Part shown: positions 1-64,000 of the stretch, in pieces | Layout of the letters: each line of letters starts with the position of its first letter | Numbering within the stretch: the stretch's first letter is position 1 | DNA from: Halorussus halophilus | GTDB lineage: Archaea > Halobacteriota > Halobacteria > Halobacteriales > Haladaptataceae | Assembly: GCF_008831545.1 (NCBI RefSeq) | Contig: NZ_CP044523.1 | Location: 124,001-188,000 of the forward strand | DNA length: 64,000 bases | Direction of reading: 5' to 3' | Notes under the pieces: model-generated | Database searches by the model: none | What the model was told of the DNA's origin: nothing | Seen by the model: the letters and a program-made list of their open reading frames with translations, nothing else | Made by a program: the position numbers and the translations under genes

Positions 1-1
1 C

Positions 2-997
2 GGCGAACCGGTCGTCATCGAGGACGGCCAACTGCTCGAAGGCACCATCGCCGAGGACGAAGTCGGCGAGTTCGGTGGCAAAATTGTGGACACCATCACG
101 AAGGTGTACGGCAACACCCGCTCGCGCGTGTTCATCAACGAAGTCGCCTCGCTGGCGATGCGTTCTATCATGCACTTCGGGTTCTCTATCGCAATCGACG
201 ACGAGTCGATTCCCCAAGAGGCCCAAGAGCGTATCGACGAAGCGATGGAGAACGCCTACGACCGCGTGCAGGAACTCATCACCACCTACGAGAACGGCGA
301 CCTCGAATCCCTGCCCGGCCGAACGGTGGACGAGACGCTTGAGATGAAGATTATGCAGACGCTCGGCAAGGCCCGCGACTCCGCGGGTGACATCGCCGAG
401 GACCACTTCGCCGACGACAACCCGGCCGTCGTCATGGCCGAGTCCGGCGCGCGTGGGTCGATGCTCAACCTGACCCAGATGGCCGGCTGTGTCGGCCAGC
501 AGGCAGTTCGGGGCGAGCGCATCAACCGCGGCTACGAGGACCGCACGCTGAGCCACTATCAGCCCAACGACCTCTCCGCAGAGGCACACGGCTTCGTGGA
601 ACACTCCTACACTGGCGGACTGAACCCCCGCGAGTTCTTCTTCCACGCGATGGGTGGCCGCGAGGGCCTCGTGGACACGGCAGTCCGCACTTCCAAGTCC
701 GGATACCTCCAGCGCCGCCTCATCAACGCGCTGTCGGAACTGGAGACCCAGTACGACGGCACGGTGCGCGACACCAGCGACACCATCGTCCAGTTCGAGT
801 TCGGCGAGGACGGCACCAGTCCGGTGAAGGTCTCCTCGAACGAGGAACACGACATCGACGTGGACCAGATCGCCGACCGCATCATGGACGAAGAGTTCGA
901 CAGCGAGCAGCGCAAAGACGAGTTCATCGGCGAGAAGCGACCGCCGACGAACCTCTCGGAATACGCAGACGCCCGCGGGGTCGAAGGAGACGACTAA
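2..997 (+). CDS. rpoA1: DNA-directed RNA polymerase subunit A' (RpoA1), C-terminal part
   Basis: Largest catalytic subunit of archaeal RNA polymerase, N-terminal part of the split beta'-like chain; only the C-terminal third lies in the window, and the reading frame is open from base 2. Conserved funnel and bridge-helix-region text is visible, including ESGARGSMLNLTQMAGCVGQQ, RGFVEHSY-type sequence and FFHAMGGREGLVDTAVRTS, which is diagnostic for the family. The gene ends TAA and A'' starts seven bases later, so the two halves are translated from one transcript. The end of the protein is acidic, as expected for a halophile. The gene itself is normal; the truncation is only the window edge. Confidence 0.98.
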   Translation, partial: GEPVVIEDGQLLEGTIAEDEVGEFGGKIVDTITKVYGNTRSRVFINEVASLAMRSIMHFGFSIAIDDESIPQEAQERIDEAMENAYDRVQELITTYENGDLESLPGRTVDETLEMKIMQTLGKARDSAGDIAEDHFADDNPAVVMAESGARGSMLNLTQMAGCVGQQAVRGERINRGYEDRTLSHYQPNDLSAEAHGFVEHSYTGGLNPREFFFHAMGGREGLVDTAVRTSKSGYLQRRLINALSELETQYDGTVRDTSDTIVQFEFGEDGTSPVKVSSNEEHDIDVDQIADRIMDEEFDSEQRKDEFIGEKRPPTNLSEYADARGVEGDD

Positions 998-1003
998 GCA
1001 ACC

Positions 1004-2200
1004 ATGACAGAGTACGACGTAACCGAGGACGTAGAAGCCGTCGTCGAGGACACCGACCTCCCCCGGCGGCTGAAGGACCGAGTGTACGAGACCATCGAAG
1101 ACCGCGGCGACGACCTAACCGTCGAGCAAGCGGACGAAATCGCCCGTGCGGTCGAGACGCAGTATCTCGACACGCGCGTAGACCCGCTGGACCCGGTCGG
1201 CACCGTCTCCGCTCAGAGTATCGGGGAACCCGGTACGCAGATGACGATGAACACCTTCCACTACGCGGGCGTCGCGGAGATCGACGTCACGCAGGGCCTG
1301 CCCCGACTCATCGAGTTGGTGGACGCCCGGAAGACCCCGGACACGCCGATGATGACGGTCCACCTGGAAGACGAGTACGCGACCGACCGCGAGAAGGCCC
1401 ACGAGGTCGTCTGGCAGATAGAGGCGACGAAGATTCTCGCCTTGGGCGACATCTCGACCAACGTCGCGGACATGATCGTCTCCATCGACCTCAACGAAGA
1501 CACCCTGAAAGAGCGGATGATTACCCCCGACGAGGTCGCGGGAATCATCGAGGACGAACTCGGCGTCTCCACGAACCAGCAGGGTGCGGTCATCGAGTTC
1601 GGTCCCGAACAGCCGAGTTACCGCGAACTCCTGCAACTGGTCGAGCAACTGCGCGAAATCGTCTTCAAGGGCATCGAAGACGTGACCCGCGTCGTCATCC
1701 GCAAGGAGCAACTCGACGAGGGCGAGGAGTTCGTCCTCTACACCGAAGGCTCTGCGTTCGGTGACGCGATGGAGATAGAGGGCGTGGACGCCTCGCGCAC
1801 GACGACGAACAACATCCACGAGATTCACAAGAACCTCGGCATCGAGGCGGCCCGCGAGTCCATCATCGAGGAGACGATGGACACGTTGGAAGAACAGGGT
1901 CTCGACGACGTGAACGTTCGGCACCTCATGCTGGTTTCGGACATCATGACCAACCGCGGCGAAATCGAGTCCATCGGTCGTCACGGTATCTCCGGCAGCA
2001 AGGAGTCCGTGCTGGCGCGTGCGGCGTTCGAGGTCACGGTCAACCACCTGCTCGACGCCGCCATCCACGGCGAAGTGGACGACCTGAACGGCGTCACGGA
2101 GAACGTCATCGTCGGGAAACCCATCAAACTCGGCACCGGCGACGTGGACCTCCGCATGGGGTCGCTCTCCGGCGACGCCGAACCCGAGGCGTCGGACTGA
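1004..2200 (+). CDS. rpoA2: DNA-directed RNA polymerase subunit A'' (RpoA2)
   Basis: C-terminal half of the split largest RNA polymerase subunit. The 398-residue length is usual. It contains the family motif [20 protein letters not shown] near residues 65-84 and the following [18 protein letters not shown] (trigger-loop region), then the clamp and jaw part and a near-terminal segment [25 protein letters not shown]. The first ATG after the A' stop is taken as the start, matching the family's short N-terminus. It is sandwiched between A' and a nusA-like gene with gaps of 6 and 3 bases, the conserved archaeal RNA polymerase operon order. Confidence 0.98.
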
Positions 2201-2203
2201 CGG

Positions 2204-2638
2204 ATGGTCGTCACGCTCTCGGACGAGGCCCGGCAGTTCATCGCCCGCTTCGAAGACGAGTCGGGCGCGACGGCCCGCGACTGTCTCGTCTTGGACGGCG
2301 ACGACGAGGAAGAGCGCCTCGTCTTCCTCGTGAAGGCCGACGACATGGGTATGGCCATCGGGTCGGGCGGCGAAACCGTCCGGCAGGTCGAAGAGGCACT
2401 CGGCCGCCCCGTGACGCTGGTCGAGGACGCAGACACCCCGGAGGCGTTCGTCGCCAACGCGCTCGCTCCGGCGGCGGTGTACAACGTCACCATCAGCGAG
2501 AACGACGACACGGTAGCCTACGTCGAAGTCGATTCGGCGGACACGGGCATCGCCATCGGCGAGGGCGGACGCAACATCGCGGTGGCCAAGCAACTGGCCG
2601 AGCGCCATCACGGCATCGACGACATCCAGTTGACGTGA
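2204..2638 (+). CDS. NusA-like transcription factor (two KH domains)
   Basis: Archaeal NusA-like protein of 144 residues, about the normal length; archaeal members keep only the paired KH RNA-binding domains and lack the bacterial polymerase-binding N-terminus. Two KH-type GXXG loops are visible: AIGSGGETVRQVEEALG in the first half and AIGEGGRNIAVAKQLAE in the second. It probably binds nascent RNA and modulates elongation or termination. It starts three bases after rpoA2 and must be cotranscribed with it. In most haloarchaea rps12 follows; here the next gene is unrelated. Confidence 0.93.
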   Translation: MVVTLSDEARQFIARFEDESGATARDCLVLDGDDEEERLVFLVKADDMGMAIGSGGETVRQVEEALGRPVTLVEDADTPEAFVANALAPAAVYNVTISENDDTVAYVEVDSADTGIAIGEGGRNIAVAKQLAERHHGIDDIQLT

Positions 2639-2787
2639 CGGCGTCTGGGTGACGTACGCCGTCGTCCCGTCGCCTGACGGTCTACACGAACTTTTCTCTC
2701 CCCGACGTTTCGCACTCGAAATTTTAGCCTCGGAACCACGCACCCGACGCAAAGAACGAATGTGTTGACTCGTGTGTGTAGCGTGGG

Positions 2788-3735
2788 ATGGGGAATATGA
2801 CACACGAACGAACAGACGTGACTGACACGGTACCGAACGTAGACGACGAGGACCGCCGAAATTTCTTGAAAATTCTGGGTGTCACGGGAAGCGTCGGTGC
2901 GGCGAGCGAGTTCGCGCTGGACGACCTCCGCGGCGTCGTCGATTCGAACTCGGCCTCGACGGAAGAACTGGCGACGATGGGCGAGGCGATTCGGGCCGAC
3001 CTCTCCGGAACGCTCGACGCCGAGCGACTGTCGAGCGCGCTCACCGGAATCGAGTCCGGCATCGCGCGCCTGCCGGAACTTCGGGCCGAGGGATTCCCCG
3101 CGGAACCGACCGACGCCTACGCCGAGGTGACTGCGCCAGCGTGGGACGCCTACGACCACCTCGCAGACGTCGGTCTCTTCGAAGCGGCCGAGCACAACCT
3201 GCCGGAGTTCACGCCAGAACACATTCGCGCGACGACGACCGAACTCGTCCAGTCGTCGCCGCTCGCGACGGCGCTGGCCGACGCGGGATTCGACAAACAG
3301 GAGCGAACCGAACTCGTCGTCGGCGCGGCGACCAACGACGAGCGGCTGGCAGAGTGGGTTTCGACGGAGGCGCTTCCGGCGAATCCGGACGACTACGACG
3401 TCGAGGACGTGGCTCCGCTCCAACAGCGCGCCGTCGGCGGCGCACTGTTGTGGATAGACGAACTCGACCAGCACCTCTGGCAGAAAGAAGTCCTCATCAC
3501 CGACGAGATGTTCGACGACGGGATTCGACACGCGAGGGCGATGCTCGGCGGCGTCTCGCTCGTCGTGCGAGCAGTACGCGACGTGGCCGCCGAGAACGAG
3601 CGTCCAGCGAGCGAACTTGCGGCGGGGGTCACCGCTGGCTCTGCCGTGGCGATTCTCGGCCAAGAAGACATCGCGGCCGACCTGTTCAGAATCGACGACG
3701 AGATGCGCGCACCGCGGGGAGGTGACCCAACATGA
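2788..3735 (+). CDS. Helical protein with Tat-like N-terminus, partner of PQQ dehydrogenase
   Basis: I do not recognise a named family. The 315-residue protein has an N-terminal DRRNFLKILGVTG segment close to the twin-arginine consensus (S/T-R-R-x-F-L-K) followed by a short, weakly hydrophobic stretch, then an acidic sequence that looks all-helical, with many Ala, Glu and Leu. No catalytic motif is evident. Two starts are possible, ATG 2788 and ATG 2797. Its stop codon overlaps the start of the PQQ dehydrogenase (ATGA at 3732-3735), so translation is coupled. A reasonable inference is that it anchors or carries the dehydrogenase out through Tat. A Tat-exported structural subunit, as in other dehydrogenases, is the closest analogy. 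Confidence 0.8.
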   Translation: MGNMTHERTDVTDTVPNVDDEDRRNFLKILGVTGSVGAASEFALDDLRGVVDSNSASTEELATMGEAIRADLSGTLDAERLSSALTGIESGIARLPELRAEGFPAEPTDAYAEVTAPAWDAYDHLADVGLFEAAEHNLPEFTPEHIRATTTELVQSSPLATALADAGFDKQERTELVVGAATNDERLAEWVSTEALPANPDDYDVEDVAPLQQRAVGGALLWIDELDQHLWQKEVLITDEMFDDGIRHARAMLGGVSLVVRAVRDVAAENERPASELAAGVTAGSAVAILGQEDIAADLFRIDDEMRAPRGGDPT

Positions 3736-5441
3736 GTTCTGACTATCCACACGCACGAGTCCACTCGACGGAAGACGGCCAGACTATCGAGTACACCATC
3801 GACGGCCCGCAGACGATTCGCCAAGACGGCCAGCAGATTCCGCGGCTGAACGTCACGGAGGAGATGCTACTGGAGTCTGGCGACGACGCCAGAAGTTGGC
3901 TCATGTACGGCGGGGCCTACGACCAACAGCGGTTCACGACCGCCGACGAAATCACGCCGGAGAACGTCTCGAACCTCTCGCTGGAGTACATCGTGGAGAC
4001 CGAAGAGGAGGGAACGCTGGAGGGAACGCCGGTCGTGGTACCGTCGGACCCGCCCATCATGTACCAGACGAACGGGCCGGACGTGTTGCGTGCAATCAAC
4101 GCCCGGACTGGTGACGTCATCTGGACGTACCGCTACGCACGGGACCAACAGGGACCTGACGAAGCCTCGGCAGTCTGGTGTTGTGGGTCGAACAACCGCG
4201 GGGTGGCGGTGCTGGGCGACAGCCTCTACATGACGACGCTCGACGCGAACCTCGTCGCTATCGACCGCTACACCGGTGAACAGCAGTGGCTGTACGACTC
4301 CGCGCCCACTGGACAGGGCTACTCGGCGACGTGGGCACCCATCGTCTACGACGGGAGCATCCTCAACGGGAGCGCGGGCGGGGAGTACGGCATTCGCGGA
4401 TTCATCGAGTCGGTAGACACCACGACCGGCACGCGCGAGTGGCGCACGTGGATGACGCCCGAAGCACAGTGGGTCGGCGACTCGTGGCGTCGCGGGGCCG
4501 CGCCGAACTGGATGTCGATTACGGTCGATGCCGACTCCGACACGCTGTACGCCAACATCGGCAATCCGGGACCGGACGTGAACGGCATCGTCCGACCGGG
4601 ACCCAACGTCTACTCGGACTCGGTCGTGGCGCTCGACACGGAGTCAGGCGATTTGGAGTGGTACTTCCAAGAGGTACCACACGACTGGTGGGACTACGAC
4701 GCCTCGACGCCGCCGGTGCTGTTCGACGCCGAGATATACGGCGAGAATCAGCGGGTCGTCACGCACCCCGGGAAAGACGGCTGGAACTACCTGCTCGACG
4801 CCGGAGACGGCAAACTGTACGAGCGAAGCCAAGAGTTCTGCCAGCACCTCAACACGTGGTATCTACCCCAGCAGACCTACGACGACTCGCCGTGGGTGAT
4901 GCCGTCGGCCGACGGCGGGTCGGAGTGGAACCCGGCCTCCTACAGCCGGGTGACGGGCAACCTCCACGTGAAGGCGATGAACTACCCGAGCAAGTTCCAG
5001 TGGGATGCAGACCCCGAGTGGAACTTCCCTGCCCAGTACCTCGGCGGCGGGTTCACGGTGTATCCGGCGATGGACGACCCCGGTCCGGCACCCGACGCGT
5101 GGAACGGCAAAGTCGGACTGTTCTCGGCGGTGGACCCGGTGACCGGCGAAGTTGTCTGGCAGGACGAGTACGACGAACTCTCGATGGGTGGGTCGATGAG
5201 TACGACGACCGGTCTGACTTTCACCGGCAACGGGTCGGGCGAGTTCATCGCCTACGACTCCGAGAGCGGTGAACGCCTCTGGCAACACCAGTTCGACGCC
5301 TCGGTCAACGCCTCGCCGATGAGTTGGTACGACCCCGGAACGGGCAAGCAGTACGTCGCAGTGCAGGCCGGTGGCGGCGGGCTTCGCTCTCCCCGGAACG
5401 GCAACACGGTCGGGGTGTTCTCGCTCCGGGCCGGGAACTGA
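3732..5441 (+). CDS. PQQ-dependent alcohol dehydrogenase-like beta-propeller protein
   Basis: Quinoprotein dehydrogenase of 569 residues with repeated propeller tryptophan-docking sequences such as INARTGDVIWTYR, IDRYTGEQQWLY, LDTESGDLEWYF and YDSESGERLWQHQ. Family landmarks are visible: EGTP (about 97), adjacent cysteines WCCG (150-151, the vicinal disulfide next to PQQ), GGEYG (Glu 218) and IGNPGP (Asn 277) as metal ligands, and PHDWWDYD with the catalytic Asp at 321. Asp 323, two residues later, is the position that marks lanthanide-dependent enzymes (XoxF, PedH) as opposed to calcium ones. It would oxidise alcohols or aldehydes, passing electrons to an unknown acceptor. No signal peptide or cytochrome domain is present, and no pqq synthesis gene is in the window. 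The start overlaps the upstream stop. Confidence 0.9.
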   Translation: MSSDYPHARVHSTEDGQTIEYTIDGPQTIRQDGQQIPRLNVTEEMLLESGDDARSWLMYGGAYDQQRFTTADEITPENVSNLSLEYIVETEEEGTLEGTPVVVPSDPPIMYQTNGPDVLRAINARTGDVIWTYRYARDQQGPDEASAVWCCGSNNRGVAVLGDSLYMTTLDANLVAIDRYTGEQQWLYDSAPTGQGYSATWAPIVYDGSILNGSAGGEYGIRGFIESVDTTTGTREWRTWMTPEAQWVGDSWRRGAAPNWMSITVDADSDTLYANIGNPGPDVNGIVRPGPNVYSDSVVALDTESGDLEWYFQEVPHDWWDYDASTPPVLFDAEIYGENQRVVTHPGKDGWNYLLDAGDGKLYERSQEFCQHLNTWYLPQQTYDDSPWVMPSADGGSEWNPASYSRVTGNLHVKAMNYPSKFQWDADPEWNFPAQYLGGGFTVYPAMDDPGPAPDAWNGKVGLFSAVDPVTGEVVWQDEYDELSMGGSMSTTTGLTFTGNGSGEFIAYDSESGERLWQHQFDASVNASPMSWYDPGTGKQYVAVQAGGGGLRSPRNGNTVGVFSLRAGN

Positions 5442-5570
5442 ACGGGACGGCCCGAATGAGAGTTCGAGTCGTATCTTCATCACCGACGAGAGGTAAGTTA
5501 GGTAGTTCCTCGGACCGCTCTACACCGTGGATTTGGACCGCGACGGCACCGCCTCGGTGGTGTTTTGAAT

Positions 5571-5586
5571 TCGGGAAATATCCCGA
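5571..5586. terminator. Small inverted repeat abutting the lipoprotein stop
   Basis: TCGGGA-AATA-TCCCGA forms a six-base-pair stem with a four-base loop exactly at the 3' end of the minus-strand lipoprotein gene (stop at 5587-5589). It could terminate or stabilise that transcript; there is no strong T-run, so this is a weak call. The rest of 5442-5570 holds no gene that I can see. Confidence 0.35.
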
Positions 5587-6006
5587 TCACGTCAAGATAG
5601 CGAACTCGACGTGAACCACGGTCTGATTGAACTCGATGTAGTAACCAGACGGGTAGTTGCTGGAATTTCTATCTTTGGGGAAGTAGCCCGGCAACCTCGC
5701 GCGGTCTTCTTTCATCTTCTCAACCTTGCTTTCCGGGACAGTGACGACTGATCTCCCTGACTTGTTGACGGCCTTCCGAACCGCCTTTTTTATATACTTG
5801 TTTGCCTGCACTCGGCTATCAGTGTACGCAACAACGGTAGCGTTTGGTGGTGCTTCTGAAACTACTTCTGCCGTTATTTCACCATCTCCGGTACTGGGGT
5901 TAGATTCACTTCCATTCGCAGGCGACTTGCTTAGCTGACTTGTCATACACCCTGGCATAGGTGCAATGATAACCAAAAAAACAACAGCTATGGAGGACTT
6001 TTTCAT
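5587..6006 (-). CDS. Small lipoprotein, AT-rich
   Basis: The 139-residue protein begins MKKSSIAVVFLVIIAPMPGC, a bacterial-style lipoprotein signal with a lipobox ending in Cys 20, followed by a Ser/Pro/Gly/Asn-rich linker and a small C-terminal domain (about 50-139) with no motif I know. Unlike most haloarchaeal lipoproteins it has no twin-arginine pair, so export would be by Sec. Base and codon use is clearly AT-richer than the flanking genes, as is the adjacent protease, suggesting joint acquisition. A TATA-like ATTTTTATC lies about 20-27 bases before the start, so it may have its own promoter even though it lies 39 bases after the protease gene. Confidence 0.72.
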   Translation of the reverse strand: MKKSSIAVVFLVIIAPMPGCMTSQLSKSPANGSESNPSTGDGEITAEVVSEAPPNATVVAYTDSRVQANKYIKKAVRKAVNKSGRSVVTVPESKVEKMKEDRARLPGYFPKDRNSSNYPSGYYIEFNQTVVHVEFAILT

Positions 6007-6045
6007 GTAATATACAACCTGTCAGTGATAAAAATATCTTGTGGC

Positions 6046-7194
6046 TTACACCCTTACGTCTAAGACTTCTTCGGCCCACGCCATAATATCTCCTCTGGCT
6101 TCATCGAAGGTACCATCCCCGTCATCGTCGATAGATGCGTGATTGATTCCAGCGATGAGCGCGAGGTTGTCTGTTGTAATGTGGAAAAATGGGCCTCCAG
6201 AATCACCTCCTTTCACATTGTGGTCGATTTTAACTCGTTCTGGTGAGTTTGTTTTGACACCGAGGATTTTCCCAGTATTTCTTCCTGTTGTTCTCCCTTG
6301 TTGATAAAGGGACTCCCCGTTTGAATGCATGTCTTTAAGTTTGTCACGGCTGAGTACCCCAGAAACCTGCCATCCGTACGAACCATTTTTATCTGCTATA
6401 TTGTAGGAATTGTCAGGTCCGCTACTGACAACTGTTCCGAGGTCGCCGTTCCCTTTCTGGGTATATTGACGACTCTCGCCGATTTTGTTTGAGCCAATTA
6501 AAGGATTTTTTGGCTGATGAACATTATTGCCTGCTGTCCTATTGATACAGTGTCCAGCTGTAACCCATACTTGGGAGTTGTCTTGTAGTGCGGTCGCTGG
6601 AGTGCCTAAGGTACAACAGCACTCGTTACTGAGTCCCATCTGAACACCGCTCGGAACTGGTCTGTAATTCGAATTGAAGGTCGCTTGTTCTTTAGCACGA
6701 GATTTGTGAACCGTGACTTTCAGGTCAGTCGTTTTGTACTCTTTCCCATTTGACGTCACCGAACCGTCAGTACGTGATGGTACTGCTTCCTTAACCTTCT
6801 CGAACGAAATATTCGGTGTACTCTCTGTTCCATCTGCGTGATGAACCTCGTAATAGTGGACCGCGATTCCTAACTCGGAGTCGCTTGACGAAACCTCTAC
6901 CTCGATAAAGGGTTCGGATGTGAACCGTCTACTGATTCTTGTCGCAGCGTTGTGAACTGCTTCAGTTCGTGCCCACTCATCTCGCGGAATAGTATAGAAC
7001 CTCGGCTCTCGTTCCGGAACTGCATTGTTTGAAACAACTTCTTTGTGATTAGTGTGGACGAGTCCGAGAAGTCGGGGAACTTCTTTTTCAGGATTAGAGG
7101 TAACTGCCGCAAGTGCGTCTTTTGAGATGTATTCTAGTGCGGCACCACTCAGACCGAGGCCCGCCAACGTGTTCAGAAATCACCGCCTTCCCAT
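6046..7194 (-). pseudogene. Chymotrypsin-like serine protease with TGA inside its Tat signal
   Basis: From ATG 7194 the reading is M-G-R-R-stop-F-L-N-T-L-A-G-L-G-L-S, a twin-arginine signal (RRxFL plus hydrophobic stretch) in which the x codon is TGA at 7182-7180. After the stop the frame is open to 6046. The mature part keeps a complete S1-type triad: His in TAGHC, Asp in GDLG and Ser in GDSGGP (codons 215, 251 and 332 counted from the ATG), plus a CCC cluster before the His. About 150 residues of propeptide-like sequence precede the protease domain. An internal TTG at codon 10 could start translation but would remove the twin arginines. The simplest reading is a recent nonsense mutation (for example CGA to TGA). 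Readthrough, a sequencing error or cytoplasmic initiation are alternatives. The gene is AT-rich relative to the chromosome. Confidence 0.8.
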
Positions 7195-7363
7195 TTGCGT
7201 AAGTTCTTTTGTTCGAACCATACAAGCCAGATTGAAACGATACTAATTAAATCTTTCTAACTATATTATATATAATTCAATTCACTTCTTCCGAACTCTT
7301 TGATATAGAGAATGTACTGTATGTGAAAAAACAGCAATTTCGCTGTACGTGCTATTCGTCTAC
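7195..7363. other. AT-rich spacer upstream of the protease
   Basis: No gene is seen. The stretch is very AT-rich; on the minus strand AAAGATTTAATTAG (about 7240-7255) could be the protease promoter, some 50 bases before its ATG. Confidence 0.4.
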
Positions 7364-7568
7364 TTCAAATCCCTTCGTAACCGCTTCGCTCCTCACCTAC
7401 GTTCGTCGCAGAAGCGGGCTGGAAGGGATTTGAACCACCTGAAGACGCTTCCCCGCCTCCGGCGAGACTGCCTCTTCCGTAGTTCAAATCTTCCAGCGTT
7501 CGAAATTCACGACTCGCGGAATTGGCGAGCGTACGAGACGCTCGCCGTGTTGCTCGTCGTAGAATGTA
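7364..7568. repeat. Fragments of the tRNA-Lys 3' end in both orientations
   Basis: CGGGCTGGAAGGGATTTGAACC at 7415-7436 is an exact 22-base copy of the 3' end of the adjacent tRNA-Lys (7569-7590); allowing one inserted A the match runs on through CCTGA. A 13-base inverted copy of the T-arm (TTCAAATCCCTTC) lies at 7364-7376, and a further imperfect copy (TTCAAATCTTCCAG) near 7484. Such partial copies beside a tRNA are the expected scar of site-specific integration and imprecise loss. No integrase gene is present nearby. Confidence 0.6.
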
Positions 7569-7642
<74 letters not shown>

Positions 7643-7666
7643 TCGAATCAGTTTTGCGCGCCACGA

Positions 7667-7676
7667 GGGTTAAACC
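7667..7676. promoter_or_regulatory. TATA-like box between tRNA-Lys and the peptidase gene
   Basis: GGGTTAAACC sits 25-34 bases before the mature tRNA 5' end on the minus strand, the right distance for its TATA box. The neighbouring TTTACTATC (7677-7685) might serve the divergent peptidase gene. Confidence 0.5.
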
Positions 7677-7734
7677 TTTACTATCTCGCGCGTCCAGCGC
7701 AACCTTTACCGCACCGCCGTCGGTCGAAACGACC

Positions 7735-9045
7735 ATGAACGACTTCGCTGACTACGACGCTGACTTGCGGGCGTTCGTCGAAGACCTGCTTTGCTTCGAC
7801 ACGACCGGCGGCGAGGAGGCACCCGCAAACGAGTGGTTTCGCGAGCAGTTGGACGCGATGGGCTTCGAGACCTACGCGTGGACTGCGGATGCAGACGAAC
7901 TCTCCAGCCACCGCTCGTTCCCAGACGACCCCGCGGAAATCGCGGTCGAAAATCGCCCCTCGGTCGGTGGCGTCCTCGAATTCGGGGACCCCGACGCCGG
8001 ACCGACGCTCGTGCTGAACGGCCACGTAGACGTGGTGCCAGTCGCCCGCGAGTCGTGGTCGAGCGACCCCTTCGAACCGGTCTGGCGCGAAAGCGACGAC
8101 CAGAACGACGACGGTGACGAGAACAACGACGACACCGAACCCACTCTCACCGCTCGCGGTGCGGCCGACATGAAGTCCGGTCTCGCGACCTGCGTCTTCG
8201 CGGCGAAACACCTCCACGACTCCGACCACGACCTCGACGGCCGACTCGTGGTCGAGAGCGTCGTCGGCGAGGAAGCGGGCGGCATCGGCGCGGCCGCGGC
8301 CGCCCAGTCGAACCCCTATCCCTTCGAGCGCGACGCCGCGATTATCGCGGAACCGACCGAACTGCGACCTATCGTCGCCTCCGAGGGAAGCCTGATGAAG
8401 CGACTCAAGCTTACGGGGCGCTCCGCCCACGCCGCGACTCGCTGGCGGGGCGTGGACGTACTACCGTACTTCGAACAGATACGCCGCGAGTTCGCGTCCC
8501 TCGAATCGGAGCGCGGCGAGTCGGTGAACCACCCGCTCTACGAGCGGTTTCCCGTGCCGTGGCCTGTCGTGGTCGGCCGCGTCGAAGCCGGAAGTTGGGC
8601 CTCCTCGGTGCCTGCCGAACTCACCGCGGAGTTACGCATCGGGGTCGCGCCGGGCGAGACAGTAGTCGAAGTCGAAGCGCAGTTCGAAGAGCGACTCGCG
8701 CAACTCGTCGCCGACGACGAGTGGCTCGCGGAGCATCCACCGGAGTTCGAACGCTTCTCGATTCAGTTCGAAGCCTCAGAAATCGACACAGACGAACCAG
8801 TCGTCGGCGCGCTCCAGCGGGCGATGGAGGCGAACGACCTCGCCGACACAGACCCCAGAGGAGCGACCTACGGTGCGGACGCGCGCCACTACATCGAGGC
8901 TGGAATTCCAACTGTGATGTTCGGCCCCGGTAGCATCGAGCAGGCGCACTTCCCTGACGAGACGATTACGTGGTCCGAGGTCCTGACCGCTGGGGAAGTG
9001 TTGAGTGGTGCGGCGAGAGAATTCTTGAGCGAGTCCTCGACCTAA
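7735..9045 (+). CDS. M20 family metallopeptidase / ArgE-DapE-type deacylase
   Basis: Zinc-dependent amidohydrolase of 436 residues. LVLNGHVDVVPV carries the first metal His-x-Asp, GAADMKSG the bridging Asp, and VVGEEAGG the catalytic Glu-Glu. The dimerisation or lid domain follows (about 220-340), and a late GADARHY and FGPGS-IEQAH complete the active site. Members hydrolyse N-acyl amino acids or small peptides (acetylornithine deacetylase, succinyl-diaminopimelate desuccinylase, carboxypeptidase G2); the exact substrate cannot be told. A low-complexity acidic insert (DDQNDDGDENNDD) is a halophilic surface loop. ATG 7735 is chosen because upstream in-frame codons run toward the tRNA and promoter. 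It reads divergently from tRNA-Lys. Confidence 0.9.
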   Translation: MNDFADYDADLRAFVEDLLCFDTTGGEEAPANEWFREQLDAMGFETYAWTADADELSSHRSFPDDPAEIAVENRPSVGGVLEFGDPDAGPTLVLNGHVDVVPVARESWSSDPFEPVWRESDDQNDDGDENNDDTEPTLTARGAADMKSGLATCVFAAKHLHDSDHDLDGRLVVESVVGEEAGGIGAAAAAQSNPYPFERDAAIIAEPTELRPIVASEGSLMKRLKLTGRSAHAATRWRGVDVLPYFEQIRREFASLESERGESVNHPLYERFPVPWPVVVGRVEAGSWASSVPAELTAELRIGVAPGETVVEVEAQFEERLAQLVADDEWLAEHPPEFERFSIQFEASEIDTDEPVVGALQRAMEANDLADTDPRGATYGADARHYIEAGIPTVMFGPGSIEQAHFPDETITWSEVLTAGEVLSGAAREFLSESST

Positions 9046-9049
9046 CGAC

Positions 9050-9232
9050 ATGGCGACGAAACACCTCCACTTCCTCGCAATTCAGGTCGTCCTCTTCGGT
9101 GGCTTCCTCTGGCTGGAACCCAACTACTCGATGCCGGGTGGCTTCTGGATAATGGTTTTCGGACTGCTGCTCGGCGTCGCCGCGCTCGTTATCGAGGTCG
9201 GTTCGCAGTTCGCCGAGAACGGAACGAACTGA
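9050..9232 (+). CDS. Small two-helix membrane protein
   Basis: Sixty residues with two predicted membrane segments (about 7-22 and 30-50) separated by EPNYSMPGG, then a short polar tail. It starts four bases after the peptidase stop and is probably cotranscribed. No motif suggests a function. Similar tiny membrane proteins are common in haloarchaea and usually uncharacterised. Confidence 0.7.
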   Translation: MATKHLHFLAIQVVLFGGFLWLEPNYSMPGGFWIMVFGLLLGVAALVIEVGSQFAENGTN

Positions 9233-9233
9233 C

Positions 9234-9905
9234 TTACTCTTCCATCCACGTTTCCAGCGCGTCCGCGACTACGTCTTCCGGCTGTTTGCCCTCCATCGCG
9301 GCCGCACGCCGGAGTTCCCGGTACGTCTCGCTCGGCAAGGAGAGGGTCAGTTCGCCCGGAGTGACGCCGTGGTTCGAGAGCGCGCGCTCGACTGGCGTCC
9401 CCCCGTTGACCTCACTGGCGACCGAGCGCACCTCTCTGACCGTCAGGTCGCTGTCCAGCACTGCCCACGCCAGTTGAAATCGCTCTTCGCCGTCCACGCG
9501 GGCGATGTGCTTCGCGGCGGTCGGCGCGATTTTCCCCATGGCGACGTATCGCCGAATCGACTGTGGGAGGTCGTGGACTCGCGCCCACTTGCGGATGAAC
9601 GCGACGGTGACTTCGCCACCGGACTCCTCGGCGGCCGCTTTGTAGGACCCGACGCCACGAACGAGCGCGGCGCAGGCGGCGGCCCCGCGGAGCATGAAGA
9701 CGTTGTCCTCGCTTCCGGCCGTGTTCTCGGCGAATTGCCGCACCGTGTCGGCGGCCTCCGCGACGCTCTCGGGGTCGTCGGGGTCGAACGCCTTCGCCTC
9801 GTCGGCCTGCTGGCCCGTGACTCGCGCGTCGCCGCGCACGACCGGTTGACCGACCGGCGACTCGCGGTCGGTCGGTGGCCCCTCACCGGATCCATTCCTA
9901 CGCAT
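9234..9905 (-). CDS. ParB/HTH-like haloarchaeal protein
   Basis: The 223-residue protein has an acidic, disordered N-terminus (1-45), a helical core and a C-terminal segment. Residues about 110-165 (FIRKWARVHDLP, then YVAMGKIAPTAAKHIARVDGEER) resemble the helix-turn-helix region of ParB/KorB-like proteins, where a G-x-I/L-s-x-x-H-A pattern is typical. The C-terminal LTLSLPSETYRELRRAAAMEGK looks like a ribbon-helix-helix-type segment. It is therefore probably DNA-binding, but no parA partner or centromere-like repeat is adjacent. It is convergent with the small membrane protein (one base between stops). It may correspond to a haloarchaeal DUF (possibly DUF7119), which I cannot confirm. Confidence 0.75.
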   Translation of the reverse strand: MRRNGSGEGPPTDRESPVGQPVVRGDARVTGQQADEAKAFDPDDPESVAEAADTVRQFAENTAGSEDNVFMLRGAAACAALVRGVGSYKAAAEESGGEVTVAFIRKWARVHDLPQSIRRYVAMGKIAPTAAKHIARVDGEERFQLAWAVLDSDLTVREVRSVASEVNGGTPVERALSNHGVTPGELTLSLPSETYRELRRAAAMEGKQPEDVVADALETWMEE

Positions 9906-9990
9906 TACAGAACTGATTGCACGCAGGCGGCAAAAACTCGTGGGTCTGTGCGATGTTCGCGCGAGTCGCCGCGTTCGCGGTGAGACGTCG

Positions 9991-10167
9991 TCACTCTTCG
10001 TCCCGTTCGGCGTCCTCGTCGCGCTTTTCGGAGAGATGCTCCCAGATTTCGGTACAGCCAGCGCCGTCTTCCACGTCCTGCAAGTGGGCGGTCACGTCGT
10101 CTTCCGGGTCTTCCTCCGCGTTTCTCGTGTCCTCATCTTCGACGACGTGCGCACACTCTTTCGTCAT
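9991..10167 (-). CDS. Small acidic protein with conserved-looking CTEIWEHLSEKR tail
   Basis: A 58-residue, highly acidic protein (MTKECAHVVEDED at the start, CTEIWEHLSEKRDEDAE at the end) with two cysteines. A good Shine-Dalgarno-like GGAGG lies about 7 bases before ATG 10167. Its start overlaps the stop of a 31-codon ORF upstream (ATGA). No function is known to me; the tidy ribosome-binding site, GC-rich third positions and compact motif argue for a real micro-protein. Haloarchaea express many such proteins. Confidence 0.65.
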   Translation of the reverse strand: MTKECAHVVEDEDTRNAEEDPEDDVTAHLQDVEDGAGCTEIWEHLSEKRDEDAERDEE

Positions 10168-10259
10168 CTCCGACCCTCCTCGTGCGCTCGACTGGCCGGT
10201 TCTTCGAGCGACGCCTCCGCGAGATAGTCCCGCGCCGCTGTCGGTTCGGTTCCGTTCAT
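10164..10259 (-). CDS. Possible 31-residue leader or micro-protein
   Basis: A short ORF (MNGTEPTAARDYLAEASLEEP...) whose stop codon overlaps the ATG of the 58-residue gene. A TATA-like CTTAAG lies about 30 bases upstream on the same strand. It might be a translated micro-protein or a leader coupling translation of the next gene. It is too short to judge by codon use alone. Confidence 0.4.
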   Translation of the reverse strand: MNGTEPTAARDYLAEASLEEPASRAHEEGRR

Positions 10260-10415
10260 CGACTGATTGTAGTTCTTCGACCGTCTTAAGGCCGCTTTCA
10301 GGCGTAATCTCGGCCGATGCTCCCCAATGGGGGCGAACGGTGCCGCTTTCTTCGACGCCCGGCGAGGCTTGCCCGCGCCGACGCGCTGAGGGGACCCGGT
10401 CTCGTACTGTGGCCA

Positions 10416-10715
10416 ATGACAGTGCCGCTGTGTACGTTGGACGACGGTGCGTGGGTCAGCGTTAACAACTCCAGAGTCGTCGGCGCGGGCGACCTCTGGC
10501 TTCTCGCGGACCACGACGTGTGCGATTGCGAGAAAGCGGATTTCCTCGTCGAAGCGTTCGCTGAGGTCGGTGCCGACGGCCGACACGTCGAGACCCGCGC
10601 GGCCGGTCGCTGCATCGCCTGCGGCACGGAGGGCGTCACCGACTGGCTTCCAGTGGGTCGCATCCGGGAGGGAACCTTGCGACCGGTCGCGTTTGAGTCG
10701 TTGCACACCGGGTGA
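10416..10715 (+). CDS. Cysteine-containing hypothetical protein
   Basis: A 99-residue protein starting MTVPLCTLDDG. It has a C-x-C pair (VCDCEKADF, about 38-40) and a C-x2-C pair (RCIACGTEG, about 68-71), which could together bind one zinc. GC-rich third positions support coding. Upstream in-frame sequence also stays open from 10317 but is Arg-rich and reads as a shadow, so ATG 10416 is preferred. No family recognised. It lies between divergent micro-genes and the nitrite/sulfite reductase. Confidence 0.62.
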   Translation: MTVPLCTLDDGAWVSVNNSRVVGAGDLWLLADHDVCDCEKADFLVEAFAEVGADGRHVETRAAGRCIACGTEGVTDWLPVGRIREGTLRPVAFESLHTG

Positions 10716-10810
10716 GGAGAGTACGAACGTCAGTGAAGCCGCGTCCCGAGTACAGGATACTGTTGCCGGTACCGGTGAACACCGGGCAGGATTGACGCCA
10801 CGGGCGCGGG

Positions 10811-10817
10811 TTTATGG
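10811..10817 (+). promoter_or_regulatory. TATA box of the nitrite/sulfite reductase gene
   Basis: TTTATGG lies 22-28 bases before ATG 10839, the spacing of a haloarchaeal leaderless promoter. Confidence 0.5.
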
Positions 10818-10838
10818 ATAGACCGAATAACGTGGGAT

Positions 10839-12614
10839 ATGCCGACCAAGGTCGAGAACTGGAAAGACGAGGTGTACGGCAACGAGATTCGCCAACATCT
10901 CTATCGCTTCGCCGAGGAGGGCTGGGACGCCATCCCCGAAGACGAACACGACGCGTGGTTCGAGCGGTTCAAGTGGTGGGGACTGTACCACCAGCGAGCG
11001 GGCCAAGAGAGCTACTTCATGATGCGCATCGGAACGCCCAACGGCCTGCTCGAACCGGGGCAACTCCGCGTCGTCGGCGAAATCGCCGAAGAGTACGCGA
11101 CCGGTCCCGCGACGAATCCCGAATTCGGCGACGCGTGGGCTGACTTCACGACGCGACAGGCGATTCAACTGCACTGGATAAACATCGAGGACGTACCGGA
11201 CATCTTCGAGAAACTGGAAAATAACGGTCTCTCGACCCAGCAAGCCTGTGGCGACTCGTGGCGAAACATCGTCGGCAACCCGATGGCCGGGAAAGACGCC
11301 AACGAGTTCGTCAATGCCGACCCAGTCATCCACGACCTCAACGAGACGTTCAAGGGCGACGAGGACTACGCGAACCTCCCGCGCAAGTGGAAGGTCAGCG
11401 TCGCTGGCTCCACGGACGGCTCCGGTCAGGGCGACATCAACGACCTCGCGTTCGAACCCGCGAAGAAGGAAATCGACGGCGAGGAAATTCGGGGCTTCAA
11501 CGTCCGCGTCGGCGGCGGCCTCGCCAGAAAGGAGCCACGTCTCGCCCGCGACATCGACGTGTTCGTGAAACCCGAGGAGACCGCCGACGTGGCCGCCGGT
11601 CTTTCCGCGCTGTTCCGCGACCACGGCGACCGCGAGAACCGCTACAAGGCCCGCATCAAGTTCCTCGTGGACGAGTGGGGCACCGAGAAGGTTCGGGCCG
11701 TGCTGCAGGAGGAGTACATGGACTACCCGCTCGAATCGGCGGGCGAGGACGTGCGCGACCAGTACACCTACAACTCGGGCAAGCAGGACGGCTACGGCGA
11801 CCTCGTCGGCGTCCACGAGCAGAAGGACGGCGACTACTACGTCGGTCTCGACGTTCTCGTGGGCCGGATGGGCGCGCAGGACGTGCTGGAACTCGCCGAC
11901 TTAGCCGAAGAGTACGGCTCCGGCGAAGCGCGTCTCAGCCAGCGCCAGAACGTCCTGATTCCGGACGTTCCGGAGGAGAACCTCGATGAATTCTTGGACG
12001 AACCCTTGCTGGACGACTACTCGCCGGACCCTCACCCGTTCATGCGCGGTTCCGTTGCGTGTACCGGTACGGAGTTCTGCTCGCTATCCATCGTGGAGAC
12101 GAAGAACCGGCAGGTGCGACTCGCCCGCTGGCTTCGGGACAACGTGGAACTGCCCGACAACGTGACGGACTTCCACATCCACTTGTCTGGTTGTACCGCA
12201 TCTTGCGCACAACCGCAAATCGCGGACGTCAGCCTCCGTGGCATGAAGACGCGCAAGAACGGCGAACCGGTCGAAGCGCTCGACATCGGTCTCGGGGGCG
12301 GCCTCGGCGAGGACCCGCACTTCGCCGAATGGGTCCAAGAGCGCGTCGCCGCCGACGAGGTGCCCGGCGCGATTCAGAACCTCATCCAGAACTACGAGAA
12401 CCTCCGCGACGAGGGCGAATCGTTCCGCGACTTCATCCAGCGCCACGAGGAGGACGTGCTGGCGGAACTGGCAGAGCCAGAAGAAACGGACTACGAGGAC
12501 CCGTACATGCACAACACGAAGAAGACGTGGTATCCCTACGCCGACGAGGACGACATGGATGCCAGTCCCGCGCCCGCCTCGCCGGACGACGTGCCGCTGT
12601 CGGGTGACGACTGA
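10839..12614 (+). CDS. Siroheme nitrite/sulfite reductase (NirA-like)
   Basis: A 591-residue siroheme/[4Fe-4S] reductase with the duplicated ferredoxin-like half (about 50-115 and 320-385) and two catalytic halves. The cluster ligands are C408 and C414 (ACTGTEFCSL) and C452 and C456 (SGCTASCAQPQ), a C-x5-C / C-x3-C arrangement. The ETK that follows C414 is typical of assimilatory ferredoxin-nitrite reductase. It probably reduces nitrite to ammonium with ferredoxin; sulfite reduction remains possible since the families are close and no nitrate reductase or transporter is adjacent. Its stop overlaps the DUF6360 gene by one base. It is slightly long because of an acidic C-terminal tail. Confidence 0.9.
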   Translation: MPTKVENWKDEVYGNEIRQHLYRFAEEGWDAIPEDEHDAWFERFKWWGLYHQRAGQESYFMMRIGTPNGLLEPGQLRVVGEIAEEYATGPATNPEFGDAWADFTTRQAIQLHWINIEDVPDIFEKLENNGLSTQQACGDSWRNIVGNPMAGKDANEFVNADPVIHDLNETFKGDEDYANLPRKWKVSVAGSTDGSGQGDINDLAFEPAKKEIDGEEIRGFNVRVGGGLARKEPRLARDIDVFVKPEETADVAAGLSALFRDHGDRENRYKARIKFLVDEWGTEKVRAVLQEEYMDYPLESAGEDVRDQYTYNSGKQDGYGDLVGVHEQKDGDYYVGLDVLVGRMGAQDVLELADLAEEYGSGEARLSQRQNVLIPDVPEENLDEFLDEPLLDDYSPDPHPFMRGSVACTGTEFCSLSIVETKNRQVRLARWLRDNVELPDNVTDFHIHLSGCTASCAQPQIADVSLRGMKTRKNGEPVEALDIGLGGGLGEDPHFAEWVQERVAADEVPGAIQNLIQNYENLRDEGESFRDFIQRHEEDVLAELAEPEETDYEDPYMHNTKKTWYPYADEDDMDASPAPASPDDVPLSGDD

Positions 12615-12916
12615 TGGCCGACCGTCTGATGAAGGTCAACGCGTACACGACGCTCGACCTCGTGGACGCGACGGTCACTGGCCACGGGTTCGAACAGGAC
12701 GCACCTGCCGTCGTCAACGCGACTGCGCCGCGCAAGAACCCAGACAGGGTGCAGTTGCAGGTCGAACTCGACAACATGCAGGAAGACCATCTGCCAGCGC
12801 ACATGGAAGAGTTCGACCTCTCGCCCGAGCAGGCCAGAAAGCTGGCCGACGACTTGCGAAAGTCCGCCGCGAAGGTCGAGGAAGCGACCGACTCGCAGGA
12901 CGTGGCGAGCGAATAA
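12614..12916 (+). CDS. DUF6360-type protein
   Basis: A 100-residue haloarchaeal protein (MADRLMKVNAYTTLDLVDATVTG) that I associate with DUF6360. It starts within the reductase stop codon (TGATG), so the two are translationally coupled. It has an N-terminal beta-rich part and a C-terminal helix with ARKLADDLRKSAAKVEEA. Constant pairing with a reductase would suggest an accessory role such as assembly or regulation; this is inference from position only. Confidence 0.75.
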   Translation: MADRLMKVNAYTTLDLVDATVTGHGFEQDAPAVVNATAPRKNPDRVQLQVELDNMQEDHLPAHMEEFDLSPEQARKLADDLRKSAAKVEEATDSQDVASE

Positions 12917-13011
12917 GCCGGGACCACGGGACGAATCGGTCCGACAGCGGACTGGTCGCCGGACGGCGACAACTGTTTTCTCGTCCGCAGTCGTCAGTAC
13001 GCTGAGCAACG

Positions 13012-13161
13012 ATGCGGCTATTCAAACGATTCACAGAGAAATTTCAACAGCAGTCGGACGCCCCGTACGTCTGTACGCTCTGTGGCGCGCAGTTCGAAGA
13101 ACGTGGGCCAGTGGTCTGCCCGCAGTGCCACGGATTCGTCGTCTCGAAACAGAACAAGTGA
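13012..13161 (+). CDS. Zinc-finger micro-protein
   Basis: A 49-residue protein, MRLFKRFTEKFQQQ followed by two knuckles, CTLCG and CPQCHG, spaced 15 residues apart, which should bind one zinc. The start is basic and amphipathic, the end KQNK. This CPxCG-type micro-protein class is known in haloarchaea, where members affect biofilm, motility or growth. It lies 95 bases after the DUF6360 gene and converges with the sensor kinase, four bases separating them. Confidence 0.75.
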   Translation: MRLFKRFTEKFQQQSDAPYVCTLCGAQFEERGPVVCPQCHGFVVSKQNK

Positions 13162-13165
13162 CTTC

Positions 13166-16102
13166 TCACTCGTCTCCCGCAGTCCTGATTTCGAAACGCG
13201 CGCCGCCCTCGGCCGACTCGGTGACGCTCACGCTCCACCCGTGGGCTTCGACGATTTCCTCGACGATGCTCAGACCGAATCCGGTGCCGTCGCTACCCGT
13301 CGAGTAGCCGTGTTCGAAGACGGTCTCGCGGTCCTCGACCGGGATTCCCGGGCCGTCGTCGGCGACGTAGAAGCCACCGCCGGACGCGTCCGACGAGTCT
13401 TCGCTCGCTTCGTCCTCTAACTGGCCGACGCTGACAGAGACGTGTTCGCCGTGCGTTTCGAGTGTCCCGTCGGCCGACTCCTGACTGGGTGGTAAGCTAT
13501 GTTCGACGGCATTACCGAAGAGATTCTCGAACATCTGTCTGAGTCGCTCCGGGTCTCCCTCGACGGTATCGAGGTCGTCTAGTGACAACGTCGCCGCCTC
13601 ACCCGTGTCCGTAGTCGTCCACGCCGCCTCGCAGACGCGCTCTACGTCCACCGTCTCCTCGCTATCGACGGCTTGGCCCTGCTGGGCGAGCAACAGCAGG
13701 TCGTCGATTATCTGGCCGATTCGGTCGTGGGCACGCTCTGCCGCCTCGAAGTGTTCCGTGTCGCCGGTCTCCTTGGCGAGACCCATCCGGCCTTCCGCGA
13801 CGTTCAGCGGGTTCTTCAAATCGTGGGAGACGATGCTGGCGAACTCCTGTAAGTAGTCGTTCTGACGCTGTAACTCTCGTTCCCGCGCCTTGCGCTCGGT
13901 GATGTCCCGCACCGTCTCGATGTTGTACGCCTCGCCGTGAATCTCGGTGCGCGTCGTCACGCCCTCGCCGGGGACGGTGCCGCCGTCGAACCGCTTGTAG
14001 TTCGTCTCGCACACCTGCGTCTCGCCGTCTTCGAACGAGTCCCAGAACTCCTCGTAGTCGTCTCGGTCGTACTCCGTGGCGAACTCCCAGATGCCGGTGC
14101 CGAGGAGTTCCTCGCGCGTCGTTCCGAGCAGTTCGGCGTAGTGGCCGTTGACGTACTCGAATCGGCCGCTCTCGTCGTAGATGCCCACGCCGATACCGAC
14201 GCGCTCGACCGCCTGCTTGAAGAACGCGAGGTCGCGCTCGCGCCGCTTGCGCTCGGTGACGTCCGTGGCGATGCCACAGACGCCGACGAGTTCGTCGTCG
14301 TCGTCCGTCAGTCGCACCCCGTGCGATTCGTGAGGTATCGTCTCGCCGCCTTTCGTCAGGAGGTCCACTTCGACTTTCGCCTGCCCGGTGTCGATGACCG
14401 CTTCGATGAACGAACTGATGCGCTCGCTGTCTTCGTCCCGGACGAACGTCTCGGCGGGCAGTTCGTCTATCTCCTCGGCGGTGTAGCCGGTCGTCTCTTT
14501 GAGTTTGTCCGACCAGCGCACGAACTCCCCGTCCGGCGAGAGGACGAAGAAGATGTTGTCCAGCGCGTCGAGCGCCGAATCCGTGAGGTTTCGCTCCGCT
14601 TCGAGCGCCGATTGCGCCTCCTGACGCGCGGTCACGTCGCGACTGTTGATAACGAGTCCCTCGACTGCAGGGTCGTCTAAGTGGTTCTGTCCGCGTGATT
14701 CGAGTATCCGCCAGTCGCCGTCGGCGTGTCGCCAGCGATACGTGGCCGTGTGGTCGCTTTCTGGGTTCTCGATACCGTATTGCAGAGTTTCGACCACCGT
14801 CTCTTGGTCGTCGGGATGGATATACTCGAACACCGACTCGCCGACGAGTTCCTCGGGGTCGTAGCCCAGAATCGACTCGACGGAGTCGCTCTCGAACCGA
14901 ATCGTCCCGTCCGGGTCGATGACAGTGAGGATATCCGTCGAGTTCGAGATGAGTGCCTGATACCACTGTTCGGCCTGCTGGCGCTCGGTCACGTCACGCG
15001 AGTTGATGACTATGCCTTCGATGGCCGGGTCGTCCAAGTGGTTCCGCGCTCTCGATTCGAGGACGCGCCACGACCCGTCTTTGTGCTTCCAGCGGTACGT
15101 CGCTTCGGCCTCGTAGTCGGGATTCTCCAAGCAACGCTGGAACTCTGCACGGACGGCGTCGCGGTCCTCGGGGTGCATGTAGCCGAAGGCGCTTTCGCCG
15201 ACGAGTTCCTGCTGTTCGTATCCGAGCAACTCTTCGACAGCGCCGCTCCGGTAACGAATGTCGCCGTCAGCATCGAGGACGGTCAGGATGTCGGTGGACT
15301 GGTCGATGAGGGCCTTGAACCGTCGTTCCGCTTGTCGTCGCTCGGTGATGTCGCGCACCGACCCGAGAACCGCGTGTTCGCCGTCGTGCGTTATCGACTG
15401 GACGCTGAACTCGCAGTGGCGAATCTCGTCGTTCTTGGTGACGACGCGGGCCTCATAGGTCGAGGGCGAATGTTCGCCCATCGCTCGTTTCTTGGCGATG
15501 TTCTTGATTCGGGCGTGGTCGTCCTCGTGAACCAGCGCCCAGATGTTCATGTCGTACAGTTCGTCCTCGTCGTAGCCGCTGATTTCGCAGGCTCGGTCGT
15601 TGACGAAGATGAACTGCTCGCCTTGGTAGATGTAGATACCGTCGTGGCTCCGTTCCACGACGGTTCGGTACCGCTCTTCGCTCTCTCTCAGGGCGCTCTC
15701 GGTCCGGTAGTGTTCGACCGCGTTCCGAACGCGGTTGGCGAGCATCGTGTACTGGTCGGTGCCGACCTGTTTCTGGAGGTAGTCGGTGACGCCTGCCGAG
15801 ATGGCGTCGCTGGCTATCTCCTCGCTCCCCTTGCCGGTGAAGAGAATGAACGGCAGGTCGGGGTACTGCTCGCGGACGGCGTCGAGAAAGGCCAACCCGT
15901 CCATCTCGGGCATGTCGTAGTCACTGACGACACAGTCGATAGACGCCGTATCGAGGACATCGAGTGCGGCGTTCGGAGACGACGCCGTCGTGACTTCGAG
16001 GTCTTCGCTCTCTCGTTCGAGGTACGTCGCGGCCAACTCCGACACGTCCGGTTCGTCGTCCACGTGCAGAACGGAAATTTTCCCACGACCCACACTATCC
16101 AT
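13166..16102 (-). CDS. Hybrid sensor: receiver, five PAS domains, histidine kinase
   Basis: A 978-residue cytoplasmic sensor kinase. The receiver (about 8-125) has the acidic pair DDE and phospho-Asp 61 in SDYDMP. Five PAS domains follow (about 140-255, 260-380, 385-503, 510-628, 632-750), joined by RDVTERQQAE-type linkers. HisKA has phospho-His in SIVSHDLKNPLN (about 767), and the HATPase domain has an N box (FENLFGNAVEHS), DDGPGIP and GTGFGLSIVEEI. The second and third PAS domains are near-duplicates (STDILTV, ELVGES, NHLDDPA, VINSRDVT). No membrane segment is present, so inputs are probably intracellular ligands, redox or flavin. A TATA box 25-36 bases ahead of the ATG suggests a leaderless transcript. 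The cognate receiver partner is not adjacent. Confidence 0.93.
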   Translation of the reverse strand: MDSVGRGKISVLHVDDEPDVSELAATYLERESEDLEVTTASSPNAALDVLDTASIDCVVSDYDMPEMDGLAFLDAVREQYPDLPFILFTGKGSEEIASDAISAGVTDYLQKQVGTDQYTMLANRVRNAVEHYRTESALRESEERYRTVVERSHDGIYIYQGEQFIFVNDRACEISGYDEDELYDMNIWALVHEDDHARIKNIAKKRAMGEHSPSTYEARVVTKNDEIRHCEFSVQSITHDGEHAVLGSVRDITERRQAERRFKALIDQSTDILTVLDADGDIRYRSGAVEELLGYEQQELVGESAFGYMHPEDRDAVRAEFQRCLENPDYEAEATYRWKHKDGSWRVLESRARNHLDDPAIEGIVINSRDVTERQQAEQWYQALISNSTDILTVIDPDGTIRFESDSVESILGYDPEELVGESVFEYIHPDDQETVVETLQYGIENPESDHTATYRWRHADGDWRILESRGQNHLDDPAVEGLVINSRDVTARQEAQSALEAERNLTDSALDALDNIFFVLSPDGEFVRWSDKLKETTGYTAEEIDELPAETFVRDEDSERISSFIEAVIDTGQAKVEVDLLTKGGETIPHESHGVRLTDDDDELVGVCGIATDVTERKRRERDLAFFKQAVERVGIGVGIYDESGRFEYVNGHYAELLGTTREELLGTGIWEFATEYDRDDYEEFWDSFEDGETQVCETNYKRFDGGTVPGEGVTTRTEIHGEAYNIETVRDITERKARERELQRQNDYLQEFASIVSHDLKNPLNVAEGRMGLAKETGDTEHFEAAERAHDRIGQIIDDLLLLAQQGQAVDSEETVDVERVCEAAWTTTDTGEAATLSLDDLDTVEGDPERLRQMFENLFGNAVEHSLPPSQESADGTLETHGEHVSVSVGQLEDEASEDSSDASGGGFYVADDGPGIPVEDRETVFEHGYSTGSDGTGFGLSIVEEIVEAHGWSVSVTESAEGGARFEIRTAGDE

Positions 16103-16126
16103 AGCCTGCCACAGACACTGGGATAG

Positions 16127-16138
16127 TAAATATATTTG
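16127..16138 (-). promoter_or_regulatory. TATA box of the PAS histidine kinase
   Basis: On the minus strand an AT-rich box (AAATATATTTAC) lies about 25-36 bases ahead of the kinase ATG, which fits a leaderless archaeal promoter. On the plus strand, AATTTAACTC around 16163-16172 may serve the divergent ligase gene. Confidence 0.5.
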
Positions 16139-16246
16139 TATGTATTCTGTATCTGATAACGAAAATTTAACTCACCCCTTGTTTTTACAGGGTTCGACTC
16201 GACTATCCCTATTGTTTTGCTTCTCTCCCCGGTATCTGTGTCGGGG

Positions 16247-17629
16247 ATGGGGATGCACAGATACGAATATGGGACGATTCCGTGGCAGACGTGGCGAGCA
16301 AACGACGACGACCGCGAAGCAATCGCCAATCGACAGCGCCGTCGCATCGACGAGACGGTGACGTTCGCCCGCCGACAGTCACGGTTCTACAAGCACCGCT
16401 ACGAAGAACTCCCGGAAGACGCCGCGTTCGGTGACCTACCGCCCGTGACGAAACCGGAACTGATGGCGAACCTCGAAGCCGTCGTCACCGACACGGCAAT
16501 CACGGAGACGGAACTCGAAGCGTTTCTCGCCGACGAGGAGAACGTCGGCCGACTGTTCCTCGGCGAGTACCCGGTCTGGACGACTTCGGGGACGACCGGC
16601 GAACCCGGCGTCTTCTTGCAGGACCGACGCGCGTTGACCGTCTTGCTCTCTATCGGGTTCTTCCGCATGGTCGGCGCGATGCTTTCGCGCGAGATGCTTC
16701 GCAAGTACGTCCGTTCCGGTGGTCGCCGCGCGATGCTCGTCGCCACGGGCGGCCACTACGCGGGCGTCGCTGGCACGGAGTTGGGGCGGCGAGTCGCTCC
16801 GTCTCTGGCCGCCGAGCGACTGCGAGTCTTCTCGGTGCAGCGACCGCTCGCCGAACTGGTCGCGGACCTCAACGAGTTTCGGCCGGCGATGCTCGGCGGG
16901 TACGCGAGCGCGCACAAACTGTTGGCCCGCGAACAGCGCGAGGGCAGACTCGATATCGACCCCGCGCTCGTCGTGGCGAGTGGCGAAGCTATCTCCGACG
17001 CCGAGAAGGCCGAGGTCGCTTCGGCGTTCGACTGCGGAGTTCGGGAACACTACGGGGCGACGGAGTTCGTGGCCGTCGCCTTCGAGTGCGAGGCTGGGGC
17101 GCTCCACGCCAACACCGACTGGTGCGTCCTCGAACCGGTCGATAGCGATTATCGGCCCGTGCCGCCCGGCGAACCCTCCGAGACGACGCTCCTGACGAAT
17201 CTCGCCAATCGGGTCCAGCCTATCGTCAGGTACGACCTCGGCGACAGTATTACGCTGTCAGCAGAACCGTGTTCCTGTGGTAACCTGTTCCCGACCATGG
17301 AAATCGAGGGCCGAACGGACGACCTGCTCGCGCTCCGCGACGCCGACGGGAAGTCGATTCCGGTCTTCCCGCTGGCCATCGGGAGCGTCGTGGAGGAGGT
17401 CGCTGGCGTCTATCGCTATCAAGTGATTCAGACGACTCCGGCCGCGATACGGGTCCGGTTCGAGACGACGAAAGCGTGGGACTCCGACGACGTGTGGCCA
17501 CGAATCGAGTCGGCACTGACCACGTTTCTCGGCAGTCACGGCTTGTCGAACGTCGCCGTCGAGCGCGACCCCGAAGTACCCCAGCGAGAAGCGAGCGGGA
17601 AGTTCCGGCAGGTCGTCTCCGAACTCTGA
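16247..17629 (+). CDS. PaaK-like adenylate-forming ligase
   Basis: A 460-residue member of the phenylacetate-CoA ligase / coenzyme F390 synthetase group. The ATP-binding loop is TTSGTTGEPGV (about 100-112); other family blocks are REHYGATEF, IVRYDLGDSI and the C-terminal ASGKFRQVV Lys. It contains a Cys-rich loop EPCSCGNLFPTMEIEGR typical of the group. It activates a carboxylate as acyl-AMP; the substrate is unknown (an aromatic acid, or F420 adenylylation, are the two known options). Start choices are ATG 16247 (MGMHRYEYG) or ATG 16253. It is followed by an SDR with a 43-base gap, possibly cotranscribed. Confidence 0.85.
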   Translation: MGMHRYEYGTIPWQTWRANDDDREAIANRQRRRIDETVTFARRQSRFYKHRYEELPEDAAFGDLPPVTKPELMANLEAVVTDTAITETELEAFLADEENVGRLFLGEYPVWTTSGTTGEPGVFLQDRRALTVLLSIGFFRMVGAMLSREMLRKYVRSGGRRAMLVATGGHYAGVAGTELGRRVAPSLAAERLRVFSVQRPLAELVADLNEFRPAMLGGYASAHKLLAREQREGRLDIDPALVVASGEAISDAEKAEVASAFDCGVREHYGATEFVAVAFECEAGALHANTDWCVLEPVDSDYRPVPPGEPSETTLLTNLANRVQPIVRYDLGDSITLSAEPCSCGNLFPTMEIEGRTDDLLALRDADGKSIPVFPLAIGSVVEEVAGVYRYQVIQTTPAAIRVRFETTKAWDSDDVWPRIESALTTFLGSHGLSNVAVERDPEVPQREASGKFRQVVSEL

Positions 17630-17672
17630 CTCTGCCGGTGGCTTTCTGTATCTGCTCGCCCAAGGAGATGCC

Positions 17673-18632
17673 ATGGCACGGACTAAGTGGACGACCGAGA
17701 GCATGCCCGAACTGGGCGGCAAGACAGTCGTCGTCACGGGCGCGAACAGCGGCTTGGGCTACGAGGCGACGCGAGCGTTCGCACAGAAGGGCGCACACGT
17801 TGTCATGGCCTGCCGGAGCATGGGTAGCGCAGAGGACGCCAAACGCCAGATTCGGAGCGAAGGCCCGCGCGGGTCGTTGGAGGTGGCGAAACTCGACCTC
17901 GGAAGCCTCGACTCGGTCCGGGAGTTCGCCGACTCCTTCGAGGCGGACCACGAGGACCTGCACGTCCTCTGCAACAACGCGGGCGTGATGGCAATCCCCC
18001 GTCGGGAGACTGAGGACGGCTTCGAGATGCAGTTCGGCGTCAACCATCTGGGCCACTTCGCGCTGACGGGCCACCTGCTCGACAGCCTGCGCGAGACGCC
18101 CGGTGTGACTCGCGTCGTCACCCAGAGCAGTGGTGTCCACGAACGCGGCGAAATCGACTTCGGCGACTTGCAGAGCGAGCGCGCCTACGACAAGTGGGAC
18201 GCCTACGCCCAGAGCAAACTGGCGAACGTGCTGTTCGCCTACGAACTCCAGCGTAAACTGGATGCCGCCGACGTAGACGACGTGCTGAGCGTCGCCTGCC
18301 ATCCGGGCTACGCGGCGACGAACCTCCAGAAGCGCGGGCCAGAACGCGAAGGGTCGATGCTCAAACTCTGGGGCATGAAGGCGATGAACGCAGTCGTCGC
18401 CCAGAGCGCCGCACAGGGCGCGCTTCCGATGCTCTATGCGGCGACTGCGGCACCTATCGAAGGCGGCGAGTACGTCGGACCGGGCGGCCTCGGAAACATG
18501 CGCGGCGCGCCGGAGATTCAGCAGTCGAGCGACATCTCCTACGACGAGAATCGGGCCGAGCGACTGTGGGAGTCGTCTGCGGAACTGACCGGCGTGGAGT
18601 ACGAGTTCGGGATGGCTCCAGAAGTTGAGTGA
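17673..18632 (+). CDS. Short-chain dehydrogenase/reductase
   Basis: A 319-residue classical-type SDR. The NAD(P)-binding TGANSGLG (about 22-29), the CNNAGVMA motif and the catalytic YAQSK are all present, with Ser in QSSGVH. An Arg after the second strand (CRSMGS) suggests NADP preference. The overall pattern resembles the retinol dehydrogenase/WW-domain oxidoreductase-like branch, whose members reduce varied ketones and aldehydes. A C-terminal extension of about 30 residues completes the substrate pocket. The substrate is unknown. Confidence 0.9.
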   Translation: MARTKWTTESMPELGGKTVVVTGANSGLGYEATRAFAQKGAHVVMACRSMGSAEDAKRQIRSEGPRGSLEVAKLDLGSLDSVREFADSFEADHEDLHVLCNNAGVMAIPRRETEDGFEMQFGVNHLGHFALTGHLLDSLRETPGVTRVVTQSSGVHERGEIDFGDLQSERAYDKWDAYAQSKLANVLFAYELQRKLDAADVDDVLSVACHPGYAATNLQKRGPEREGSMLKLWGMKAMNAVVAQSAAQGALPMLYAATAAPIEGGEYVGPGGLGNMRGAPEIQQSSDISYDENRAERLWESSAELTGVEYEFGMAPEVE

Positions 18633-18854
18633 CGAGACTTAGAGCGTTGTAACGCGTTATTTCGGACTTCCTCGACCGGTTTGGCGCTCGCGGTGCGGTC
18701 TCTCAGTGGTTTCGGCATCAGTGCTGTCGTTCGAGCCTCTGTTGTTCGCTGATTCAGCCGAGTTCTCGGTCCAATCGTTTGCTCGCTTTCTTCTCGCTCA
18801 CCCCTCGAAGCACGAACAACTATACAGTATCAAACCCCCAACTACCCATAGCGA
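18633..18854. promoter_or_regulatory. Spacer with promoter of the next gene
   Basis: No gene is seen. ACTATACAGTAT near 18818-18829 is a TATA-like element about 30 bases before ATG 18855. Confidence 0.4.
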
Positions 18855-19550
18855 ATGTACGAGCGCGAGTACGACCCCGTCGAGTGCCCCGTCGCCGACT
18901 GCGACCACGAAGACGACGTGCGCTCGGTCGCGGCACACGTCGCCCGCATCGACGACCCGAACCACGCGTGGGACCGCCTCGGCTACGAGGGTGCCCGCGA
19001 GTTCGTCATGGCTCAGAAGAGCGACCAGCAAGAGGACAAAGCGGCCGCACAGCGGTTCACGCTGGAAGCGGGACGCGACGCACTCGTCCTGCTAGACCTC
19101 GTCGCCGACTACGACTTCGAGACGCTCGACGAACTCGACGTGTTCCAGTTGGCCAACCTCTACACGCTGTGTTCGCACCTCCAGAGTTCGGCCGACACCT
19201 CCCGACAGGAGGTCCGAGACGTACTCTTAGAGAGCATCCACGACGACCGCGAGGTCGAGACCGACTTCGGGACGATTCAGCGACGCACCTACAAGCGCCG
19301 CGAAGTCAGGGACGACCAGACGGTCCAGCGAGTGCTCCACGAGGCGGGCGTAGACCCCGACTCGGTGCGAAGCTACGACACCAAGAAACTCAAGGAAGCG
19401 GTCGAGGAGAACGACATCGACCCCGACGCAGTCTTCGACGTGGAGGAGCGCCAGCAGATTCGTCGCGCCGAGGTGGACGACGACCAGCGCCACGAGCGAT
19501 TCAAGGAACTCGACGCGGAGTTACGGGCACTGGCCGGAGAGAGCGCGTGA
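18855..19550 (+). CDS. Hypothetical protein with N-terminal C2H2-like finger
   Basis: A 231-residue protein with no family I can name. The N-terminus CPVADCDHEDDVRSVAAHVARI-x-x-H resembles a C2H2 zinc finger (Cys pair at about 11 and 16, His pair at about 28 and 37). The rest is acidic and helical, ending in a charged coiled-coil-like stretch. The finger suggests nucleic-acid or protein binding. It converges with a glycosyltransferase, four bases apart. Confidence 0.72.
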   Translation: MYEREYDPVECPVADCDHEDDVRSVAAHVARIDDPNHAWDRLGYEGAREFVMAQKSDQQEDKAAAQRFTLEAGRDALVLLDLVADYDFETLDELDVFQLANLYTLCSHLQSSADTSRQEVRDVLLESIHDDREVETDFGTIQRRTYKRREVRDDQTVQRVLHEAGVDPDSVRSYDTKKLKEAVEENDIDPDAVFDVEERQQIRRAEVDDDQRHERFKELDAELRALAGESA

Positions 19551-19554
19551 CGCG

Positions 19555-20478
19555 TCACCGGGCGAAGAGAGCGTCTGCCACGCGAATCCCCGGCCGTCCG
19601 AACGCCGACGCGAGACACTCGCCGAGATAGTAGGGCCGATTCTCGGGCGTGTAGTAGGCCGCACGAGCGAATTCGAGGACCGCTCCGGCCGACCACCCCC
19701 GCTCGGCGAGCAGTTTCCGCCCGACCAGAAAGTGCGTCTCTCGTACTGCGCGATGTCTGACCCGCGGCGGAAACTGTCGATACACGTCCTCGTACGCCTC
19801 CACGACGCGCTTTCGCCCGTCCAAATACGACCATGTCGCCGAGAGCGGCGAGTCGGTCACGCCCCGGTACACCAGCGCCTCGTCCACGAAGTCGAATCGC
19901 GTGCGGAGCGCGAGTTCTATCTTCGTGCCCGTGTCGTCGGCTCCGTGACGGTGGCCCAGTGGCAACATGCCAGCGAGAACGTTACTGTCGATGAGCATCG
20001 TCGAGGTGATGCACGGGAACGTTCGCATCTCCAGCGCGCGTTCGAGTACGTCGCCTCGAACGGCCGGATTCGGGAGGATTTCGCCCCGCGACTCGTCTAG
20101 CATTCCGCAGTAGACGACGCCGACGGGTGAGTCGTCGCCCGCAGACTCGAACAGTTTTACTTGTTTGCGAATCTTCTCCGGCGCGAGTCTGTCGTCGTCG
20201 TCCAGCAGTTGGACGTACTGGCCGTTCGCTCGCTCCGCGCCGATGCTTCGGGCGGCCTGTGGCCCCTCGTCGCGCTCTTGGTGGACGTACCGGACTCCGT
20301 CGAACTCCTCGACGACGGGTCGCGCGTGTTCGTCGTCCGCGCCGTCTACGACGAGTACCTCTATCGGTCGGTACTCCTGCTGGCGCACGCTCTCGATGGC
20401 TTCTCGGAGTCGCTCGTTCCGGTAGTGTGTCGGGACGACGACCGAAACGAGGCCGTCATTCGCTGGCGATTCTTCCAC
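19555..20478 (-). CDS. Family 2 glycosyltransferase
   Basis: A 307-residue GT-A fold transferase: VSVVVPTHYRNERLREAIESV at the N-terminus, then a DGADDEHARP nucleotide loop, and LLDDDDRL containing the metal-binding DxD. It uses a nucleotide-activated sugar, probably for protein N-glycosylation or surface glycans. There is no membrane segment. Most haloarchaeal GT2 genes cluster with agl or other glycan genes; this one stands alone, so its acceptor is unknown. The start at 20478 fits the family. Confidence 0.88.
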   Translation of the reverse strand: MEESPANDGLVSVVVPTHYRNERLREAIESVRQQEYRPIEVLVVDGADDEHARPVVEEFDGVRYVHQERDEGPQAARSIGAERANGQYVQLLDDDDRLAPEKIRKQVKLFESAGDDSPVGVVYCGMLDESRGEILPNPAVRGDVLERALEMRTFPCITSTMLIDSNVLAGMLPLGHRHGADDTGTKIELALRTRFDFVDEALVYRGVTDSPLSATWSYLDGRKRVVEAYEDVYRQFPPRVRHRAVRETHFLVGRKLLAERGWSAGAVLEFARAAYYTPENRPYYLGECLASAFGRPGIRVADALFAR

Positions 20479-20557
20479 GTGTCTCCCCCTGTGACCATCG
20501 CCGGTACGACGAACGGCGTAAAAACTGTCGCGGCCCCGCGTTCAGCGCCACCCCAAA

Positions 20558-20565
20558 TTTATATA
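20558..20565 (+). promoter_or_regulatory. TATA box of a zinc-finger micro-gene
   Basis: TTTATATA lies about 45 bases before ATG 20607, predicting a leader of roughly 20 bases. Confidence 0.55.
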
Positions 20566-20606
20566 TCCGGGGTGTTCTTTGTGGTTTGTTACCGAGACTC
20601 ACTGAA

Positions 20607-20774
20607 ATGAATCCTCGTACTCCCCAACGACCCGCGGTTCAGACCCGGTTCGCCTGCGAACAGACGAACGGCTACAACGTCAAGCAAGGGACTCACTACT
20701 ACGAGTGGTGCCCGTTCTGCGGACACCGCACGGACGACGACGACCACGAAGTCGTCGTCACGGTACAGGAGTGA
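20607..20774 (+). CDS. CPFCG zinc-finger micro-protein
   Basis: A 55-residue protein with one clear knuckle, WCPFCGHR, a further cysteine (FACEQTN) and an acidic, His-containing end (DDDDHEVVV). The missing second pair may be supplied by Cys 17 and a histidine, or by dimerisation. It has its own strong TATA box, diverging from the glycosyltransferase gene. Function unknown. Confidence 0.7.
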   Translation: MNPRTPQRPAVQTRFACEQTNGYNVKQGTHYYEWCPFCGHRTDDDDHEVVVTVQE

Positions 20775-20801
20775 GCGTGACCCCGTTGAAATTTGTCCGC
20801 G

Positions 20802-21386
20802 TCACATCTCCTGTCCACGTTCGGCCGTCGGCGTGCCTCTCTCGACGGCACGCCGGTTCGCTCGCCCTTGCATGACCATCGAGACGCCGGTGACGAGCAG
20901 GTTCACGCCGAAGAGGACGCCGACCGCCCACGCCGCGCTGGCAGGGAACCCGGCCCAGAGCAGGCCAGCGAGCAGGAGCGAGATAATGCCACTCGCGACG
21001 AGCCACATCGCTCCGTGTTCGCCACGGCCGATGATTCCCCACGCAATCTCAGCGAGACCGCCCACGAACAGGAACGCGATAGCGAGAATCGTCAGCGTCG
21101 TCAGTCCGAGAACCGGGTTCGCCATGAGGCTGATTCCAGCGAATCCGTAGACGAGACCCAGTACGATCTGCCAGACGACGTTCCAGAAACTCCCCGCAGA
21201 GAACGCGTGTGCGACGTGGACGAGCGCGCCAACGATGAGGAGCGCCCCGAGAAGTATCGACAGCGAAAGTCCCGTAACGAACGGGAACAGTATCGCCAGT
21301 ATCCCGAGAATTGCGATAATTGCGCCGCCAATCATCGCGCCCCGAATCTGTTTCGTCCCCATTTCGACGCTTGCAGTTTCACTCAT
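20802..21386 (-). CDS. HdeD-like (DUF308) membrane protein
   Basis: A 194-residue protein with six membrane segments in three pairs, with the repeated short-helix pattern (ILAILFPFVTGLSLSILLGALLIVGALVHVAHAF) of the HdeD family, named from acid-resistance protein HdeD of enterobacteria; no biochemical activity is established. ATG 21386 (MSETASVEMG) is preferred over the upstream in-frame start because it follows an AT-rich stretch and gives the usual N-terminus. Confidence 0.88.
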   Translation of the reverse strand: MSETASVEMGTKQIRGAMIGGAIIAILGILAILFPFVTGLSLSILLGALLIVGALVHVAHAFSAGSFWNVVWQIVLGLVYGFAGISLMANPVLGLTTLTILAIAFLFVGGLAEIAWGIIGRGEHGAMWLVASGIISLLLAGLLWAGFPASAAWAVGVLFGVNLLVTGVSMVMQGRANRRAVERGTPTAERGQEM

Positions 21387-21773
21387 ATTTATCCCCCAGT
21401 GTCGTTGGTCGAGCGAGAGCAAAAAAGCGTCAAATCGTTCAGAAGCGTCCGTCGAGGCTCGTACTAGTCTTCGACAGTCGGCCGTTCACGCCGCTCGAAG
21501 AAAGCACCGATGAAACGCCATACCTGTCACTGCGTGGTCAGTAGTGCAGTTTCGACTCGCACCCTCGAATCGTCGGCGTGACGTTCCGCTCCTCGTTAGG
21601 ACACTGCTCGTTACCGACCGACAACTGTCGCCAGAGAATCGTGATTTTCTTCTGCAAATTCGATGTCGCTCATAGATTGAAGGAACTGTTAACTTCGCCG
21701 TCGGCGTCTAGCCTGTGGATTTCGGGGTGGCCGTCACCGCGACGACCGCCCCGCGTCACGATGGGGGAAGACC
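21387..21773. other. Divergent spacer, no gene seen
   Basis: Nearly 390 bases between divergent membrane-protein genes. There is an AT-rich GCAAAAAAGCG stretch near the HdeD side, and GAACTGTTAACTTCG near 21685 which may be a promoter for the PH-domain gene. I see no ORF with haloarchaeal codon use. Confidence 0.4.
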
Positions 21774-22307
21774 ATGAGTTCGACACCAGAACAGACACCG
21801 AGTGAACCGACCGTCAGAACGCCACCAGACGAGACGAACCTCCCCGAGTGGGTGACGCTCGGGTCAGCTGAACAGGTCGTCTGGCTCGGACGGCCGAGTC
21901 CGTACATCGTCAAGAAGTGGCTCGCTATCTGGGTCGGGCTGGTGCTCGTCGGACTGGCAGTGTTCGCTGTTCTGCCCCCCGAGTTCCAGTTGCTTGCGAC
22001 TATTGCCTTCGTTGCGAGCGTCCCCGTCGCCGCGTGGGCCTACGTTCGGTATCGCAACGTCCGCTACGTCGTCACCTCGGAGAAGATCTACAAGAAGACC
22101 GGCGTGACGCGTCGGAACCTCGAAACCGTGCGCCTCAGCCAGATTCAGAACGTCTCGATGCGCCAGACGCTCGGCCAGCGACTGGTCTCCTGTGGCGACC
22201 TCTTCATCGACACGGCGGGAACCGGCCGGAAGGAAGTCGTCTTGACGAGCGTCCCACGACCGGAGTACGTCAACGGCATCCTCACAGACCGAATCGAAGG
22301 CGCCTGA
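21774..22307 (+). CDS. PH-domain (bPH2/YdbS-like) membrane protein
   Basis: A 177-residue protein: a Thr/Pro-rich cytoplasmic start, two membrane helices (about 52-70 and 73-90), then a bacterial PH-like domain with the hallmark YVVTSEKIYKKTGVTRRNLETVRLSQIQNVSMRQTLGQR. Such proteins are widespread and linked to membrane stress. Function in archaea is unknown. It converges with the potassium channel gene, one base apart. Confidence 0.87.
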   Translation: MSSTPEQTPSEPTVRTPPDETNLPEWVTLGSAEQVVWLGRPSPYIVKKWLAIWVGLVLVGLAVFAVLPPEFQLLATIAFVASVPVAAWAYVRYRNVRYVVTSEKIYKKTGVTRRNLETVRLSQIQNVSMRQTLGQRLVSCGDLFIDTAGTGRKEVVLTSVPRPEYVNGILTDRIEGA

Positions 22308-22308
22308 T

Positions 22309-23151
22309 TCACTGCCGGGAGTCGTACTCCTGATAGATGACGTGGCCACAAGCCTTGCAGTGAGAGGCGTCCCGGTCGTGGTACGCCAGTCCGCAGTTCG
22401 GACACGTTACGTTGACCTTGTCCTTGTGAGACCACTCGCGGACGATTTTGCTCGCTTCCCACGGGATGAGGATGATGCCGACGAGAATCGCCGAGACGGT
22501 TACCCAGCGGCCTGCTCTCGTCGTCGGCACGATGTCGCCGAAACCGACCGTGGTGAGCGAGACGACGGCGAAGTAGAACGCGTCGCCGAAGTTCTCGATG
22601 CCGGGGTTAGTCGCGTTCTCGAAGTTGTAGAAGAATCCGGCGTAGACGAAAAAGATGGTCAGGACGGTCAACAGCAGTTTCATCGCGCGGAGCGTGCCGA
22701 CCGAGACGGTGCCGAAGAAGAACTCCTCGTCCTTCGTGAATCTGAAGAAGCGCAGGACGCGCAAGACGCGACCGAGTCGCAACAGTCCGAACGTCGCCGC
22801 CGTCGAAACGCCGGGCACGAGGACGACTGCAAACGTGGGGAGGACCGACGCGACATCGACCATCGCGTACACGTCGAAGAACTCCGCAACTCGGTCCGGC
22901 GCGCTGTACAGTCGGAGTAGGTACTCGACCAGAAACACGACCGCGATGGCGACTTCGAGTCGCCAGAGCAAGTCTCGCGTCTGCTGGGAGAGCGAGTACG
23001 TGTCCAGCACGACGAGCGCGATGAACACGACGTTCAGCACGAGCAACCCCACGTCGATAAGTTTGCCGAGCGGGGTTCGGTGGTCGATGAGGTAGAACTG
23101 TATCGACTCCCGGGTCGTGCGCTGACGTGCCGCTGATTCCTGACGCCCCAT
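22309..23151 (-). CDS. Voltage-gated-type potassium channel with C-terminal zinc ribbon
   Basis: A 280-residue ion channel. Five or six membrane helices include a charged S4-like helix (LLRLGRVLRVLRFFRF), followed by the pore loop with selectivity filter TTVGFGD (near residue 203) and an S6 helix. The C-terminus is not a KTN/RCK domain but a zinc ribbon: CPNCGLAYHDRD and CKACGHV. It should be a homotetramer in the cytoplasmic membrane passing K+. The zinc ribbon is probably cytosolic and could sense metal or redox, or simply stabilise the tetramer. Confidence 0.9.
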   Translation of the reverse strand: MGRQESAARQRTTRESIQFYLIDHRTPLGKLIDVGLLVLNVVFIALVVLDTYSLSQQTRDLLWRLEVAIAVVFLVEYLLRLYSAPDRVAEFFDVYAMVDVASVLPTFAVVLVPGVSTAATFGLLRLGRVLRVLRFFRFTKDEEFFFGTVSVGTLRAMKLLLTVLTIFFVYAGFFYNFENATNPGIENFGDAFYFAVVSLTTVGFGDIVPTTRAGRWVTVSAILVGIILIPWEASKIVREWSHKDKVNVTCPNCGLAYHDRDASHCKACGHVIYQEYDSRQ

Positions 23152-23326
23152 ACGAGTCGGTAACGGCGGATGGAACCTAAGAGTATTTGCGAACAGCGTT
23201 CGTTTCCGTTCGCCGCGCCCGGTGAACGTTGGAAATCGTTATGCGAACGAACGGTGAACTCTGTCCGTTCTCGTCGAATACCGGCGACCCCGACGTGGAG
23301 TCGTCCGAACTGGAGGCACTCGAACT

Positions 23327-23938
23327 ATGAGCCAACAACTCCCGGAAGAATGGTTCGTCAAGGACACGCGAGTCAACGCGGCCGTCGCGTGGTTACTCGT
23401 CGGCGTCCTCGCGCTCGTGGCGATTAGCGCGCTCTTCGAATTCCTGCTCGTGCGGATGGCGCTCGCGGCCGTCGCGGCGTTCGTCGCAGTCGTCCCGGCA
23501 CTCGCCAGCGGGTCGTGGACCAGAACCGTGCCGTGGCCGCTCTTGTTGCTCTGCTCGATTCCGCTGGCGACCGGAACGCTCGGCCCGAACTTCTTCGCGG
23601 ATTTCGTCACCGGCCTGAGCATCGCCGCGCTGGGAATGCTCGTCGTCGTCGCGCTCGAACTGACCGATTCGGTGCGAATGACGCCCAGTTTCGCGGTGTT
23701 CTTCGTCGTCCTCGTGACGATGGCGACGGCGGGATTCTGGGCGGTCGGGTCGGCCGCTTCGGCGCGCTATCTCGGCACGTCCTTCGTGGAGACGAACGAA
23801 CAACTCATGATCATCTTCACCGCCGCGACGCTCGCAGGTCTCGTCGCTGGAGGCGTCTTCCGGTGGTACTTCCGGCGGCGTCTCAGGGCCAACGTCGCGG
23901 CTGAGACCGACGCTGGCACCGAGGAGGTGACTGTGTGA
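23327..23938 (+). CDS. Multi-pass membrane protein
   Basis: A 203-residue protein with about six hydrophobic segments, the last followed by the basic FRWYFRRRLRAN tail. No motif is recognised. Its stop overlaps the start of the next membrane gene (TGATG), so the two products may form a complex. Confidence 0.78.
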   Translation: MSQQLPEEWFVKDTRVNAAVAWLLVGVLALVAISALFEFLLVRMALAAVAAFVAVVPALASGSWTRTVPWPLLLLCSIPLATGTLGPNFFADFVTGLSIAALGMLVVVALELTDSVRMTPSFAVFFVVLVTMATAGFWAVGSAASARYLGTSFVETNEQLMIIFTAATLAGLVAGGVFRWYFRRRLRANVAAETDAGTEEVTV

Positions 23939-24627
23939 TGAGCGTCCGAGAGCGTCTGTCGAGCGTTCGAAAGCGACTGCACGTCTCCGAGCAAGCGGAG
24001 TCGGGTCTCGTCCGCTTTTTGCAAGCCGTGATGGTCGGCATCTTCGCTATCGGACTCTACATCGGTAACGCGGGAGTCGTGGTCAACGCGGCGGTTGGTC
24101 TACTCGTCACGCAGTTACCGTCGGTGTTAGAGCGACGCTATCAAATCACGATGGACGCCGCGCTCGTCCTCTGGATAACGACCGCGATGTTTCTGCACGC
24201 GCTCGGGACGCTCCCGCTTCCCGGCATGGACTTCCTCTCGCCGTACAAGGCGGTCTGGTGGTGGGACCACATGACCCACGCGCTGTCGTCCTCGCTCGTC
24301 GCCGGGGCCGCCTACGCCGTGACGCGGGCGCTCGAAGAACACACCGACTACATCGAGATGGGGCCGAAGTTCACGTTCGTCTACCTACTCGTCTTCGTCA
24401 TGGCGTTCGGCGTCTTCTGGGAACTCATCGAGTTCTACATCGGCGTGGCCGCCCAACTGCTCGGCACTGCGAAAGTGCTGACCCAATACGGCTTGGACGA
24501 CACCGTCCTCGACCTCTTCTACAACACTATGGGCGGCCTGCTCGTCGCCGTCTTCGGGACGGCCCACCTGTCGGGCGTCTCGGACCAACTGCGCGCCCGC
24601 TTCGAGTCGGACTCGGCGAAACGCTGA
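23938..24627 (+). CDS. YjdF/DUF2238-like membrane protein
   Basis: A 229-residue protein, with an amphipathic basic start (VRERLSSVRKRLHVSEQ) and about five membrane helices. WWWDHMTHALSSSLVAG and FGVFWELIEFYIG resemble the conserved His/Glu patches of YjdF/DUF2238 proteins. A GTG three bases earlier could also start it. The start overlaps the previous stop by one base. Function unknown. Confidence 0.8.
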   Translation: MSVRERLSSVRKRLHVSEQAESGLVRFLQAVMVGIFAIGLYIGNAGVVVNAAVGLLVTQLPSVLERRYQITMDAALVLWITTAMFLHALGTLPLPGMDFLSPYKAVWWWDHMTHALSSSLVAGAAYAVTRALEEHTDYIEMGPKFTFVYLLVFVMAFGVFWELIEFYIGVAAQLLGTAKVLTQYGLDDTVLDLFYNTMGGLLVAVFGTAHLSGVSDQLRARFESDSAKR

Positions 24628-24631
24628 CTCG

Positions 24632-24703
24632 GGCGTCGATGCTGTCTTGTCAGGCGTCGATTCTGTCTTTTTCGGCGTCGATGCTGTCTTGTCAGGCGTC
24701 GGT
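24632..24703. repeat. Three 21-bp tandem repeats across the end of the permease gene
   Basis: Units at 24632-24652, 24653-24673 and 24674-24694 read GGCGTCGATGCTGTCTTGTCA, GGCGTCGATTCTGTCTTTTTC, then the first again, with a partial fourth inside the permease gene (GGCGTCGGTCC). The first and third are identical. On the minus strand two of the units carry TGA in the permease frame. Confidence 0.85.
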
Positions 24704-25978
24704 CCCGTCTTCGCTCGGTGGTCGCTCCGGCGCGTCACTCTCCGAAGACTCGGCGGGAAGCGAGTCACTCTCCTCACGCTCGGCGACCGGCGGCGCTTCG
24801 TCGGACTCGCCTTCTCCGTCAGGCGCTGATTCGGCGTCTGGTTCGGAGGCAGGTTCGGCTTCTGACTCTGCTTTTTCACGTTTGTTCGCCCACTCTTCGG
24901 GGTCTATCAGCCACGGGAAGACGACGTTGGCGAACTCGAAGACGACGACGAGGACGAGCGGGCCGAGGAAGATGCCGTACCACCCGAACAACAGCGGTCC
25001 GAAGATGTACGCCAGCATGACCGCGCCGACGTGGAGCGTCCTGCCGGAGACGTACGGTCTGAGCAACTGGTCGGGGATGTAATCGACCACGACGACCGAC
25101 ACGAGCGCGAACAGTATCGGAAACCACAGCGTCTCGGGGTTGGTCGCCAGCGAGTCCGCGCCGACGACGAGCGCCACCGGCACCCAGACGAGTTTCATCC
25201 CGATGACCGGCACCAGGCTCGCCACACCGGTCAGCAAGCCTAACAGCACGGGTTCGGGAATCAGGACCCCCGCTGGCGCGACGAGATTGACGAGGGAGTA
25301 GACGGTGGCCCCCAGCAATCCCGTGAAGAGCGCGTTCAGGATGTTCCCGAAGTAGACGTTCTTCAAGTCGCGGTCCACTGCGACGAAGTACTCGTCTAGG
25401 ACGCCGTCTTCGTCCACGAAAGTCCCGCGCGCCCACGCCGCGATTCGCCCGTCGTCTCTGAGCAGGTAGAAGGTGATGACCAGTACGATGAACAGGTGCA
25501 GGCCGACGGTCACGACCAACGCGAGCGAATCGACGAGCGCTTCCAGCAGTCCGCCGACCGGGCTGAAGTCGAGTGAGGCGAGACGGCCCGGGTCCGAGAG
25601 GACTATTTGGACGACTTCTTCGACCTGCCGTCTGATTTGGGGCAGGTCCAGATACGGTTCGAGGACGTCGCTGGCTTGGTCGAACGCCGCGGACTCTGCC
25701 AGTGCCGCTAGCTCCTGCACTGCGAGTGTCACCGTCCACGCGACGAGGACCAGCACCGGTAGCGTGACCGTGACCAGGGCGACTGCGACAGCGAGGGTGC
25801 GATTCGGAACCCGACTGTTGATGCGGTCCAACACCGGCCGCGTGACGTAGTAGCCGAACAGGCCCAACACCACGGTGCCGACGTACCGCCACGTGACGTA
25901 GGATAGGACGGCGAAGAGGACGCCTGCGACGACCCACAAGCCCAAGCGCCCCCGTTGGAACTCGAACTCCGAGGGCAT
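24692..25978 (-). CDS. AI-2E family transporter (PerM-like)
   Basis: A 428-residue permease with about eight membrane helices in the 2+5+1 arrangement of the AI-2E/YdiK family, including the ITFYLLRDDG motif and the GLLTGVASLVPVIGMKLVWVP segment. Members export small molecules or act as Na+/H+ antiporters; autoinducer-2 transport should not be assumed in an archaeon. The C-terminus is a long acidic, Ser/Glu/Pro-rich tail (about 350-428). ATG 25978 (MPSEFEFQRG) is chosen because the upstream in-frame part is Arg- and Trp-rich and unlike a membrane protein start. The gene ends within a tandem repeat. Confidence 0.88.
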   Translation of the reverse strand: MPSEFEFQRGRLGLWVVAGVLFAVLSYVTWRYVGTVVLGLFGYYVTRPVLDRINSRVPNRTLAVAVALVTVTLPVLVLVAWTVTLAVQELAALAESAAFDQASDVLEPYLDLPQIRRQVEEVVQIVLSDPGRLASLDFSPVGGLLEALVDSLALVVTVGLHLFIVLVITFYLLRDDGRIAAWARGTFVDEDGVLDEYFVAVDRDLKNVYFGNILNALFTGLLGATVYSLVNLVAPAGVLIPEPVLLGLLTGVASLVPVIGMKLVWVPVALVVGADSLATNPETLWFPILFALVSVVVVDYIPDQLLRPYVSGRTLHVGAVMLAYIFGPLLFGWYGIFLGPLVLVVVFEFANVVFPWLIDPEEWANKREKAESEAEPASEPDAESAPDGEGESDEAPPVAEREESDSLPAESSESDAPERPPSEDGTDA

Positions 25979-26148
25979 CCTCACGACGACCACCGGTTTC
26001 CAGTCGGGTCTCGCAGTCCACCCCGTTTGCACGGCTCTTCGACACGTTCTCGCCGTCGAGACGAGTTCACGCAGTGTCTCATGGTACTTCTCCTCGGTCC
26101 CTAAGCGCAAAACCCTCGCGCCGATTCGAGGCTACCACCGACGCGGGA

Positions 26149-27531
26149 TTAAGTAATCACAGAGTATGCCGCGTTCAACGAGTGCATAGGCGACAGAACT
26201 GCCGCGTTTCGGTGGACTCCGACGGCCGACCGAGGTGACGACAGCGCGCCGGTTCGCTGGTCCAGGACGAACCCGACCCGTACCGAGACGTCCCTCCCCG
26301 TCACGTCGGTGATTCGAGCGTCGATTCGTTCGGCGAGGTCAGGTGGTGGTTGACTTCCGGCGGGATAGCCGACGACGACGTCGACGTGCGGATCTTGTCG
26401 GAGGACGAGATCCGCCGAGTCGTACTCGACGGTCGCCGACACGAAGTCGAGTTGGGAGTACTCCGGCGAGTTCACGACTGCGCTCGCCGTCTCTCTGGCC
26501 CGATTGTCGAAACTGGCAGTTTGGAACGACGCGTACGTTACCAGACCGAGGACGAGCGAGAGAACGAGTAGCGCCACGACGAACACTGCGGCCCGTGCGC
26601 GAACTGCTCTGCGCGCTCGGTCGGTCGCTGCGAGGGTCGTCGGTCGGTAGCCCGACAGCCAGAACAACAGGAGTGCAGAGAGATTGATGGCGAGCAGGTT
26701 CACTAACACGAGAACCGCGGCGGCGATAGCCACGCCGGGATAGCCCCACGCGATTCCGAGTCCGGACGTCGCGGCGGGCGGAATCAGCGCCACGGCGATG
26801 GCGACGCCGACGAGCGCCGACCCCGCGTTCCGAACGATGCTGAGGGCTCCGGCGACGCCCGACCCGAGCGCGAGGAACAGCGAGAGAAAGTTCGGACTCG
26901 TCCGCTCCGTGACCTGCGGAATCGTCCGGATGTCGAGTCCGGGCGGCACGAGGAACGACTCCTTGACGAGCAGGCCGAGCAGCGCACCGACGGCAATCGC
27001 CAGCAGGAGACCACCGACCTGGAGCGTGACACCGCGTGCGACGAGGTCACGTTCGTCCACGATGGTGCCCACGCTCGCGGTGATTGCAGGTCCCATCAAG
27101 GGCGCGACGACCATCGCACCGATTATCGTCGCGGCCGAATCCAGTAACAGTCCGGTCGTGGCGATGACGGTGCTGAGGACCAGAAACGCCACGTACGTCG
27201 AAGTTGCCGGAGAGAGGTCCTCGGCTCGCGCCAACAGTTCCTCGCGGGAGATTCTCAGTCCAGAGTATCGCTCCTGCAACGCCGCCAACCGTCTCGAAAT
27301 CACTGTCTCGGTCGGCAAGACGATAGTGTACGCGTCCTCGCTGACTCCCGCTTCACGCAGGTGTTCGAGGACCGGTTCGACGCCGCTCGGCGGCACCGGA
27401 AACTGCACCATCGCCTCGAAGTCGCCGCGGCCAGTTTCCTCGAAGATAACGTAGTCTATCTCTTCTTCGTCCAGTGCCGCGACGACCGACGTTCGCTTGC
27501 CCTTCGGGATGAGAACCTGGACTAATCGCAC
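26149..27531 (-). CDS. DUF389/TIGR00341 membrane protein
   Basis: A 460-residue protein of the archaeal TIGR00341/DUF389 group: N-terminal soluble domain (VRLVQVLIPKGKRTSVVAAL) with ferredoxin-like fold, then eight or so membrane helices including IIGAMVVAPLMGPAIT and ALIPPAATSGLG, then a soluble tail. Function is unknown; transport is inferred. A GTG start at 27531 matches the family start; an ATG at 27582 would add an Arg- and His-rich leader. Confidence 0.85.
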   Translation of the reverse strand: MRLVQVLIPKGKRTSVVAALDEEEIDYVIFEETGRGDFEAMVQFPVPPSGVEPVLEHLREAGVSEDAYTIVLPTETVISRRLAALQERYSGLRISREELLARAEDLSPATSTYVAFLVLSTVIATTGLLLDSAATIIGAMVVAPLMGPAITASVGTIVDERDLVARGVTLQVGGLLLAIAVGALLGLLVKESFLVPPGLDIRTIPQVTERTSPNFLSLFLALGSGVAGALSIVRNAGSALVGVAIAVALIPPAATSGLGIAWGYPGVAIAAAVLVLVNLLAINLSALLLFWLSGYRPTTLAATDRARRAVRARAAVFVVALLVLSLVLGLVTYASFQTASFDNRARETASAVVNSPEYSQLDFVSATVEYDSADLVLRQDPHVDVVVGYPAGSQPPPDLAERIDARITDVTGRDVSVRVGFVLDQRTGALSSPRSAVGVHRNAAVLSPMHSLNAAYSVIT

Positions 27532-27604
27532 GATGGAGTGGACACGACGGTGTCGAGCATAAACGCGGCGGGGGAAATGCACAATTCGGACCGCTAAGCG
27601 CAGA

Positions 27605-28699
27605 TTACTGGCTCGTCTCGTCGCCGCCCGTCGTCTCTGCTTCTCCCTCGGTTTTCACCGTCGTCGTCTCCATTTCGCTCTCGGCCGCCGCCGTCGTCGT
27701 CTCCGCTCCCGTCTCGAACTGGTCGCCGTAGACCGAGAGCGTCGTCCAGTACACCTCGCCCTCGTATCGGACGAGATACGACCCGTTCAGCCCCGCCCTG
27801 TAGTCGTCGGGGTCCTCGTCTAAGCTGTGGGCGTGTTCGCGGTCCCGGAACTGCTCGGCCAGCGATACCATCTCGGGTGGTGCGGTCTCGTCAGAGCCGA
27901 CGACGTACCCCGACTGGCCGGTCGCCGTCTCCGAGTTCCCCGGTCCGATGGCCGTCTCCACGATTTCGACCTGCTTCTCGGAGAGGTCGGACAACTCGAA
28001 CGCGAACTGCTCGCGCATCTTGCGACCGTAGTCGGCGGCCGTATCGACCTGTTCGGCGGCGTAGTCGAACGTCTTAATCTCGGTCTCGTAGGCGTCGTCC
28101 ACGACCCACTCTGCCCGGTTGCCGTTCTCCCAGACGATGTAGGAGTACTCCGACTCGGGCACGAGCGCCGACTGCTCGCGCTCTTCGTCGGTGTAGAGGA
28201 GCGTCGTCCCGATACCGACGGTGTCACCGTCGTCGAATCCCCGCTCGGCGAAAATCTCGCGGTCTACTTTCGGCAGGTCGGCGAAGTTAACCGTCTTCGA
28301 CTCGGGGATGGAGTCTTTCTGCACGATGTCTACCTTTACCGAGTACCGAGTCGCTGGCGTTCGCTCGGTTATCTCGTGAGAGAGTCGATAGATGGTCTCC
28401 TCGTAGAGAATCTCGCGGTCGGTTGGCAACGGCTCGCGGGTCCCCGGGATGCTCGTCCCGCCGTCAAGGATGTCGTCGAGGAGGTCGGCGCGGTCGCCCG
28501 CTCCGTCCTCTCGCTGTATCGTGTAGAGGACTCGTGAAGCGAGTTCGGCGTCGGACATCGGGGTCATTTCGAAGCTCACAGTTGGGGCTTCCGCGACCCC
28601 GAATGCGGCGTCAGAGCCAGTGAGGGACGTACCGGTACAGCCAGCGAGTGCAGTGGAGAGGAGGCCCGCGACGGAACCGAGGAGGGCACGGCGGCGCAT
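27605..28699 (-). CDS. Tat-exported lipoprotein
   Basis: A 364-residue protein. MRRRALLGSVAGLLSTALAGC is a twin-arginine signal ending in a lipobox, with Cys 21 to be lipidated: the standard haloarchaeal arrangement for folded surface lipoproteins. The acidic body has no domain I know; the C-terminus is a Thr/Glu-rich, low-complexity stalk (ETTTAAAESEMETTTVKTEG), possibly O-glycosylated. It stands alone between DUF389 and the acetate operon end. Confidence 0.82.
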   Translation of the reverse strand: MRRRALLGSVAGLLSTALAGCTGTSLTGSDAAFGVAEAPTVSFEMTPMSDAELASRVLYTIQREDGAGDRADLLDDILDGGTSIPGTREPLPTDREILYEETIYRLSHEITERTPATRYSVKVDIVQKDSIPESKTVNFADLPKVDREIFAERGFDDGDTVGIGTTLLYTDEEREQSALVPESEYSYIVWENGNRAEWVVDDAYETEIKTFDYAAEQVDTAADYGRKMREQFAFELSDLSEKQVEIVETAIGPGNSETATGQSGYVVGSDETAPPEMVSLAEQFRDREHAHSLDEDPDDYRAGLNGSYLVRYEGEVYWTTLSVYGDQFETGAETTTAAAESEMETTTVKTEGEAETTGGDETSQ

Positions 28700-28865
28700 A
28701 GCTGAAACTATTGTTCAGCCGACAAAATCTTTGTGCCCGCACGGGAACTACTCCAGCTCCGAATTTCACTCCGCGTCAACGGCGAGGAGTCACCGACGAC
28801 GAACTGACTCTTCTCGGCCGCTTTCGACCGAAGCTGTGTCTACGACGCAAAAGCTGGTTTCCGGG

Positions 28866-29081
28866 TCACGTCGAGTCTTTCGCCGTCTCCAACGAGGCGA
28901 AGAACCCGAAGTACGCGACGACGCCAGCGAACAGTGACAGGTGGTACGCCCACCTCGGTGCCGGAAGCTGGTCGAACAGCGCGGTGACGACTGCGACCCA
29001 GATGACGGCGAACGCGAGGTCAACGACCATCCCGGACCGATGCTCACGGACGTGGTCACGAACGGTTCCAGCCAGCGACAC
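28866..29081 (-). CDS. Small membrane protein, last gene of the acetate operon
   Basis: A 71-residue protein with two hydrophobic segments (about 19-35 and 46-63). It starts one base after the UspA stop and therefore belongs to the acs-DUF4212-symporter-UspA transcript. I cannot assign a function. Confidence 0.72.
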   Translation of the reverse strand: MSLAGTVRDHVREHRSGMVVDLAFAVIWVAVVTALFDQLPAPRWAYHLSLFAGVVAYFGFFASLETAKDST

Positions 29082-29082
29082 G

Positions 29083-29544
29083 TTACTCGGCCTCCCGTTC
29101 GTCTACGACCAACACCGACCGGTGGGTCGAGCGGAGGACGCGCTCGGTGACGCTCCCGAGTAGCATCCGTTTGACGCCGCTCCGGCCGTGGCTCCCCATC
29201 ACGACGAGGTCCACGTCGTGGTCGTCCGCGAAGTTAGCGATGACCCTGTGGGGCTGGCCGCCGCGGAAGTGTTCTTCGACATCGATGCCGCGCTCGCGGC
29301 CCTGCTCGGCGACGTACTCCGTCGCTTCGTGGGCGCGTGCTTCGAGGTCGTCCATCTCGCCGAACCGACCGGCTCGAATGCGGTCCACTTGCTCGGCACC
29401 GAGACTGACTTCTACGGCGTCCGTATCGACGACGTAGAGTGTCTGCACGTCGGCGTCGAACTTCTCTGCCACGCCGAGTGCTTCTTCGACCGCTCGTTCT
29501 GCCGTTTCGCTACCGTCCGTCGGAACGAGGATGCGTTCGTACAT
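29083..29544 (-). CDS. Universal stress protein UspA
   Basis: A 153-residue UspA domain: MYERILVPTDGSETA at the start and the ATP-binding signature GSHGRSGVKRMLLGSVTERV near the end. It follows the symporter stop directly (29545), so it is in the acetate uptake operon. Usp domains commonly accompany haloarchaeal transporters, where nucleotide binding may regulate transport. Confidence 0.93.
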   Translation of the reverse strand: MYERILVPTDGSETAERAVEEALGVAEKFDADVQTLYVVDTDAVEVSLGAEQVDRIRAGRFGEMDDLEARAHEATEYVAEQGRERGIDVEEHFRGGQPHRVIANFADDHDVDLVVMGSHGRSGVKRMLLGSVTERVLRSTHRSVLVVDEREAE

Positions 29545-31188
29545 CTAGTCATCCCCCGAGACGGGTCCGTTGGACGCCGAAACCACGTCTTCGGCGCTCT
29601 GTTGCTGTCCCATGGGTTCCGGACTGTGACACTGCCGAACGATGCGTTTGATGCGCTCGGGTGGTTCATCGGTCACCAGCGAGACGCCGATGGTGACCGC
29701 GAACACGATAGGGGTTCCCGCGAGCGCGGCACCGACCGCTGGGAAGATGTCGGCGTAGAGCGGCACGACCGGCCCCGCGTCGGTGGCGAAGATGAGTTCG
29801 TTGAACACCGCGGCGGTCCAGATGAGGAGTCCGGTCGTCATCCCGGCGAGCGCGCCTTCTCGGTTGGCGTTCTCCCACCAGAGACCGAGGAAGAACATCG
29901 GGAACAGCACGAGACCGGCCAGCGAGAACGCGAGTGCGACGAGTTCGCCGACGAGTGCTGGCGGGTTGAGTGCCGTGACCGTCACGATTGCACCCAGCGC
30001 GATGATAGTGAGCCGACCGATAATCAGCTGTTGGCGCTGAGTCGCGTCGGGGTTGATGATGTTCGTGTAGATGTCGTGTGCGGCCGCAGACGACGCGGCG
30101 ATGAACAGGCCTGCCGTCGTCGCGATTGCGGCGGCGATACCGCCTGCCGCGACGAGGCCGACGAACCACGTCGGAAGGTTCGCAAGCTGTGAGGCGAGGA
30201 CGACGATGACGTCACCCTCTGCACCGCTCATTCCATTCGCGCCGTAGACCTGACCGACGTTGTTGGCGTAGAGGTCCGTTCCGAACGCCGCGAACGCAGG
30301 CGCACTCAGGTAGAGCAGGCAGATGAAGAACAGTCCCCAGACGGTGGACCAGCGAGCGGTCCGTTCGCTCTCGACGGTGTAGAACCGGACCAGCACGTGC
30401 GGAAGCCCACACGTCCCGACGATGAGCGAGAACGCCGTCGCAATCCAGAGGTAGTAACTGCTGCTACTGAACGGTTCGGTGAACTCCGAACTGAGCGAAC
30501 TCAACAGCGCGCCGTACTCGATTTGGGGCGCGAACGTCGAGTAGCCCTGCGTGAAGCCGACTGCGTAGAGACCAGCGAGGAACGCGACGATGAGGATGAC
30601 GTACTGGACTGCCATGTTCTTCGTCGCGCCGAGCATCCCCGAGAGCGCGAGGTAGCCGACGGTGATGGCCATCATGAGGACGACCATCGTGGTGTAGTCG
30701 CCGCCGAAGACGTAGATGCCGACCAGTCCCATGCCGCGGGCCTGTCCGACCGAGTAGACGAACCCGATGAGAATCGTCGTCAGCGCACCGATAGCACGCG
30801 CGGTGTCGGAGTTGAAGCGGTCGCCGACGAAGTCCGGCGCGGTGTACTTTCCGAACCGGCGCATCTGGGCGGCCATGAAGATGAGCAACACGAAGTAGCC
30901 CGTGGACCACCCGATGACGAACGCGAGTCCGTAGTAGCCCGACAGCGCGATGAGCGCGGCCATCCCGAGGTACGACGCCGCAGACATCCAGTTGGCTCCG
31001 ATAGCCATCCCGTTCTCGACGTTCCCGATGGAGCGGCCGGCAACCCACAGGTCGTCGGTGTCGGCCACGCGGAACGCGTACCCGATTCCCAGGAACAGCA
31101 GCAACATCCCCGTCACCATGATGGCGGGGACTATTTTGAACGAGGCGTTCAGCGCGTCCGGCAGTAGGTCGAGCGGTGTCAGCATCAT
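29545..31188 (-). CDS. Sodium:solute symporter, acetate type (large subunit)
   Basis: A 547-residue SSS-family (LeuT fold) symporter with about 13 membrane helices, N-terminal region DLWVAGRSIGNVENGMAIGANWMSAASYLGM and the conserved VGTCGLPHVLVRFYTV. It resembles ActP-type acetate permeases, and the acs gene just upstream supports a short-chain carboxylate as substrate, driven by Na+. The start ATG overlaps the DUF4212 stop (ATGA); a second ATG follows directly. DUF4212 is the known small partner of such symporters. Confidence 0.92.
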   Translation of the reverse strand: MMLTPLDLLPDALNASFKIVPAIMVTGMLLLFLGIGYAFRVADTDDLWVAGRSIGNVENGMAIGANWMSAASYLGMAALIALSGYYGLAFVIGWSTGYFVLLIFMAAQMRRFGKYTAPDFVGDRFNSDTARAIGALTTILIGFVYSVGQARGMGLVGIYVFGGDYTTMVVLMMAITVGYLALSGMLGATKNMAVQYVILIVAFLAGLYAVGFTQGYSTFAPQIEYGALLSSLSSEFTEPFSSSSYYLWIATAFSLIVGTCGLPHVLVRFYTVESERTARWSTVWGLFFICLLYLSAPAFAAFGTDLYANNVGQVYGANGMSGAEGDVIVVLASQLANLPTWFVGLVAAGGIAAAIATTAGLFIAASSAAAHDIYTNIINPDATQRQQLIIGRLTIIALGAIVTVTALNPPALVGELVALAFSLAGLVLFPMFFLGLWWENANREGALAGMTTGLLIWTAAVFNELIFATDAGPVVPLYADIFPAVGAALAGTPIVFAVTIGVSLVTDEPPERIKRIVRQCHSPEPMGQQQSAEDVVSASNGPVSGDD

Positions 31189-31613
31189 TGCTCGGACCCT
31201 CCATCGGAGGCAACTGCCCCGCTGTCACTCGTCGTCTTGGGCGTCGAGTGGTCGATGCCGTACTTCTCGTCCAGTTGGTCACGCTTGCGCGCGTAGATGA
31301 ACGAGAGGACGAGCGCACCGAGTGGCGCGCCGGTCGCGGTCAGCAAGTAGTGGAGCGGGAAGCCCAGCACCGTGATGCTCGTCATGAGGTCAGGTGCGAG
31401 ATACGTCGCCGTCACCGGACCGAAGACGATGAGCACCCACGCGGCGAACATCGTCCAGACGATTTTGAGGTGGTCCCGCATGAACGGGGTCGATGGCTTG
31501 AAGATGTTGACGCGGGCGTCGAGGTAATCGACGGTTCCGCCGTCGGTCTCGACACCGCCGTCTGTTTCGATATCGGTGCGACGCTCGCTACTTCGTGAGG
31601 TATTGTCTGCCAT
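31185..31613 (-). CDS. DUF4212 symporter small subunit
   Basis: A 142-residue protein with an acidic N-terminus and two membrane helices (about 50-72 and 85-108), with the typical FPLHYLLTATGAPLGALVLSFIYARKRDQLDEKYG. DUF4212 proteins accompany SSS permeases as a small subunit. Start codon 33 bases after the acs stop; stop overlaps the symporter start. Confidence 0.9.
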   Translation of the reverse strand: MADNTSRSSERRTDIETDGGVETDGGTVDYLDARVNIFKPSTPFMRDHLKIVWTMFAAWVLIVFGPVTATYLAPDLMTSITVLGFPLHYLLTATGAPLGALVLSFIYARKRDQLDEKYGIDHSTPKTTSDSGAVASDGGSEQ

Positions 31614-31646
31614 TGTAGGTTACAAATAAGGATGGACGTAACTCGT

Positions 31647-33644
31647 TCAGTCGTCCGTTACCGACGCCGCGATGTCGTCCACGACGTCCGGGTTTCGAAG
31701 GGTCGAGGTGTCGCCTAACTCGTCGCCGTTGGCGATGTCCTCCAAGAGACGGCGCATAATCTTGCCCGAGCGAGTTTTGGGGAGTTCGGGCGTGAACACG
31801 ACGGACTCGGGGCGAGCGATTGGCCCGATAGCGTCTTCGATTCCACCGACGATGTTCGACCGTAGTTCTTCGTTGCCGTCGTAGCCGTCTTCGGTGATAA
31901 CGTAGGCGTAGACAGCCTCGCCTTTCACCTCGTGGTCGCCGCCGACGACTGCCGCTTCGGCCACGCCTTCGACACCGACGATGGCACTCTCGATTTCCAT
32001 GGTGCCGAGACGGTGGCCCGAGACGTTGAGAACGTCGTCTACGCGGCCGAGGACGGTGATGTAGCCGTCGTCGTCTATCTTCGCGCCGTCTTCTGGGAAG
32101 TACACCCAATCTTCCATGTCATCTGAGTCGGTGTCGGAGTACTCGCGCCAGTACTCGTCGATGTAGCGTTCGTCGTTCTTGTAGAGCGTGCGAAGCATCC
32201 CCGGCCATGGCTTCTGGGCGGTCAGGTAGCCCGCCTTTCCGGGGTCAACTTCGTCTCCCTGAGCATCGACAACCTGCACGTCTAGACCCGGCAGAGGTGG
32301 TCCCGCACTGCCGGGTTTCATGGTTTTGACGCCAGGGAGTGTCGTAACCATCATGCCGCCAGTCTCTGTCTGCCACCAGGTGTCCACGATGGGGCAGGAC
32401 TCGTCACCGATGTGCTTGTAGTACCACTTCCACGCGCGCGGGTTGATAGGTTCGCCGACAGTGCCGAGCAAGCGGAGCGAGGAGAGGTCGTGTTTCTCGG
32501 GGTACTCACTGCCCCACTTCATGAACGCACGAATCGCGGTCGGGGCAGTGTAGAGTTGGTCGGCTTCGTACTCTTCGACGATTTCCCAGAGGCGGTCACG
32601 TTCGGGGTAGTCAGGCGTCCCCTCGTACATCATCGTCGTGGTGCCGAGTGCGAGCGGCCCGTAGACGATGTAGGAGTGGCCCGTAATCCAACCGATATCT
32701 GCCGAGCAGAAGTACGTGTCCTCGGGCTTGATATCGAGGACCGCCTGAGAGGTCCATGCGGCCCAGGAGAGGTAGCCACCAGTCGTATGTTTGACACCCT
32801 TGGGTTGACCAGTCGTGCCCGAAGTGTACATCAAAAAGAGCATGTCCTCGGCGTCGCGCTGGACCGGTTCGACAGTCTCGCCCTCCTGTTCGGCGACGAG
32901 GTCGGCGTAGGAACTCTGGTTGTCGGCGAGATCGTGCCCGAAGCCGTCGCCGTCACGGAGTCGCTCGACTACGACTGCGTCGGAAACCTCGTGTTCGACA
33001 CCGGCAAGGCCTTCGTTGGCCTTGTCGAGATGGTCGAGCGGGTCGCCGCGGCGGTAGTAGCCGTCGCAGGTGACCAGATACTCTGAGTCGGCGGCGTTCA
33101 TCCGCGTGGCGAGTGCGTCCGCCGAGAACCCGGCGAACACCACGCTGTGGGGCGCACCAATTCTGGCACACGCCAACATGGCGATGGGGAGTTCGGGAAT
33201 CATCGGCATGTACATCGTCACGACGTCGTCCTCGCCAACACCCATCTCCTGTAAGGCGGCGGCGAACTCGTTGACCTCCCGATGCAGGTCTTCGTAAGTG
33301 TAGGTACGATTCTCTTCCTCGACTGGTTCGCCGACCCACTCGATGGCGGCCTCGTCGCCGCGCTCGTCGAGGTGGCGGTCGAGACAGTTGGCCGAAGCGT
33401 TGAGTTTGCCGTCGGTGAACCACTCGTAGAACGGCGGGTTCGAGGCGTCCAGGACCTCGTCGTAGTCGTCGTCCCAGTCGAGCAACTCGGCCGCTTGTTC
33501 CCAGCACTCTGGCCAGTTCTGTTCGAACTCGTCGTAGATGGACTCGTCGGAGACGTTCGCCTGTTCGACGAACTCCGCCGGTGGCTCGAACGCTTCCTGT
33601 TCTTCGAGCCGTGCTTCGAGTTCTACGTCGTCTTCGTCACTCAT
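31647..33644 (-). CDS. acs: Acetyl-CoA synthetase
   Basis: A 665-residue AMP-forming acetate-CoA ligase of normal length. Visible signatures: the ATP loop YTSGTTGQPKGV, the core motif WWQTETGG, GRVDDVLNVSGHRLGT hinge, and the catalytic, acetylatable Lys in PKTRSGKIMRR near the end. It converts acetate, ATP and CoA to acetyl-CoA. First gene of the operon leading into DUF4212 and the symporter, so uptake and activation are coexpressed. Its N-terminus has the usual extended acidic stretch. A close paralogue lies 2 kb upstream. Confidence 0.96.
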   Translation of the reverse strand: MSDEDDVELEARLEEQEAFEPPAEFVEQANVSDESIYDEFEQNWPECWEQAAELLDWDDDYDEVLDASNPPFYEWFTDGKLNASANCLDRHLDERGDEAAIEWVGEPVEEENRTYTYEDLHREVNEFAAALQEMGVGEDDVVTMYMPMIPELPIAMLACARIGAPHSVVFAGFSADALATRMNAADSEYLVTCDGYYRRGDPLDHLDKANEGLAGVEHEVSDAVVVERLRDGDGFGHDLADNQSSYADLVAEQEGETVEPVQRDAEDMLFLMYTSGTTGQPKGVKHTTGGYLSWAAWTSQAVLDIKPEDTYFCSADIGWITGHSYIVYGPLALGTTTMMYEGTPDYPERDRLWEIVEEYEADQLYTAPTAIRAFMKWGSEYPEKHDLSSLRLLGTVGEPINPRAWKWYYKHIGDESCPIVDTWWQTETGGMMVTTLPGVKTMKPGSAGPPLPGLDVQVVDAQGDEVDPGKAGYLTAQKPWPGMLRTLYKNDERYIDEYWREYSDTDSDDMEDWVYFPEDGAKIDDDGYITVLGRVDDVLNVSGHRLGTMEIESAIVGVEGVAEAAVVGGDHEVKGEAVYAYVITEDGYDGNEELRSNIVGGIEDAIGPIARPESVVFTPELPKTRSGKIMRRLLEDIANGDELGDTSTLRNPDVVDDIAASVTDD

Positions 33645-33804
33645 GCGCTAAGTTCACAACCCGCAGGTGATTACATAAGTGATGTCGCTAACTATACCAA
33701 GCGTCCGTTTTCACGCTACAGTGGTCCTAAAACTTGCTTTCCGGCAATATCTCCCGAACGAACAGACGCAGTGAACTCGCTGTTGCGGCCGAGAGGCTAA
33801 GCAC

Positions 33805-35565
33805 TTAGTGTCGTCCGGCGTCGGCCGACTGGTGGTCGGTCTCCTCGAACGCACTGTCTAGCAGTTTCTGCTGGGCCTTCCGGAGGTGATTGTGCAGGGT
33901 CGGCGACGACACGCCCATCGACGCAGCGAGTTCTTCGGCCGTACTGCCGCGAGGCCACTCGAAGTACCCCGCGAGGTAGGCGGCCCACAGGACCGTTCGC
34001 TGGCGCTCCGTCAGGCGGTCGTGAATCGTCTCTCGGACGCGGACGCCGCTCCCATTCGGTGCCTCGACCTCGCGCTTCGAGCGCAGCTCCGTCTCGGGGA
34101 ACGCCTCTTCGACGGTCTCGACGACGCTCCGGACGTCTACGTGCTGTGAGAAGACGCCGGAGGCGTCGAGCACGCCCGACTCCACCGAGAGTTCGCGGAC
34201 GTTTCCGCCGCGCTCGACGAGGACCGTCGCGAGCGACTCGCCAGAAACGGCAAATTCGAAGAGTGCGTCGTCCCCGTAGTCACGGATGAGGCGAGCGTCT
34301 TCGACGGCGTCCGTGGCGGTCACGCAGTCGAGAACGTCGCCGACTGCGGCCCCACTCGCCGTCACGAAGTACAGTAGCGAGTGGTCTTCGACGGGGACGA
34401 CGCCTTCGAGCGCGAACTGACAGTCGAGTTCTGCGGAGGCGGCGACGAGAAACACGCCGTGATCCGTGCTCCGAAACGACAGCGAGACACCAGTGTCGGT
34501 CAGGAGCAATCGCTTGCGCGTGATGGCGGTCAAGGTAGCGCCGACGCGCCGACCGACGTCCGCGAGAAACGTCCGGTCTACCGAGCGAAACGAACTGTCG
34601 GCCACGCAGGCGATTCCGTGGACGTTTTCGCTCGACTGGAGCGGGGTGACAGCGAACGAACAATTAGAGAGGGGACCATCGGCTGACGTTCCGCCGACGA
34701 TAGTCACGTCGGGGCCGTCTTCCTCGTCTACTACGTCCGCCGCGTCGAGAACGTCGCTCGGAACGTCGCTAGTGGCTCTGGCCGGGACCGAACTCGTCTG
34801 TGTGACCCCTCGTTCGTCGCACAGCCAGACGCCGCGATACAGGTCGGCGAGATGTTCACACGCGGCCGTGAGTACGTCTTCGTCCGTGGATGCTTCCGCG
34901 AGCGTCTGGCCCAAGCCCTCGGCGCAGGTCAGGAGTTCGGTACTTCGGAAGTATCGCTCGTTCGTGAGACGTTCGTCACGTCCACTCGCACGTCCTTCGC
35001 GGTTTCCGCGGCCCTGCGCCTGGTTCTCGAAGGCGTCGATAATCGTCGTCGTCGTCGGAGTACTGTAGTACCGCGCGAGACTGTCGAGGCTCTTCCAGCC
35101 GCCGACAGACTGCACCACTCGTGGACTGAGCCCTTCGTTGACGAGGTGTCGCCACGCGAAGTGCTTGCGAAGGTCCCGACACGTCACGTAGTGAAGGCCT
35201 TCAACTCGGTCTGCGACGTCGCTCACGAGCATCTGGACGCGCCGAGACGAGACGCCGACGAACGGGTCCTGTCGAGACACGTCGTTCGAAGCAGCGAACT
35301 TGCGAAGGTCGTGGGCGACTTCGCGTGGGACGTACGCCTCGCGGGTGTCGCCGTCTCCTTCGGGAACCGTGAGACAGTAGAAACACTCGCCGTCGCGTTC
35401 GTGTTCGCGGAGGTCCGTGGGACGAACTGCGGTCAGTTCCGAGGGTCGGAGTCCGACTCGTCCCGCCATCGCCACGACGAGGTCCTCGCGGTAGGTTTCG
35501 GTCGCGCGACGGAGGCGCTCGTACTCCGTCGTCGTTAGAAACTCGTCGGTTGCCTCGCCGTCCAT
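33805..35565 (-). CDS. Bat-type regulator with N-terminal tyrosine-recombinase domain
   Basis: A 586-residue chimera. Residues 1-180 look like the catalytic domain of a tyrosine recombinase: GLRPSEL (Arg 40), TCRDLRKHF (Arg 133, but Arg 130 where His is usual), GGWKS (Trp 157) and RYY (Tyr 166/167). A GAF-like domain (about 200-365) and the bacterio-opsin-activator-associated domain follow, ending in HTH_10 (about 520-575: LTERQRTVLWAAYLAGYFEWPRGSTAEELAASMGVSSPTLHNHLRKAQQKLL). It is probably a DNA-binding transcription factor, with the recombinase fold perhaps used for binding only. It lies between two acs genes on the same strand, so acetate metabolism is the likely target. This is inference. 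Confidence 0.88.
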   Translation of the reverse strand: MDGEATDEFLTTTEYERLRRATETYREDLVVAMAGRVGLRPSELTAVRPTDLREHERDGECFYCLTVPEGDGDTREAYVPREVAHDLRKFAASNDVSRQDPFVGVSSRRVQMLVSDVADRVEGLHYVTCRDLRKHFAWRHLVNEGLSPRVVQSVGGWKSLDSLARYYSTPTTTTIIDAFENQAQGRGNREGRASGRDERLTNERYFRSTELLTCAEGLGQTLAEASTDEDVLTAACEHLADLYRGVWLCDERGVTQTSSVPARATSDVPSDVLDAADVVDEEDGPDVTIVGGTSADGPLSNCSFAVTPLQSSENVHGIACVADSSFRSVDRTFLADVGRRVGATLTAITRKRLLLTDTGVSLSFRSTDHGVFLVAASAELDCQFALEGVVPVEDHSLLYFVTASGAAVGDVLDCVTATDAVEDARLIRDYGDDALFEFAVSGESLATVLVERGGNVRELSVESGVLDASGVFSQHVDVRSVVETVEEAFPETELRSKREVEAPNGSGVRVRETIHDRLTERQRTVLWAAYLAGYFEWPRGSTAEELAASMGVSSPTLHNHLRKAQQKLLDSAFEETDHQSADAGRH

Positions 35566-35704
35566 TCTGTTTCGTCCTTTCCGAGAAAGACGAATAAATA
35601 TTCGGGATTCGCTCCTGAATTCTGCCTCGCGACGCTACACCCTCTCTGAAAGCACACCAGTCACGAACCGACGACGTTTCGCGCTCTTAGAAAGAAACGA
35701 ACTA

Positions 35705-37624
35705 CTACTCGTCGAGGAGTGATTCGAGTTCGCCGACGATTTCCGGATTGCGGAGCGCGCTCGTGTCGCCAAGGTCCTCGCCGTTCGCAATCGCTTCGAG
35801 GTAGCGCCGAACGACCTTTCCCGAGCGCGTCTTCGGCAACGACGGTGCGAAGGTGACCGTGTCGGGTACCGCGATAGCCCCGATAGCTGACTCGACGGCC
35901 TCTCGAACGCGCGCTCGAAGGGCCTCGTCGCCTGCCACGTTCGACGCCGGACTCACGAACGCGTGGATTTCGGACCCTTTGATGGCGTCCGCCCGCCCGA
36001 CGACGGCGGCCTCCGCGACGCCTCTGACTCCGATGATGGCGCTCTCGATTTCCGTGCTACTCAGTCGGCGACCCGAGACGTTGAGAACGTCGTCGGCCCG
36101 TCCTCGGAGGTGGAAGTATCCCTCGTCGTCTCTGACGGCCTTGTCACCGGTGTCGTACTGCCACTCGCCATCGACGGTCCTCGTTCGCCGAGCGCCCCAG
36201 TCGGTCCCCTCACAGAGCGATTGGGCCATCCCCGGCCACGGTCGGGTGAGGACCAGTTCTCCCGACTGTCCGGCCTCAACTCGCTTGCCCATCTGGTCTA
36301 CGACGGCCGCCTCGACACCGGGAAGACTCCGGCCGACCGCACCGGGACGCATCGAATCGACGCCGGGGAGCGTCGAGAGGACGACGCCGCCCGTCTCGGT
36401 CTGCCACCACGTGTCCACGACCGGACACTCGCCGCCGCCCACGTGTTCCCGGTACCAGCGCCACGCCGTCTCGTCTATCGGTTCGCCGACAGTGCCGAGC
36501 AAGCGGAGCGAGGAGAGGTCGTGGCGCTCGGGGTACTCGCTGCCCCACTTCATGAACGCCCGAACGGAGGTCGGTGCCGTGTAGAAGACGTTGACTTCGT
36601 TCCGTTCGATGACTCTCCAGAGTCGGTCTTTCTCCGGATGGTCCGGCGTCCCTTCGTACAGCACGGTCGTCGCACCGAGCGCGAGCGGGCCGTAGACCGC
36701 GTAGGAGTGGCCCGTAATCCAGCCGACATCGGCCGAACACCAGTGGACGTCGTCCGGCCCGAGGTCGAACACGGCGTGACTCGTCCACGCCACGTGCGCG
36801 AGGTATCCACCAGTCACGTGCCTGACCAGCGTCGGCTCGCCCGTCGTTCCGGACGTGTAGATGAGAAAGAGGAGGTCGTCTACGTCACGTGCGACCGGTT
36901 CGACTTCGGTGCCCTCGTTGGCTTCGACCACGTCGCTGTAGCGGTGGTAGTCCCCAGCAGGCGACTCGGCGTCGAGTCGGTTGACGACGACCTGCTCGAC
37001 TGGATACTCGACGGAGAGACAGGCGTTGTCGGCCATGCGCTTCAAATCGAGCGCGGTGCCTCGCCGATAGTAGCCGTCGCAGGTGACGAGATACTCCGAG
37101 TCTGCGCCCTCCATTCGAGTCGCCAGCGCGTCCGCCGAGAATCCGGCGAAGACGACGCTGTGCGGTGCGCCGATGCGCGCACACGCCAGCATCGCTATCG
37201 GGAGTTCCGGCACCATCGGTAGATAGACCGTGACCACGTCGTCCTCGCCGACGCCGAGGTCACGTAAGCCCGCCGCGAACGCGTTCACTTCGTCGTACAG
37301 TTCCCGGTACGTGTAAGTCCGCGTCTCGTCGAGTTTCCCCTCCCAGACGAGGGCGACTTCGTCGCCGCGACCGGCCGCTACGTGCCGGTCTACGCAATTG
37401 TACGACGCGTTCAGTCGCCCGCCGGGGAACCAGCACGTCGCGCCGTCGTCGTCTACGACCGCGTCGAACGGGCGGTCCCAGTCCAGTAACTCGGCGGCCC
37501 GCTCCCAACACGCTGGCCAGCCCGCCGCTCGCAAGGACTCACAGTCGCTCGCGGTGACGTTTGCCCCTTCGGCGAACGACGATGGCGGGTCCACCCCGCC
37601 GCGTTTTTCACTGCCGTCGGCCAT
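35705..37624 (-). CDS. Acetyl-CoA synthetase paralogue
   Basis: A 639-residue AMP-forming acyl-CoA synthetase very like the acs gene 2 kb away: YTSGTTGEPTLVRH loop (the usual Lys is replaced by Leu-Val), WWQTETGG, GRADDVLNVSGRRLSS, and the Lys in PKTRSGKVVRR. It is shorter by some 26 residues, mostly in the region after WPGMAQSL. It probably activates acetate or propionate. It precedes the Bat-type regulator on the same strand, 139 bases apart. High identity of many blocks points to duplication, but DNA has diverged widely. Confidence 0.93.
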   Translation of the reverse strand: MADGSEKRGGVDPPSSFAEGANVTASDCESLRAAGWPACWERAAELLDWDRPFDAVVDDDGATCWFPGGRLNASYNCVDRHVAAGRGDEVALVWEGKLDETRTYTYRELYDEVNAFAAGLRDLGVGEDDVVTVYLPMVPELPIAMLACARIGAPHSVVFAGFSADALATRMEGADSEYLVTCDGYYRRGTALDLKRMADNACLSVEYPVEQVVVNRLDAESPAGDYHRYSDVVEANEGTEVEPVARDVDDLLFLIYTSGTTGEPTLVRHVTGGYLAHVAWTSHAVFDLGPDDVHWCSADVGWITGHSYAVYGPLALGATTVLYEGTPDHPEKDRLWRVIERNEVNVFYTAPTSVRAFMKWGSEYPERHDLSSLRLLGTVGEPIDETAWRWYREHVGGGECPVVDTWWQTETGGVVLSTLPGVDSMRPGAVGRSLPGVEAAVVDQMGKRVEAGQSGELVLTRPWPGMAQSLCEGTDWGARRTRTVDGEWQYDTGDKAVRDDEGYFHLRGRADDVLNVSGRRLSSTEIESAIIGVRGVAEAAVVGRADAIKGSEIHAFVSPASNVAGDEALRARVREAVESAIGAIAVPDTVTFAPSLPKTRSGKVVRRYLEAIANGEDLGDTSALRNPEIVGELESLLDE

Positions 37625-37714
37625 TCGCTTTGAGATTCATCTAAACAGACAAAAATCGTTCGTCTACCAGAGCCACCGACCCGAGTCATTCGTCTCGATT
37701 CTTCTATCCGTTTG

Positions 37715-38980
37715 TCACGTTTCCCTTGTACCATCCGACGCATCGCCGTCGTCTATGACTACCGCTCCCAGTTCCGGCGCGCTCGCGTCGTAGCCGTCGT
37801 CTCGTAGTTCTTCTGCAAAGTCCTCACATCGGTCGCCGTGGTTGACAAGAATTTCGGCGTCTCGGTACGAGTCGAGGAAGTCCAGTAACCCGTCCCGGTC
37901 AGCGTGCGCCGAGAAGTCGTACGATTCGACTTGCGCACTGACGGCCATCATCTGGCCGTCTATCTCGGCACGCCCTCTGTCGAGCAGATTCCGACCCGGT
38001 GTCCCATCGACTTGGTAGCCAGTCATGGTAATCTTGTTCGTCGGATTCGCGCGAACTGCGGGGACGTAGGTCATCGCAGGGCCGCCGGTGAGCATTCCCG
38101 AAGTCGTGACGACGACCGTGTTCTGGTCGGCGATGCGTTTTCGCTGGCCATCTCTCCCCGTCACGAAGCGAGCGTTCGACTTCGCGCGTCGGAGCGCGGC
38201 GGCATCCCTCACGAAGTCGGGATACCGCCGCGCAATCTTCGTTACCTGCTGGCCCATGCCATCCACGTAACAGTCCATATCGTGGGCCTCACACACCATT
38301 AACATCTCCTGCGTGCGCCCAATCGCAAAGGCAGGAACCACCACCGTGCCACCCTCCCAAATCGTCGTCTTCGCGCTCTCGGCGAACGACTGCTCGACCG
38401 ATTTGCGGGGCGAATGCTCCACGTCCGAGTACGTCGATTCGCACAGGACAATATCCGCTTCGGGTCGCGCCGTCGTCCCCGACAACAACTGCGTATCTTC
38501 GGTGTGGAAGTCGGCGGTGTACAGAAAGCGCGTCTCTCCATCGTCTACCAGCACGTGCGCGCTCCCCGGGATGTGGCCCGCGTCGAAGAAGGTGACCTCG
38601 TGGCCCGCCGCGGAGAAGGTCTCTCGATAGCCGTGGGTCTCCGAAACTTGCGAGAGGCGCTTCACCTCGGTCTCGGTGAACGGGCAGTCGTAGCTCCCGC
38701 CGTGCAACTTGATGGTGTCGCGTGCGAGAACGGTGGTCAACTCGCGCGTCGGGGGCGTCCAGTGGATGGGCGGCCGGGCGTCACCCGAAAGAAGCGAGGG
38801 GAGCGCCCCGACGTGGTCTAAGTGGCCGTGGCTCACCACGACTGCGTCGGGGTCGGGGTCCGAGACGGGATAGCTCGGCGGATTGCCGGTCGCCATCCCG
38901 TAGTCCAGCAGGAGCGAATCGTTGACGAGGATGGCGCTGCGGCCGACTTCGCGCGCCCCGCCGAGAAACTCGATTTGCAT
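37715..38980 (-). CDS. Beta-CASP metallo-beta-lactamase nuclease (aCPSF2-like)
   Basis: A 421-residue RNase of the CPSF73/beta-CASP superfamily. Metal motif HGHLDH (51-56), later HIPGSAH and ADFHTED, the beta-CASP signature GMLTGGPAMTYVPAV and the final FSAHADRDGL His. There is no N-terminal KH domain, which separates it from aCPSF1 and fits the aCPSF2 / mRNA 3'-processing exonuclease-like group. Acts on RNA in the cytoplasm, probably as an exo- or endoribonuclease. Confidence 0.92.
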   Translation of the reverse strand: MQIEFLGGAREVGRSAILVNDSLLLDYGMATGNPPSYPVSDPDPDAVVVSHGHLDHVGALPSLLSGDARPPIHWTPPTRELTTVLARDTIKLHGGSYDCPFTETEVKRLSQVSETHGYRETFSAAGHEVTFFDAGHIPGSAHVLVDDGETRFLYTADFHTEDTQLLSGTTARPEADIVLCESTYSDVEHSPRKSVEQSFAESAKTTIWEGGTVVVPAFAIGRTQEMLMVCEAHDMDCYVDGMGQQVTKIARRYPDFVRDAAALRRAKSNARFVTGRDGQRKRIADQNTVVVTTSGMLTGGPAMTYVPAVRANPTNKITMTGYQVDGTPGRNLLDRGRAEIDGQMMAVSAQVESYDFSAHADRDGLLDFLDSYRDAEILVNHGDRCEDFAEELRDDGYDASAPELGAVVIDDGDASDGTRET

Positions 38981-39035
38981 TGGCAGGGCGTACGAACGGC
39001 GGCCTTTTTCGTCCGTCGGTTTCGGGACTCTGTCG

Positions 39036-39467
39036 CTACTCCGTTCGGAGGTACATCCCCTTCGAATCCGGTCGCACTTCCTCGAAGCCGAACTGCTCGT
39101 AGAAGCCGTCTACGTCGGCCACGAGGTTGACGTAACTGTCCGGCGGGGCTTCACGGTCGAGGTACGCCAGCAGAGCCTCGATAATCTTCGCCCCGAGACC
39201 CTGCCGCTGGTGGTCTGGGTGGACTGCCATGTCGCCGATTTGGAAGACGGTCCCGCCGTCGCCGACGATGCGGCCCATGCCGACGGTCTCTCGGGTCGGT
39301 TCGTGGACAACGACCACGCCGAAGACGGAGTTCGGGAGTCCGCGCTCGACGCCCTCCCGCGACCGCGGGGGCAGTCCGGTCGCGTCCCGGAGTGCGACGA
39401 ACTCCGTCGGCGTCGGAATCCGTTCTTCGACGGCATAGGTCTCGGTTTGGGAATCCTGTTCAGACAT
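39036..39467 (-). CDS. GNAT family acetyltransferase
   Basis: A 143-residue acetyltransferase. Motif A is QIGDMAVHPDHQRQGLGAKIIEALLAYL with the Q/R-x-x-G-x-G/A acetyl-CoA loop; the later YEQFGFEEV is also typical. The substrate, small molecule or protein N-terminus, cannot be told. It is divergent from the aldehyde dehydrogenase gene. Confidence 0.9.
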   Translation of the reverse strand: MSEQDSQTETYAVEERIPTPTEFVALRDATGLPPRSREGVERGLPNSVFGVVVVHEPTRETVGMGRIVGDGGTVFQIGDMAVHPDHQRQGLGAKIIEALLAYLDREAPPDSYVNLVADVDGFYEQFGFEEVRPDSKGMYLRTE

Positions 39468-39591
39468 GGTCGATACGCGAACGACGGGAGCATAGACGTT
39501 GCTATCGAGTCGAGGGGTCCGTCTCTCGAATCCAGAGACGCCCGCCGATTTACCGCTCTTTAACTACGTCCAACACGAAGCAGTAGGCGAT

Positions 39592-41064
39592 ATGTCAGAC
39601 AGAGGCTTCACAGCAGACGGCGACTGGAACGCCCTCTACATCGACGGCGAGTGGGAGGATGCGGGCGACCGAGACACCATCGCAGTCGAGAATCCGGCGA
39701 CGCGCGAGCAGGTGACGACTGTCCCTGCGGCGACCGAGGACGACGTAGACCGGGCCTACGGAGCGGCCGCAGACGCCCAGTCGGAGTGGGCCGAGCGACC
39801 GGCGGACGAGCGCGTCGAGGTCATCAAGAGCGCCCTCGGTCTGCTGGACGACCACCGCGACGAAATCCTCGAATCGCTGGCCGTCGAGTCGGGGAGCGCG
39901 AACGCCAAGGCGTTCGCCGAGTGGCAGACTGCACAGGGGATGTGCCACCACGCGACCGGTCTCGCCGACGAACTCGGCACCGAGGAAGCCGACTCGTTCA
40001 TCCCCGGCAAGGAAAACGAAATCGAGCGCATCCCGGCGGGCGTCGTCGGCGTCATCTCGCCGTGGAACTTCCCGTTCAATCTCTCGATGCGCGCTGTGGC
40101 ACCCGCGCTGGCGACGGGCAACGCAGTCGTCCTCAAGCCTGCCTCGCCGACGCCCGTGACGGGCGGTCTCTTGCTGGCGAAAATCTTCGACGAAGCAGGT
40201 CTCCCTGACGGTCTGCTGAACGTCGTGACCGGCCACGGCTCTGACATCGGCGACCGGATGGCCGAACATCCCGCACTGGACGTGATGGCGTTCACCGGTT
40301 CGACGCAGGTCGGCAAGCGCGTGGCCTCGAAGGCGGCGGAGAATCTCGCGCTTCCCGCGATGGAACTCGGCGGCAACAACCCCTTCGTCGTCACCGACGA
40401 CGCGGACCTCGACGCGGCAATCGACTCGGCAGTGTTCGGGTCGTTCCTCCATCAGGGCCAGATTTGTATCTCCATCAACCGCCACATCGTCCACGAGGAC
40501 ATCTACGACGAGTACGTCGAGAAGCTAACGGAGCGCGCAGAGAGCCTGCCGATTGGCGACCCCACGGACCGAGAGAACGTCATCGGTCCAATCATCGACG
40601 AGGACCAGCGCGACCAGATGCTCGACTACGTGGAGACGACCGTCGAGGCTGGCGCGACGCTGGAGACCGGTGGCGACCACGACGGCTTGTTCGTCGAGCC
40701 GACAGTGCTGTCGGGGGCGGAAAACGACATGGCGGCGGCGTGCAACGAACACTTCGGTCCAATCGCGCCCGTGATTCCGTACTCGGATGATGAAGAGGCC
40801 ATCGAGATGGCCAACGACACGGAGTACGGGCTTGCTGGGGCTGTTCACGCTGGCGACATGGAGAGAGCGCGAGAGCTTGCAGACCGCATCGAGGCGGGCA
40901 TGGTCCACATCAACGACCAGCCAATCAACGAAGAGCCGAACGTTCCGTTTGGTGGTGTCAAAGAGTCCGGAATCGGCCGGTACGACGGCGAGGAGATTCT
41001 GCACGAGTTGACCCAGACGAAGTGGGTCTCGGTGCAGGAAGAGCGGCGTGAGTATCCGTTCTAA
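39592..41064 (+). CDS. NAD(P)-dependent aldehyde dehydrogenase
   Basis: A 490-residue ALDH superfamily enzyme with the catalytic Glu in MELGGNNPFVV and the Cys in HQGQICISINR, plus the cofactor helix FTGSTQVGKRV and a PWNFPFN segment. It oxidises an aldehyde to an acid; family similarity to vanillin/benzaldehyde or lactaldehyde-type enzymes is possible but not decidable. ATG 39592 (MSDRGFTADG) is preferred over an upstream in-frame start since TTTAACTAC at 39560-39568 is at TATA distance. Aldehydes produced by the PQQ enzyme elsewhere could be substrates, but no link is shown. Confidence 0.93.
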   Translation: MSDRGFTADGDWNALYIDGEWEDAGDRDTIAVENPATREQVTTVPAATEDDVDRAYGAAADAQSEWAERPADERVEVIKSALGLLDDHRDEILESLAVESGSANAKAFAEWQTAQGMCHHATGLADELGTEEADSFIPGKENEIERIPAGVVGVISPWNFPFNLSMRAVAPALATGNAVVLKPASPTPVTGGLLLAKIFDEAGLPDGLLNVVTGHGSDIGDRMAEHPALDVMAFTGSTQVGKRVASKAAENLALPAMELGGNNPFVVTDDADLDAAIDSAVFGSFLHQGQICISINRHIVHEDIYDEYVEKLTERAESLPIGDPTDRENVIGPIIDEDQRDQMLDYVETTVEAGATLETGGDHDGLFVEPTVLSGAENDMAAACNEHFGPIAPVIPYSDDEEAIEMANDTEYGLAGAVHAGDMERARELADRIEAGMVHINDQPINEEPNVPFGGVKESGIGRYDGEEILHELTQTKWVSVQEERREYPF

Positions 41065-41072
41065 GGTGTCGG

Positions 41073-41097
41073 CTTTTCGGATTGTTTTTGATTTTTG
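41073..41097 (+). terminator. T-rich terminator after the aldehyde dehydrogenase
   Basis: Three T-tracts (TTTT, TTTTT, TTTTT) within 25 bases directly after the gene match archaeal intrinsic termination signals. Confidence 0.5.
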
Positions 41098-41586
41098 GGT
41101 TGGTGTTCTGCTGATGTGTTTTCGGTCGGAAGCATGGGGGTATCTAGTTCTGAGACCACGAGGCTAGCTATTCCCGATACCTAGAAGACCGCACCACGTC
41201 CTCCCCAACCGACTCGCTTCGCTCGACCCTCGCGCGGTCGCGCCCGCTGGGCGCGACCCCGCGCGCCGAGTGGTTCGTGGAGATACGCGAAACAGGACTT
41301 AGGGTCACGGCGCGCGCTGGCGCGACCCCGTGTCGCGCCAAACCCGTGCGAGGGATGAGCGGAACGACCGGAGGGAGTGAAGCGAATCGGTTGGGGAGGC
41401 GTGTGGCTGACGCAGTGCGGTGCTGTGCGGTCTCTCCTCGGCACCGGCAGTAGCTAGCTGAAACACCGCAGTTCATCATCTGAGGAAGGTTCCTATTCAT
41501 TCGGTAATACTCACCCAAACTCACACCTTTGCGTCACCAATTAGAATCTACACATTCATCTACCTTCCAGAAGAGACACCAACCCA
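41098..41586. repeat. Structured intergenic repeat, no gene
   Basis: An imperfect inverted pair flanks a GC-rich core: 41186-41220 (AGACCGCACCACGTCCTCCCC...) is the reverse complement of the 41381-41435 arm (AGCGAATCGGTTGGGGAGGC..., ending GTGCGGTCTC). The core has internal palindromes such as GGTCGCGCCCGCTGGGCGCGACC. The right arm recurs in altered form at 60921-60977. An AT-rich stretch near 41540 probably holds the promoter of the next gene. No ORF in this gap shows coding character. Confidence 0.7.
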
Positions 41587-42372
41587 ATGCTAGACGAGTC
41601 CCCCGCTTATCGCGTCGCCGTCAAGGACTCCGCCAAAGACGAAAACCAAGCAGTCCGCGAACTCGCCCACGAAGAAGGCGACGTTATCGAGTTCCCCACC
41701 AAAGCCGAAGCCACCCAACGCGCCTCGGAACTCTCCGACGAGGGCGACATGCCCGTCAAAATTCAGCGCGTCTCGGAGATGGACCCCGCCGACGTGGACG
41801 CCTACCTCGTCGGGTGGCCTCAGCGCCGAAAACACGACCCCGACGGCACCGTCGCCGAGGGGCTGACCTTCGACACGGGCGCGAACCAGTACGGCGCGCT
41901 CGGGGAGGCCCTCGTCCTCTCGCCCGAGACCAACCCACCGCTGCTGACTCACTACGCAAAATACGACCCGGCAGTCCCGGACGACGCCGAGATTCGCGTC
42001 GAACTCGACACCGACCCCGAGCCAGTGGTCGTAGACCAGCGCGCGGGCAGGCAGTGGCAACCGGACTGCCGCGCCAAAGTCCGAGTCGGCTCTCGCCAGA
42101 AACTCGCCCACGAGTACTGGTGTGAGGTGAAAGCGGGAGACGGCTCGTTCGAACGAAGCCAGCGCGAGGGCATGAAGCGCAAAGCGCAGGACGCGCCCGT
42201 CCTCAAGATTCGCGTCGATGTCACGGAACTCCCGCAGAGCTACACTGCGTGGGTGCGCCAAATCGCACCGGACGGCACGGAGGGCGTTCCTCGCGGCGAC
42301 GAGGCGTCCGACGACGAAGCCGTCTCCGTCACCTACGACGCGCCGACGAACGCCAGACTGGACGATTTTTAA
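41587..42372 (+). CDS. Predicted PD-(D/E)XK nuclease-like protein
   Basis: A 261-residue protein. The C-terminal half has QWQPDCRAKV (Pro159-Asp160), then YWCEVKAGDGSF (Glu180-Val-Lys182), then a Gln in RSQREGMKR (192): the order and spacing of a PD-(D/E)XK nuclease core. The EVK strand followed by R-x-Q resembles VRR-NUC and related folds. The N-terminal half is helical and acidic, with no motif known to me. Targets could be DNA ends or recombination/repair structures; nothing nearby fixes the role. It follows the structured repeat region. Confidence 0.75.
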   Translation: MLDESPAYRVAVKDSAKDENQAVRELAHEEGDVIEFPTKAEATQRASELSDEGDMPVKIQRVSEMDPADVDAYLVGWPQRRKHDPDGTVAEGLTFDTGANQYGALGEALVLSPETNPPLLTHYAKYDPAVPDDAEIRVELDTDPEPVVVDQRAGRQWQPDCRAKVRVGSRQKLAHEYWCEVKAGDGSFERSQREGMKRKAQDAPVLKIRVDVTELPQSYTAWVRQIAPDGTEGVPRGDEASDDEAVSVTYDAPTNARLDDF

Positions 42373-42375
42373 TTT

Positions 42376-43086
42376 CTACTCTCGCGCCTCGATTTCCACC
42401 GCCACCTCGTTCCGTTGCATGAACGGCGGCGTCCACGGGTCGTTGTAGCCGAACAGCACCGGCCGGTCCAGCGGTTCGATGCCGTGCCTTTCGAGCGCGT
42501 CGAGCAGTTGTTGCTCCTGCCGTGCCACTCGACTGTCCGTGGCGTACCACGAGAACGACGTGACGGCGAGCGTCCGCGGCGGTTCCACGACCAGTCGCAC
42601 TCGCGGGTCCGTCGGCGTCGGCGCGCTCCCCGGCGTGTACTCCGGCGGCAGGTAGAACGCCATGGTGACCGGTCCACCGTCGTCCCCGCTGTTGCCCTGT
42701 CTTGCGACTCGAACCGGTGCTGTCATCGAGACGTCCTCGCCGCTCGACGTCGCAATCCGACCGGGCTTGGCCATCCGGACCGGTGCGGTCATCTCTATCT
42801 TCGAACCGCCGCCCGTCGGCACGGGCGCAGTCATCGAAACTGCGTCCTCGCTCTCGTTCGCGCCGCTGATGTACTTGAACAGGCGGCCGAACGCCGCTCC
42901 GCTGCTGTCGGCTGTCGTCTCCACGAGGACGGTCCGCGGATAGCGACGAACCTCGACGCCGTCGAACGACTCGACTGTCTCGTAGGGCACCCGCTCGGTC
43001 GAGTAGGTGCTGTACGCTCCCCACCCGACCCACGCGGCGAACAGTCCCCCGGCGACCCCCAGTAGCGCTTTCGTTCGGTTGCGCAT
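42376..43086 (-). CDS. SOUL heme-binding family protein, membrane-anchored
   Basis: A 236-residue protein with one N-terminal membrane helix or signal anchor (about 7-25), followed by a SOUL domain: PYETVESFDGVEVRRYP at the start, YISGANESEDAVSMTAPV, then repeated MTAPV motifs, typical of the family. SOUL proteins bind heme or related tetrapyrroles; a role in heme handling is inferred. It converges with the nuclease-like gene, three bases apart. Confidence 0.9.
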   Translation of the reverse strand: MRNRTKALLGVAGGLFAAWVGWGAYSTYSTERVPYETVESFDGVEVRRYPRTVLVETTADSSGAAFGRLFKYISGANESEDAVSMTAPVPTGGGSKIEMTAPVRMAKPGRIATSSGEDVSMTAPVRVARQGNSGDDGGPVTMAFYLPPEYTPGSAPTPTDPRVRLVVEPPRTLAVTSFSWYATDSRVARQEQQLLDALERHGIEPLDRPVLFGYNDPWTPPFMQRNEVAVEIEARE

Positions 43087-43269
43087 GGGTCGGGTACGCT
43101 CGGAATGGGCAAAAGTTTGCCCGCTGTTCGAATGATTCTTCTGCTAGGCGATTGTCGGTGCCACAGCAGACTTCCCCGACCACAACGCCCTTGCCGACGG
43201 CTCCCTCTATAGTGAACGTTGTCAGTAGTGTAGCTGGTGGACAAGAGCGTGCCGGGAGCGGCGGCCATA

Positions 43270-43278
43270 ACATATATC
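43270..43278 (+). promoter_or_regulatory. TATA box of the large Bat regulator
   Basis: ACATATATC lies too close to ATG 43283 to serve it, but about 27-30 bases before a second in-frame ATG at 43307. Either the true start is 43307, or another promoter is used. Confidence 0.45.
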
Positions 43279-43282
43279 AAAT

Positions 43283-46267
43283 ATGAATGGAACTGGAAAG
43301 AACACGATGGGTGGAGTGGATCAAGGTGACACCACCGAACGTCCGTCGGGCACCGTGGAGGTACTCTACGTCGGTCCGGACCGCGACCGAGGTGAACAGT
43401 CCGTCCGAGCGTTAGAATCGGTGCGACCGGAACTATCAGGTCACGCGGTCAGAACGTTCGAAAGGGCGTCGACGGCCGTCACGAACGACCACGCTGACTG
43501 CGTCGTCAGCGAGTATTCGCTCCCCAGTAGTGACGGCGTCGAGTTGCTTCGGACAGTGCGCGAGGAACGGCCCGGTCTCCCCTTCATCCTCTACACCGAC
43601 AGCGGTGACGAATCGGTCGCGAGCGAGGCAGTCTCCGCTGGCGTCACGGAGTATTTCCGTCGCGGCGACGACACAGTGGACCGTTCGACGCTCGCGGACT
43701 GCATCGTCGAGACGACCGAAGACCATCGAACCGAACGCCAACGACGCCGCGGACACAGAGCGCTGGAGACGGCCCACGAAGGCATCTGCCTGCTCGACGA
43801 CGACGGGACGATAACGTACTCGAACCCGGCGTACGACGACACGTACGGCTACGAAAAGGGAGAGTTAGTCGGCGAACAGTGGGAGACGTTGTACTCACCG
43901 GCAGAATCCGAGCGAATCGAATCGGAGATCGTCCCGAAGCTGAAACGAGATGGCGTCTGGTCGGGAGAGACGACCGGCACGCGCTCTGACGGGACCGAAT
44001 TTCCCGAGATGCACTCGATTACGACGACTGAGGACGGGGGAATCGCCTGCGTCGTCCGGGACGTTTCGGAGCGAAACCGTCGCCGCCGTCAACTTAGCGA
44101 ACGCGAAGACTACCTCAGAAAACTCTACGAGACGACGTCCGACCTGCAACTCTCGTTCGATGAGAAGGTCGAACGCCTCCTCGAAATCGGCTGTGAGCGC
44201 TTCGGCCTCGACGTTGGGTTCCTCTCCGAAATCGACGCCGGTGGGTTCGAAGTGCGACACGCCCACGGCTCTCACGAGTTGCTACAGGCGGGCGAGACGG
44301 CCCAACTCTCGGAGACGTACTGTCGTCGCACGTACGGCGCTCCGGGACCAGTCGAAGTCTCGAACGCGACGGAGGAAGGTTGGAACGGGGACGTCGCCCA
44401 CCAGAAGTACGGACTGGAGAGTTACCTCGGCGTCGCCGTCTCCGTCGCGGGCGAACGGTTCGGAACCCTCTGTTTCGCAGACACGTCGCCACAAAAGTCG
44501 TCGTTCACCGACCACGAGCAAACCTACTTGGAACTGATGAGCGAGTGGGTGAGCGCGGAACTCGAACGCGAGCGCCGAGAGAACCGCCTCGCCGCCCTCG
44601 CCGAACTCACGCAGGACTTGATGGACGACGAAACGCACGCACAGGTCTGTAGAACGGTCGTCGATAGCGCGGACACGTTCGGTCTGTCTGCCGTCGCTCT
44701 CGCCCTCTACGACGAGGACAGTGCGTCGCTTCGACCGACCGAAGCCACCGCAGTCGCTGCCGAACACCTCCCACTCGACGACCTCTGTCGAACGGGGGAA
44801 GGTGAAGCGTGGCAGTCCGTCGTCGAAGGTGAGATGCGCACGATAGCGTCCGACGACGATGCGGTTTCCGAGTATTCCATCGTTCCGTTGGGCGACCACG
44901 GTGGGTTGGTGGTCGGTGCCGCTACCCAATCGTTCCGGGAGACCGACCTCGACTTCCTCCGGACGATGGCGCTGAACGTCGAATCGGCGTTGGACCGTGC
45001 CGAGCGCGAACAGTTACTCCACGAACGCGAATCGACGCTACAGGAACGAAACGAGTCACTGGAACGACTGAACCGCATCAACAGCATCATCAGAACTATC
45101 GACCAAGCACTCGTCGAAGCCTCGACCCGAGACGAGATACACGAGGTGGTCTGTAAGCATCTGGCCAACCTCGACTCCTACAAACTCGCGTGGGTGGGGG
45201 AGTACGACGGCGTCAACGCGGAAGTGGAACCAGTGACGTGGGTCGGTGACGGTGACGAGTACGTCCAGAGCATCACGATTACGAGCGACGACTCAGCCAC
45301 TGGTACTGGACCAGCAGGAACCGCCATCGAAACCGGTGAACCACAAGTCGTCGATAGCGTGTTTCGGGACTCTACGCTCGGGCCGTGGCGACAGGCCGCA
45401 CTCGCTCACGGCTACCACTCCATCATCTCGATTCCGCTCGCCTACGACGGGTCCACGTACGGTGTGATGACCGTCTACGGGTCCGAGACGAACACGTTCG
45501 GTCAACTGGAGCGAGACGTCCTCACAGAACTCGGGGAAACTATCGCGTATGCCATCAACTCCGTCGAACACAAGAAGGCGCTCGTCGCCGACAGCGTCGT
45601 CGAACTGGACTTCGAGATTACAGGGCCTGGAGTCGAAATACTCGACCTCTGTTCGGAGCACGACTGCTCGTTCACGTACGAGACGGCATTCCGTCAGTCG
45701 GACGGCGAGTTGCGAGTTTACTTTTCCACCACCGGCGCGGACTCCGACCGAGTCACTGAATTCGCTCCGAACGGGGCCGTCTCCGACATCACGCACCTCT
45801 CGACGTGGGAGGAATCTTCGAGGTCGCTCTTCGAGGCGGTGTTGACGGACGAAAGTCTCACCGCGACGATATTCGCTCACGGAGGGGTTCCAACTACCAT
45901 CGAGGTCGACGACGACGCCATAGACCTCACCGTCGAACTGCCTGCCGACGGGGACGCTCGCTCGTTCGTTGCGATGCTGGACGACCGACTGCCGAACGTC
46001 GAACTGCTCGCACAGCGCGAGTTCGAGCGACCACACCGAACGCGGAACAGTTTCCACGCCGAACTCGACGCCGAACTGACCGACAGACAACAGGAGGTGT
46101 TGAAGACCGCCCACTTCAGCGGCTACTTCCAGTCGCCTCGGAACCGAACCGGCGAAGAAATCGGGCGCTCGCTCGACATCTCGCAACCGACGTTCAACAA
46201 CCACTTGCGGGTCGCACAGCGGAAACTGTTCGACCTGTTGTTCGAGCACCGGGCCACTCGTCTCTAG
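43283..46267 (+). CDS. Multi-sensor Bat-type regulator (degenerate receiver, PAS, GAFs, HTH_10)
   Basis: A 994-residue regulator. The N-terminal receiver (about 25-145) has Glu 77 in place of the phospho-Asp (VVSEYSLPSSDG) and lacks the acidic pair (YVGPDRD), so it cannot be phosphorylated in the normal way. A PAS domain (155-275), then three GAF-like domains (about 300-425, 440-570, 600-760) separated by helical linkers follow, then the bacterioopsin-activator-associated domain (770-930) and HTH_10 (935-990: LTDRQQEVLKTAHFSGYFQSPRNRTGEEIGRSLDISQPTFNNHLRVAQRKLF). It senses small molecules, redox or light and binds DNA directly. Start may be ATG 43307 rather than 43283. HalOD1 and response-regulator genes follow. 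Confidence 0.92.
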   Translation: MNGTGKNTMGGVDQGDTTERPSGTVEVLYVGPDRDRGEQSVRALESVRPELSGHAVRTFERASTAVTNDHADCVVSEYSLPSSDGVELLRTVREERPGLPFILYTDSGDESVASEAVSAGVTEYFRRGDDTVDRSTLADCIVETTEDHRTERQRRRGHRALETAHEGICLLDDDGTITYSNPAYDDTYGYEKGELVGEQWETLYSPAESERIESEIVPKLKRDGVWSGETTGTRSDGTEFPEMHSITTTEDGGIACVVRDVSERNRRRRQLSEREDYLRKLYETTSDLQLSFDEKVERLLEIGCERFGLDVGFLSEIDAGGFEVRHAHGSHELLQAGETAQLSETYCRRTYGAPGPVEVSNATEEGWNGDVAHQKYGLESYLGVAVSVAGERFGTLCFADTSPQKSSFTDHEQTYLELMSEWVSAELERERRENRLAALAELTQDLMDDETHAQVCRTVVDSADTFGLSAVALALYDEDSASLRPTEATAVAAEHLPLDDLCRTGEGEAWQSVVEGEMRTIASDDDAVSEYSIVPLGDHGGLVVGAATQSFRETDLDFLRTMALNVESALDRAEREQLLHERESTLQERNESLERLNRINSIIRTIDQALVEASTRDEIHEVVCKHLANLDSYKLAWVGEYDGVNAEVEPVTWVGDGDEYVQSITITSDDSATGTGPAGTAIETGEPQVVDSVFRDSTLGPWRQAALAHGYHSIISIPLAYDGSTYGVMTVYGSETNTFGQLERDVLTELGETIAYAINSVEHKKALVADSVVELDFEITGPGVEILDLCSEHDCSFTYETAFRQSDGELRVYFSTTGADSDRVTEFAPNGAVSDITHLSTWEESSRSLFEAVLTDESLTATIFAHGGVPTTIEVDDDAIDLTVELPADGDARSFVAMLDDRLPNVELLAQREFERPHRTRNSFHAELDAELTDRQQEVLKTAHFSGYFQSPRNRTGEEIGRSLDISQPTFNNHLRVAQRKLFDLLFEHRATRL

Positions 46268-46359
46268 ATAAATAGCCCTCCTCTGCGGCCATGGCTATAC
46301 ACCTGTGAAGAATGGCTATGTCCGCTTCGGCGTAAGTGGAGAGCGTGACGAGTGCCCAA

Positions 46360-46641
46360 ATGACAATCGACGAACGGCCCGCACAAGCGTCGCTCAGCGA
46401 ACGCGTCGTGACGACCGTCGCCGACGCGAAAGGGGTGGACGTAGCGGAGTTAGAACCGCTGTATCACCACGTAGACCCAGACGCACTCGACCAGTTGTTT
46501 CAGACCACAGTCGGCGGCGTCGAGCGCACCAACGGGTCCGTGACGTTCACGCTGGACGGCGTGCGGGTTACCGTCACCAGCGACGGCGAGTGTTTCGCCA
46601 CGCTTCCGCCGGAGAGTTCCGAGGACGACGCGTCCGAGTGA
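46360..46641 (+). CDS. HalOD1 output-domain protein
   Basis: A 93-residue stand-alone HalOD1 domain (VTTVADAKGVDVAELEPLYHHVDPDALDQLF, then FTLDGVRVTVTSDGECF), a halobacterial domain often fused to receivers and presumed to act in signalling output. It is cotranscribed with the response regulator that starts five bases after its stop. ATG 46360 fits the domain; an upstream ATG at 46336 would add eight residues. Confidence 0.85.
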   Translation: MTIDERPAQASLSERVVTTVADAKGVDVAELEPLYHHVDPDALDQLFQTTVGGVERTNGSVTFTLDGVRVTVTSDGECFATLPPESSEDDASE

Positions 46642-46646
46642 GTTCG

Positions 46647-47252
46647 ATGGATGCCTCGGAGTCTGCCTCCGAGACGACGGTATTAGTCGTAGACGACGAG
46701 CGACCGCTCGCAGACATCTTCGAGCAGTGGCTTCGAGACGACTACGAGGTCGAAGTCGCGTACGACGTATCGACAGCGTTGGAGGCACTGGACGAGCGAC
46801 TCGACGTCGCGCTACTCGACCGTCGACTCCCTGACGGGTCTGGCGACGACGTTCTCGCCGAGATTCGCTCTCGGGACCTTGACTGCCGCGTCGGACTCGT
46901 CTCGGCGGTGGCTCCCGACCTCGACGTGCTGGACCTCGACTACGACCTGTACGTCGAGAAGCCAGTCTCGAACCGCGAGACGCTCACTGCCACCGTCGAG
47001 GACCTCGTCAGGTGGGGAGAGTACGACCGCGTGGTCCGCGAGTACGTCGCTCTGCGGACGAAACACGACATGCTTGTCGCCCGGTTCGGTCGGACGCGAT
47101 TGGCCAACAGCGACCGGTGGGACCGACTGCTCGCTCGACTGGGACAGCTTCGAGAACGACTGCCGGACGACGACGCTGCGCTCGCGGAGGCCGACGCACA
47201 GCGAGACGCACAAGATTCGACGGCTCCCGACGCGGACGACGAGTCACGATAA
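46647..47252 (+). CDS. HalX response regulator
   Basis: A 201-residue response regulator. Receiver: acidic pair VDDERP, phospho-Asp 58 (LLDRRLPDGSG), Lys in VEKPVS. The C-terminal HalX domain (about 125-185) is helical, with DMLVARFGRTRLAN, and the end is disordered and acidic. The output is not DNA-binding by known motifs; HalX function is unknown. Directly follows the HalOD1 gene; no kinase is adjacent, the nearest with PAS are elsewhere. Confidence 0.9.
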   Translation: MDASESASETTVLVVDDERPLADIFEQWLRDDYEVEVAYDVSTALEALDERLDVALLDRRLPDGSGDDVLAEIRSRDLDCRVGLVSAVAPDLDVLDLDYDLYVEKPVSNRETLTATVEDLVRWGEYDRVVREYVALRTKHDMLVARFGRTRLANSDRWDRLLARLGQLRERLPDDDAALAEADAQRDAQDSTAPDADDESR

Positions 47253-47332
47253 CGCAACCGAGTCGCGCTGACGGGCTTTCCTCGATTCCGAGACTTGCCA
47301 CGCGCTCACACGCAAACGCTCGCTTTCGATGT

Positions 47333-47340
47333 CCTTTTAG
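47333..47340 (+). promoter_or_regulatory. TATA box of rps6e
   Basis: CCTTTTAG lies 24-31 bases before ATG 47364, consistent with a leaderless transcript. Confidence 0.45.
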
Positions 47341-47363
47341 GGAGCCACCGTTATCTGTTCCGT

Positions 47364-47774
47364 ATGGCAGACTTTCAGGTCGTCGTTGCGGACCCCGACT
47401 CTGGGGCCACGTACCAGCGCGACATCGACGGACAGGACGCGAACCGATTCCTCGGCAAGTCCATCGGCGAGCAAGCAGACGGCGGTGCCGTCGGTCTCGA
47501 CGGCTACACGGTCGAGATTACCGGTGGCTCGGACAAGGCCGGTCGCCCGATGCGCGGCGACGTCGCTGGCCCGAACCTCAAGCAGGTTCTCGTCGAAGGC
47601 GGCACGGGGTACGAGCCCTCCCGCGACGGCGAGCGCAAGCGCGTGACCGTCCGCGGCGCGGAAGTCAGCGAAGAGGTCGCCCAACTCAACGTCTCCATTG
47701 CAGAGCGCGGCGACACCTCTGTCGAAGAGCTGTACGGCGAAGGCGGCGACGACGAAGAAGCCGACGACGAATAA
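47364..47774 (+). CDS. rps6e: Small ribosomal subunit protein S6e
   Basis: A 136-residue eukaryote/archaea-type ribosomal protein S6e: [23 protein letters not shown] at the start, the conserved [23 protein letters not shown] and [19 protein letters not shown], and an acidic C-terminal tail expected in a halophile. It binds 18S/16S RNA in the small subunit. It stands alone between a signalling cluster and a small zinc-finger gene. ATG 47364 chosen because the upstream in-frame sequence is not part of the family. Confidence 0.96.
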
Positions 47775-47917
47775 CGACTTCTCCCGTCGCCGTTCGGCGA
47801 CGAGATTTCTCTTACCGGTTGTTTCGGTAGTCTGTACTTCGTGAATTCGTCGCCACGAAACTCGCATTCGACTTGCGCGTCGCCGAAGATGTCTATCGCG
47901 GACCCGACTTCGTTCGA

Positions 47918-48127
47918 CTACCTCGCGGGTTCGCTCTCACTACCGTCCTGTTTCGTGACCGCTGCACTGACTTCGCGCCGCTCCTCGGTGGTCAAGTTGA
48001 CGACGTGCGACGCCCCACAGTCACAGACTCCTGTTTCTGTCGGGAGGATAATCTCACCGTCGTACGCTCTGGCAGCGTAGACCTGTCCGCAGTCGATACA
48101 TTTCACTGCATCCGTATCGTGTCCCAT
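47918..48127 (-). CDS. Small zinc-ribbon protein
   Basis: A 69-residue protein with CIDCG and CDCGASH knuckles (about 21 residues apart), which should bind one zinc, and a helical tail EERREVSAAVTKQDGSE. Close to the zinc-ribbon micro-proteins common in haloarchaea. Twenty bases downstream of the winged-helix gene on the same strand, so perhaps cotranscribed. Confidence 0.7.
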   Translation of the reverse strand: MGHDTDAVKCIDCGQVYAARAYDGEIILPTETGVCDCGASHVVNLTTEERREVSAAVTKQDGSESEPAR

Positions 48128-48147
48128 CTCTCCTCCAACTGTTCTCC

Positions 48148-48492
48148 TCAGGTCGCCTCGCCAATCCCAGAAATTCGACGCGGTAGTCGTTCCAGTGTTT
48201 GCGTTTCTCGGTACCGAACACAGTTGCTTCGCGGGTCGTACTCGACCAACCCCGCGTCGTCCAGTTTCGGCAGCGTTACGTGATGGAGTCGAAGTGAGAC
48301 GTGGTCACTGTCGCTGCTACAACAGTCTAAGGTGACCAGAGAATCGGCGAGGTCCTCGACCGTCGCCGTCTCGTCCTCCGACGTGTAGAGATGGTGGAGA
48401 ACCTGGCGGCGGCGTGCGTCTGCGAGGACAGCACAGAGTTCCCCGATTCGGTCGAACTCCTCCGATGACGAATCCCGACCAGTGTATGTCAT
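48148..48492 (-). CDS. Winged-helix protein (DUF7344-like)
   Basis: A 114-residue haloarchaeal regulator-type protein: helical start with LADARRRQVLHHLYTSED, a recognition region VTLPKLDDAGLVEYDPRSN, and wing. This is the pattern of DUF7344 winged helices. Cysteines (LDCCSSDSD) may sense redox. It is divergent from the HTH_10 gene, and might regulate it. Targets unknown. Confidence 0.8.
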   Translation of the reverse strand: MTYTGRDSSSEEFDRIGELCAVLADARRRQVLHHLYTSEDETATVEDLADSLVTLDCCSSDSDHVSLRLHHVTLPKLDDAGLVEYDPRSNCVRYRETQTLERLPRRISGIGEAT

Positions 48493-48547
48493 CTATTGGC
48501 TCCTCGGCTTCTACTCGAATGAGATGCTTGCCGAAATTTCCCGGGTG

Positions 48548-48557
48548 TTTATATATG
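48548..48557 (+). promoter_or_regulatory. TATA box of the HTH_10 gene
   Basis: TTTATATATG is centred about 42 bases before ATG 48594, giving a short leader of around 15 bases. Confidence 0.5.
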
Positions 48558-48593
48558 GCTGTCCCTTCGACCGTGACGAGTTACCGCTTTACG

Positions 48594-49241
48594 ATGGTAA
48601 TTGCAGAATTCACTATCGACCATCCAGTGCTGTTCGAATCGCTGAATCGCGTCCCCGACATCGAAATCGAATGGCAAGAGACGTACCAACGGCCGGATGG
48701 TCCGACACAGATGCTCTTCTGGATAGAGAGCGATGATTTCGACCGAGTTGACCGGACGCTGGACGATGAACCCGCGGTGACGAATCCGACGGTACTAGCT
48801 CGTACGGGCGACCGGCGCTTCTACAGAGTGGACTTCACAAATCTGGGCGAGGAGACGAATTTGATGCCGCAACTCATCGAAGTCGGCGGTGTCCTTCGAA
48901 AGGCAGTTGGCACGAACGACGGATGGGAGTGTCAAGCTCGCTTTCCGGACCGACAGGCGATCGAACGGGTCTATCGTTTCTGCACCGACCACGACATCGA
49001 GTTCACGGTCGAACGACTGTACGAGGAGACTGACTGGAGCCAAACTGGCGTCACACTGACGGAGGCCCAACGGGAGACGCTCGTCGAAGCAGTCGAGAGT
49101 GGCTATCTCGACATCCCACGAAGGTGTTCGCTGGCGAACCTCGCGGAGCGGCTTGGAATCTCCGACAGCGCTGCGTCCGAACGATTCCGACGCGGGGTGA
49201 AAGAACTCGTCCAGCAGACAATACCTCTGAACGGCGAGTGA
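48594..49241 (+). CDS. HTH_10 (Bat-like) transcription regulator
   Basis: A 215-residue DNA-binding protein. The first 150 residues form the bacterio-opsin-activator-type sensory domain (VIAEFTIDHPVLFESLNRVPDIEIEWQETY), and HTH_10 is at the end (about 155-210: LTEAQRETLVEAVESGYLDIPRRCSLANLAERLGISDSAASERFRRGVKELV). No PAS or GAF domain is present, so it probably senses a ligand in its core. Divergent from the DUF7344 gene with a shared spacer. Target genes unknown. Confidence 0.9.
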   Translation: MVIAEFTIDHPVLFESLNRVPDIEIEWQETYQRPDGPTQMLFWIESDDFDRVDRTLDDEPAVTNPTVLARTGDRRFYRVDFTNLGEETNLMPQLIEVGGVLRKAVGTNDGWECQARFPDRQAIERVYRFCTDHDIEFTVERLYEETDWSQTGVTLTEAQRETLVEAVESGYLDIPRRCSLANLAERLGISDSAASERFRRGVKELVQQTIPLNGE

Positions 49242-49336
49242 GGTCCAGTCAGCACGCAGTCGGGACGGACGACTCTCGAAGTTGGAATGCAGACGCCGCG
49301 AAAAAGAGTCGAATCGGGTATTGCTGGCGTCTCTGA

Positions 49337-51409
49337 TTACGCGGCGACCGGCGTGGCCGACTGCGTAATCGGTGCGATGCTGGCGTGGCCGTGGTGGCCG
49401 CCGGAGTGACTGCGGTGGTCTTCTGAGTGACCGTCGTGGTGACCTCCGTGTCTGTCGCAGTCGTCGTGCTTACCGTGTTCACAGTGGTCTCGCCACTTGT
49501 CGTCTCCGTGCCCTTTCCGTTCGCCTGGCTCGTAGTCTTCGAAGTCAGCGTTGAGGACCGAGTGGTCGAAGTAGACGCGGTCGTAGGCAGTCGTGTCGTA
49601 CTTGCCGTAGATTTCGAGTCGGCCGTCGTGCCCTCGCAGTTCCCAGAAGTCGGCGATGTCGAAGCGCACTTTCACGCTCCCGTCTTCCAGCGTCGCCGAC
49701 TCGGCTTCGACGCGCTCCGCGGAGTCGCCGCGAACGGCGTAGAAGCTATCCTCGACCGTCGCGTTCGTGCCGTTCGGAGCGTCGAGCGTGACCGTCGCAG
49801 TGCCTCGATGGACCGAGACCGACTGCACTTCGGCGAAGTCGTCCACGCGCCGGATGCGGTTGGTGTCCTCGGGCGAGACCGGACTGTTGTTTTCGACGTA
49901 CTCCAGTAGCGCCGTGCCGTACAGCACGTTCGTCTTGCTGACTCGCGGGGCGTCGGTCAGGACCGAACCGTCCCAGCCAGCCATGTAGGAGTTGACCGTC
50001 ACGGTGTAGGTCTCGTCTTCTTCCAGTCGCTCGCCGTTGACCCACGCGTCGCTGATGGTCGGGCCGTCGCCCTCGTGGCCGTCGTACTCGTAGGTGACGC
50101 CGCTGACCTGTAACTGGGCCTCCGTGCCGTAGCGCTGGCCGGTGTCGCTTTCGAGCGTGACGACCTGACTGGCGAGCAGTTGCTTGAGTTCCGAGCCGTT
50201 CAGTTCGACCGTGACGAGCGTGTTCCGGAACGGCAGGATGTTGTACACGTCACCGACCGTGACGTTGCCCGGACCGTAGACGCTGTTCGAGCGGATGCCG
50301 CCCGCGTTGGTGATGGCGACTTCCGCACCGGTCTGGGCGCGGAACGAGTCGGTAATCATGTTTCCGAGTGCGGTCTCGTCGTGGTAGTTCGAAGCGAACC
50401 GCGCGTCGAGCGGAACCGTCGTTCGTCCGGCGACGTCGTTCAATTCGTCCGAGCGGGCGTCCGTGATGATGTTCGCAACCGTCTCGTTCTTGGGCACGTC
50501 GTCGGTGACGTTCAGCAGGCGACCGTTCCACGCCGTCACCTCGCCGTTCGAGACGGTGAGGTTGAGTTCGGCGACGTGTTCGGCGCGCGCTTCGGCCTCC
50601 ATGATGACCGCGCCACCGGTCTCCTGTGGCGGGTACTCGATTTCGTCGTCGCCGACGACGATTGCATCGACGTTCTCGGTCGTGTTAGCGAGGTTCTTCG
50701 CTACGGGGACGCCGAGGTGGGCCGAGACGACCACCACGTCCACGTTCTGCTCTGCTTTGAGTTCGGTGGCGTACTCGCTCGCCACGTCGGAGTAGTTCTG
50801 CAGTTCGTAGCCCTGCTCGTCGAAGTCCACCGCAGTCTTGGACTTGATCTTCTCGTCGGCGACCCCGATGACGCCGACTTTCACGCCGTCGCGTTCGACG
50901 ACGGTGTAGGGCTTGGTTCCCTCGATGGGTTCGCCCGTGCTCTCGTTGACGATGTTAGCCATGAGCCACGGGAACTCCGAAGCGTTCGAGTAGTTACCCA
51001 CGGCGTCGAAGCCGTAGTCCAAGTCGTGGTTGCCGACGACTTCGGCGTCGGGTTTCACCACGTTAAGTGCCTTCACGGGCACTCGCCACTGACTGAGCGG
51101 CGAGAGCGAGTGGGGACTCACCTCGTCACCGCCGCCGACCACGACCGTCGGATTGTCGTGGGCGGCGCGGCGCTGGTTGAGTAGCGTGACCATCCGCGGG
51201 AACGTACCGTTTTCGGCGGCCGCGGTCTGGACGTCGTTGTACGACAGGATGGTTACTGTCGTACTGTTGTTCTGTGCGGCTTGTGCCGCGTGCGGCGTCT
51301 GCGCGAGCGACGCAGTCTCTCGGTGCGTGTCAGTTGCAGTCGCCGCGGGCGGTACCGCGCCTGCGACGACGAGGCAGAGAATCAGTACGATGGGTGCGGA
51401 CCTTCGCAT
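49337..51409 (-). CDS. Secreted 5'-nucleotidase/2',3'-cyclic phosphodiesterase-like protein
   Basis: A 690-residue protein with a Sec signal (1-25), a metallophosphoesterase domain (about 50-290) and 5'-nucleotidase C-terminal domain (about 310-520) with ITNAGGIRS and ILPFRNTLVTVELNGSEL. In the metal site Asp 59, Asp 95, Asn 127-His 128 and His 231 are kept, but the D-x-H is D-V-Q (Gln 61) and the G-H-x-H motif is GDDE (253-256). The protein ends in a His-, Asp- and Gly-rich tail (about 635-680, HGGHHDGHSED-like) that could bind metal. It may act on extracellular nucleotides or have lost part of its metal chemistry. It stands alone. Confidence 0.88.
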   Translation of the reverse strand: MRRSAPIVLILCLVVAGAVPPAATATDTHRETASLAQTPHAAQAAQNNSTTVTILSYNDVQTAAAENGTFPRMVTLLNQRRAAHDNPTVVVGGGDEVSPHSLSPLSQWRVPVKALNVVKPDAEVVGNHDLDYGFDAVGNYSNASEFPWLMANIVNESTGEPIEGTKPYTVVERDGVKVGVIGVADEKIKSKTAVDFDEQGYELQNYSDVASEYATELKAEQNVDVVVVSAHLGVPVAKNLANTTENVDAIVVGDDEIEYPPQETGGAVIMEAEARAEHVAELNLTVSNGEVTAWNGRLLNVTDDVPKNETVANIITDARSDELNDVAGRTTVPLDARFASNYHDETALGNMITDSFRAQTGAEVAITNAGGIRSNSVYGPGNVTVGDVYNILPFRNTLVTVELNGSELKQLLASQVVTLESDTGQRYGTEAQLQVSGVTYEYDGHEGDGPTISDAWVNGERLEEDETYTVTVNSYMAGWDGSVLTDAPRVSKTNVLYGTALLEYVENNSPVSPEDTNRIRRVDDFAEVQSVSVHRGTATVTLDAPNGTNATVEDSFYAVRGDSAERVEAESATLEDGSVKVRFDIADFWELRGHDGRLEIYGKYDTTAYDRVYFDHSVLNADFEDYEPGERKGHGDDKWRDHCEHGKHDDCDRHGGHHDGHSEDHRSHSGGHHGHASIAPITQSATPVAA

Positions 51410-51557
51410 GCGGGTGTTTAATGGAATTCGACCCAGTTAAAATCAACTAGTTCTCGGAAATACGTCAATAGATTTCTCAATAGAAGTGGGAGCGTATTCT
51501 TCCCCCATTTGACCACAGTCGTTTTCACCATCACGCTACAAACGGGAACCGAGCGTT

Positions 51558-51998
51558 ATGGCCGACCGCATCTCCAGCGACAACGACGCCGTCCAAACCG
51601 TCCGCGCGACCCTCGTCAAGAGCGGCGCGCTCGACCGCCCGAAGATCGAACTCCCCGCGCCGGACGCCGCCCGCTTCCCGACAGACGAAATCGTCCGTGT
51701 CGTCGCCGACGAGACGGAGTACCGAGCGCGCTTCGAAGCCCCGTTGACCGGCGACACGCGCGAAATTCGAGGATTCTACGACTCGCCGCGACTGGCGCGC
51801 AACCCCGGCGACGGCGAGAACCGCCTTGGCGAGTGGGCGACGGCGTCCAACGTCGAGTTCGGTCAGTCGGTCCTCGTCGACGTGGTCGAAGAAGGGTTCA
51901 AGTACGGCGTCCGAGAACCCGGCCAGCGAGTCATCTACGAGGCGACCGAGTCGCCGGATTCGAATTTGGCCGACATCGCCAACGAACTCGACGGCTGA
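51558..51998 (+). CDS. Haloarchaeal conserved protein (possibly DUF7112)
   Basis: A 146-residue protein, MADRISSDNDAVQTVRATLVKSG, with beta-strand-rich core and an acidic tail. I recall this N-terminus from a haloarchaeal family which may be DUF7112, but cannot check. No catalytic motif or membrane segment. Divergent from the nucleotidase. Confidence 0.7.
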   Translation: MADRISSDNDAVQTVRATLVKSGALDRPKIELPAPDAARFPTDEIVRVVADETEYRARFEAPLTGDTREIRGFYDSPRLARNPGDGENRLGEWATASNVEFGQSVLVDVVEEGFKYGVREPGQRVIYEATESPDSNLADIANELDG

Positions 51999-52105
51999 TA
52001 CCGAGCAATTCTCCCGAAACCGCGAGATACCCCTCGTTAGACGTTGGTTTCTCCCCGAGAGCGTATCACGGAAAGACTATGTGAGTTGGCTCAAGTAATC
52101 CTGCA

Positions 52106-54154
52106 ATGAGTTCCGAGCGGCAGACACTCGCTGTCTTCGACCGTCTGCGGTCGGGGGCAGAACCCCTTTCTACGAGTGAACTCGCGGCGGAACTGAACTG
52201 TCATCGAGACGTGGCTGTCGAGGCACTCGACGAACTGGTCGAGCGCGGCGAGGTGGAGTCGAAGACCATCGGCGACGAGCGGGTCTGGTGGCGCGGTGCC
52301 GACTCGACGCCGACGGACGACGCCACGAACTCGGATTCGGACGCTTCGGCGTCCTTGGCCAGTTCGCAGTTCCGCTCGTTGGTCGCCGAAGTCGAGGAGT
52401 ACGCGATTTTCTTGTTGGACGCCGACGGGACCGTCGTCACGTGGAACAGCGGCGCGAAGCAGATAAAAGGGTACGACGCCGCCGACATAGTCGGCGAACA
52501 CGTCTCGACCTTCTACACCGAAGAGGACAGAACGGCGGGCGTGCCGGAACGAAACCTCGCCCGAGCGCGCGAGACGGGTCGCACCCAGGACGAGGGGTGG
52601 CGCGTGCGGGAAGACGGCACCACGTTCTGGGCCTCCGTCTCGATAACCGCTCGGAGGACCGACGACGGGTCGCTCGAAGGATTCACGAAAGTTACCCGCG
52701 ACATGACTGAGCGCCGCGAGTACGAACAGCAACTGCGCAAGGAGCGCGACCTGACCGAGGAGATACTCAACACGGCACCCGTGGCGCTGTCGGTCCGCAC
52801 CGCAGACGGAACGGTACTCAAGGCCAATCAGCGCGCACAGGAGGTCCTCGGCCTCTCGGAAGCAGAAATCATCGAAGACCCAGACGACATCGACGAATGG
52901 AGTGCCTACGACGCCGACGACGAACCGTTGGACGACCACGAGACGCCGACGGCCCGCGCGCTGGCGACCCACGAACCGGTGTACGACGAGGAGGTAGCTA
53001 TCGAGAAACCGGGCGAGGAACGCCGCTGGTTCTCCGTGAACGCCGCGCCCGTCTTCGACGACGATGGGACGCTCGAACGAGTCGTCAGTGCCTCCGAGGA
53101 AATCACCGACCTCAAAGAGCACGAACGTCAACTCGAACGCCGAAAGCGCGAACTCGAAACCGAACTGAGCGAGGTTCTCGGGCGCATCTCCGACGCCTTC
53201 TACGCGCTGGACGAGGAGTGGCGATTCACGCACGTCAACGAACGCGCCGAGGAGATATTCGGCCGCTCCGAAGACGAGATGCTCGGCGAGGCGTTCTGGG
53301 AAGTGTATCCCGAGAGCACAGACGCCGTCATCTGGGAGCAGTTCCACGAGGCGATGGAGAGCCAAGAGCCGAGGAGTTTCGAGTTCTTCGCCGAGTCGCT
53401 CGACGCGTGGCTCCAGTTCAGCGTCTATCCGTCCGAAACCGGCCTCTCCGTCTACTTCCGCGACGACAGCGAGCGCGTCGAGCGCGAGCAGAAGTTAGAG
53501 CAGTTCGCCAGCATCGTCAGCCACGACCTGCGAAATCCACTCGCTATCGCCGAGATGTACCTCGGGATGGCCAGAGACGGTGGCGACCCGGAACACTTCG
53601 ACGAAATCGACCGGGCACTCGACCGAATGCAGACCATCATCGACAACCTCCTGACGATGGCGCAGGCGGGCGAGAGCATCACCGACACCGAACCCACCGT
53701 TCCCTCGGACGTGGCCGAGGATGCGTGGCAACACGTCGAGACCCACGACGCGACGCTCGACGCCGACGAGACGATGCCGACGGTACTCGCCGACAGAGAC
53801 CGACTCCAGACCGCGTTCGAGAACCTGTTTCGCAACGCTATCGAACACGCCGGAACGGAAGTCGCGGTCCGCGTCGGCACGCTCGAAGCGGAACCGAGCG
53901 GCGATTCGACGGACGCCTCGGTCGGTGGGTTCTACGTCGAAGACGACGGACCGGGCATCGACACAGACCGACCGAACGAGGTGTTCGAATACGGCTACTC
54001 GCCTAACGGTGGGACCGGATTCGGTTTGGCTATCGTCAACGAAGTCGTCGAGGCTCACGGGTGGGAGATTTCCGTGACCGAGTCGGACACCGGCGGTGCC
54101 CGGTTCGAAGTTCGGTACGAGAAAGATGACGGGTGGGACAGTGGCTGGAACTAA
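52106..54154 (+). CDS. Sensor histidine kinase with N-terminal winged helix and three PAS domains
   Basis: A 682-residue kinase. Residues 1-65 form a winged helix: FDRLRSGAEPLSTSELAAELNCHRDVAVEALDELVERGEVESKTIG, W-x-R. A Ser/Asp linker precedes three PAS domains (about 85-210, 215-345, 355-465). HisKA has SIVSHDLRNPLA (phospho-His near 472) and HATPase has FRNAIEHA, DDGPGID and GTGFGLAIVNEV. No membrane segment. The N-terminal DNA-binding-like domain is unusual and could let the kinase bind DNA itself or recruit it to a promoter. No response regulator is adjacent. A small membrane protein converges on it. Confidence 0.9.
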   Translation: MSSERQTLAVFDRLRSGAEPLSTSELAAELNCHRDVAVEALDELVERGEVESKTIGDERVWWRGADSTPTDDATNSDSDASASLASSQFRSLVAEVEEYAIFLLDADGTVVTWNSGAKQIKGYDAADIVGEHVSTFYTEEDRTAGVPERNLARARETGRTQDEGWRVREDGTTFWASVSITARRTDDGSLEGFTKVTRDMTERREYEQQLRKERDLTEEILNTAPVALSVRTADGTVLKANQRAQEVLGLSEAEIIEDPDDIDEWSAYDADDEPLDDHETPTARALATHEPVYDEEVAIEKPGEERRWFSVNAAPVFDDDGTLERVVSASEEITDLKEHERQLERRKRELETELSEVLGRISDAFYALDEEWRFTHVNERAEEIFGRSEDEMLGEAFWEVYPESTDAVIWEQFHEAMESQEPRSFEFFAESLDAWLQFSVYPSETGLSVYFRDDSERVEREQKLEQFASIVSHDLRNPLAIAEMYLGMARDGGDPEHFDEIDRALDRMQTIIDNLLTMAQAGESITDTEPTVPSDVAEDAWQHVETHDATLDADETMPTVLADRDRLQTAFENLFRNAIEHAGTEVAVRVGTLEAEPSGDSTDASVGGFYVEDDGPGIDTDRPNEVFEYGYSPNGGTGFGLAIVNEVVEAHGWEISVTESDTGGARFEVRYEKDDGWDSGWN

Positions 54155-54155
54155 C

Positions 54156-54377
54156 TCAGAAGCCCCACCACGACAACAGCGCCAGTCCGCCAGCGACGAA
54201 GATGAGTAGCGAGACGAACTGGTGCGCTCGTTTCTGCCGCTCGGTAAGCACTCTGTCGTCGCTGACTGCGCCGTCTGCTGAGACCCGATAGCGCGTCATC
54301 GCCTCGGGATTCAGCAGGTTCGGCACGCTGAGGACGACCAACAGGAGGACGACCAGTTCTACGACGAGCGATGGCAT
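54156..54377 (-). CDS. Small membrane protein
   Basis: A 73-residue protein with two membrane segments (about 6-20 and 53-72) and a charged middle (MTRYRVSADGAVSDDRVLTERQKRAHQF). ATG 54377 is the likely start. One base separates its stop from that of the kinase. Function unknown. Confidence 0.72.
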   Translation of the reverse strand: MPSLVVELVVLLLVVLSVPNLLNPEAMTRYRVSADGAVSDDRVLTERQKRAHQFVSLLIFVAGGLALLSWWGF

Positions 54378-54541
54378 ACGACCGCCCGGTCGCACTGCCG
54401 ACACCTAAAGTTCGGGGTGTTCGAACTCCGGGGCCGTTGGAACTCCGGTCGTTCGAACTCGCTGTCGCCCGACTGTCCGACAGTTCGGTGCCGTCCCGGC
54501 AGAACGCACGGCTTTTCCCGCTCGACTTCCGTAGCAGTGGT

Positions 54542-54961
54542 ATGAGCAAGCGCGAGCAGTTTCTGGCGGGCGACCGCGTCGAAGACGTGGCGGTCTTCCT
54601 CGCCGATTCGTTCGTAGACGGCGACGGTGGTCTCGCAAGTCACGGCGAGCAAGTGGAAGACGGCGTCGTCCTCGTCGTGGAGGGTGACCAAGGCCGGAGC
54701 GTCTTCAAGACCGCGACTGGCATGGACGCGATGGGCTTCGCCAAGCAGGCGATGGGAACCGACGGCGACATCGACCACGACCTCGCGGGCGGGACGTGTC
54801 CGGACTGTGGCAGTAGCGAGGTAGAGTTCGTCTTCGCCTTTGCGGAAGAACAGAACGAGGAGGTCGGTGACCTCTACGCCGAGGGCGACGTGATTCACGC
54901 GTATGCCTACTGCGAGTGCGGGACGGCGTACTCCGAGAAGTGGCTCGCAGGCGACGACTAA
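54542..54961 (+). CDS. DUF5807 zinc-binding protein
   Basis: A 139-residue haloarchaeal protein (MSKREQFLAGDRVEDVAVFLADSF), matching DUF5807 as I recall it. It has a C-terminal CPDCGSSEVEF and YCECGTAYSEKW, two pairs that should bind zinc. An Ala at the domain border and acidic composition are normal. No catalytic motif. ATG 54542 is chosen; upstream in-frame sequence lacks family character. Confidence 0.8.
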   Translation: MSKREQFLAGDRVEDVAVFLADSFVDGDGGLASHGEQVEDGVVLVVEGDQGRSVFKTATGMDAMGFAKQAMGTDGDIDHDLAGGTCPDCGSSEVEFVFAFAEEQNEEVGDLYAEGDVIHAYAYCECGTAYSEKWLAGDD

Positions 54962-55125
54962 GGATTGTTTCTGCTTCCGGTGGCGGTTTTCGGGGCGTAT
55001 TCACGGATATTCCCTCGAAATCGCATGCACGACCGCAATTTCGACCACCTCGAAAGCCCCGCGCAGTCCCACCCCTTGGTTTGTGTCGTCGCCGATACGG
55101 TTCCAAGTTCCACCGGCCAGAGCGA

Positions 55126-55133
55126 TTTTTAAA
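55126..55133 (+). promoter_or_regulatory. TATA box of the 94-residue gene
   Basis: TTTTTAAA lies about 21-28 bases before ATG 55154, a leaderless-type promoter. Confidence 0.5.
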
Positions 55134-55153
55134 GCCACGAGCGAACCCGATTC

Positions 55154-55438
55154 ATGAGTAGCGACTACGAGCGGGTTCTCATCTCCGACTGGCACGCCAT
55201 CGTGGACCACCTCCGGCAGTTCTTCGGGACATTCGGAGCGATTTCGGAGAGCGACGACCGTCTCAGCGTCGCCGTCGGAAACGCTGGTTTCTCAGTCACG
55301 AAGGACGGCCGCGTCACTGCCGGGATGCCACTCCACAGCTTCGAAGACGGTGCCGTCGAGGCTCTCTACTTCGACCACGAGCGCGACCGAATCCGAATAG
55401 AGGGTGACGACCGCTCCTACGAGTTCCGTAAGCCGTAG
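55154..55438 (+). CDS. Hypothetical protein
   Basis: A 94-residue, beta-rich acidic protein (MSSDYERVLISDWHAIVDHLRQFFG). It ends one base before a TTG from which the PfkB frame is open. No family is recognised; GC-rich third positions and the promoter support coding. Confidence 0.65.
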   Translation: MSSDYERVLISDWHAIVDHLRQFFGTFGAISESDDRLSVAVGNAGFSVTKDGRVTAGMPLHSFEDGAVEALYFDHERDRIRIEGDDRSYEFRKP

Positions 55439-55471
55439 TTGTCGCAATCGGTTTTACCCCGCAGTTCCTCG

Positions 55472-56437
55472 ATGGGAGCGATGACCGACGCCGACTCGTC
55501 TGCTGTCTCTGCGCCCACCGTCGCCACTGTCGGGAGCGCGGTCGTAGACCGACTGTACGCGCTGTCGAACCTCCCGGAACCGGACGGCGGCGCGTTCGTC
55601 CGCGACGAAGCGACGGCGGTCGGCGGCGTCGCCGCGAACGTGGCTTCGGGTCTCACCCGATTGGGCAGCGACACCGGCATCGTCGCACGCCTCGGTGACG
55701 ACGAGGATGCAAGGAGAGTCCTCCGAGACCTCGAAGACCGCGGCATCGACACCGAGCGAGTTCGCCGCGGATGCGAGGACGAGCGCACCTCCTACACGAT
55801 GGTGCTCCGGAACGACGACGGCGAGCGCATGATAGTCGCTGGCGGCGAGAGCGTCGTCAACCTGCGACTCGACGAAGAGGACTTCGCCTATCTCAGCGAC
55901 GCGGACACTGTCTTCGCCAGCGCGTACGCACCCGACCCGGTCGCTTCCGCGCTCGTCGAGGCCAAAGAAGCGGGTGACCTACCACCGCTCGTCTTCGACC
56001 TCGCTGGCCCGCTCGAAGAACTCGAAAACCGGGGTGCGCGCCCCGAGACTATCGACGCGATGCTCCCTGTCTGTGACCTCTTTCTCGCGAGCGAGGTACC
56101 GATTCAGTCCTACCTCGGGGCAAGCGGGCGCGAGGCCCTCTCCGAACTCCATTCGCGGGGCGTACAGCGGGCCGCCCTGACTCGCGGCGAGGACGGCGCG
56201 CTCTTGCTCGCAGACGGCGAAGTCATCGACGTTCCGGCGTTCGAAATCGACGCCACCGACACGACTGGTGCCGGTGACGCCTTCACCGCGGGGCTACTCG
56301 ACGCGTGGCTTCTGGAGGGAAAATCTCCCGAAACAGCCGGTCTGTTCGCCGCGGCGACAGCCGCACTCAACTGCCGGAACGAGGGCGCACGCGGCGGGTT
56401 ACCGACGCGCGAGGAAGTCGAGCAGTTCCTCGAATAA
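55472..56437 (+). CDS. PfkB-family carbohydrate kinase
   Basis: A 321-residue ribokinase-like enzyme: VGGVAANVASGLTRLGSDTGIVARLGDD (first PfkB signature), and the C-terminal ATDTTGAGDAFTAG signature with the catalytic Asp. Phosphorylates a sugar or nucleoside; archaeal relatives include ribose-1-phosphate, fructose and nucleoside kinases. Start may be ATG 55472 or ATG 55481; the frame is open to TTG 55439. It abuts the BtpA gene tail to tail without any spacer. BtpA-like proteins often pair with PfkB kinases, suggesting a common sugar pathway. Confidence 0.9.
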   Translation: MGAMTDADSSAVSAPTVATVGSAVVDRLYALSNLPEPDGGAFVRDEATAVGGVAANVASGLTRLGSDTGIVARLGDDEDARRVLRDLEDRGIDTERVRRGCEDERTSYTMVLRNDDGERMIVAGGESVVNLRLDEEDFAYLSDADTVFASAYAPDPVASALVEAKEAGDLPPLVFDLAGPLEELENRGARPETIDAMLPVCDLFLASEVPIQSYLGASGREALSELHSRGVQRAALTRGEDGALLLADGEVIDVPAFEIDATDTTGAGDAFTAGLLDAWLLEGKSPETAGLFAAATAALNCRNEGARGGLPTREEVEQFLE

Positions 56438-57241
56438 CTATTCTCCGCCCGCGGCCGCGACCAACGCCTCGACTCGCTCTTCGCTGACCGGATTCGTCGT
56501 CTCGCCGCCTTCCTTCAGTGCGGTGCCGACGACGACGCCATCCGCGGTATCCAGCAAGTCTGCGACGTTCTCGGTCGTCGTGCCACTGCCGACGAAGACT
56601 GGCGCGTCGATGCCTGCTTCGTCGCGGGCCGCCACAGCGGCCTCCAACTGACTCGCGTCTACTGCGTGGCCCGTGCCGACGCCGCTGACGACTACGCCGT
56701 CTGCGAGGCCGCGTTGCACTGGCTCTGCGACTGCTTCGGCGTCGAGCGGTCGGTCGGCCAAAGGTGCAGAATGTTTCACGTCCAAGTCCGCGAGAACCGC
56801 AACGTCTGCACCTAATCGCTCGCGCAGGCGAATCGTCTCGTGTGCCTCGCCCTCCACGATTCCTTGGTCGGTGACGCGTGCGCCACTGTGGACGTTGACC
56901 CGAACGAAGTCGGCATCGACCGCAGAAGCAACGGAGAGAGCGGCTTCGGCGTCGTTCCGCAGGACGTTGACGCCCATTGGAAGGGAGACTTCGTCTCGAA
57001 TCTCGCTCGCCACGCGAGTCATCGAGGCGACCACGTGCTTCGGCACGTCGTCGGGGTAGAACGGCGCGTCCCCGAAGTTCTCTATCATCAGTGCGTCTAC
57101 GCCACCAGATTCGAGCCGGCGAGCGTCTCGCAGTGCGGCGTCACGTACCGCGTCGAAGTCGCCGTCGAACTTCGGCGCTCCCGGTAGTGGCCTGAGGTGG
57201 ACCATGCCGACGATGGGGTTCTCGGCGTCGATAGGATTCAT
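56438..57241 (-). CDS. BtpA/SgcQ family protein
   Basis: A 267-residue TIM-barrel protein with VGMVHLRPLPGAP at the start and GVVVSGVGTGHAVD, GSGTTTENVADLLDTADGVVVGTALK near the end. The family includes BtpA, linked to photosystem I stability, and SgcQ; a role in nucleoside/ribose metabolism is discussed for archaea. Convergent with the PfkB gene with no spacer between stops. Confidence 0.9.
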   Translation of the reverse strand: MNPIDAENPIVGMVHLRPLPGAPKFDGDFDAVRDAALRDARRLESGGVDALMIENFGDAPFYPDDVPKHVVASMTRVASEIRDEVSLPMGVNVLRNDAEAALSVASAVDADFVRVNVHSGARVTDQGIVEGEAHETIRLRERLGADVAVLADLDVKHSAPLADRPLDAEAVAEPVQRGLADGVVVSGVGTGHAVDASQLEAAVAARDEAGIDAPVFVGSGTTTENVADLLDTADGVVVGTALKEGGETTNPVSEERVEALVAAAGGE

Positions 57242-57341
57242 ACGTGAGAATTGTGGACTCGTGGGGTAGTCGTTTCGTTAGCGCTTCGTAGATTTGACTT
57301 CGTATCGGCACCGATTTATGGGTCTTTCATCGTCTTTTCGT

Positions 57342-57536
57342 ATGGACCACAAGGATTTCGTGGTCGTCGCCGTCGCGGTGGTCTTCGGGATGGCTGGGGC
57401 GGGCGTGGCGGGCGAGGTTGGGTTCGCTGGCGGTGTCGTCGCTGGTGCCGGAATCGCGGCGACGTGGGCACACGCGACTGACCGCGCGAAGCATCTCGAA
57501 GAGCGCGTCGAGGAATTGGAGACCGAACAGGAATAG
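57342..57536 (+). CDS. Small membrane protein with coiled-coil end
   Basis: A 64-residue protein: a Gly/Ala/Val-rich membrane region (about 5-40), then a charged helix DRAKHLEERVEELETEQE, a coiled coil. TATA-like GATTTATGGG at 57310-57319 fits the ATG at 57342. Convergent with the DHH gene, four bases apart. Confidence 0.68.
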   Translation: MDHKDFVVVAVAVVFGMAGAGVAGEVGFAGGVVAGAGIAATWAHATDRAKHLEERVEELETEQE

Positions 57537-57540
57537 CAGG

Positions 57541-58680
57541 TTACTCTTCGTTCTCGGCGGCTTCTGCGTCTGCTTCTTCCGATTCTGTCGCTCCCTCTCC
57601 TTCTTCCTCCTCTTCCTCACGCGCCAACGACCAGAACGCCTCGACAATCAACTGCTGAGCCACGGCACCGCGGGTCGTCCAGTGGTTCGCGTAGTCCAGC
57701 ATGTCGTCGTAGATGCGGGGCTTACAGCCAGCGGCCTTCGGGTGGCCGCCGCCGTTGACCTGTGCGGCGACTTCGTGACACCGTTCGAACTCGTCGGTGC
57801 CGCGAATCGAGGCACTGCCGGAGGGCTTGACGACGACTGCGGCGTCGGTACCCTGCTGGCGCAGTTCCTCGGCGACCTCGTTCTGCGAACAGCGGCCGTA
57901 CGTGACGCCGACCGTCCACGGGCCGATATCTTCTATTTCCGCTCGGGCGACCGCTTTCTCGATGAGCGCGTCCTTCTCGACGCGCTGTTCGGCGAGGAAC
58001 TCCTCGATGTCTTCGGGGAGGTTCGCGCCGTGTTCGGCGACGGCCTCGATGTACTCCTCGGGGTCCGACCAGTAGGAGAAGTCCGCGAGGTCGTCGGAGC
58101 GTTCGTCTTCGCGGAGCCAGAGGTCGTGGTCGCGGGTGACGACTGCGAGTTCTTCGAGGTAGTCGGGGAAGTCGTAGTCGAGCGAGCGAACCGCCACGTC
58201 GGCGGTACACTCCTCTTCGCTGTCGCCGACGACGAGGTCCACGCCAGCGTCGCGGACGCTCTCGGCGACTTCGTCGTCCCACTGGTGGTGGTCGAACCAG
58301 CGCACCTCGCTGGCTTCCTCGACCAGCACGGCGAGTTCGTCGCCGACGGTCTCGTAGTCGTCGGGGCAGAGGTCGCAGATGAAGACCGTCGCGCCGGGTT
58401 CGCTGTAGGCGACGACGCGTTCGAGCGCGTCTGCGAGGTCGTGCGGTCCGGCGTCGATGAGTGCGGCCTCGCCGTACACCTCACGAATCAGTGCTGTGCA
58501 AGCAAGCCCGTCGGCGTCGGGGTCGGCCACGACGGCCACGTCCGCGCCGGTCAGTGCTTCTTCTGCTTCGGCGTCTTCGACCTCCTCCTCGATAGAGTCC
58601 GGGATGAAAAAGCCCTCGCCGGGCAGGATAGATTTCCGTTCGAGAGAGAGATTGTCGTCGTCGATGACCCAGTCTTTCAT
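57541..58680 (-). CDS. DHH family phosphoesterase
   Basis: A 379-residue DHH/DHHA1 protein: the metal motifs DPDADG (about 53-58), DLCPDD and FDHHQWDD, and the C-terminal GGGHPKAAG substrate motif. Family members are RecJ-like exonucleases, oligoribonucleases and cyclic-dinucleotide phosphodiesterases. The lack of an OB or RecJ extension suggests a small-substrate or short-oligonucleotide activity. The C-terminus is a Glu-rich tail, commonly seen in haloarchaeal members. Confidence 0.9.
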   Translation of the reverse strand: MKDWVIDDDNLSLERKSILPGEGFFIPDSIEEEVEDAEAEEALTGADVAVVADPDADGLACTALIREVYGEAALIDAGPHDLADALERVVAYSEPGATVFICDLCPDDYETVGDELAVLVEEASEVRWFDHHQWDDEVAESVRDAGVDLVVGDSEEECTADVAVRSLDYDFPDYLEELAVVTRDHDLWLREDERSDDLADFSYWSDPEEYIEAVAEHGANLPEDIEEFLAEQRVEKDALIEKAVARAEIEDIGPWTVGVTYGRCSQNEVAEELRQQGTDAAVVVKPSGSASIRGTDEFERCHEVAAQVNGGGHPKAAGCKPRIYDDMLDYANHWTTRGAVAQQLIVEAFWSLAREEEEEEGEGATESEEADAEAAENEE

Positions 58681-58734
58681 ACTGGTGACTGGTGGTCGCG
58701 GGCAAAGAAGCCCGTGGTTGTCGGTTTGGACCGC

Positions 58735-59166
58735 TTAGCCCTCGTCGTTCAGTTGCCGAACCGTCAACACCGGTACGGGACACGTCCGAACGACGCGCTC
58801 GGCGACGCTTCCGATGAGGAATCGGTTCTCGCCGTGGCGGCCTCTGGTCCCCGTGGCGACCATGTCGGCCTCTGCCTCGCGGGCGTACTCGCAGATTTCG
58901 CCCGCCGGGTGGCCCTCCCGCACCGCGGTGACGATTTCGCGGTCGGCGTGGGTTCGGACCTCGTCCAGTGCTTTGTCGGCCTGTCCTTCCAAGGCTTCGT
59001 GAAAGTCGTCGCGCAGCGTCTCGGGCGACGACTCGACTTCTCCTTCGTCCACGACGTACAGCGCGTGTACGGCGGCGTCGAACCGACTGGCGAGGTCGAG
59101 CGCGACCTGTACGGCGCGGGTGACGCTCTCCGAGCCGTCGGTGGCGATGACGACGGTATCTATCAT
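58735..59166 (-). CDS. Universal stress protein UspA
   Basis: A 143-residue UspA domain: MIDTVVIATDGSESVTRAV at the start, and the ATP-binding GTRGRHGENRFLIGSVAERVV. ATG 59166 is the family start. Divergent from the following hypothetical gene. Confidence 0.92.
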   Translation of the reverse strand: MIDTVVIATDGSESVTRAVQVALDLASRFDAAVHALYVVDEGEVESSPETLRDDFHEALEGQADKALDEVRTHADREIVTAVREGHPAGEICEYAREAEADMVATGTRGRHGENRFLIGSVAERVVRTCPVPVLTVRQLNDEG

Positions 59167-59249
59167 GTGCAACCGTTCTGCGGGACGGGTCTTAAACGTC
59201 GGTGGGCCGTCGGCGCGAGTCTTATTTTCTCGGCTCCGTACTCCCAACT

Positions 59250-59681
59250 ATGAACGACCGCGACGGTTCTCGTGCGGACCTCGTCCCCTTGGCTTTGGCG
59301 AGCGACGGACGGGGCACTCCCGTCAAGGTGAGTCTGATACCACGTGAACGAAAGCGGCGACTCGACCTACACCACGACTTCGACCCGACGGAAGCCTTCG
59401 CCGAACTGGACGACGTTCGCGGCACCGAGGTCTGTTACGATACGTCCGAGAGAGTCGCCATTCCGTTCGAAACCGAGATTCCCGACGAAACTATTGTTCC
59501 GCACGGGGCAGTCACCGTCCGCCACGAGGTCTGGTTCCCCGAACCCAAGTCCATCGTCGCTTTCGAGGTCGGCATTCCGCCAGAGACGCCAGAATCCGTG
59601 CGCGAGGAGTTGCCCGATTCCTACGAGGGCGTCCCGCTTCGATACGTCGAACGACCGCCGCCTGACCCGACGCCGTTGTGA
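59250..59681 (+). CDS. Hypothetical protein
   Basis: A 143-residue acidic protein (MNDRDGSRADLVPLALASDG). Sequence PFETEIPDETIVPHGAVTVRHEVWFPEPKS looks beta-rich; no motif recognised. It lies between two UspA genes reading outwards. Codon use supports coding. Confidence 0.68.
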   Translation: MNDRDGSRADLVPLALASDGRGTPVKVSLIPRERKRRLDLHHDFDPTEAFAELDDVRGTEVCYDTSERVAIPFETEIPDETIVPHGAVTVRHEVWFPEPKSIVAFEVGIPPETPESVREELPDSYEGVPLRYVERPPPDPTPL

Positions 59682-59779
59682 GTTTCACCTGACTTCGAAT
59701 ACACCGGTCAAGAGCGTCCGGGTCTCAATCGCCGCTCCGTGAACGAAGTTTTTTGGCCGCCCCCTTCGCAGATACTGCC

Positions 59780-60235
59780 ATGACCGAACCACCGCTCGAA
59801 GTCGAGACGGTACTCGTTCCGGTGGATGGCAGCGACGAGTCAGTCGCCGCCGTCGAGTACGCCGCCGCTATCGCCGAACAGTACGGCGCGTCGGTCCACG
59901 CGATGTACGTTCTCGGCGAGGACATCGTCCACGGACTCGAAACCGGCGGGATTCCCGACGAGGAAATTCGCTCCGAGACCGAGGCGTTCATCGACACCGT
60001 GCGAGACATCGCGGACCGCTACGGCGTGGGCGTGACGAACTCGAACGCCTACGGTTTCTCGACCACCAGCAAGTTGCAACACCCCGGTACGGTGGTGTTG
60101 GACACTGCCGAACACGTCGATGCGGACTTCCTCGTAATTCCGCGCGAACCGCTCACCGGCGAACCGGGCGAGATTTTGGAGAAAGCCGCCGAGTACGTAC
60201 TGTTGTACGCGAGTCAACCCGTGCTGTCGGTGTAG
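59780..60235 (+). CDS. UspA-like protein without ATP motif
   Basis: A 151-residue Usp-fold protein: VETVLVPVDGSDESVAAVEYAAAIAEQYGA at the start. The usual C-terminal ATP loop is missing: REPLTGEPGEILEKAAEYVL replaces G-x2-G-x9-G-S/T. It thus belongs to the non-nucleotide-binding type. ATG 59780 chosen. Convergent with the SHOCT gene, no gap. Confidence 0.85.
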   Translation: MTEPPLEVETVLVPVDGSDESVAAVEYAAAIAEQYGASVHAMYVLGEDIVHGLETGGIPDEEIRSETEAFIDTVRDIADRYGVGVTNSNAYGFSTTSKLQHPGTVVLDTAEHVDADFLVIPREPLTGEPGEILEKAAEYVLLYASQPVLSV

Positions 60236-60772
60236 CTAGTTTCGCTCTTTCTGGCGACCCGCGTTCTTCGATTCGTACCGACGCTCTTCGCTCGCTCGTG
60301 ACGCGACTTCGTCCACGTGGAGCAGATTCTCGACGCGCTCGTCGAGTTCCTTCTCGGAGATATCTCCCGCGGCGTACTGGCGCTTGAGGTTGGCTACTGC
60401 GTCCTCGGAGTCAGAACTGGCGAACGACTGGATGGTTCCGGTGTCGAAGGAGTCGCTTGCGCTGTGCGTTCCTGCTTTCATGTACGCCCGTGGTGACTCG
60501 ACGTTCCCGATGAGCGAGAGGTAGACCGGCCAGAGTGTGACGATGGCGAGCAGTCCGGCCGCGAGTCCGAAGCCTGCCGCGAGCGGTGCGAGAAAGAACC
60601 AGAGGCCAGCCATCGCGGAAGTGACTATCGCCGCGATGAAGAGTGCGGTAGCACTCGCGGTCCCTACGCAGGCGGCGAGGATGAGACGGCCGAGCGTGCC
60701 GTCAGGCGTGTAGTGTTCGATGAGTCTGTGCCACCGGCGCGTGCTCGACTCGCTGGAGGGACTCCCGACCAT
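60236..60772 (-). CDS. Membrane protein with C-terminal SHOCT-like domain
   Basis: A 178-residue protein with two membrane segments (about 30-58 and 62-90) and a C-terminal short helical hairpin VANLKRQYAAGDISEKELDERVENLL, the SHOCT motif (K-x-L/Y-x-G-x-I-T/S-E-x-E-F/L). SHOCT domains occur at ends of membrane and stress proteins. ATG 60772 is preferred over the longer in-frame frame, which is AT-rich and unlike a signal. Confidence 0.85.
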   Translation of the reverse strand: MVGSPSSESSTRRWHRLIEHYTPDGTLGRLILAACVGTASATALFIAAIVTSAMAGLWFFLAPLAAGFGLAAGLLAIVTLWPVYLSLIGNVESPRAYMKAGTHSASDSFDTGTIQSFASSDSEDAVANLKRQYAAGDISEKELDERVENLLHVDEVASRASEERRYESKNAGRQKERN

Positions 60773-61166
60773 GCGCGATGGTGGAAGGAAGTGTAAAAAA
60801 TACTTATGAATGGCTGTTGTCGCGCTTCTGAGTGATTCTGTGCGTGGCCATGTGGTGTGGTCGGAGAGATACTGAAACAGAGAAAAGGCTCGTCGGAGCT
60901 TGCGCCGACGGTGGGAGCAGAACGAATCTGTTGGGGAGGTGTGTGGCTGATACAGTGCTGTGCGGTGCGGTCTTCTCGGTTTCGGGAGTAGATTGCCCGA
61001 AAACGGATTCACTTACTGTATTCGCGATTTCAGTTCGAAAACGGATTTACTCGCGGTGTGTGCGTTTCAGGTCGGATTCACTCACGAGGTGTAGTGGCTC
61101 AGCCACAGCTACCACGCAGAACTCGCTAGCAACCGTCCCGAAAACTTCTCGAAAACAGTCACAGAC
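60773..61166. repeat. Intergenic region with dispersed and local repeats
   Basis: Segment 60921-60977 (ACGAATCTGTTGGGGAGG..., ending TGCGGTGCGGTCTT) matches the right arm of the 41381-41435 repeat with few changes. It is followed by three imperfect copies of CGAAAACGGATTYACT or CGGATTCACT (60998-61013, 61036-61051, 61073-61083), spaced 38 and 31 bases. No gene with coding character is visible. Confidence 0.65.
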
Positions 61167-61691
61167 TCAAAGCCTGAGCGCCATCTCGATTTCGAAGCTC
61201 TCCGAGCCTGCCGTCTCGAAGCCGACCGACTCGTAGAGGCCGACCGCGGCGTGGTTCCAGCGTTCGACGGTCAGCCAGACTTTCTCGACGTCGTTGGCGC
61301 GGCCGTGGCCCAACAGCCCACGAATCAGCTTCGAGCCGATGCCCGCCCGCTGGTAGTCCTGGTGGACGAAGATGGCGAGTTCCGAGGCGTCCTCACTGTC
61401 AGGGACGAGCGTGGCGTGGCCGACTGCTCGGTCGCCGTCCCACGCGACGACGTTCAGGCCGTCGAGCAGGCCATCGAGCCAATCTCGAACGCGCTCCTCC
61501 GTTGCTGGCGGGATGCCTTGAGCCCGGTCGGCAGAGTCGAAATCGACGTACATCTCCACGACGGCCTCGAACTCGTCGCGCTCGTAGGGACGAATCTCGA
61601 TTTCGCGGCCTTCCTTGTCCGCGAAGGTGAACGGCGGTTCGGGGAACTCCCCGGCGGACTCCTCGGGGTAGGTACGGTCGCTCGGACTCAT
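61167..61691 (-). CDS. GNAT family acetyltransferase
   Basis: A 174-residue acetyltransferase with a long acidic start, EIEIRPYERDEFEAVVEMYVDF, then motif A ELAIFVHQDYQRAGIGSKLIRGLLG and LYESVGFETAG. The start overlaps the Usp gene stop (ATGA at 61688-61691), so the two are translationally coupled, unusual for Usp and GNAT. In some bacteria GNAT and Usp domains cooperate in protein acetylation; a link here is a guess. Confidence 0.9.
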   Translation of the reverse strand: MSPSDRTYPEESAGEFPEPPFTFADKEGREIEIRPYERDEFEAVVEMYVDFDSADRAQGIPPATEERVRDWLDGLLDGLNVVAWDGDRAVGHATLVPDSEDASELAIFVHQDYQRAGIGSKLIRGLLGHGRANDVEKVWLTVERWNHAAVGLYESVGFETAGSESFEIEMALRL

Positions 61692-62056
61692 CGTATCAGG
61701 GTGACGCTAACGGGGGAGTTCAACAGGACGAACTCCGAGATGTGACCGAGCTGAATCTTGCCCATCGGACTGCGTTGGCCGCCACCGAGGACGATTCGGT
61801 CGAAGCCTTCGCTCTCGGCGATGTCTACCAACTGACTTCCGGGGTCGCCCGTGACCCGTCGGACGCCCGCCGCGAAGTCCGCGTCTTGGAGTTCGTCTTT
61901 CACGCGCGCTTCTATCTCCTCGGCCCCGCGTTCGCTCTCCGGATTGTCGAGGATAATCACGGTGAGGTCGTCGTTGGCGGCCTTCGCGCGCTTGACTGTT
62001 TGCGTCAGCGCGTGGAGTGAGTCGTCGCTCCCGCCGATTCCCAGTAAGACTTTCAT
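61688..62056 (-). CDS. Short UspA protein
   Basis: A 122-residue Usp domain: MKVLLGIGGSDDSLHALTQTVKRAK at the start, and GGGQRSPMGKIQLGHISEFVLLNSP in the ATP-loop position, which keeps part of the glycine pattern. It is shorter than the usual 140-150 residues. Its stop overlaps the GNAT start. Confidence 0.87.
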   Translation of the reverse strand: MKVLLGIGGSDDSLHALTQTVKRAKAANDDLTVIILDNPESERGAEEIEARVKDELQDADFAAGVRRVTGDPGSQLVDIAESEGFDRIVLGGGQRSPMGKIQLGHISEFVLLNSPVSVTLIR

Positions 62057-62162
62057 ATCCGACCCAACCGTGCGAACCGTGAAAACAGTTGTGTGGGGGA
62101 CCGAGGCTTGCGAACCGCCCGCAGACGACACGCTTTTCCACCCTCCCTCGTAACGGCGAGGC

Positions 62163-63119
62163 ATGGCAGACGACGAGTCGCGTCCGAGTGGGGAGGAACA
62201 ACAGGACGCAGAGAGCGAGACCCGAGTGAGCGAAGCGAACGAGGGTCTCGAAAACGCGAGCGGTGAAACCGCGAGCGAGCGAGAGGAAGACATCAACGAA
62301 GCGAACGAGGGTCTCGAAAACGCGAGCGGTGAAACCGCGAGCGAGCGAGAGGAAGACCTCAACGAAGCGAACGAGGGTCTCGAAGACCGGAGTGGCATCT
62401 CGGAAGACGAGCGAAGCGAGTCTTCCAGCGACGACACCGACGTTTCGGGTGGCGACATCGACGCAGACGCCACCGAGACCGCCACCGCAACCGACAGTGA
62501 GGACGCCGTCACGGCGGACGCGGAAGCTACTGAGGAAGCCACCGAAGACGACGAACTCGGCGACGTTCCCGAACCGGACATCCCCGAGGACGTGCGCAAG
62601 TACGCCCGGTTCAAGAAGATGGACGGCGCACAGTACGACCGCGTCAACGAGTTCCTGCGCGACCGCACCTACATCACCGCCCGCGAGTGGGCCATCGCGC
62701 GCCTCTGTGCGGACTTCCGCACGGAGACGGGCGTCGAGATGACGAAGATCGGGAACAACCTGCCCGAACTCGTCCCGTTCATGACCGACACGTACACGCC
62801 CCAAGCAGTCAATCAGGCTCGCTCCTCGTTCGAGGACAAGGTTCGACAGGCGGGCGCGACCTTCCTCTACGGCGCGATGTCTGGCTTCTTCACCGCCGAG
62901 GAGTTGGACGACATGATGTACGAGGTGACGGAAGTCGCCAAGTTCCTGCTGGAAGTCGAGGGCGTGGACCTCTCGGTGGACGAGGAACTGGCCGCAGAAG
63001 ACCGAATCTCCGAAGTTATGCGGGAAGTCCAGTCGGCCAGCGAAGGCCTGCGAAAGGACGAACTAGAGTGTCCGAACTGCGGCCACGAGATGGAAGCGGC
63101 CGACGGTGACGACGACTGA
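62163..63119 (+). CDS. DUF5806 protein with N-terminal repeats
   Basis: A 318-residue haloarchaeal protein. Residues 24-75 hold two full 22-residue repeats beginning EANEGLEN plus a partial third, followed by an acidic Asp/Glu/Thr-rich linker to about 140. The folded part (about 145-300; EDVRKYARFKKMDGAQYDRVNEFLRDRTYITAREWAIARLCADFRTETGVEMTKIGNNLPELV) matches DUF5806 as I recall. A C-terminal CPNCGHE knuckle is half a zinc site. Function unknown; helices with ITAREWAIARL look DNA-binding-like. Confidence 0.83.
   Translation: MADDESRPSGEEQQDAESETRVSEANEGLENASGETASEREEDINEANEGLENASGETASEREEDLNEANEGLEDRSGISEDERSESSSDDTDVSGGDIDADATETATATDSEDAVTADAEATEEATEDDELGDVPEPDIPEDVRKYARFKKMDGAQYDRVNEFLRDRTYITAREWAIARLCADFRTETGVEMTKIGNNLPELVPFMTDTYTPQAVNQARSSFEDKVRQAGATFLYGAMSGFFTAEELDDMMYEVTEVAKFLLEVEGVDLSVDEELAAEDRISEVMREVQSASEGLRKDELECPNCGHEMEAADGDDD
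62232..62387 (+). repeat. 66-bp in-frame tandem repeat
   Basis: Copy 1 at 62232-62297 and copy 2 at 62298-62363 differ by about one base (ATC/CTC); a truncated third follows to about 62387. The near identity at DNA level, including silent positions, shows a recent duplication inside the DUF5806 gene. Confidence 0.88.
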
Positions 63120-63131
63120 GTAGTTTTCTCC

Positions 63132-63734
63132 TTATTCTTCTTCCACTGTGTCTCCTTCGCCAGTCTGCGGTTCGAACACCGAGGGGTCCGCGTGCGTGAA
63201 CTCGATGGTCTCCTCTGTCAGCGTCCGCAGGTAGGTGTGCATCTCCCCCGCGGCTCTGGCGGCGTTGAGCATCGCCTCGGAGTTCTGGGCGTCGTAGTAC
63301 GCTGGGTAGAGCAGGGCGAACTCCCCGTCGTGGTCCTCCATGGCGACGACGAGCAGGACGAGCGCGTCGGCCGTCGCGGAGTACACTTCGTAGGCGTCGA
63401 ACGCCGCCCCGCCTTCGAGTCGCTCCTCGACGGCGTCGAACTCGTCGTTCGGGAGGAGTACGTCGAGACCGAAGCGTTCGTCCCCTTCCTCCGGGTCGGG
63501 CGTCAGTGTCGTCACGTCGCCGGGGTGCAACTGGAGCGTCTCCCAGCCCTCGGCCTCGTACTCGGCGGCGGTCGCTTCCATGTCGGCGACCACGTCCTCC
63601 CAGAACTCCATCGCTCGGAGGTGGGTGCCGGGCATGTCGCCCATTCCTTCGAACGCCGCGGCGGGGTCGTCTTCTACCAGTGGTTCGGCGTCCTCTTCGG
63701 GCGCTCCGTCCGTCTCCTCGACATCGTCGCTCAT
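63132..63734 (-). CDS. Haloarchaeal conserved acidic protein (possibly DUF7529)
   Basis: A 200-residue acidic protein, MSDDVEETDGAPEEDAEPLVED at the start, WEDVVADMEATAAEYEAEGWETLQLHPGDVTTL, and FALLYPAYYDAQNSEAMLNAARAAGEMHTYLRTL. A two-layer alpha/beta fold is likely. I recall a haloarchaeal DUF of this pattern but cannot verify the number. ATG 63734 is favoured over upstream frames since those lack acidic composition. Convergent with the DUF5806 gene. Confidence 0.75.
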   Translation of the reverse strand: MSDDVEETDGAPEEDAEPLVEDDPAAAFEGMGDMPGTHLRAMEFWEDVVADMEATAAEYEAEGWETLQLHPGDVTTLTPDPEEGDERFGLDVLLPNDEFDAVEERLEGGAAFDAYEVYSATADALVLLVVAMEDHDGEFALLYPAYYDAQNSEAMLNAARAAGEMHTYLRTLTEETIEFTHADPSVFEPQTGEGDTVEEE

Positions 63735-63872
63735 GGGCAATGAGGCGTCCTTTTTAGTGAAAAAGCTTCGCATGACGGGCCTTCGCTGTGCCTGCAGTTG
63801 GTTTCGATGGCGGACGCTCGCCGGTTCCAGTGGAAAGCTATTTGCCTGCCGACGCACCACTTTCGTGTAATT

Positions 63873-64000
63873 GTGAGTGAGTTACTATCAATCTCGAATT
63901 TGCGGACGCAGTTCGACACAGATAGGGGTGTCGTCGAGGCCGTAGACGACTTCGACCTCACTATCGAGGAGGGTGAGACGGTCGGTCTGGTCGGGGAATC
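63873..64000 (+). CDS. ABC transporter ATP-binding protein, N-terminal fragment
   Basis: Begins GTG 63873: MSELLSISNLRTQFDTDRGVVEAVDDFDLTIEEGETVGLVGES, which runs off the window just before the Walker A glycines. The start SISNLRTQF and EAVD-x-FDL are typical of DppD/OppD-type oligopeptide or dipeptide transporter ATPases. The rest of the transporter should lie to the right. Confidence 0.88.
   Translation, partial: MSELLSISNLRTQFDTDRGVVEAVDDFDLTIEEGETVGLVGE

Follow-up and report, generated by a model that had tools for sequence, protein, structure and literature searches.

A haloarchaeal quinoprotein with a complete XoxF/PedH-type metal-ligand set and a conserved helical partner in Halorussus

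In the open-access literature covered here, every lanthanide enzyme with experimental proof is a bacterial PQQ alcohol dehydrogenase, examples being PedH/ExaF, a lanthanide-dependent PQQ alcohol dehydrogenase (6zcw), and XoxF, the lanthanide methanol dehydrogenase (4mae, 6oc5, 6dam). Three residues, Asp301, Gly171 and Thr259, have been tied to lanthanide use in a review (PMC11845868). In Archaea, 21 PQQ dehydrogenases of marine Thaumarchaeota (HMT), four of them with a DYD motif, were described in a 2020 report that contained no experiments (PMC7300363) and that is repeated in the same review (PMC11845868); blue copper was suggested as their electron acceptor, all of them are without the vicinal cysteine pair, and their hosts encode PQQ synthase (PMC7300363). 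A D-x-D motif is also present in the membrane glucose dehydrogenase (mGDH) of Escherichia coli, which is able to form complexes with Ca, Mg, Zn and Sr, and the motif has been treated as an assumed indicator (PMC11996626).

The locus described here lies in the window, a 64,000-nucleotide stretch of a Halorussus genome of 4.45 Mb, and comprises the gene of an eight-bladed quinoprotein and a conserved partner gene directly upstream (Table 1). The reading frame of the quinoprotein and its PHDWWDYD motif, both given in a preliminary description of this DNA, are genuine, and the full length of the frame was confirmed. Membership of the quinoprotein superfamily is indicated by PF01011 (E=8e-61; 206.9 bits against a cut-off of 26.7), while TIGR03075, the model for methanol/ethanol PQQ dehydrogenases, gave 361.7 bits, under its curated cut-off of 480. 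The AF2 model, which is without PQQ or metal, has a pLDDT of 88.8, and its top 27 fold matches are all PQQ dehydrogenases, the best being PedH (Z 47.2, rmsd 1.7 over 504 residues, 30% identity), with XoxF at Z 45.5; in a sequence search of the PDB, quinohemoprotein ADHs came first and PedH and XoxF next. Two other assignments were rejected. The membrane glucose dehydrogenase model TIGR03074 scored 159.4 bits against a cut-off of 832.65, and E218 and N278 are kept, unlike in Gcd; the acido-empty-quinoprotein group A (TIGR04528), whose members are likewise quinoprotein-like in a host without PQQ synthesis, scored 281 bits against 650, and differs in that the active-site residues are intact in the haloarchaeal protein. 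The protein is probably a PQQ alcohol dehydrogenase.

Table 1. Features of the quinoprotein locus, in positions of the window
Feature	Position	Strand	Basis
Conserved partner, 315 aa, all-helical, no known family	2788..3735	+	Co-occurrence, profile searches, AF2
RRNFLK twin-arginine (Tat) motif of partner	2854..2871	+	Sequence; TIGR01409/PF10518 match 9 and 8 of 27 members; hydrophobic stretch follows
ATGA overlap, partner stop/enzyme start	3732..3735	+	Sequence
PQQ-dehydrogenase-type quinoprotein, 569 aa, without signal peptide	3732..5441	+	PF01011, AF2 fold, hydropathy
C150-C151, vicinal cysteine pair over PQQ	4179..4184	+	Invariant in haloarchaeal groups 1 and 2; XoxF, MxaF, PedH, ADH-IIB columns
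R156, column of PQQ-pocket arginine	4197..4199	+	Alignment
G217-E218, Gly as in XoxF/PedH (MxaF Ala) and metal-ligand Glu	4380..4385	+	Alignment; Gly171/Asp301 role from PMC11845868
N278, metal-ligand Asn	4563..4565	+	Alignment
D321, predicted catalytic base	4692..4694	+	Alignment
D323, additional Asp of lanthanide-type enzymes	4698..4700	+	Alignment
K348, active-site column (Arg in MxaF/XoxF/PedH, Lys in ADH-IIB/mGDH)	4773..4775	+	Alignment

In a MAFFT alignment with XoxF (4mae, 6oc5 and the S. meliloti protein), PedH (6zcw), two MxaF of mox operons, ADH-IIB (1kv9), E. coli Gcd and one sorbose-dehydrogenase-like protein, E218, N278, D321 and D323 occupy the four metal-ligand columns of XoxF and PedH. 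The preliminary description had named D321, D323, E218 and W149-C150-C151-G152, all of which are borne out by the sequence, and had proposed N277 as the Asn ligand, which has to be corrected to N278; D323 falls, as it had supposed, in the lanthanide-ligand column. At this position, for which it had given Ala or Ser in calcium enzymes, MxaF has Ala (L129 and L132), 1flg Ser (WDFS) and ADH-IIB Thr. Membership of MxaF was rejected on this column. At position 281, all haloarchaeal members have Pro, as does PedH, where XoxF has the Thr known as Thr259. Haloarchaeal groups 1 and 2 (42 sequences) show no variation in the four ligands, in G217, R156, T200, W260 and K348, or in the Cys pair. Since an earlier set of relatives had been assembled in part by means of a pattern that includes the motif, conservation of D-x-D was counted instead in an unbiased set of 61 haloarchaeal homologues collected without it, and the motif is present in every one of them, 60 by pattern and the 61st (L156, DWWDRD) on inspection, so that D323 is not a chance occurrence. 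Of these 61 copies, 44 (groups 1 and 2) have the Cys pair, which groups 3 and 4 have lost. Four Halorussus orthologues (L005, L008, L009, L012) read HGWWDWD, with Gly for Asp at 318, three residues before the catalytic Asp.

On the tree, the haloarchaeal proteins form one clade with 100/100 support, made up of four groups. Tree placement, a check proposed in the preliminary description, puts the Halorussus protein in neither the XoxF nor the PedH clade: the haloarchaeal clade stands apart from an XoxF/MxaF clade that also has 100/100 support, and the PedE/PedH group is recovered at 100/100 without haloarchaea. The closest bacterial group is a clade with the motif HDVWDLD (Burkholderiales, Rokubacteria, Gemmatimonadota and Azospirillum; 35-38%), which joins with a support of 94/62, the long branch of E. 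coli mGDH falling beside it, and this signal-peptide-bearing clade is the probable sister of the haloarchaeal one. Its members share the full ligand set and the vicinal Cys with the haloarchaeal proteins, and differ in having their own signal peptides and no partner in nine genomes and one plasmid; in Caballeronia, the copy is adjoined by a c-type cytochrome gene. At two Gemmatimonadota loci, an XoxF-like gene (TPHDAWDYDG; L076:11545-13497 and L081:11224-13071) lies about 3 kb from the HDVWDLD quinoprotein. The family occurs in 44 of 243 sampled Halobacteriales genomes and in 13 of 18 from Halorussus. In one Halorussus genome, the orthologue (L014, G015:C3:679628-681324) is split into two overlapping frames, either as a pseudogene or through a sequencing error, and a contig labelled Klebsiella pneumoniae (a MAG; L125) carries a divergent quinoprotein of this group, probably a binning error.

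Compared with PedH/ExaF, the Halorussus protein shares the eight-bladed fold, the E/N/D/D site, the vicinal Cys, the Gly before the Glu and the Pro at 281, and differs in its separate clade, in Lys348 for Arg, in lacking a signal peptide of its own, in its dedicated partner and in a host without PQQ synthesis. With XoxF it has in common the fold, the four metal ligands and the vicinal Cys, as opposed to an identity of 27-29%, a separate clade and Pro281 for Thr; no xoxG cytochrome or xoxJ was recognised among the adjacent genes of the window, by Pfam scan or by reading. The preliminary description took the second Asp as the mark of lanthanide-dependent enzymes. This is upheld to the extent that D323 lies in the lanthanide column, with the other ligands and the Cys pair in place and PedH and XoxF as the best fold matches; as a diagnosis it is not borne out, the Halorussus protein lying in neither of their clades. 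D-x-D is the commonest state across the quinoprotein family; it is present in E. coli mGDH, where the alignment shows the equivalents of E218 and N278 to be absent, and in L176-L187, twelve distant homologues (520-1212 aa) that belong to the same phylum but to other families, and that retain D-x-D, Asn278 and Trp260 but no longer have R156, E218 or the Cys pair. The motif was accordingly rejected as proof of lanthanide use. On the tree, loss of D323 is confined to the MxaF and ADH-II rows (two changes), and D323 is probably ancestral; therefore the case for lanthanides rests on the full ligand set and not on the motif.

The partner gene is a new finding that goes beyond the preliminary description. 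Of the 61 enzyme copies, 59 have a homologue of it immediately upstream, with all four groups represented, and the partner model and the enzyme model find the identical 44 of 243 genomes, with none discordant; by genus, the pairing extends over 15 of 77 genera (Fisher p 2.8e-16, a value that ignores shared descent). The pairing of the genes is thus obligate in this sample, the functional link between their products is very probably obligate too, and the ATGA overlap suggests that the two may be translationally coupled. No Pfam or NCBIfam family other than the Tat signal was matched by the partner, and its AF2 model (pLDDT 89.2, all-helical) found no convincing match in the PDB (best VIA-align Z 6.5; no Foldseek E under 0.001), which does not by itself make the fold new. 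It could consequently not be assigned to any known subunit. The partner is absent from the nine bacterial genomes and one plasmid that carry enzyme relatives. Beyond the pair, neighbouring genes belong to recurrent families, mostly over a few loci, in which no metabolic link was recognised, and a promoter and terminator scan was uninformative, its consensus being bacterial and the host archaeal. Elsewhere in the window, 6046-7167 (-) encodes a trypsin-like GDSGGP protein with no Pfam match, which adjoins a small lipoprotein-like ORF at 5587-6006 (-), and a tRNA-Lys (TTT) lies at 7569-7642 (-), where the overlapping ORF 7365-7736 (-) is probably spurious.

The haloarchaeal enzymes, unlike their bacterial relatives, have no hydrophobic signal at the N-terminus: their maximum 16-residue hydropathy is below 0.6, as opposed to more than 1.1 in nearly all bacterial proteins. 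Partners with RRxFLK have a hydrophobic stretch of 1.12-1.66, and those without it reach -0.46 to 0.62. With a Tat signal on the partner and none on the enzyme, it is likely that the enzyme hitchhikes through the Tat pathway on its partner in the Halorussus lineage. Among the rows sampled for the tree, the Tat-less state of the partner arises a single time, within group 2, with a further occurrence in L152 and L174. In the majority of group 2 pairs, enzyme and partner alike lack an export signal (L066, L095, L062, L055, L050, L049, L061, L069 and other group 2 loci), and a cytoplasmic complex is therefore possible in most lineages of this group. We know of no quinoprotein dehydrogenase of this type that works inside the cell.

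The search for PQQ synthesis covered PqqB, C, D and E. PqqC turned up neither in 59 relatives, apart from one partial match (19 bits; cut-off 240), nor in 17 named haloarchaeal carriers; the same model was positive in five bacterial records (S. meliloti pSymB, Azospirillum, Caballeronia, Paraburkholderia and Limnobacter). PqqB, D and E gave only matches below cut-off, of which the PqqE-like one (137.7 bits against 381) is probably an ordinary radical SAM relative. Synthesis of PQQ by the host was rejected on these results, and at the cut-offs used it follows that PQQ is scavenged or that the cofactor is not PQQ. The preliminary description would have abandoned its reading if the lack of any PQQ source went together with activity only with calcium; the first half of this is what the genes PqqB to PqqE indicate.

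From these observations we infer a mechanism in which the product of the gene at 3732-5441 would be the catalytic subunit of a PQQ-dependent dehydrogenase that acts in haloarchaea on alcohols (or sugar alcohols). One metal ion would be held against PQQ by E218, N278, D321 and D323, as in XoxF and PedH, D321 would take the substrate proton, and hydride would pass to PQQ; glycerol and the short alcohols of brines are guesses at the substrates. The enzyme would work only with its co-encoded helical partner, which would carry it, already folded, through the Tat pathway in the Halorussus lineage, and, as no synthesis is encoded in the genome, PQQ would be acquired from the environment. The site would probably be able to use light lanthanides and perhaps calcium too. 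Electrons would leave to a blue-copper protein or to the quinone pool, the former being favoured by a cupredoxin-fused paralogue that the same genome encodes. In this second quinoprotein (L032:6548-8845; G000:C1 near 2,220,547-2,222,844), a cupredoxin domain (PF00127, 25.3 bits) whose copper ligands seem to be H/C/H/M is fused before the propeller, the same partner gene lies upstream, the Cys pair is missing and the Glu ligand is replaced by Asp; the cupredoxin is suggested to be a built-in electron acceptor. A Tat-hitchhiking, PQQ-scavenging dehydrogenase complex, plausibly lanthanide-capable, is the best explanation of the whole, with about an even chance of being right.

The enzyme has about an even chance of being able to use lanthanides. 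Against the explanation preferred here, D-x-D may be inherited, a PQQ source is missing from the genome, Pro281 stands in the column of the XoxF Thr, Lys348 replaces the Arg of XoxF and PedH, and export signals are wanting in most group 2 pairs. A true PQQ dehydrogenase working in vivo with Ca2+ (or Mg2+), with D323 inherited as in mGDH, would agree with the motif and metals of the E. coli enzyme, with the confinement of D323 loss to the MxaF and ADH-II branches and with a K348 shared with ADH-IIB and mGDH. It is a serious if unlikely alternative, since E218, N278 and G217 make up the full XoxF/PedH set, unlike in mGDH, and the calcium enzymes compared (MxaF, ADH-IIB and 1flg) all lack the Asp. 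More improbable is an 'empty' quinoprotein that has kept the propeller for another role and binds no PQQ. The failure of PqqB, C, D and E to reach cut-off, the weak match to TIGR04528 and the loss of the Cys pair in groups 3 and 4 all fit such a protein, but the invariance of the Cys pair, R156, T200, W260 and every metal ligand in the 42 sequences of groups 1 and 2 would be unexpected for an empty site, and E. coli uses external PQQ with its glucose dehydrogenase.

The partner might instead be a cofactor-loading chaperone, or merely a co-transcribed regulator, and not a subunit, which we consider doubtful. Its helical model without an informative PDB match and the missing Tat signal in most group 2 pairs are consistent with this, whereas pairing without exception in 15 genera and in all four enzyme groups, together with overlapping ORFs, favours a lasting physical partner; a dedicated chaperone is still compatible with these data. 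Going beyond the dehydrogenase complex preferred here, a haloarchaeal complex that actually uses lanthanides, with a catalytic subunit similar to XoxF and PedH, scavenged PQQ and an obligatory Tat-exporting subunit of a new family, and that is intracellular in a lineage including Natrialba, Natrinema and Halomarina, would be quite unlikely.

The preliminary description had considered rare-earth-dependent oxidation to be new in an archaeon. The 2020 report on marine Thaumarchaeota by Aylward and Santoro had already placed DYD quinoproteins in Archaea and partly anticipates the claim, though those proteins lack the Cys pair and were described without experiments. A search of open-access literature, with subscription journals outside it, found no report of haloarchaeal PQQ or lanthanide enzymes or of the partner, and as far as can be seen, no archaeal quinoprotein had been described with all the XoxF/PedH ligands and the Cys pair together before those of haloarchaeal groups 1 and 2. 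Since PQQ synthesis is lacking, either PQQ-making bacteria of the brines supply the cofactor by cross-feeding or the cofactor idea is wrong. The obligate partner offers a handle on archaeal export and cofactor loading of a quinoprotein that has no signal of its own, and because the genus can be cultivated and has every ligand of the lanthanide type, rare-earth use in Archaea would become directly testable.

Follow-up and report, generated by a model that had tools for sequence, protein, structure and literature searches.

The window analysed here is a stretch of 64,000 nucleotides from Halorussus halophilus (contig NZ_CP044523.1, positions 124,001 to 188,000), and all genes and sites of the locus described below are on its minus strand. 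A gene at 33805..35565, with an ATG start, encodes a protein of 586 amino acids that is predicted from its open reading frame, Pfam matches and a structural model to be a regulator in which a recombinase-like domain is joined to GAF, BAT and HTH_10 domains. It is flanked by two acs paralogues, an acs8-like gene upstream (35705..37624, 639 amino acids) and an acs7-like gene downstream (31647..33644, 665 amino acids), the latter followed by genes for the DUF4212 subunit of a symporter operon (31185..31613, 142 amino acids) and for a sodium/solute symporter resembling the acetate transporter ActP (29545..31188, 547 amino acids).

From the N-terminus, the regulator comprises a tyrosine-recombinase-type catalytic domain (residues 9–182; 35020..35541), a GAF-fold sensor domain (residues about 200–355; 34501..34968), a BAT domain (residues 357–506; 34048..34497) and an HTH_10 DNA-binding domain (residues 518–569; 33859..34014). 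Pfam matched Phage_integrase to residues 9–168 (E = 1.8e-8), BAT to residues 357–506 (E = 1.4e-41) and HTH_10 to residues 518–569 (E = 6.9e-21); the NCBIfam model XerA matched residues 7–169 (E = 1.1e-12), under that model's own cut-off, and PHROG integrases matched the protein with E = 2.4e-12. The GAF region has no Pfam match in this copy; its assignment draws on the full-length predicted model, in which residues about 200–355 match the GAF structures 5hl6 (Z 14.7) and 3p01 (Z 15.0), and on GAF Pfam models that match up to nine of 27 relatives. BAT and HTH_10 were both present in all 27 family members, and the HTH_10 recognition region is nearly invariant across the family. A preliminary description of this DNA had proposed a recombinase fold at residues 1–180 fused to a GAF-Bat-HTH_10 module, and both proposals were borne out, the GAF part by predicted fold and the remainder by Pfam.

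The AlphaFold model of residues 1–183, built on 27 relatives, has a mean pLDDT of 91.8. The comparison with XerD/Cre-type recombinases that had been suggested gave XerA as the top match (5hxy; Z 19.2, rmsd 3.4, 167 residues aligned), with further matches to XerH, an integron integrase, Cre and phage integrases; Cre, XerH and HP1 Int scored Z 15–17. Interspersed among the enzymes were phage repressors with a recombinase fold, namely SroF of phi3T (Z 14.8–14.9), YopR (13.4–13.5) and MrpR (12.9), the last two from SPbeta. MrpR-like repressors were absent among the 50 Foldseek matches listed and were found in a second structural comparison; PDB entries 8A0A, 8BPZ and 9RGL were assigned to the MrpR/YopR/SroF repressors by title. 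As modelled, the N-terminal domain is a true tyrosine-recombinase catalytic fold. Chance similarity to a recombinase was rejected, given that fold, residues and fusion are conserved across the order and that the fusions form one clade.

The window copy retains R40 (Arg I), E43, R133 (Arg II), W157 and Y166, and has R130 at the His II position; the preliminary description had correctly listed R40, R133, W157, a tyrosine and the arginine in place of histidine, and was silent on the missing beta-hairpin lysine and the missing core-binding domain. Y166 is the first of an adjacent pair, Y166–Y167, and aligns with the conserved tyrosine of the family and, ungapped, with the XerA nucleophile; the position of Y167 is leucine in most relatives. 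The protein begins only a few residues ahead of the catalytic domain, and an overlooked upstream core-binding domain was discounted, there being only 23 further codons in frame before a stop. Some recombinases, including stand-alone relatives of this domain, likewise have no core-binding domain.

Among the 58 fusions of the set used for the tree, Arg I is present in 55, the glutamate and Arg II in all 58, and the tryptophan in 55. The beta-hairpin catalytic lysine, by comparison, is found in none of the 58 and in all 21 stand-alone relatives; His II is histidine in three fusions (and lysine in one) versus 21/21; and the nucleophilic tyrosine is present in 46/58 versus 18/21, with at least six losses on the tree. 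The hairpin turn where the lysine formerly stood has gained up to about 30 residues at loci L004, L011, L038, L071 and L074. In a separate alignment of 57 relatives, which includes the regulator of the window, the lysine is likewise missing throughout, His II is histidine in three and Arg II is always present, and the likely DNA-facing residues R75, R108, R109 and R133 are invariant. Since the lysine, nearly all histidines and, repeatedly, the tyrosine have been lost, the residue patterns indicate that the fused domain is very probably a dead recombinase.

The closest unfused relatives are proteins of about 200 residues that consist of the catalytic domain only and keep R-E-K-H-R-W-Y, with Arg II and the tryptophan also in 21/21. 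In a tree of 79 rows inferred by maximum likelihood, from which L075, the duplicate L082 and rows shorter than 140 residues had been left out and in which some long branches were flagged among stand-alone rows, the 58 fusions form one side of a branch with support 100/99, and five stand-alone proteins stand beside this clade (100/98). Loss of the lysine maps as a single change coincident with the fusion branch. Because this loss coincides with fusion, the tyrosine has been lost repeatedly and the stand-alone relatives are catalytically complete, the pattern of active-site loss, as read from the alignment, is that of an enzyme recruited as a non-enzymatic part. The loci L101–L125 encode stand-alone tyrosine recombinases of this size with complete active sites, several per genome in some haloarchaea. 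A viral source for the stand-alone sister group was considered and dropped; the one halovirus integrase that matched had only 30% identity, and viral contigs held no relative.

Searched with the N-terminal-domain profile, 306 of 392 haloarchaeal genomes gave a match at E ≤ 1e-10; the fusion can be no commoner than this, since stand-alone proteins are counted too, and by these sequence comparisons it is of old origin and occurs widely among haloarchaea. Gene order was compared at 40 loci picked from the better profile matches across ten families, seven of the first loci (L002, L003, L014, L017, L018, L019 and L030) having been left out of all counts as duplicates or broken frames. Inspection of relatives, another suggestion of the preliminary description, found the fusion conserved across the order; at 40/40 loci its gene comes immediately after a co-oriented acs gene. 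A downstream acs gene follows in 38 (L046 runs into the end of its contig and L073 has no acs there), and DUF4212 and symporter genes in 37, the exceptions being L037, L046 and L050. Locus L050 keeps the order acs-regulator-acs, with an aldehyde dehydrogenase-like gene in place of DUF4212 and the symporter; L037 also lacks both. Among 59 related genomes, the symporter was present in 31 of the 34 that carry the fusion (N-terminal domain at E ≤ 1e-57) versus one of the 25 that do not. That one genome, G021, keeps the DUF4212-symporter pair, and acs, regulator and acs promoter element are absent there; its symporter (locus L167) is 93% identical to that of the window, and the locus looks like a natural deletion. 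In another genome, G002, the regulator region occurs twice, near both ends of contig C1 (L014 and L030), with the frame broken near residue 50 in one copy and near residue 490 in the other, through decay or assembly error.

A Haloferax lucentense plasmid carries the order acs-regulator-acs-DUF4212-symporter-Usp. In H. volcanii, acs7, HVO_A0155, ssf and uspA are described as a single acetate-induced transcript and acs8 as HVO_A0158 (excerpted text of PMC7746861). Judging by the gene numbering between the acs7-HVO_A0155 operon and acs8, HVO_A0157 should be the H. volcanii orthologue of the regulator. This gene is named nowhere in the mostly open-access literature searched; searches of it turned up no such regulator of an acetate locus, and the word 'regulator' is absent from two papers on acetate activation, PMC7746861 among them.

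Between the upstream acs gene and the regulator lies an inverted repeat, consensus RTTTCG-N15/16-CGAAAC, that is mostly present twice; the preliminary description had advised a search for inverted repeats at the acs promoters, and those found here lie beside the acs genes. In the window, candidate operator O1 (AGTTCG-N16-CGAAAC; 35676..35703) immediately follows the end of the upstream acs reading frame, and candidate operator O2 (TATTCG-N16-CGAAAC; 35569..35596) adjoins a TATA-like stretch, TTTA, and is separated by 3 nt from the regulator ATG, the two centres being 107 bp apart. Across loci, O1 comes after the acs stop codon, O2 and a TATA-like box overlap, and only a few bases separate O2 from the regulator ATG. 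With at most one mismatch allowed over ten positions, O1 was found in 34/41, O2 in 34/41 and both in 28/41 promoters of the first set, compared with shuffle means of 2.5, 0.8 and 0.04, these controls having used patterns picked after viewing the same 41 promoters; in the second set of 40, which alone is independent, the unchanged pattern found O1 in 35, O2 in 23 and both in 21. Within the regulator gene itself, the opening 220 nt contained no copy at any of the 41 loci. In 782 kb there are 37 perfect repeats; 33 of them fall within the 220 nt before a regulator gene and two more are of O1 type, farther away. A divergent fusion in genome G380 has two copies upstream with one mismatch apiece. 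A short form of the repeat has 76 matches in the window's own genome and is therefore not informative alone. The repeat is absent from the stand-alone recombinase loci (25 loci, L101–L125, L110 being a fusion); repeats carrying one mismatch or none in L103, L115 and L123 seem fortuitous, and those of L110 belong to the fusion. A link between the repeat and the stand-alone proteins was rejected, the copies outside L110 being chance-like, and the repeat is therefore not established as an ancestral recombinase site.

The centre distances of O1 and O2 at 57 loci cluster at 77, 85–87, 95–99, 104–109 and 117–123 bp, and a small number measure 130, 140 or 152 bp. At a period of 10.5 bp the phase concentration R was 0.83 for the first 28 pairs, 0.73 for 21 new pairs and 0.61 for eight further pairs that are mostly from the window's family. 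With one value per sequence cluster (n = 30), R was 0.70, a value reached by none of 20,000 jittered draws, with a best period of 10.8 bp, although this figure is overstated because the clusters are still related. The paired sites are spaced in phase with the DNA helix. At L035 and L038, left out of the spacing test as their O1 lies beyond −200, an O1-like repeat stays at the acs stop codon, 270–400 bp from O2 and off phase, which speaks against a fixed loop. Haloferax has the same locus with the same sites and therefore makes the system testable in a tractable organism.

An element of a different kind, TTNNNATARTTAG-N8-TATA, is conserved at the downstream acs promoter. In the window it reads TTGGTATAGTTAG as the upstream element, then N8 and CTTAT as the TATA part (33675..33700), and this is the sole match in the window at three or fewer mismatches. 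Across loci the element takes the form TT-N3-ATA-R-TTAG or variants of it, N8 and a TATA-like stretch, with its TAG 44–49 nt upstream of the acs ATG in nearly all loci and 55 nt in L070. A relaxed version of the pattern matched 37 of 39 promoters versus a shuffle mean of 0.01; L046 and L073, which have no adjacent downstream acs, were left out of this count, and L043, which the relaxed version missed, was left out of the column table. A CTAAC core may be shared with the Bat element of bop and was not used as evidence. A genome-wide regulon was also sought; one perfect and nine two-mismatch matches in the window's own genome compare with 15 for the reversed pattern, and no wider regulon is therefore claimed. 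Classes of the element covary with HTH_10 residues (E/L versus D/I,V), a covariation that proves little because it tracks one deep phylogenetic split. The promoter of the upstream acs gene, just above 37624, has GAAC-N-TTTAT/TTTTT around its TATA box, unlike the downstream element; this motif was found in 16 of 41 upstream-acs promoters versus 0.02 in shuffles, and resembles the left flank of O2.

Our favoured reading, to which we give a probability of about 0.6, is that the protein is a one-component regulator of acetate uptake and activation with two DNA-binding heads, an exapted recombinase domain and HTH_10. The N-terminal domain would derive from a stand-alone tyrosine recombinase, would have lost its chemistry and would now serve in DNA binding and self-association. 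The GAF-BAT middle may sense a signal linked to acetate or redox state; HTH_10 would bind TTNNNATARTTAG beside the TATA box of the downstream acs gene and presumably activate the acs-DUF4212-symporter operon; and the recombinase-like domain would bind O1 and O2 and so control the regulator's own promoter, the two sites perhaps being held together in a small loop resembling a recombinase synapse. It is probable that an ancient enzyme of mobile DNA was recruited as a regulator, since a fold seemingly deprived of the chemistry for cutting DNA occurs in a protein whose gene lies behind a conserved pair of inverted repeats. Several observations count against our favoured reading: the stand-alone recombinase loci are without the repeat; the O1-like repeat of L035 and L038 lies 270–400 bp from O2; R-E-R-R-W-Y is kept in most fusions, beyond what mere DNA binding may require; and O2 was missed at the stringency used in 17 of the 40 second-set loci, many from one family.

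The preliminary description had suggested that a recombinase fold near the acs genes might bind a repeated site or actually rearrange DNA there. Inverted repeats do stand beside the acs genes; the rearrangement, by which an active recombinase would invert or excise the promoter segment between O1 and O2, is very improbable. The window copy does have R40, E43, R133, W157 and Y166, and about 107 bp are flanked by two inverted repeats. Against this, the lysine is absent from 58/58 fusions and the histidine from 55/58, on at least six occasions the tyrosine has disappeared although the gene persisted, and the core-binding domain is missing, whereas the stand-alone relatives keep the full catalytic set; further, no inverted O1–O2 segment was found among eight comparable pairs, all eight having the same orientation. 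Programmed promoter inversion was rejected on the active-site decay and these orientations. The recombinase-like domain might instead be a dimer or tetramer scaffold that reads no DNA, with HTH_10 binding both the inverted repeats and the acs element. Bat proteins are known to bind DNA through HTH_10, whose near-invariant recognition region is paralleled by an equally conserved repeat, and half-sites two turns apart would suit any dimeric HTH protein. A mere scaffold would have no need of the four arginines, likely DNA-facing and invariant in 57/57, however, and the two types of element have no evident common half-site, which suggests two readers; we regard the scaffold as doubtful, yet the most serious of these competitors. 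That the repeats are sites of another, unlinked regulator of this gene, with the protein acting at the acs promoter only, would fit their absence from stand-alone recombinase loci. This we consider unlikely, as 33/37 perfect copies in 782 kb are directly upstream of the regulator gene, even the divergent G380 fusion has its two copies there, and gene-specific, order-wide palindromic sites on a gene's own promoter are typical of autoregulation.

A more specific and tentative form of our two-headed reading, which we hold as a possibility short of even odds, is a dead recombinase that still synapses. Dimers of the domain on O1 and O2 would pair as in Cre/Xer without cutting, making of the promoter of about 100 bp a helically phased loop that GAF-BAT opens or closes according to acetate metabolism; the downstream acs operon would be driven by HTH_10. 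If so, what was once a recombination synapse would now act as a metabolic switch throughout an archaeal order.

The architecture itself is known: a review of tyrosine recombinases in archaea lists family fam30-04, which combines Phage_integrase, BAT and HTH_10, in some members with GAF_2, and by this combination is the same family as the window's regulator (Badel et al., 2021; PMC8371274). The listing there defines a recombinase family by domain content and does not give active-site loss, acs gene order, operators or a regulatory role. That a recombinase can become a repressor has been described as well. In MrpR/YopR of the Bacillus phage SPbeta and SroF of phi3T a recombinase fold has become a DNA-binding repressor that no longer recombines and has a repeated target element (parts of PMC10516654 covered); our regulator shares the fold and the loss of catalytic residues, and would share the binding of a repeated element, its candidate operators being predicted from sequence. 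According to the same parts of that source, MrpR has lost recombination and uses its tyrosine for DNA binding; by analogy, such a use may explain why the tyrosine is often retained in the fusions. MrpR differs in having core-binding and catalytic domains and no sensor fusion, whereas our regulator lacks the core-binding domain and is fused; in keeping the lysine and tyrosine and losing Arg I, whereas the fusions keep both arginines and lose lysine and histidine; and in serving viral lysogeny rather than acetate metabolism from a chromosome or plasmid. Bat, the bacterio-opsin activator of Halobacterium, shares the GAF, BAT and HTH_10 module and an element 5′ of its target, its regulatory site lying 5′ to bop (PMC1447603), but has PAS/PAC, no recombinase domain and other target genes and element (excerpts of PMC3184054 and PMC1447603). 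The archaeal dif recombinase XerA (5hxy, 4a8e) has the same catalytic fold and the same Arg I, Arg II and tyrosine positions, but possesses a core-binding domain. XerA is an active enzyme with a full catalytic set. No such case of mobile-element recruitment in prokaryotes appears in the portions of review PMC8987985 covered. As far as our searches show, the link to the acetate locus, the history of the active site and the paired operators are new.

The other recombinase-fold regulators that turned up here (MrpR, YopR and SroF) are from phages, whereas the fusion is predicted to be a metabolic regulator kept across haloarchaea. A catalytically complete stand-alone protein of the ancestral type survives in related genomes, and the step from enzyme to regulator is therefore traceable residue by residue. 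For the haloarchaeal acs-symporter operon that acetate induces, the analysis further supplies a candidate regulator together with its putative DNA sites.

Elsewhere in the window, G+C drops to 0.50 at 6001–8000 by comparison with about 0.63 around it, and a minus-strand open reading frame of 373 amino acids in this region, possibly acquired, carries GHC and GDSGGP motifs and is presumably trypsin-like.
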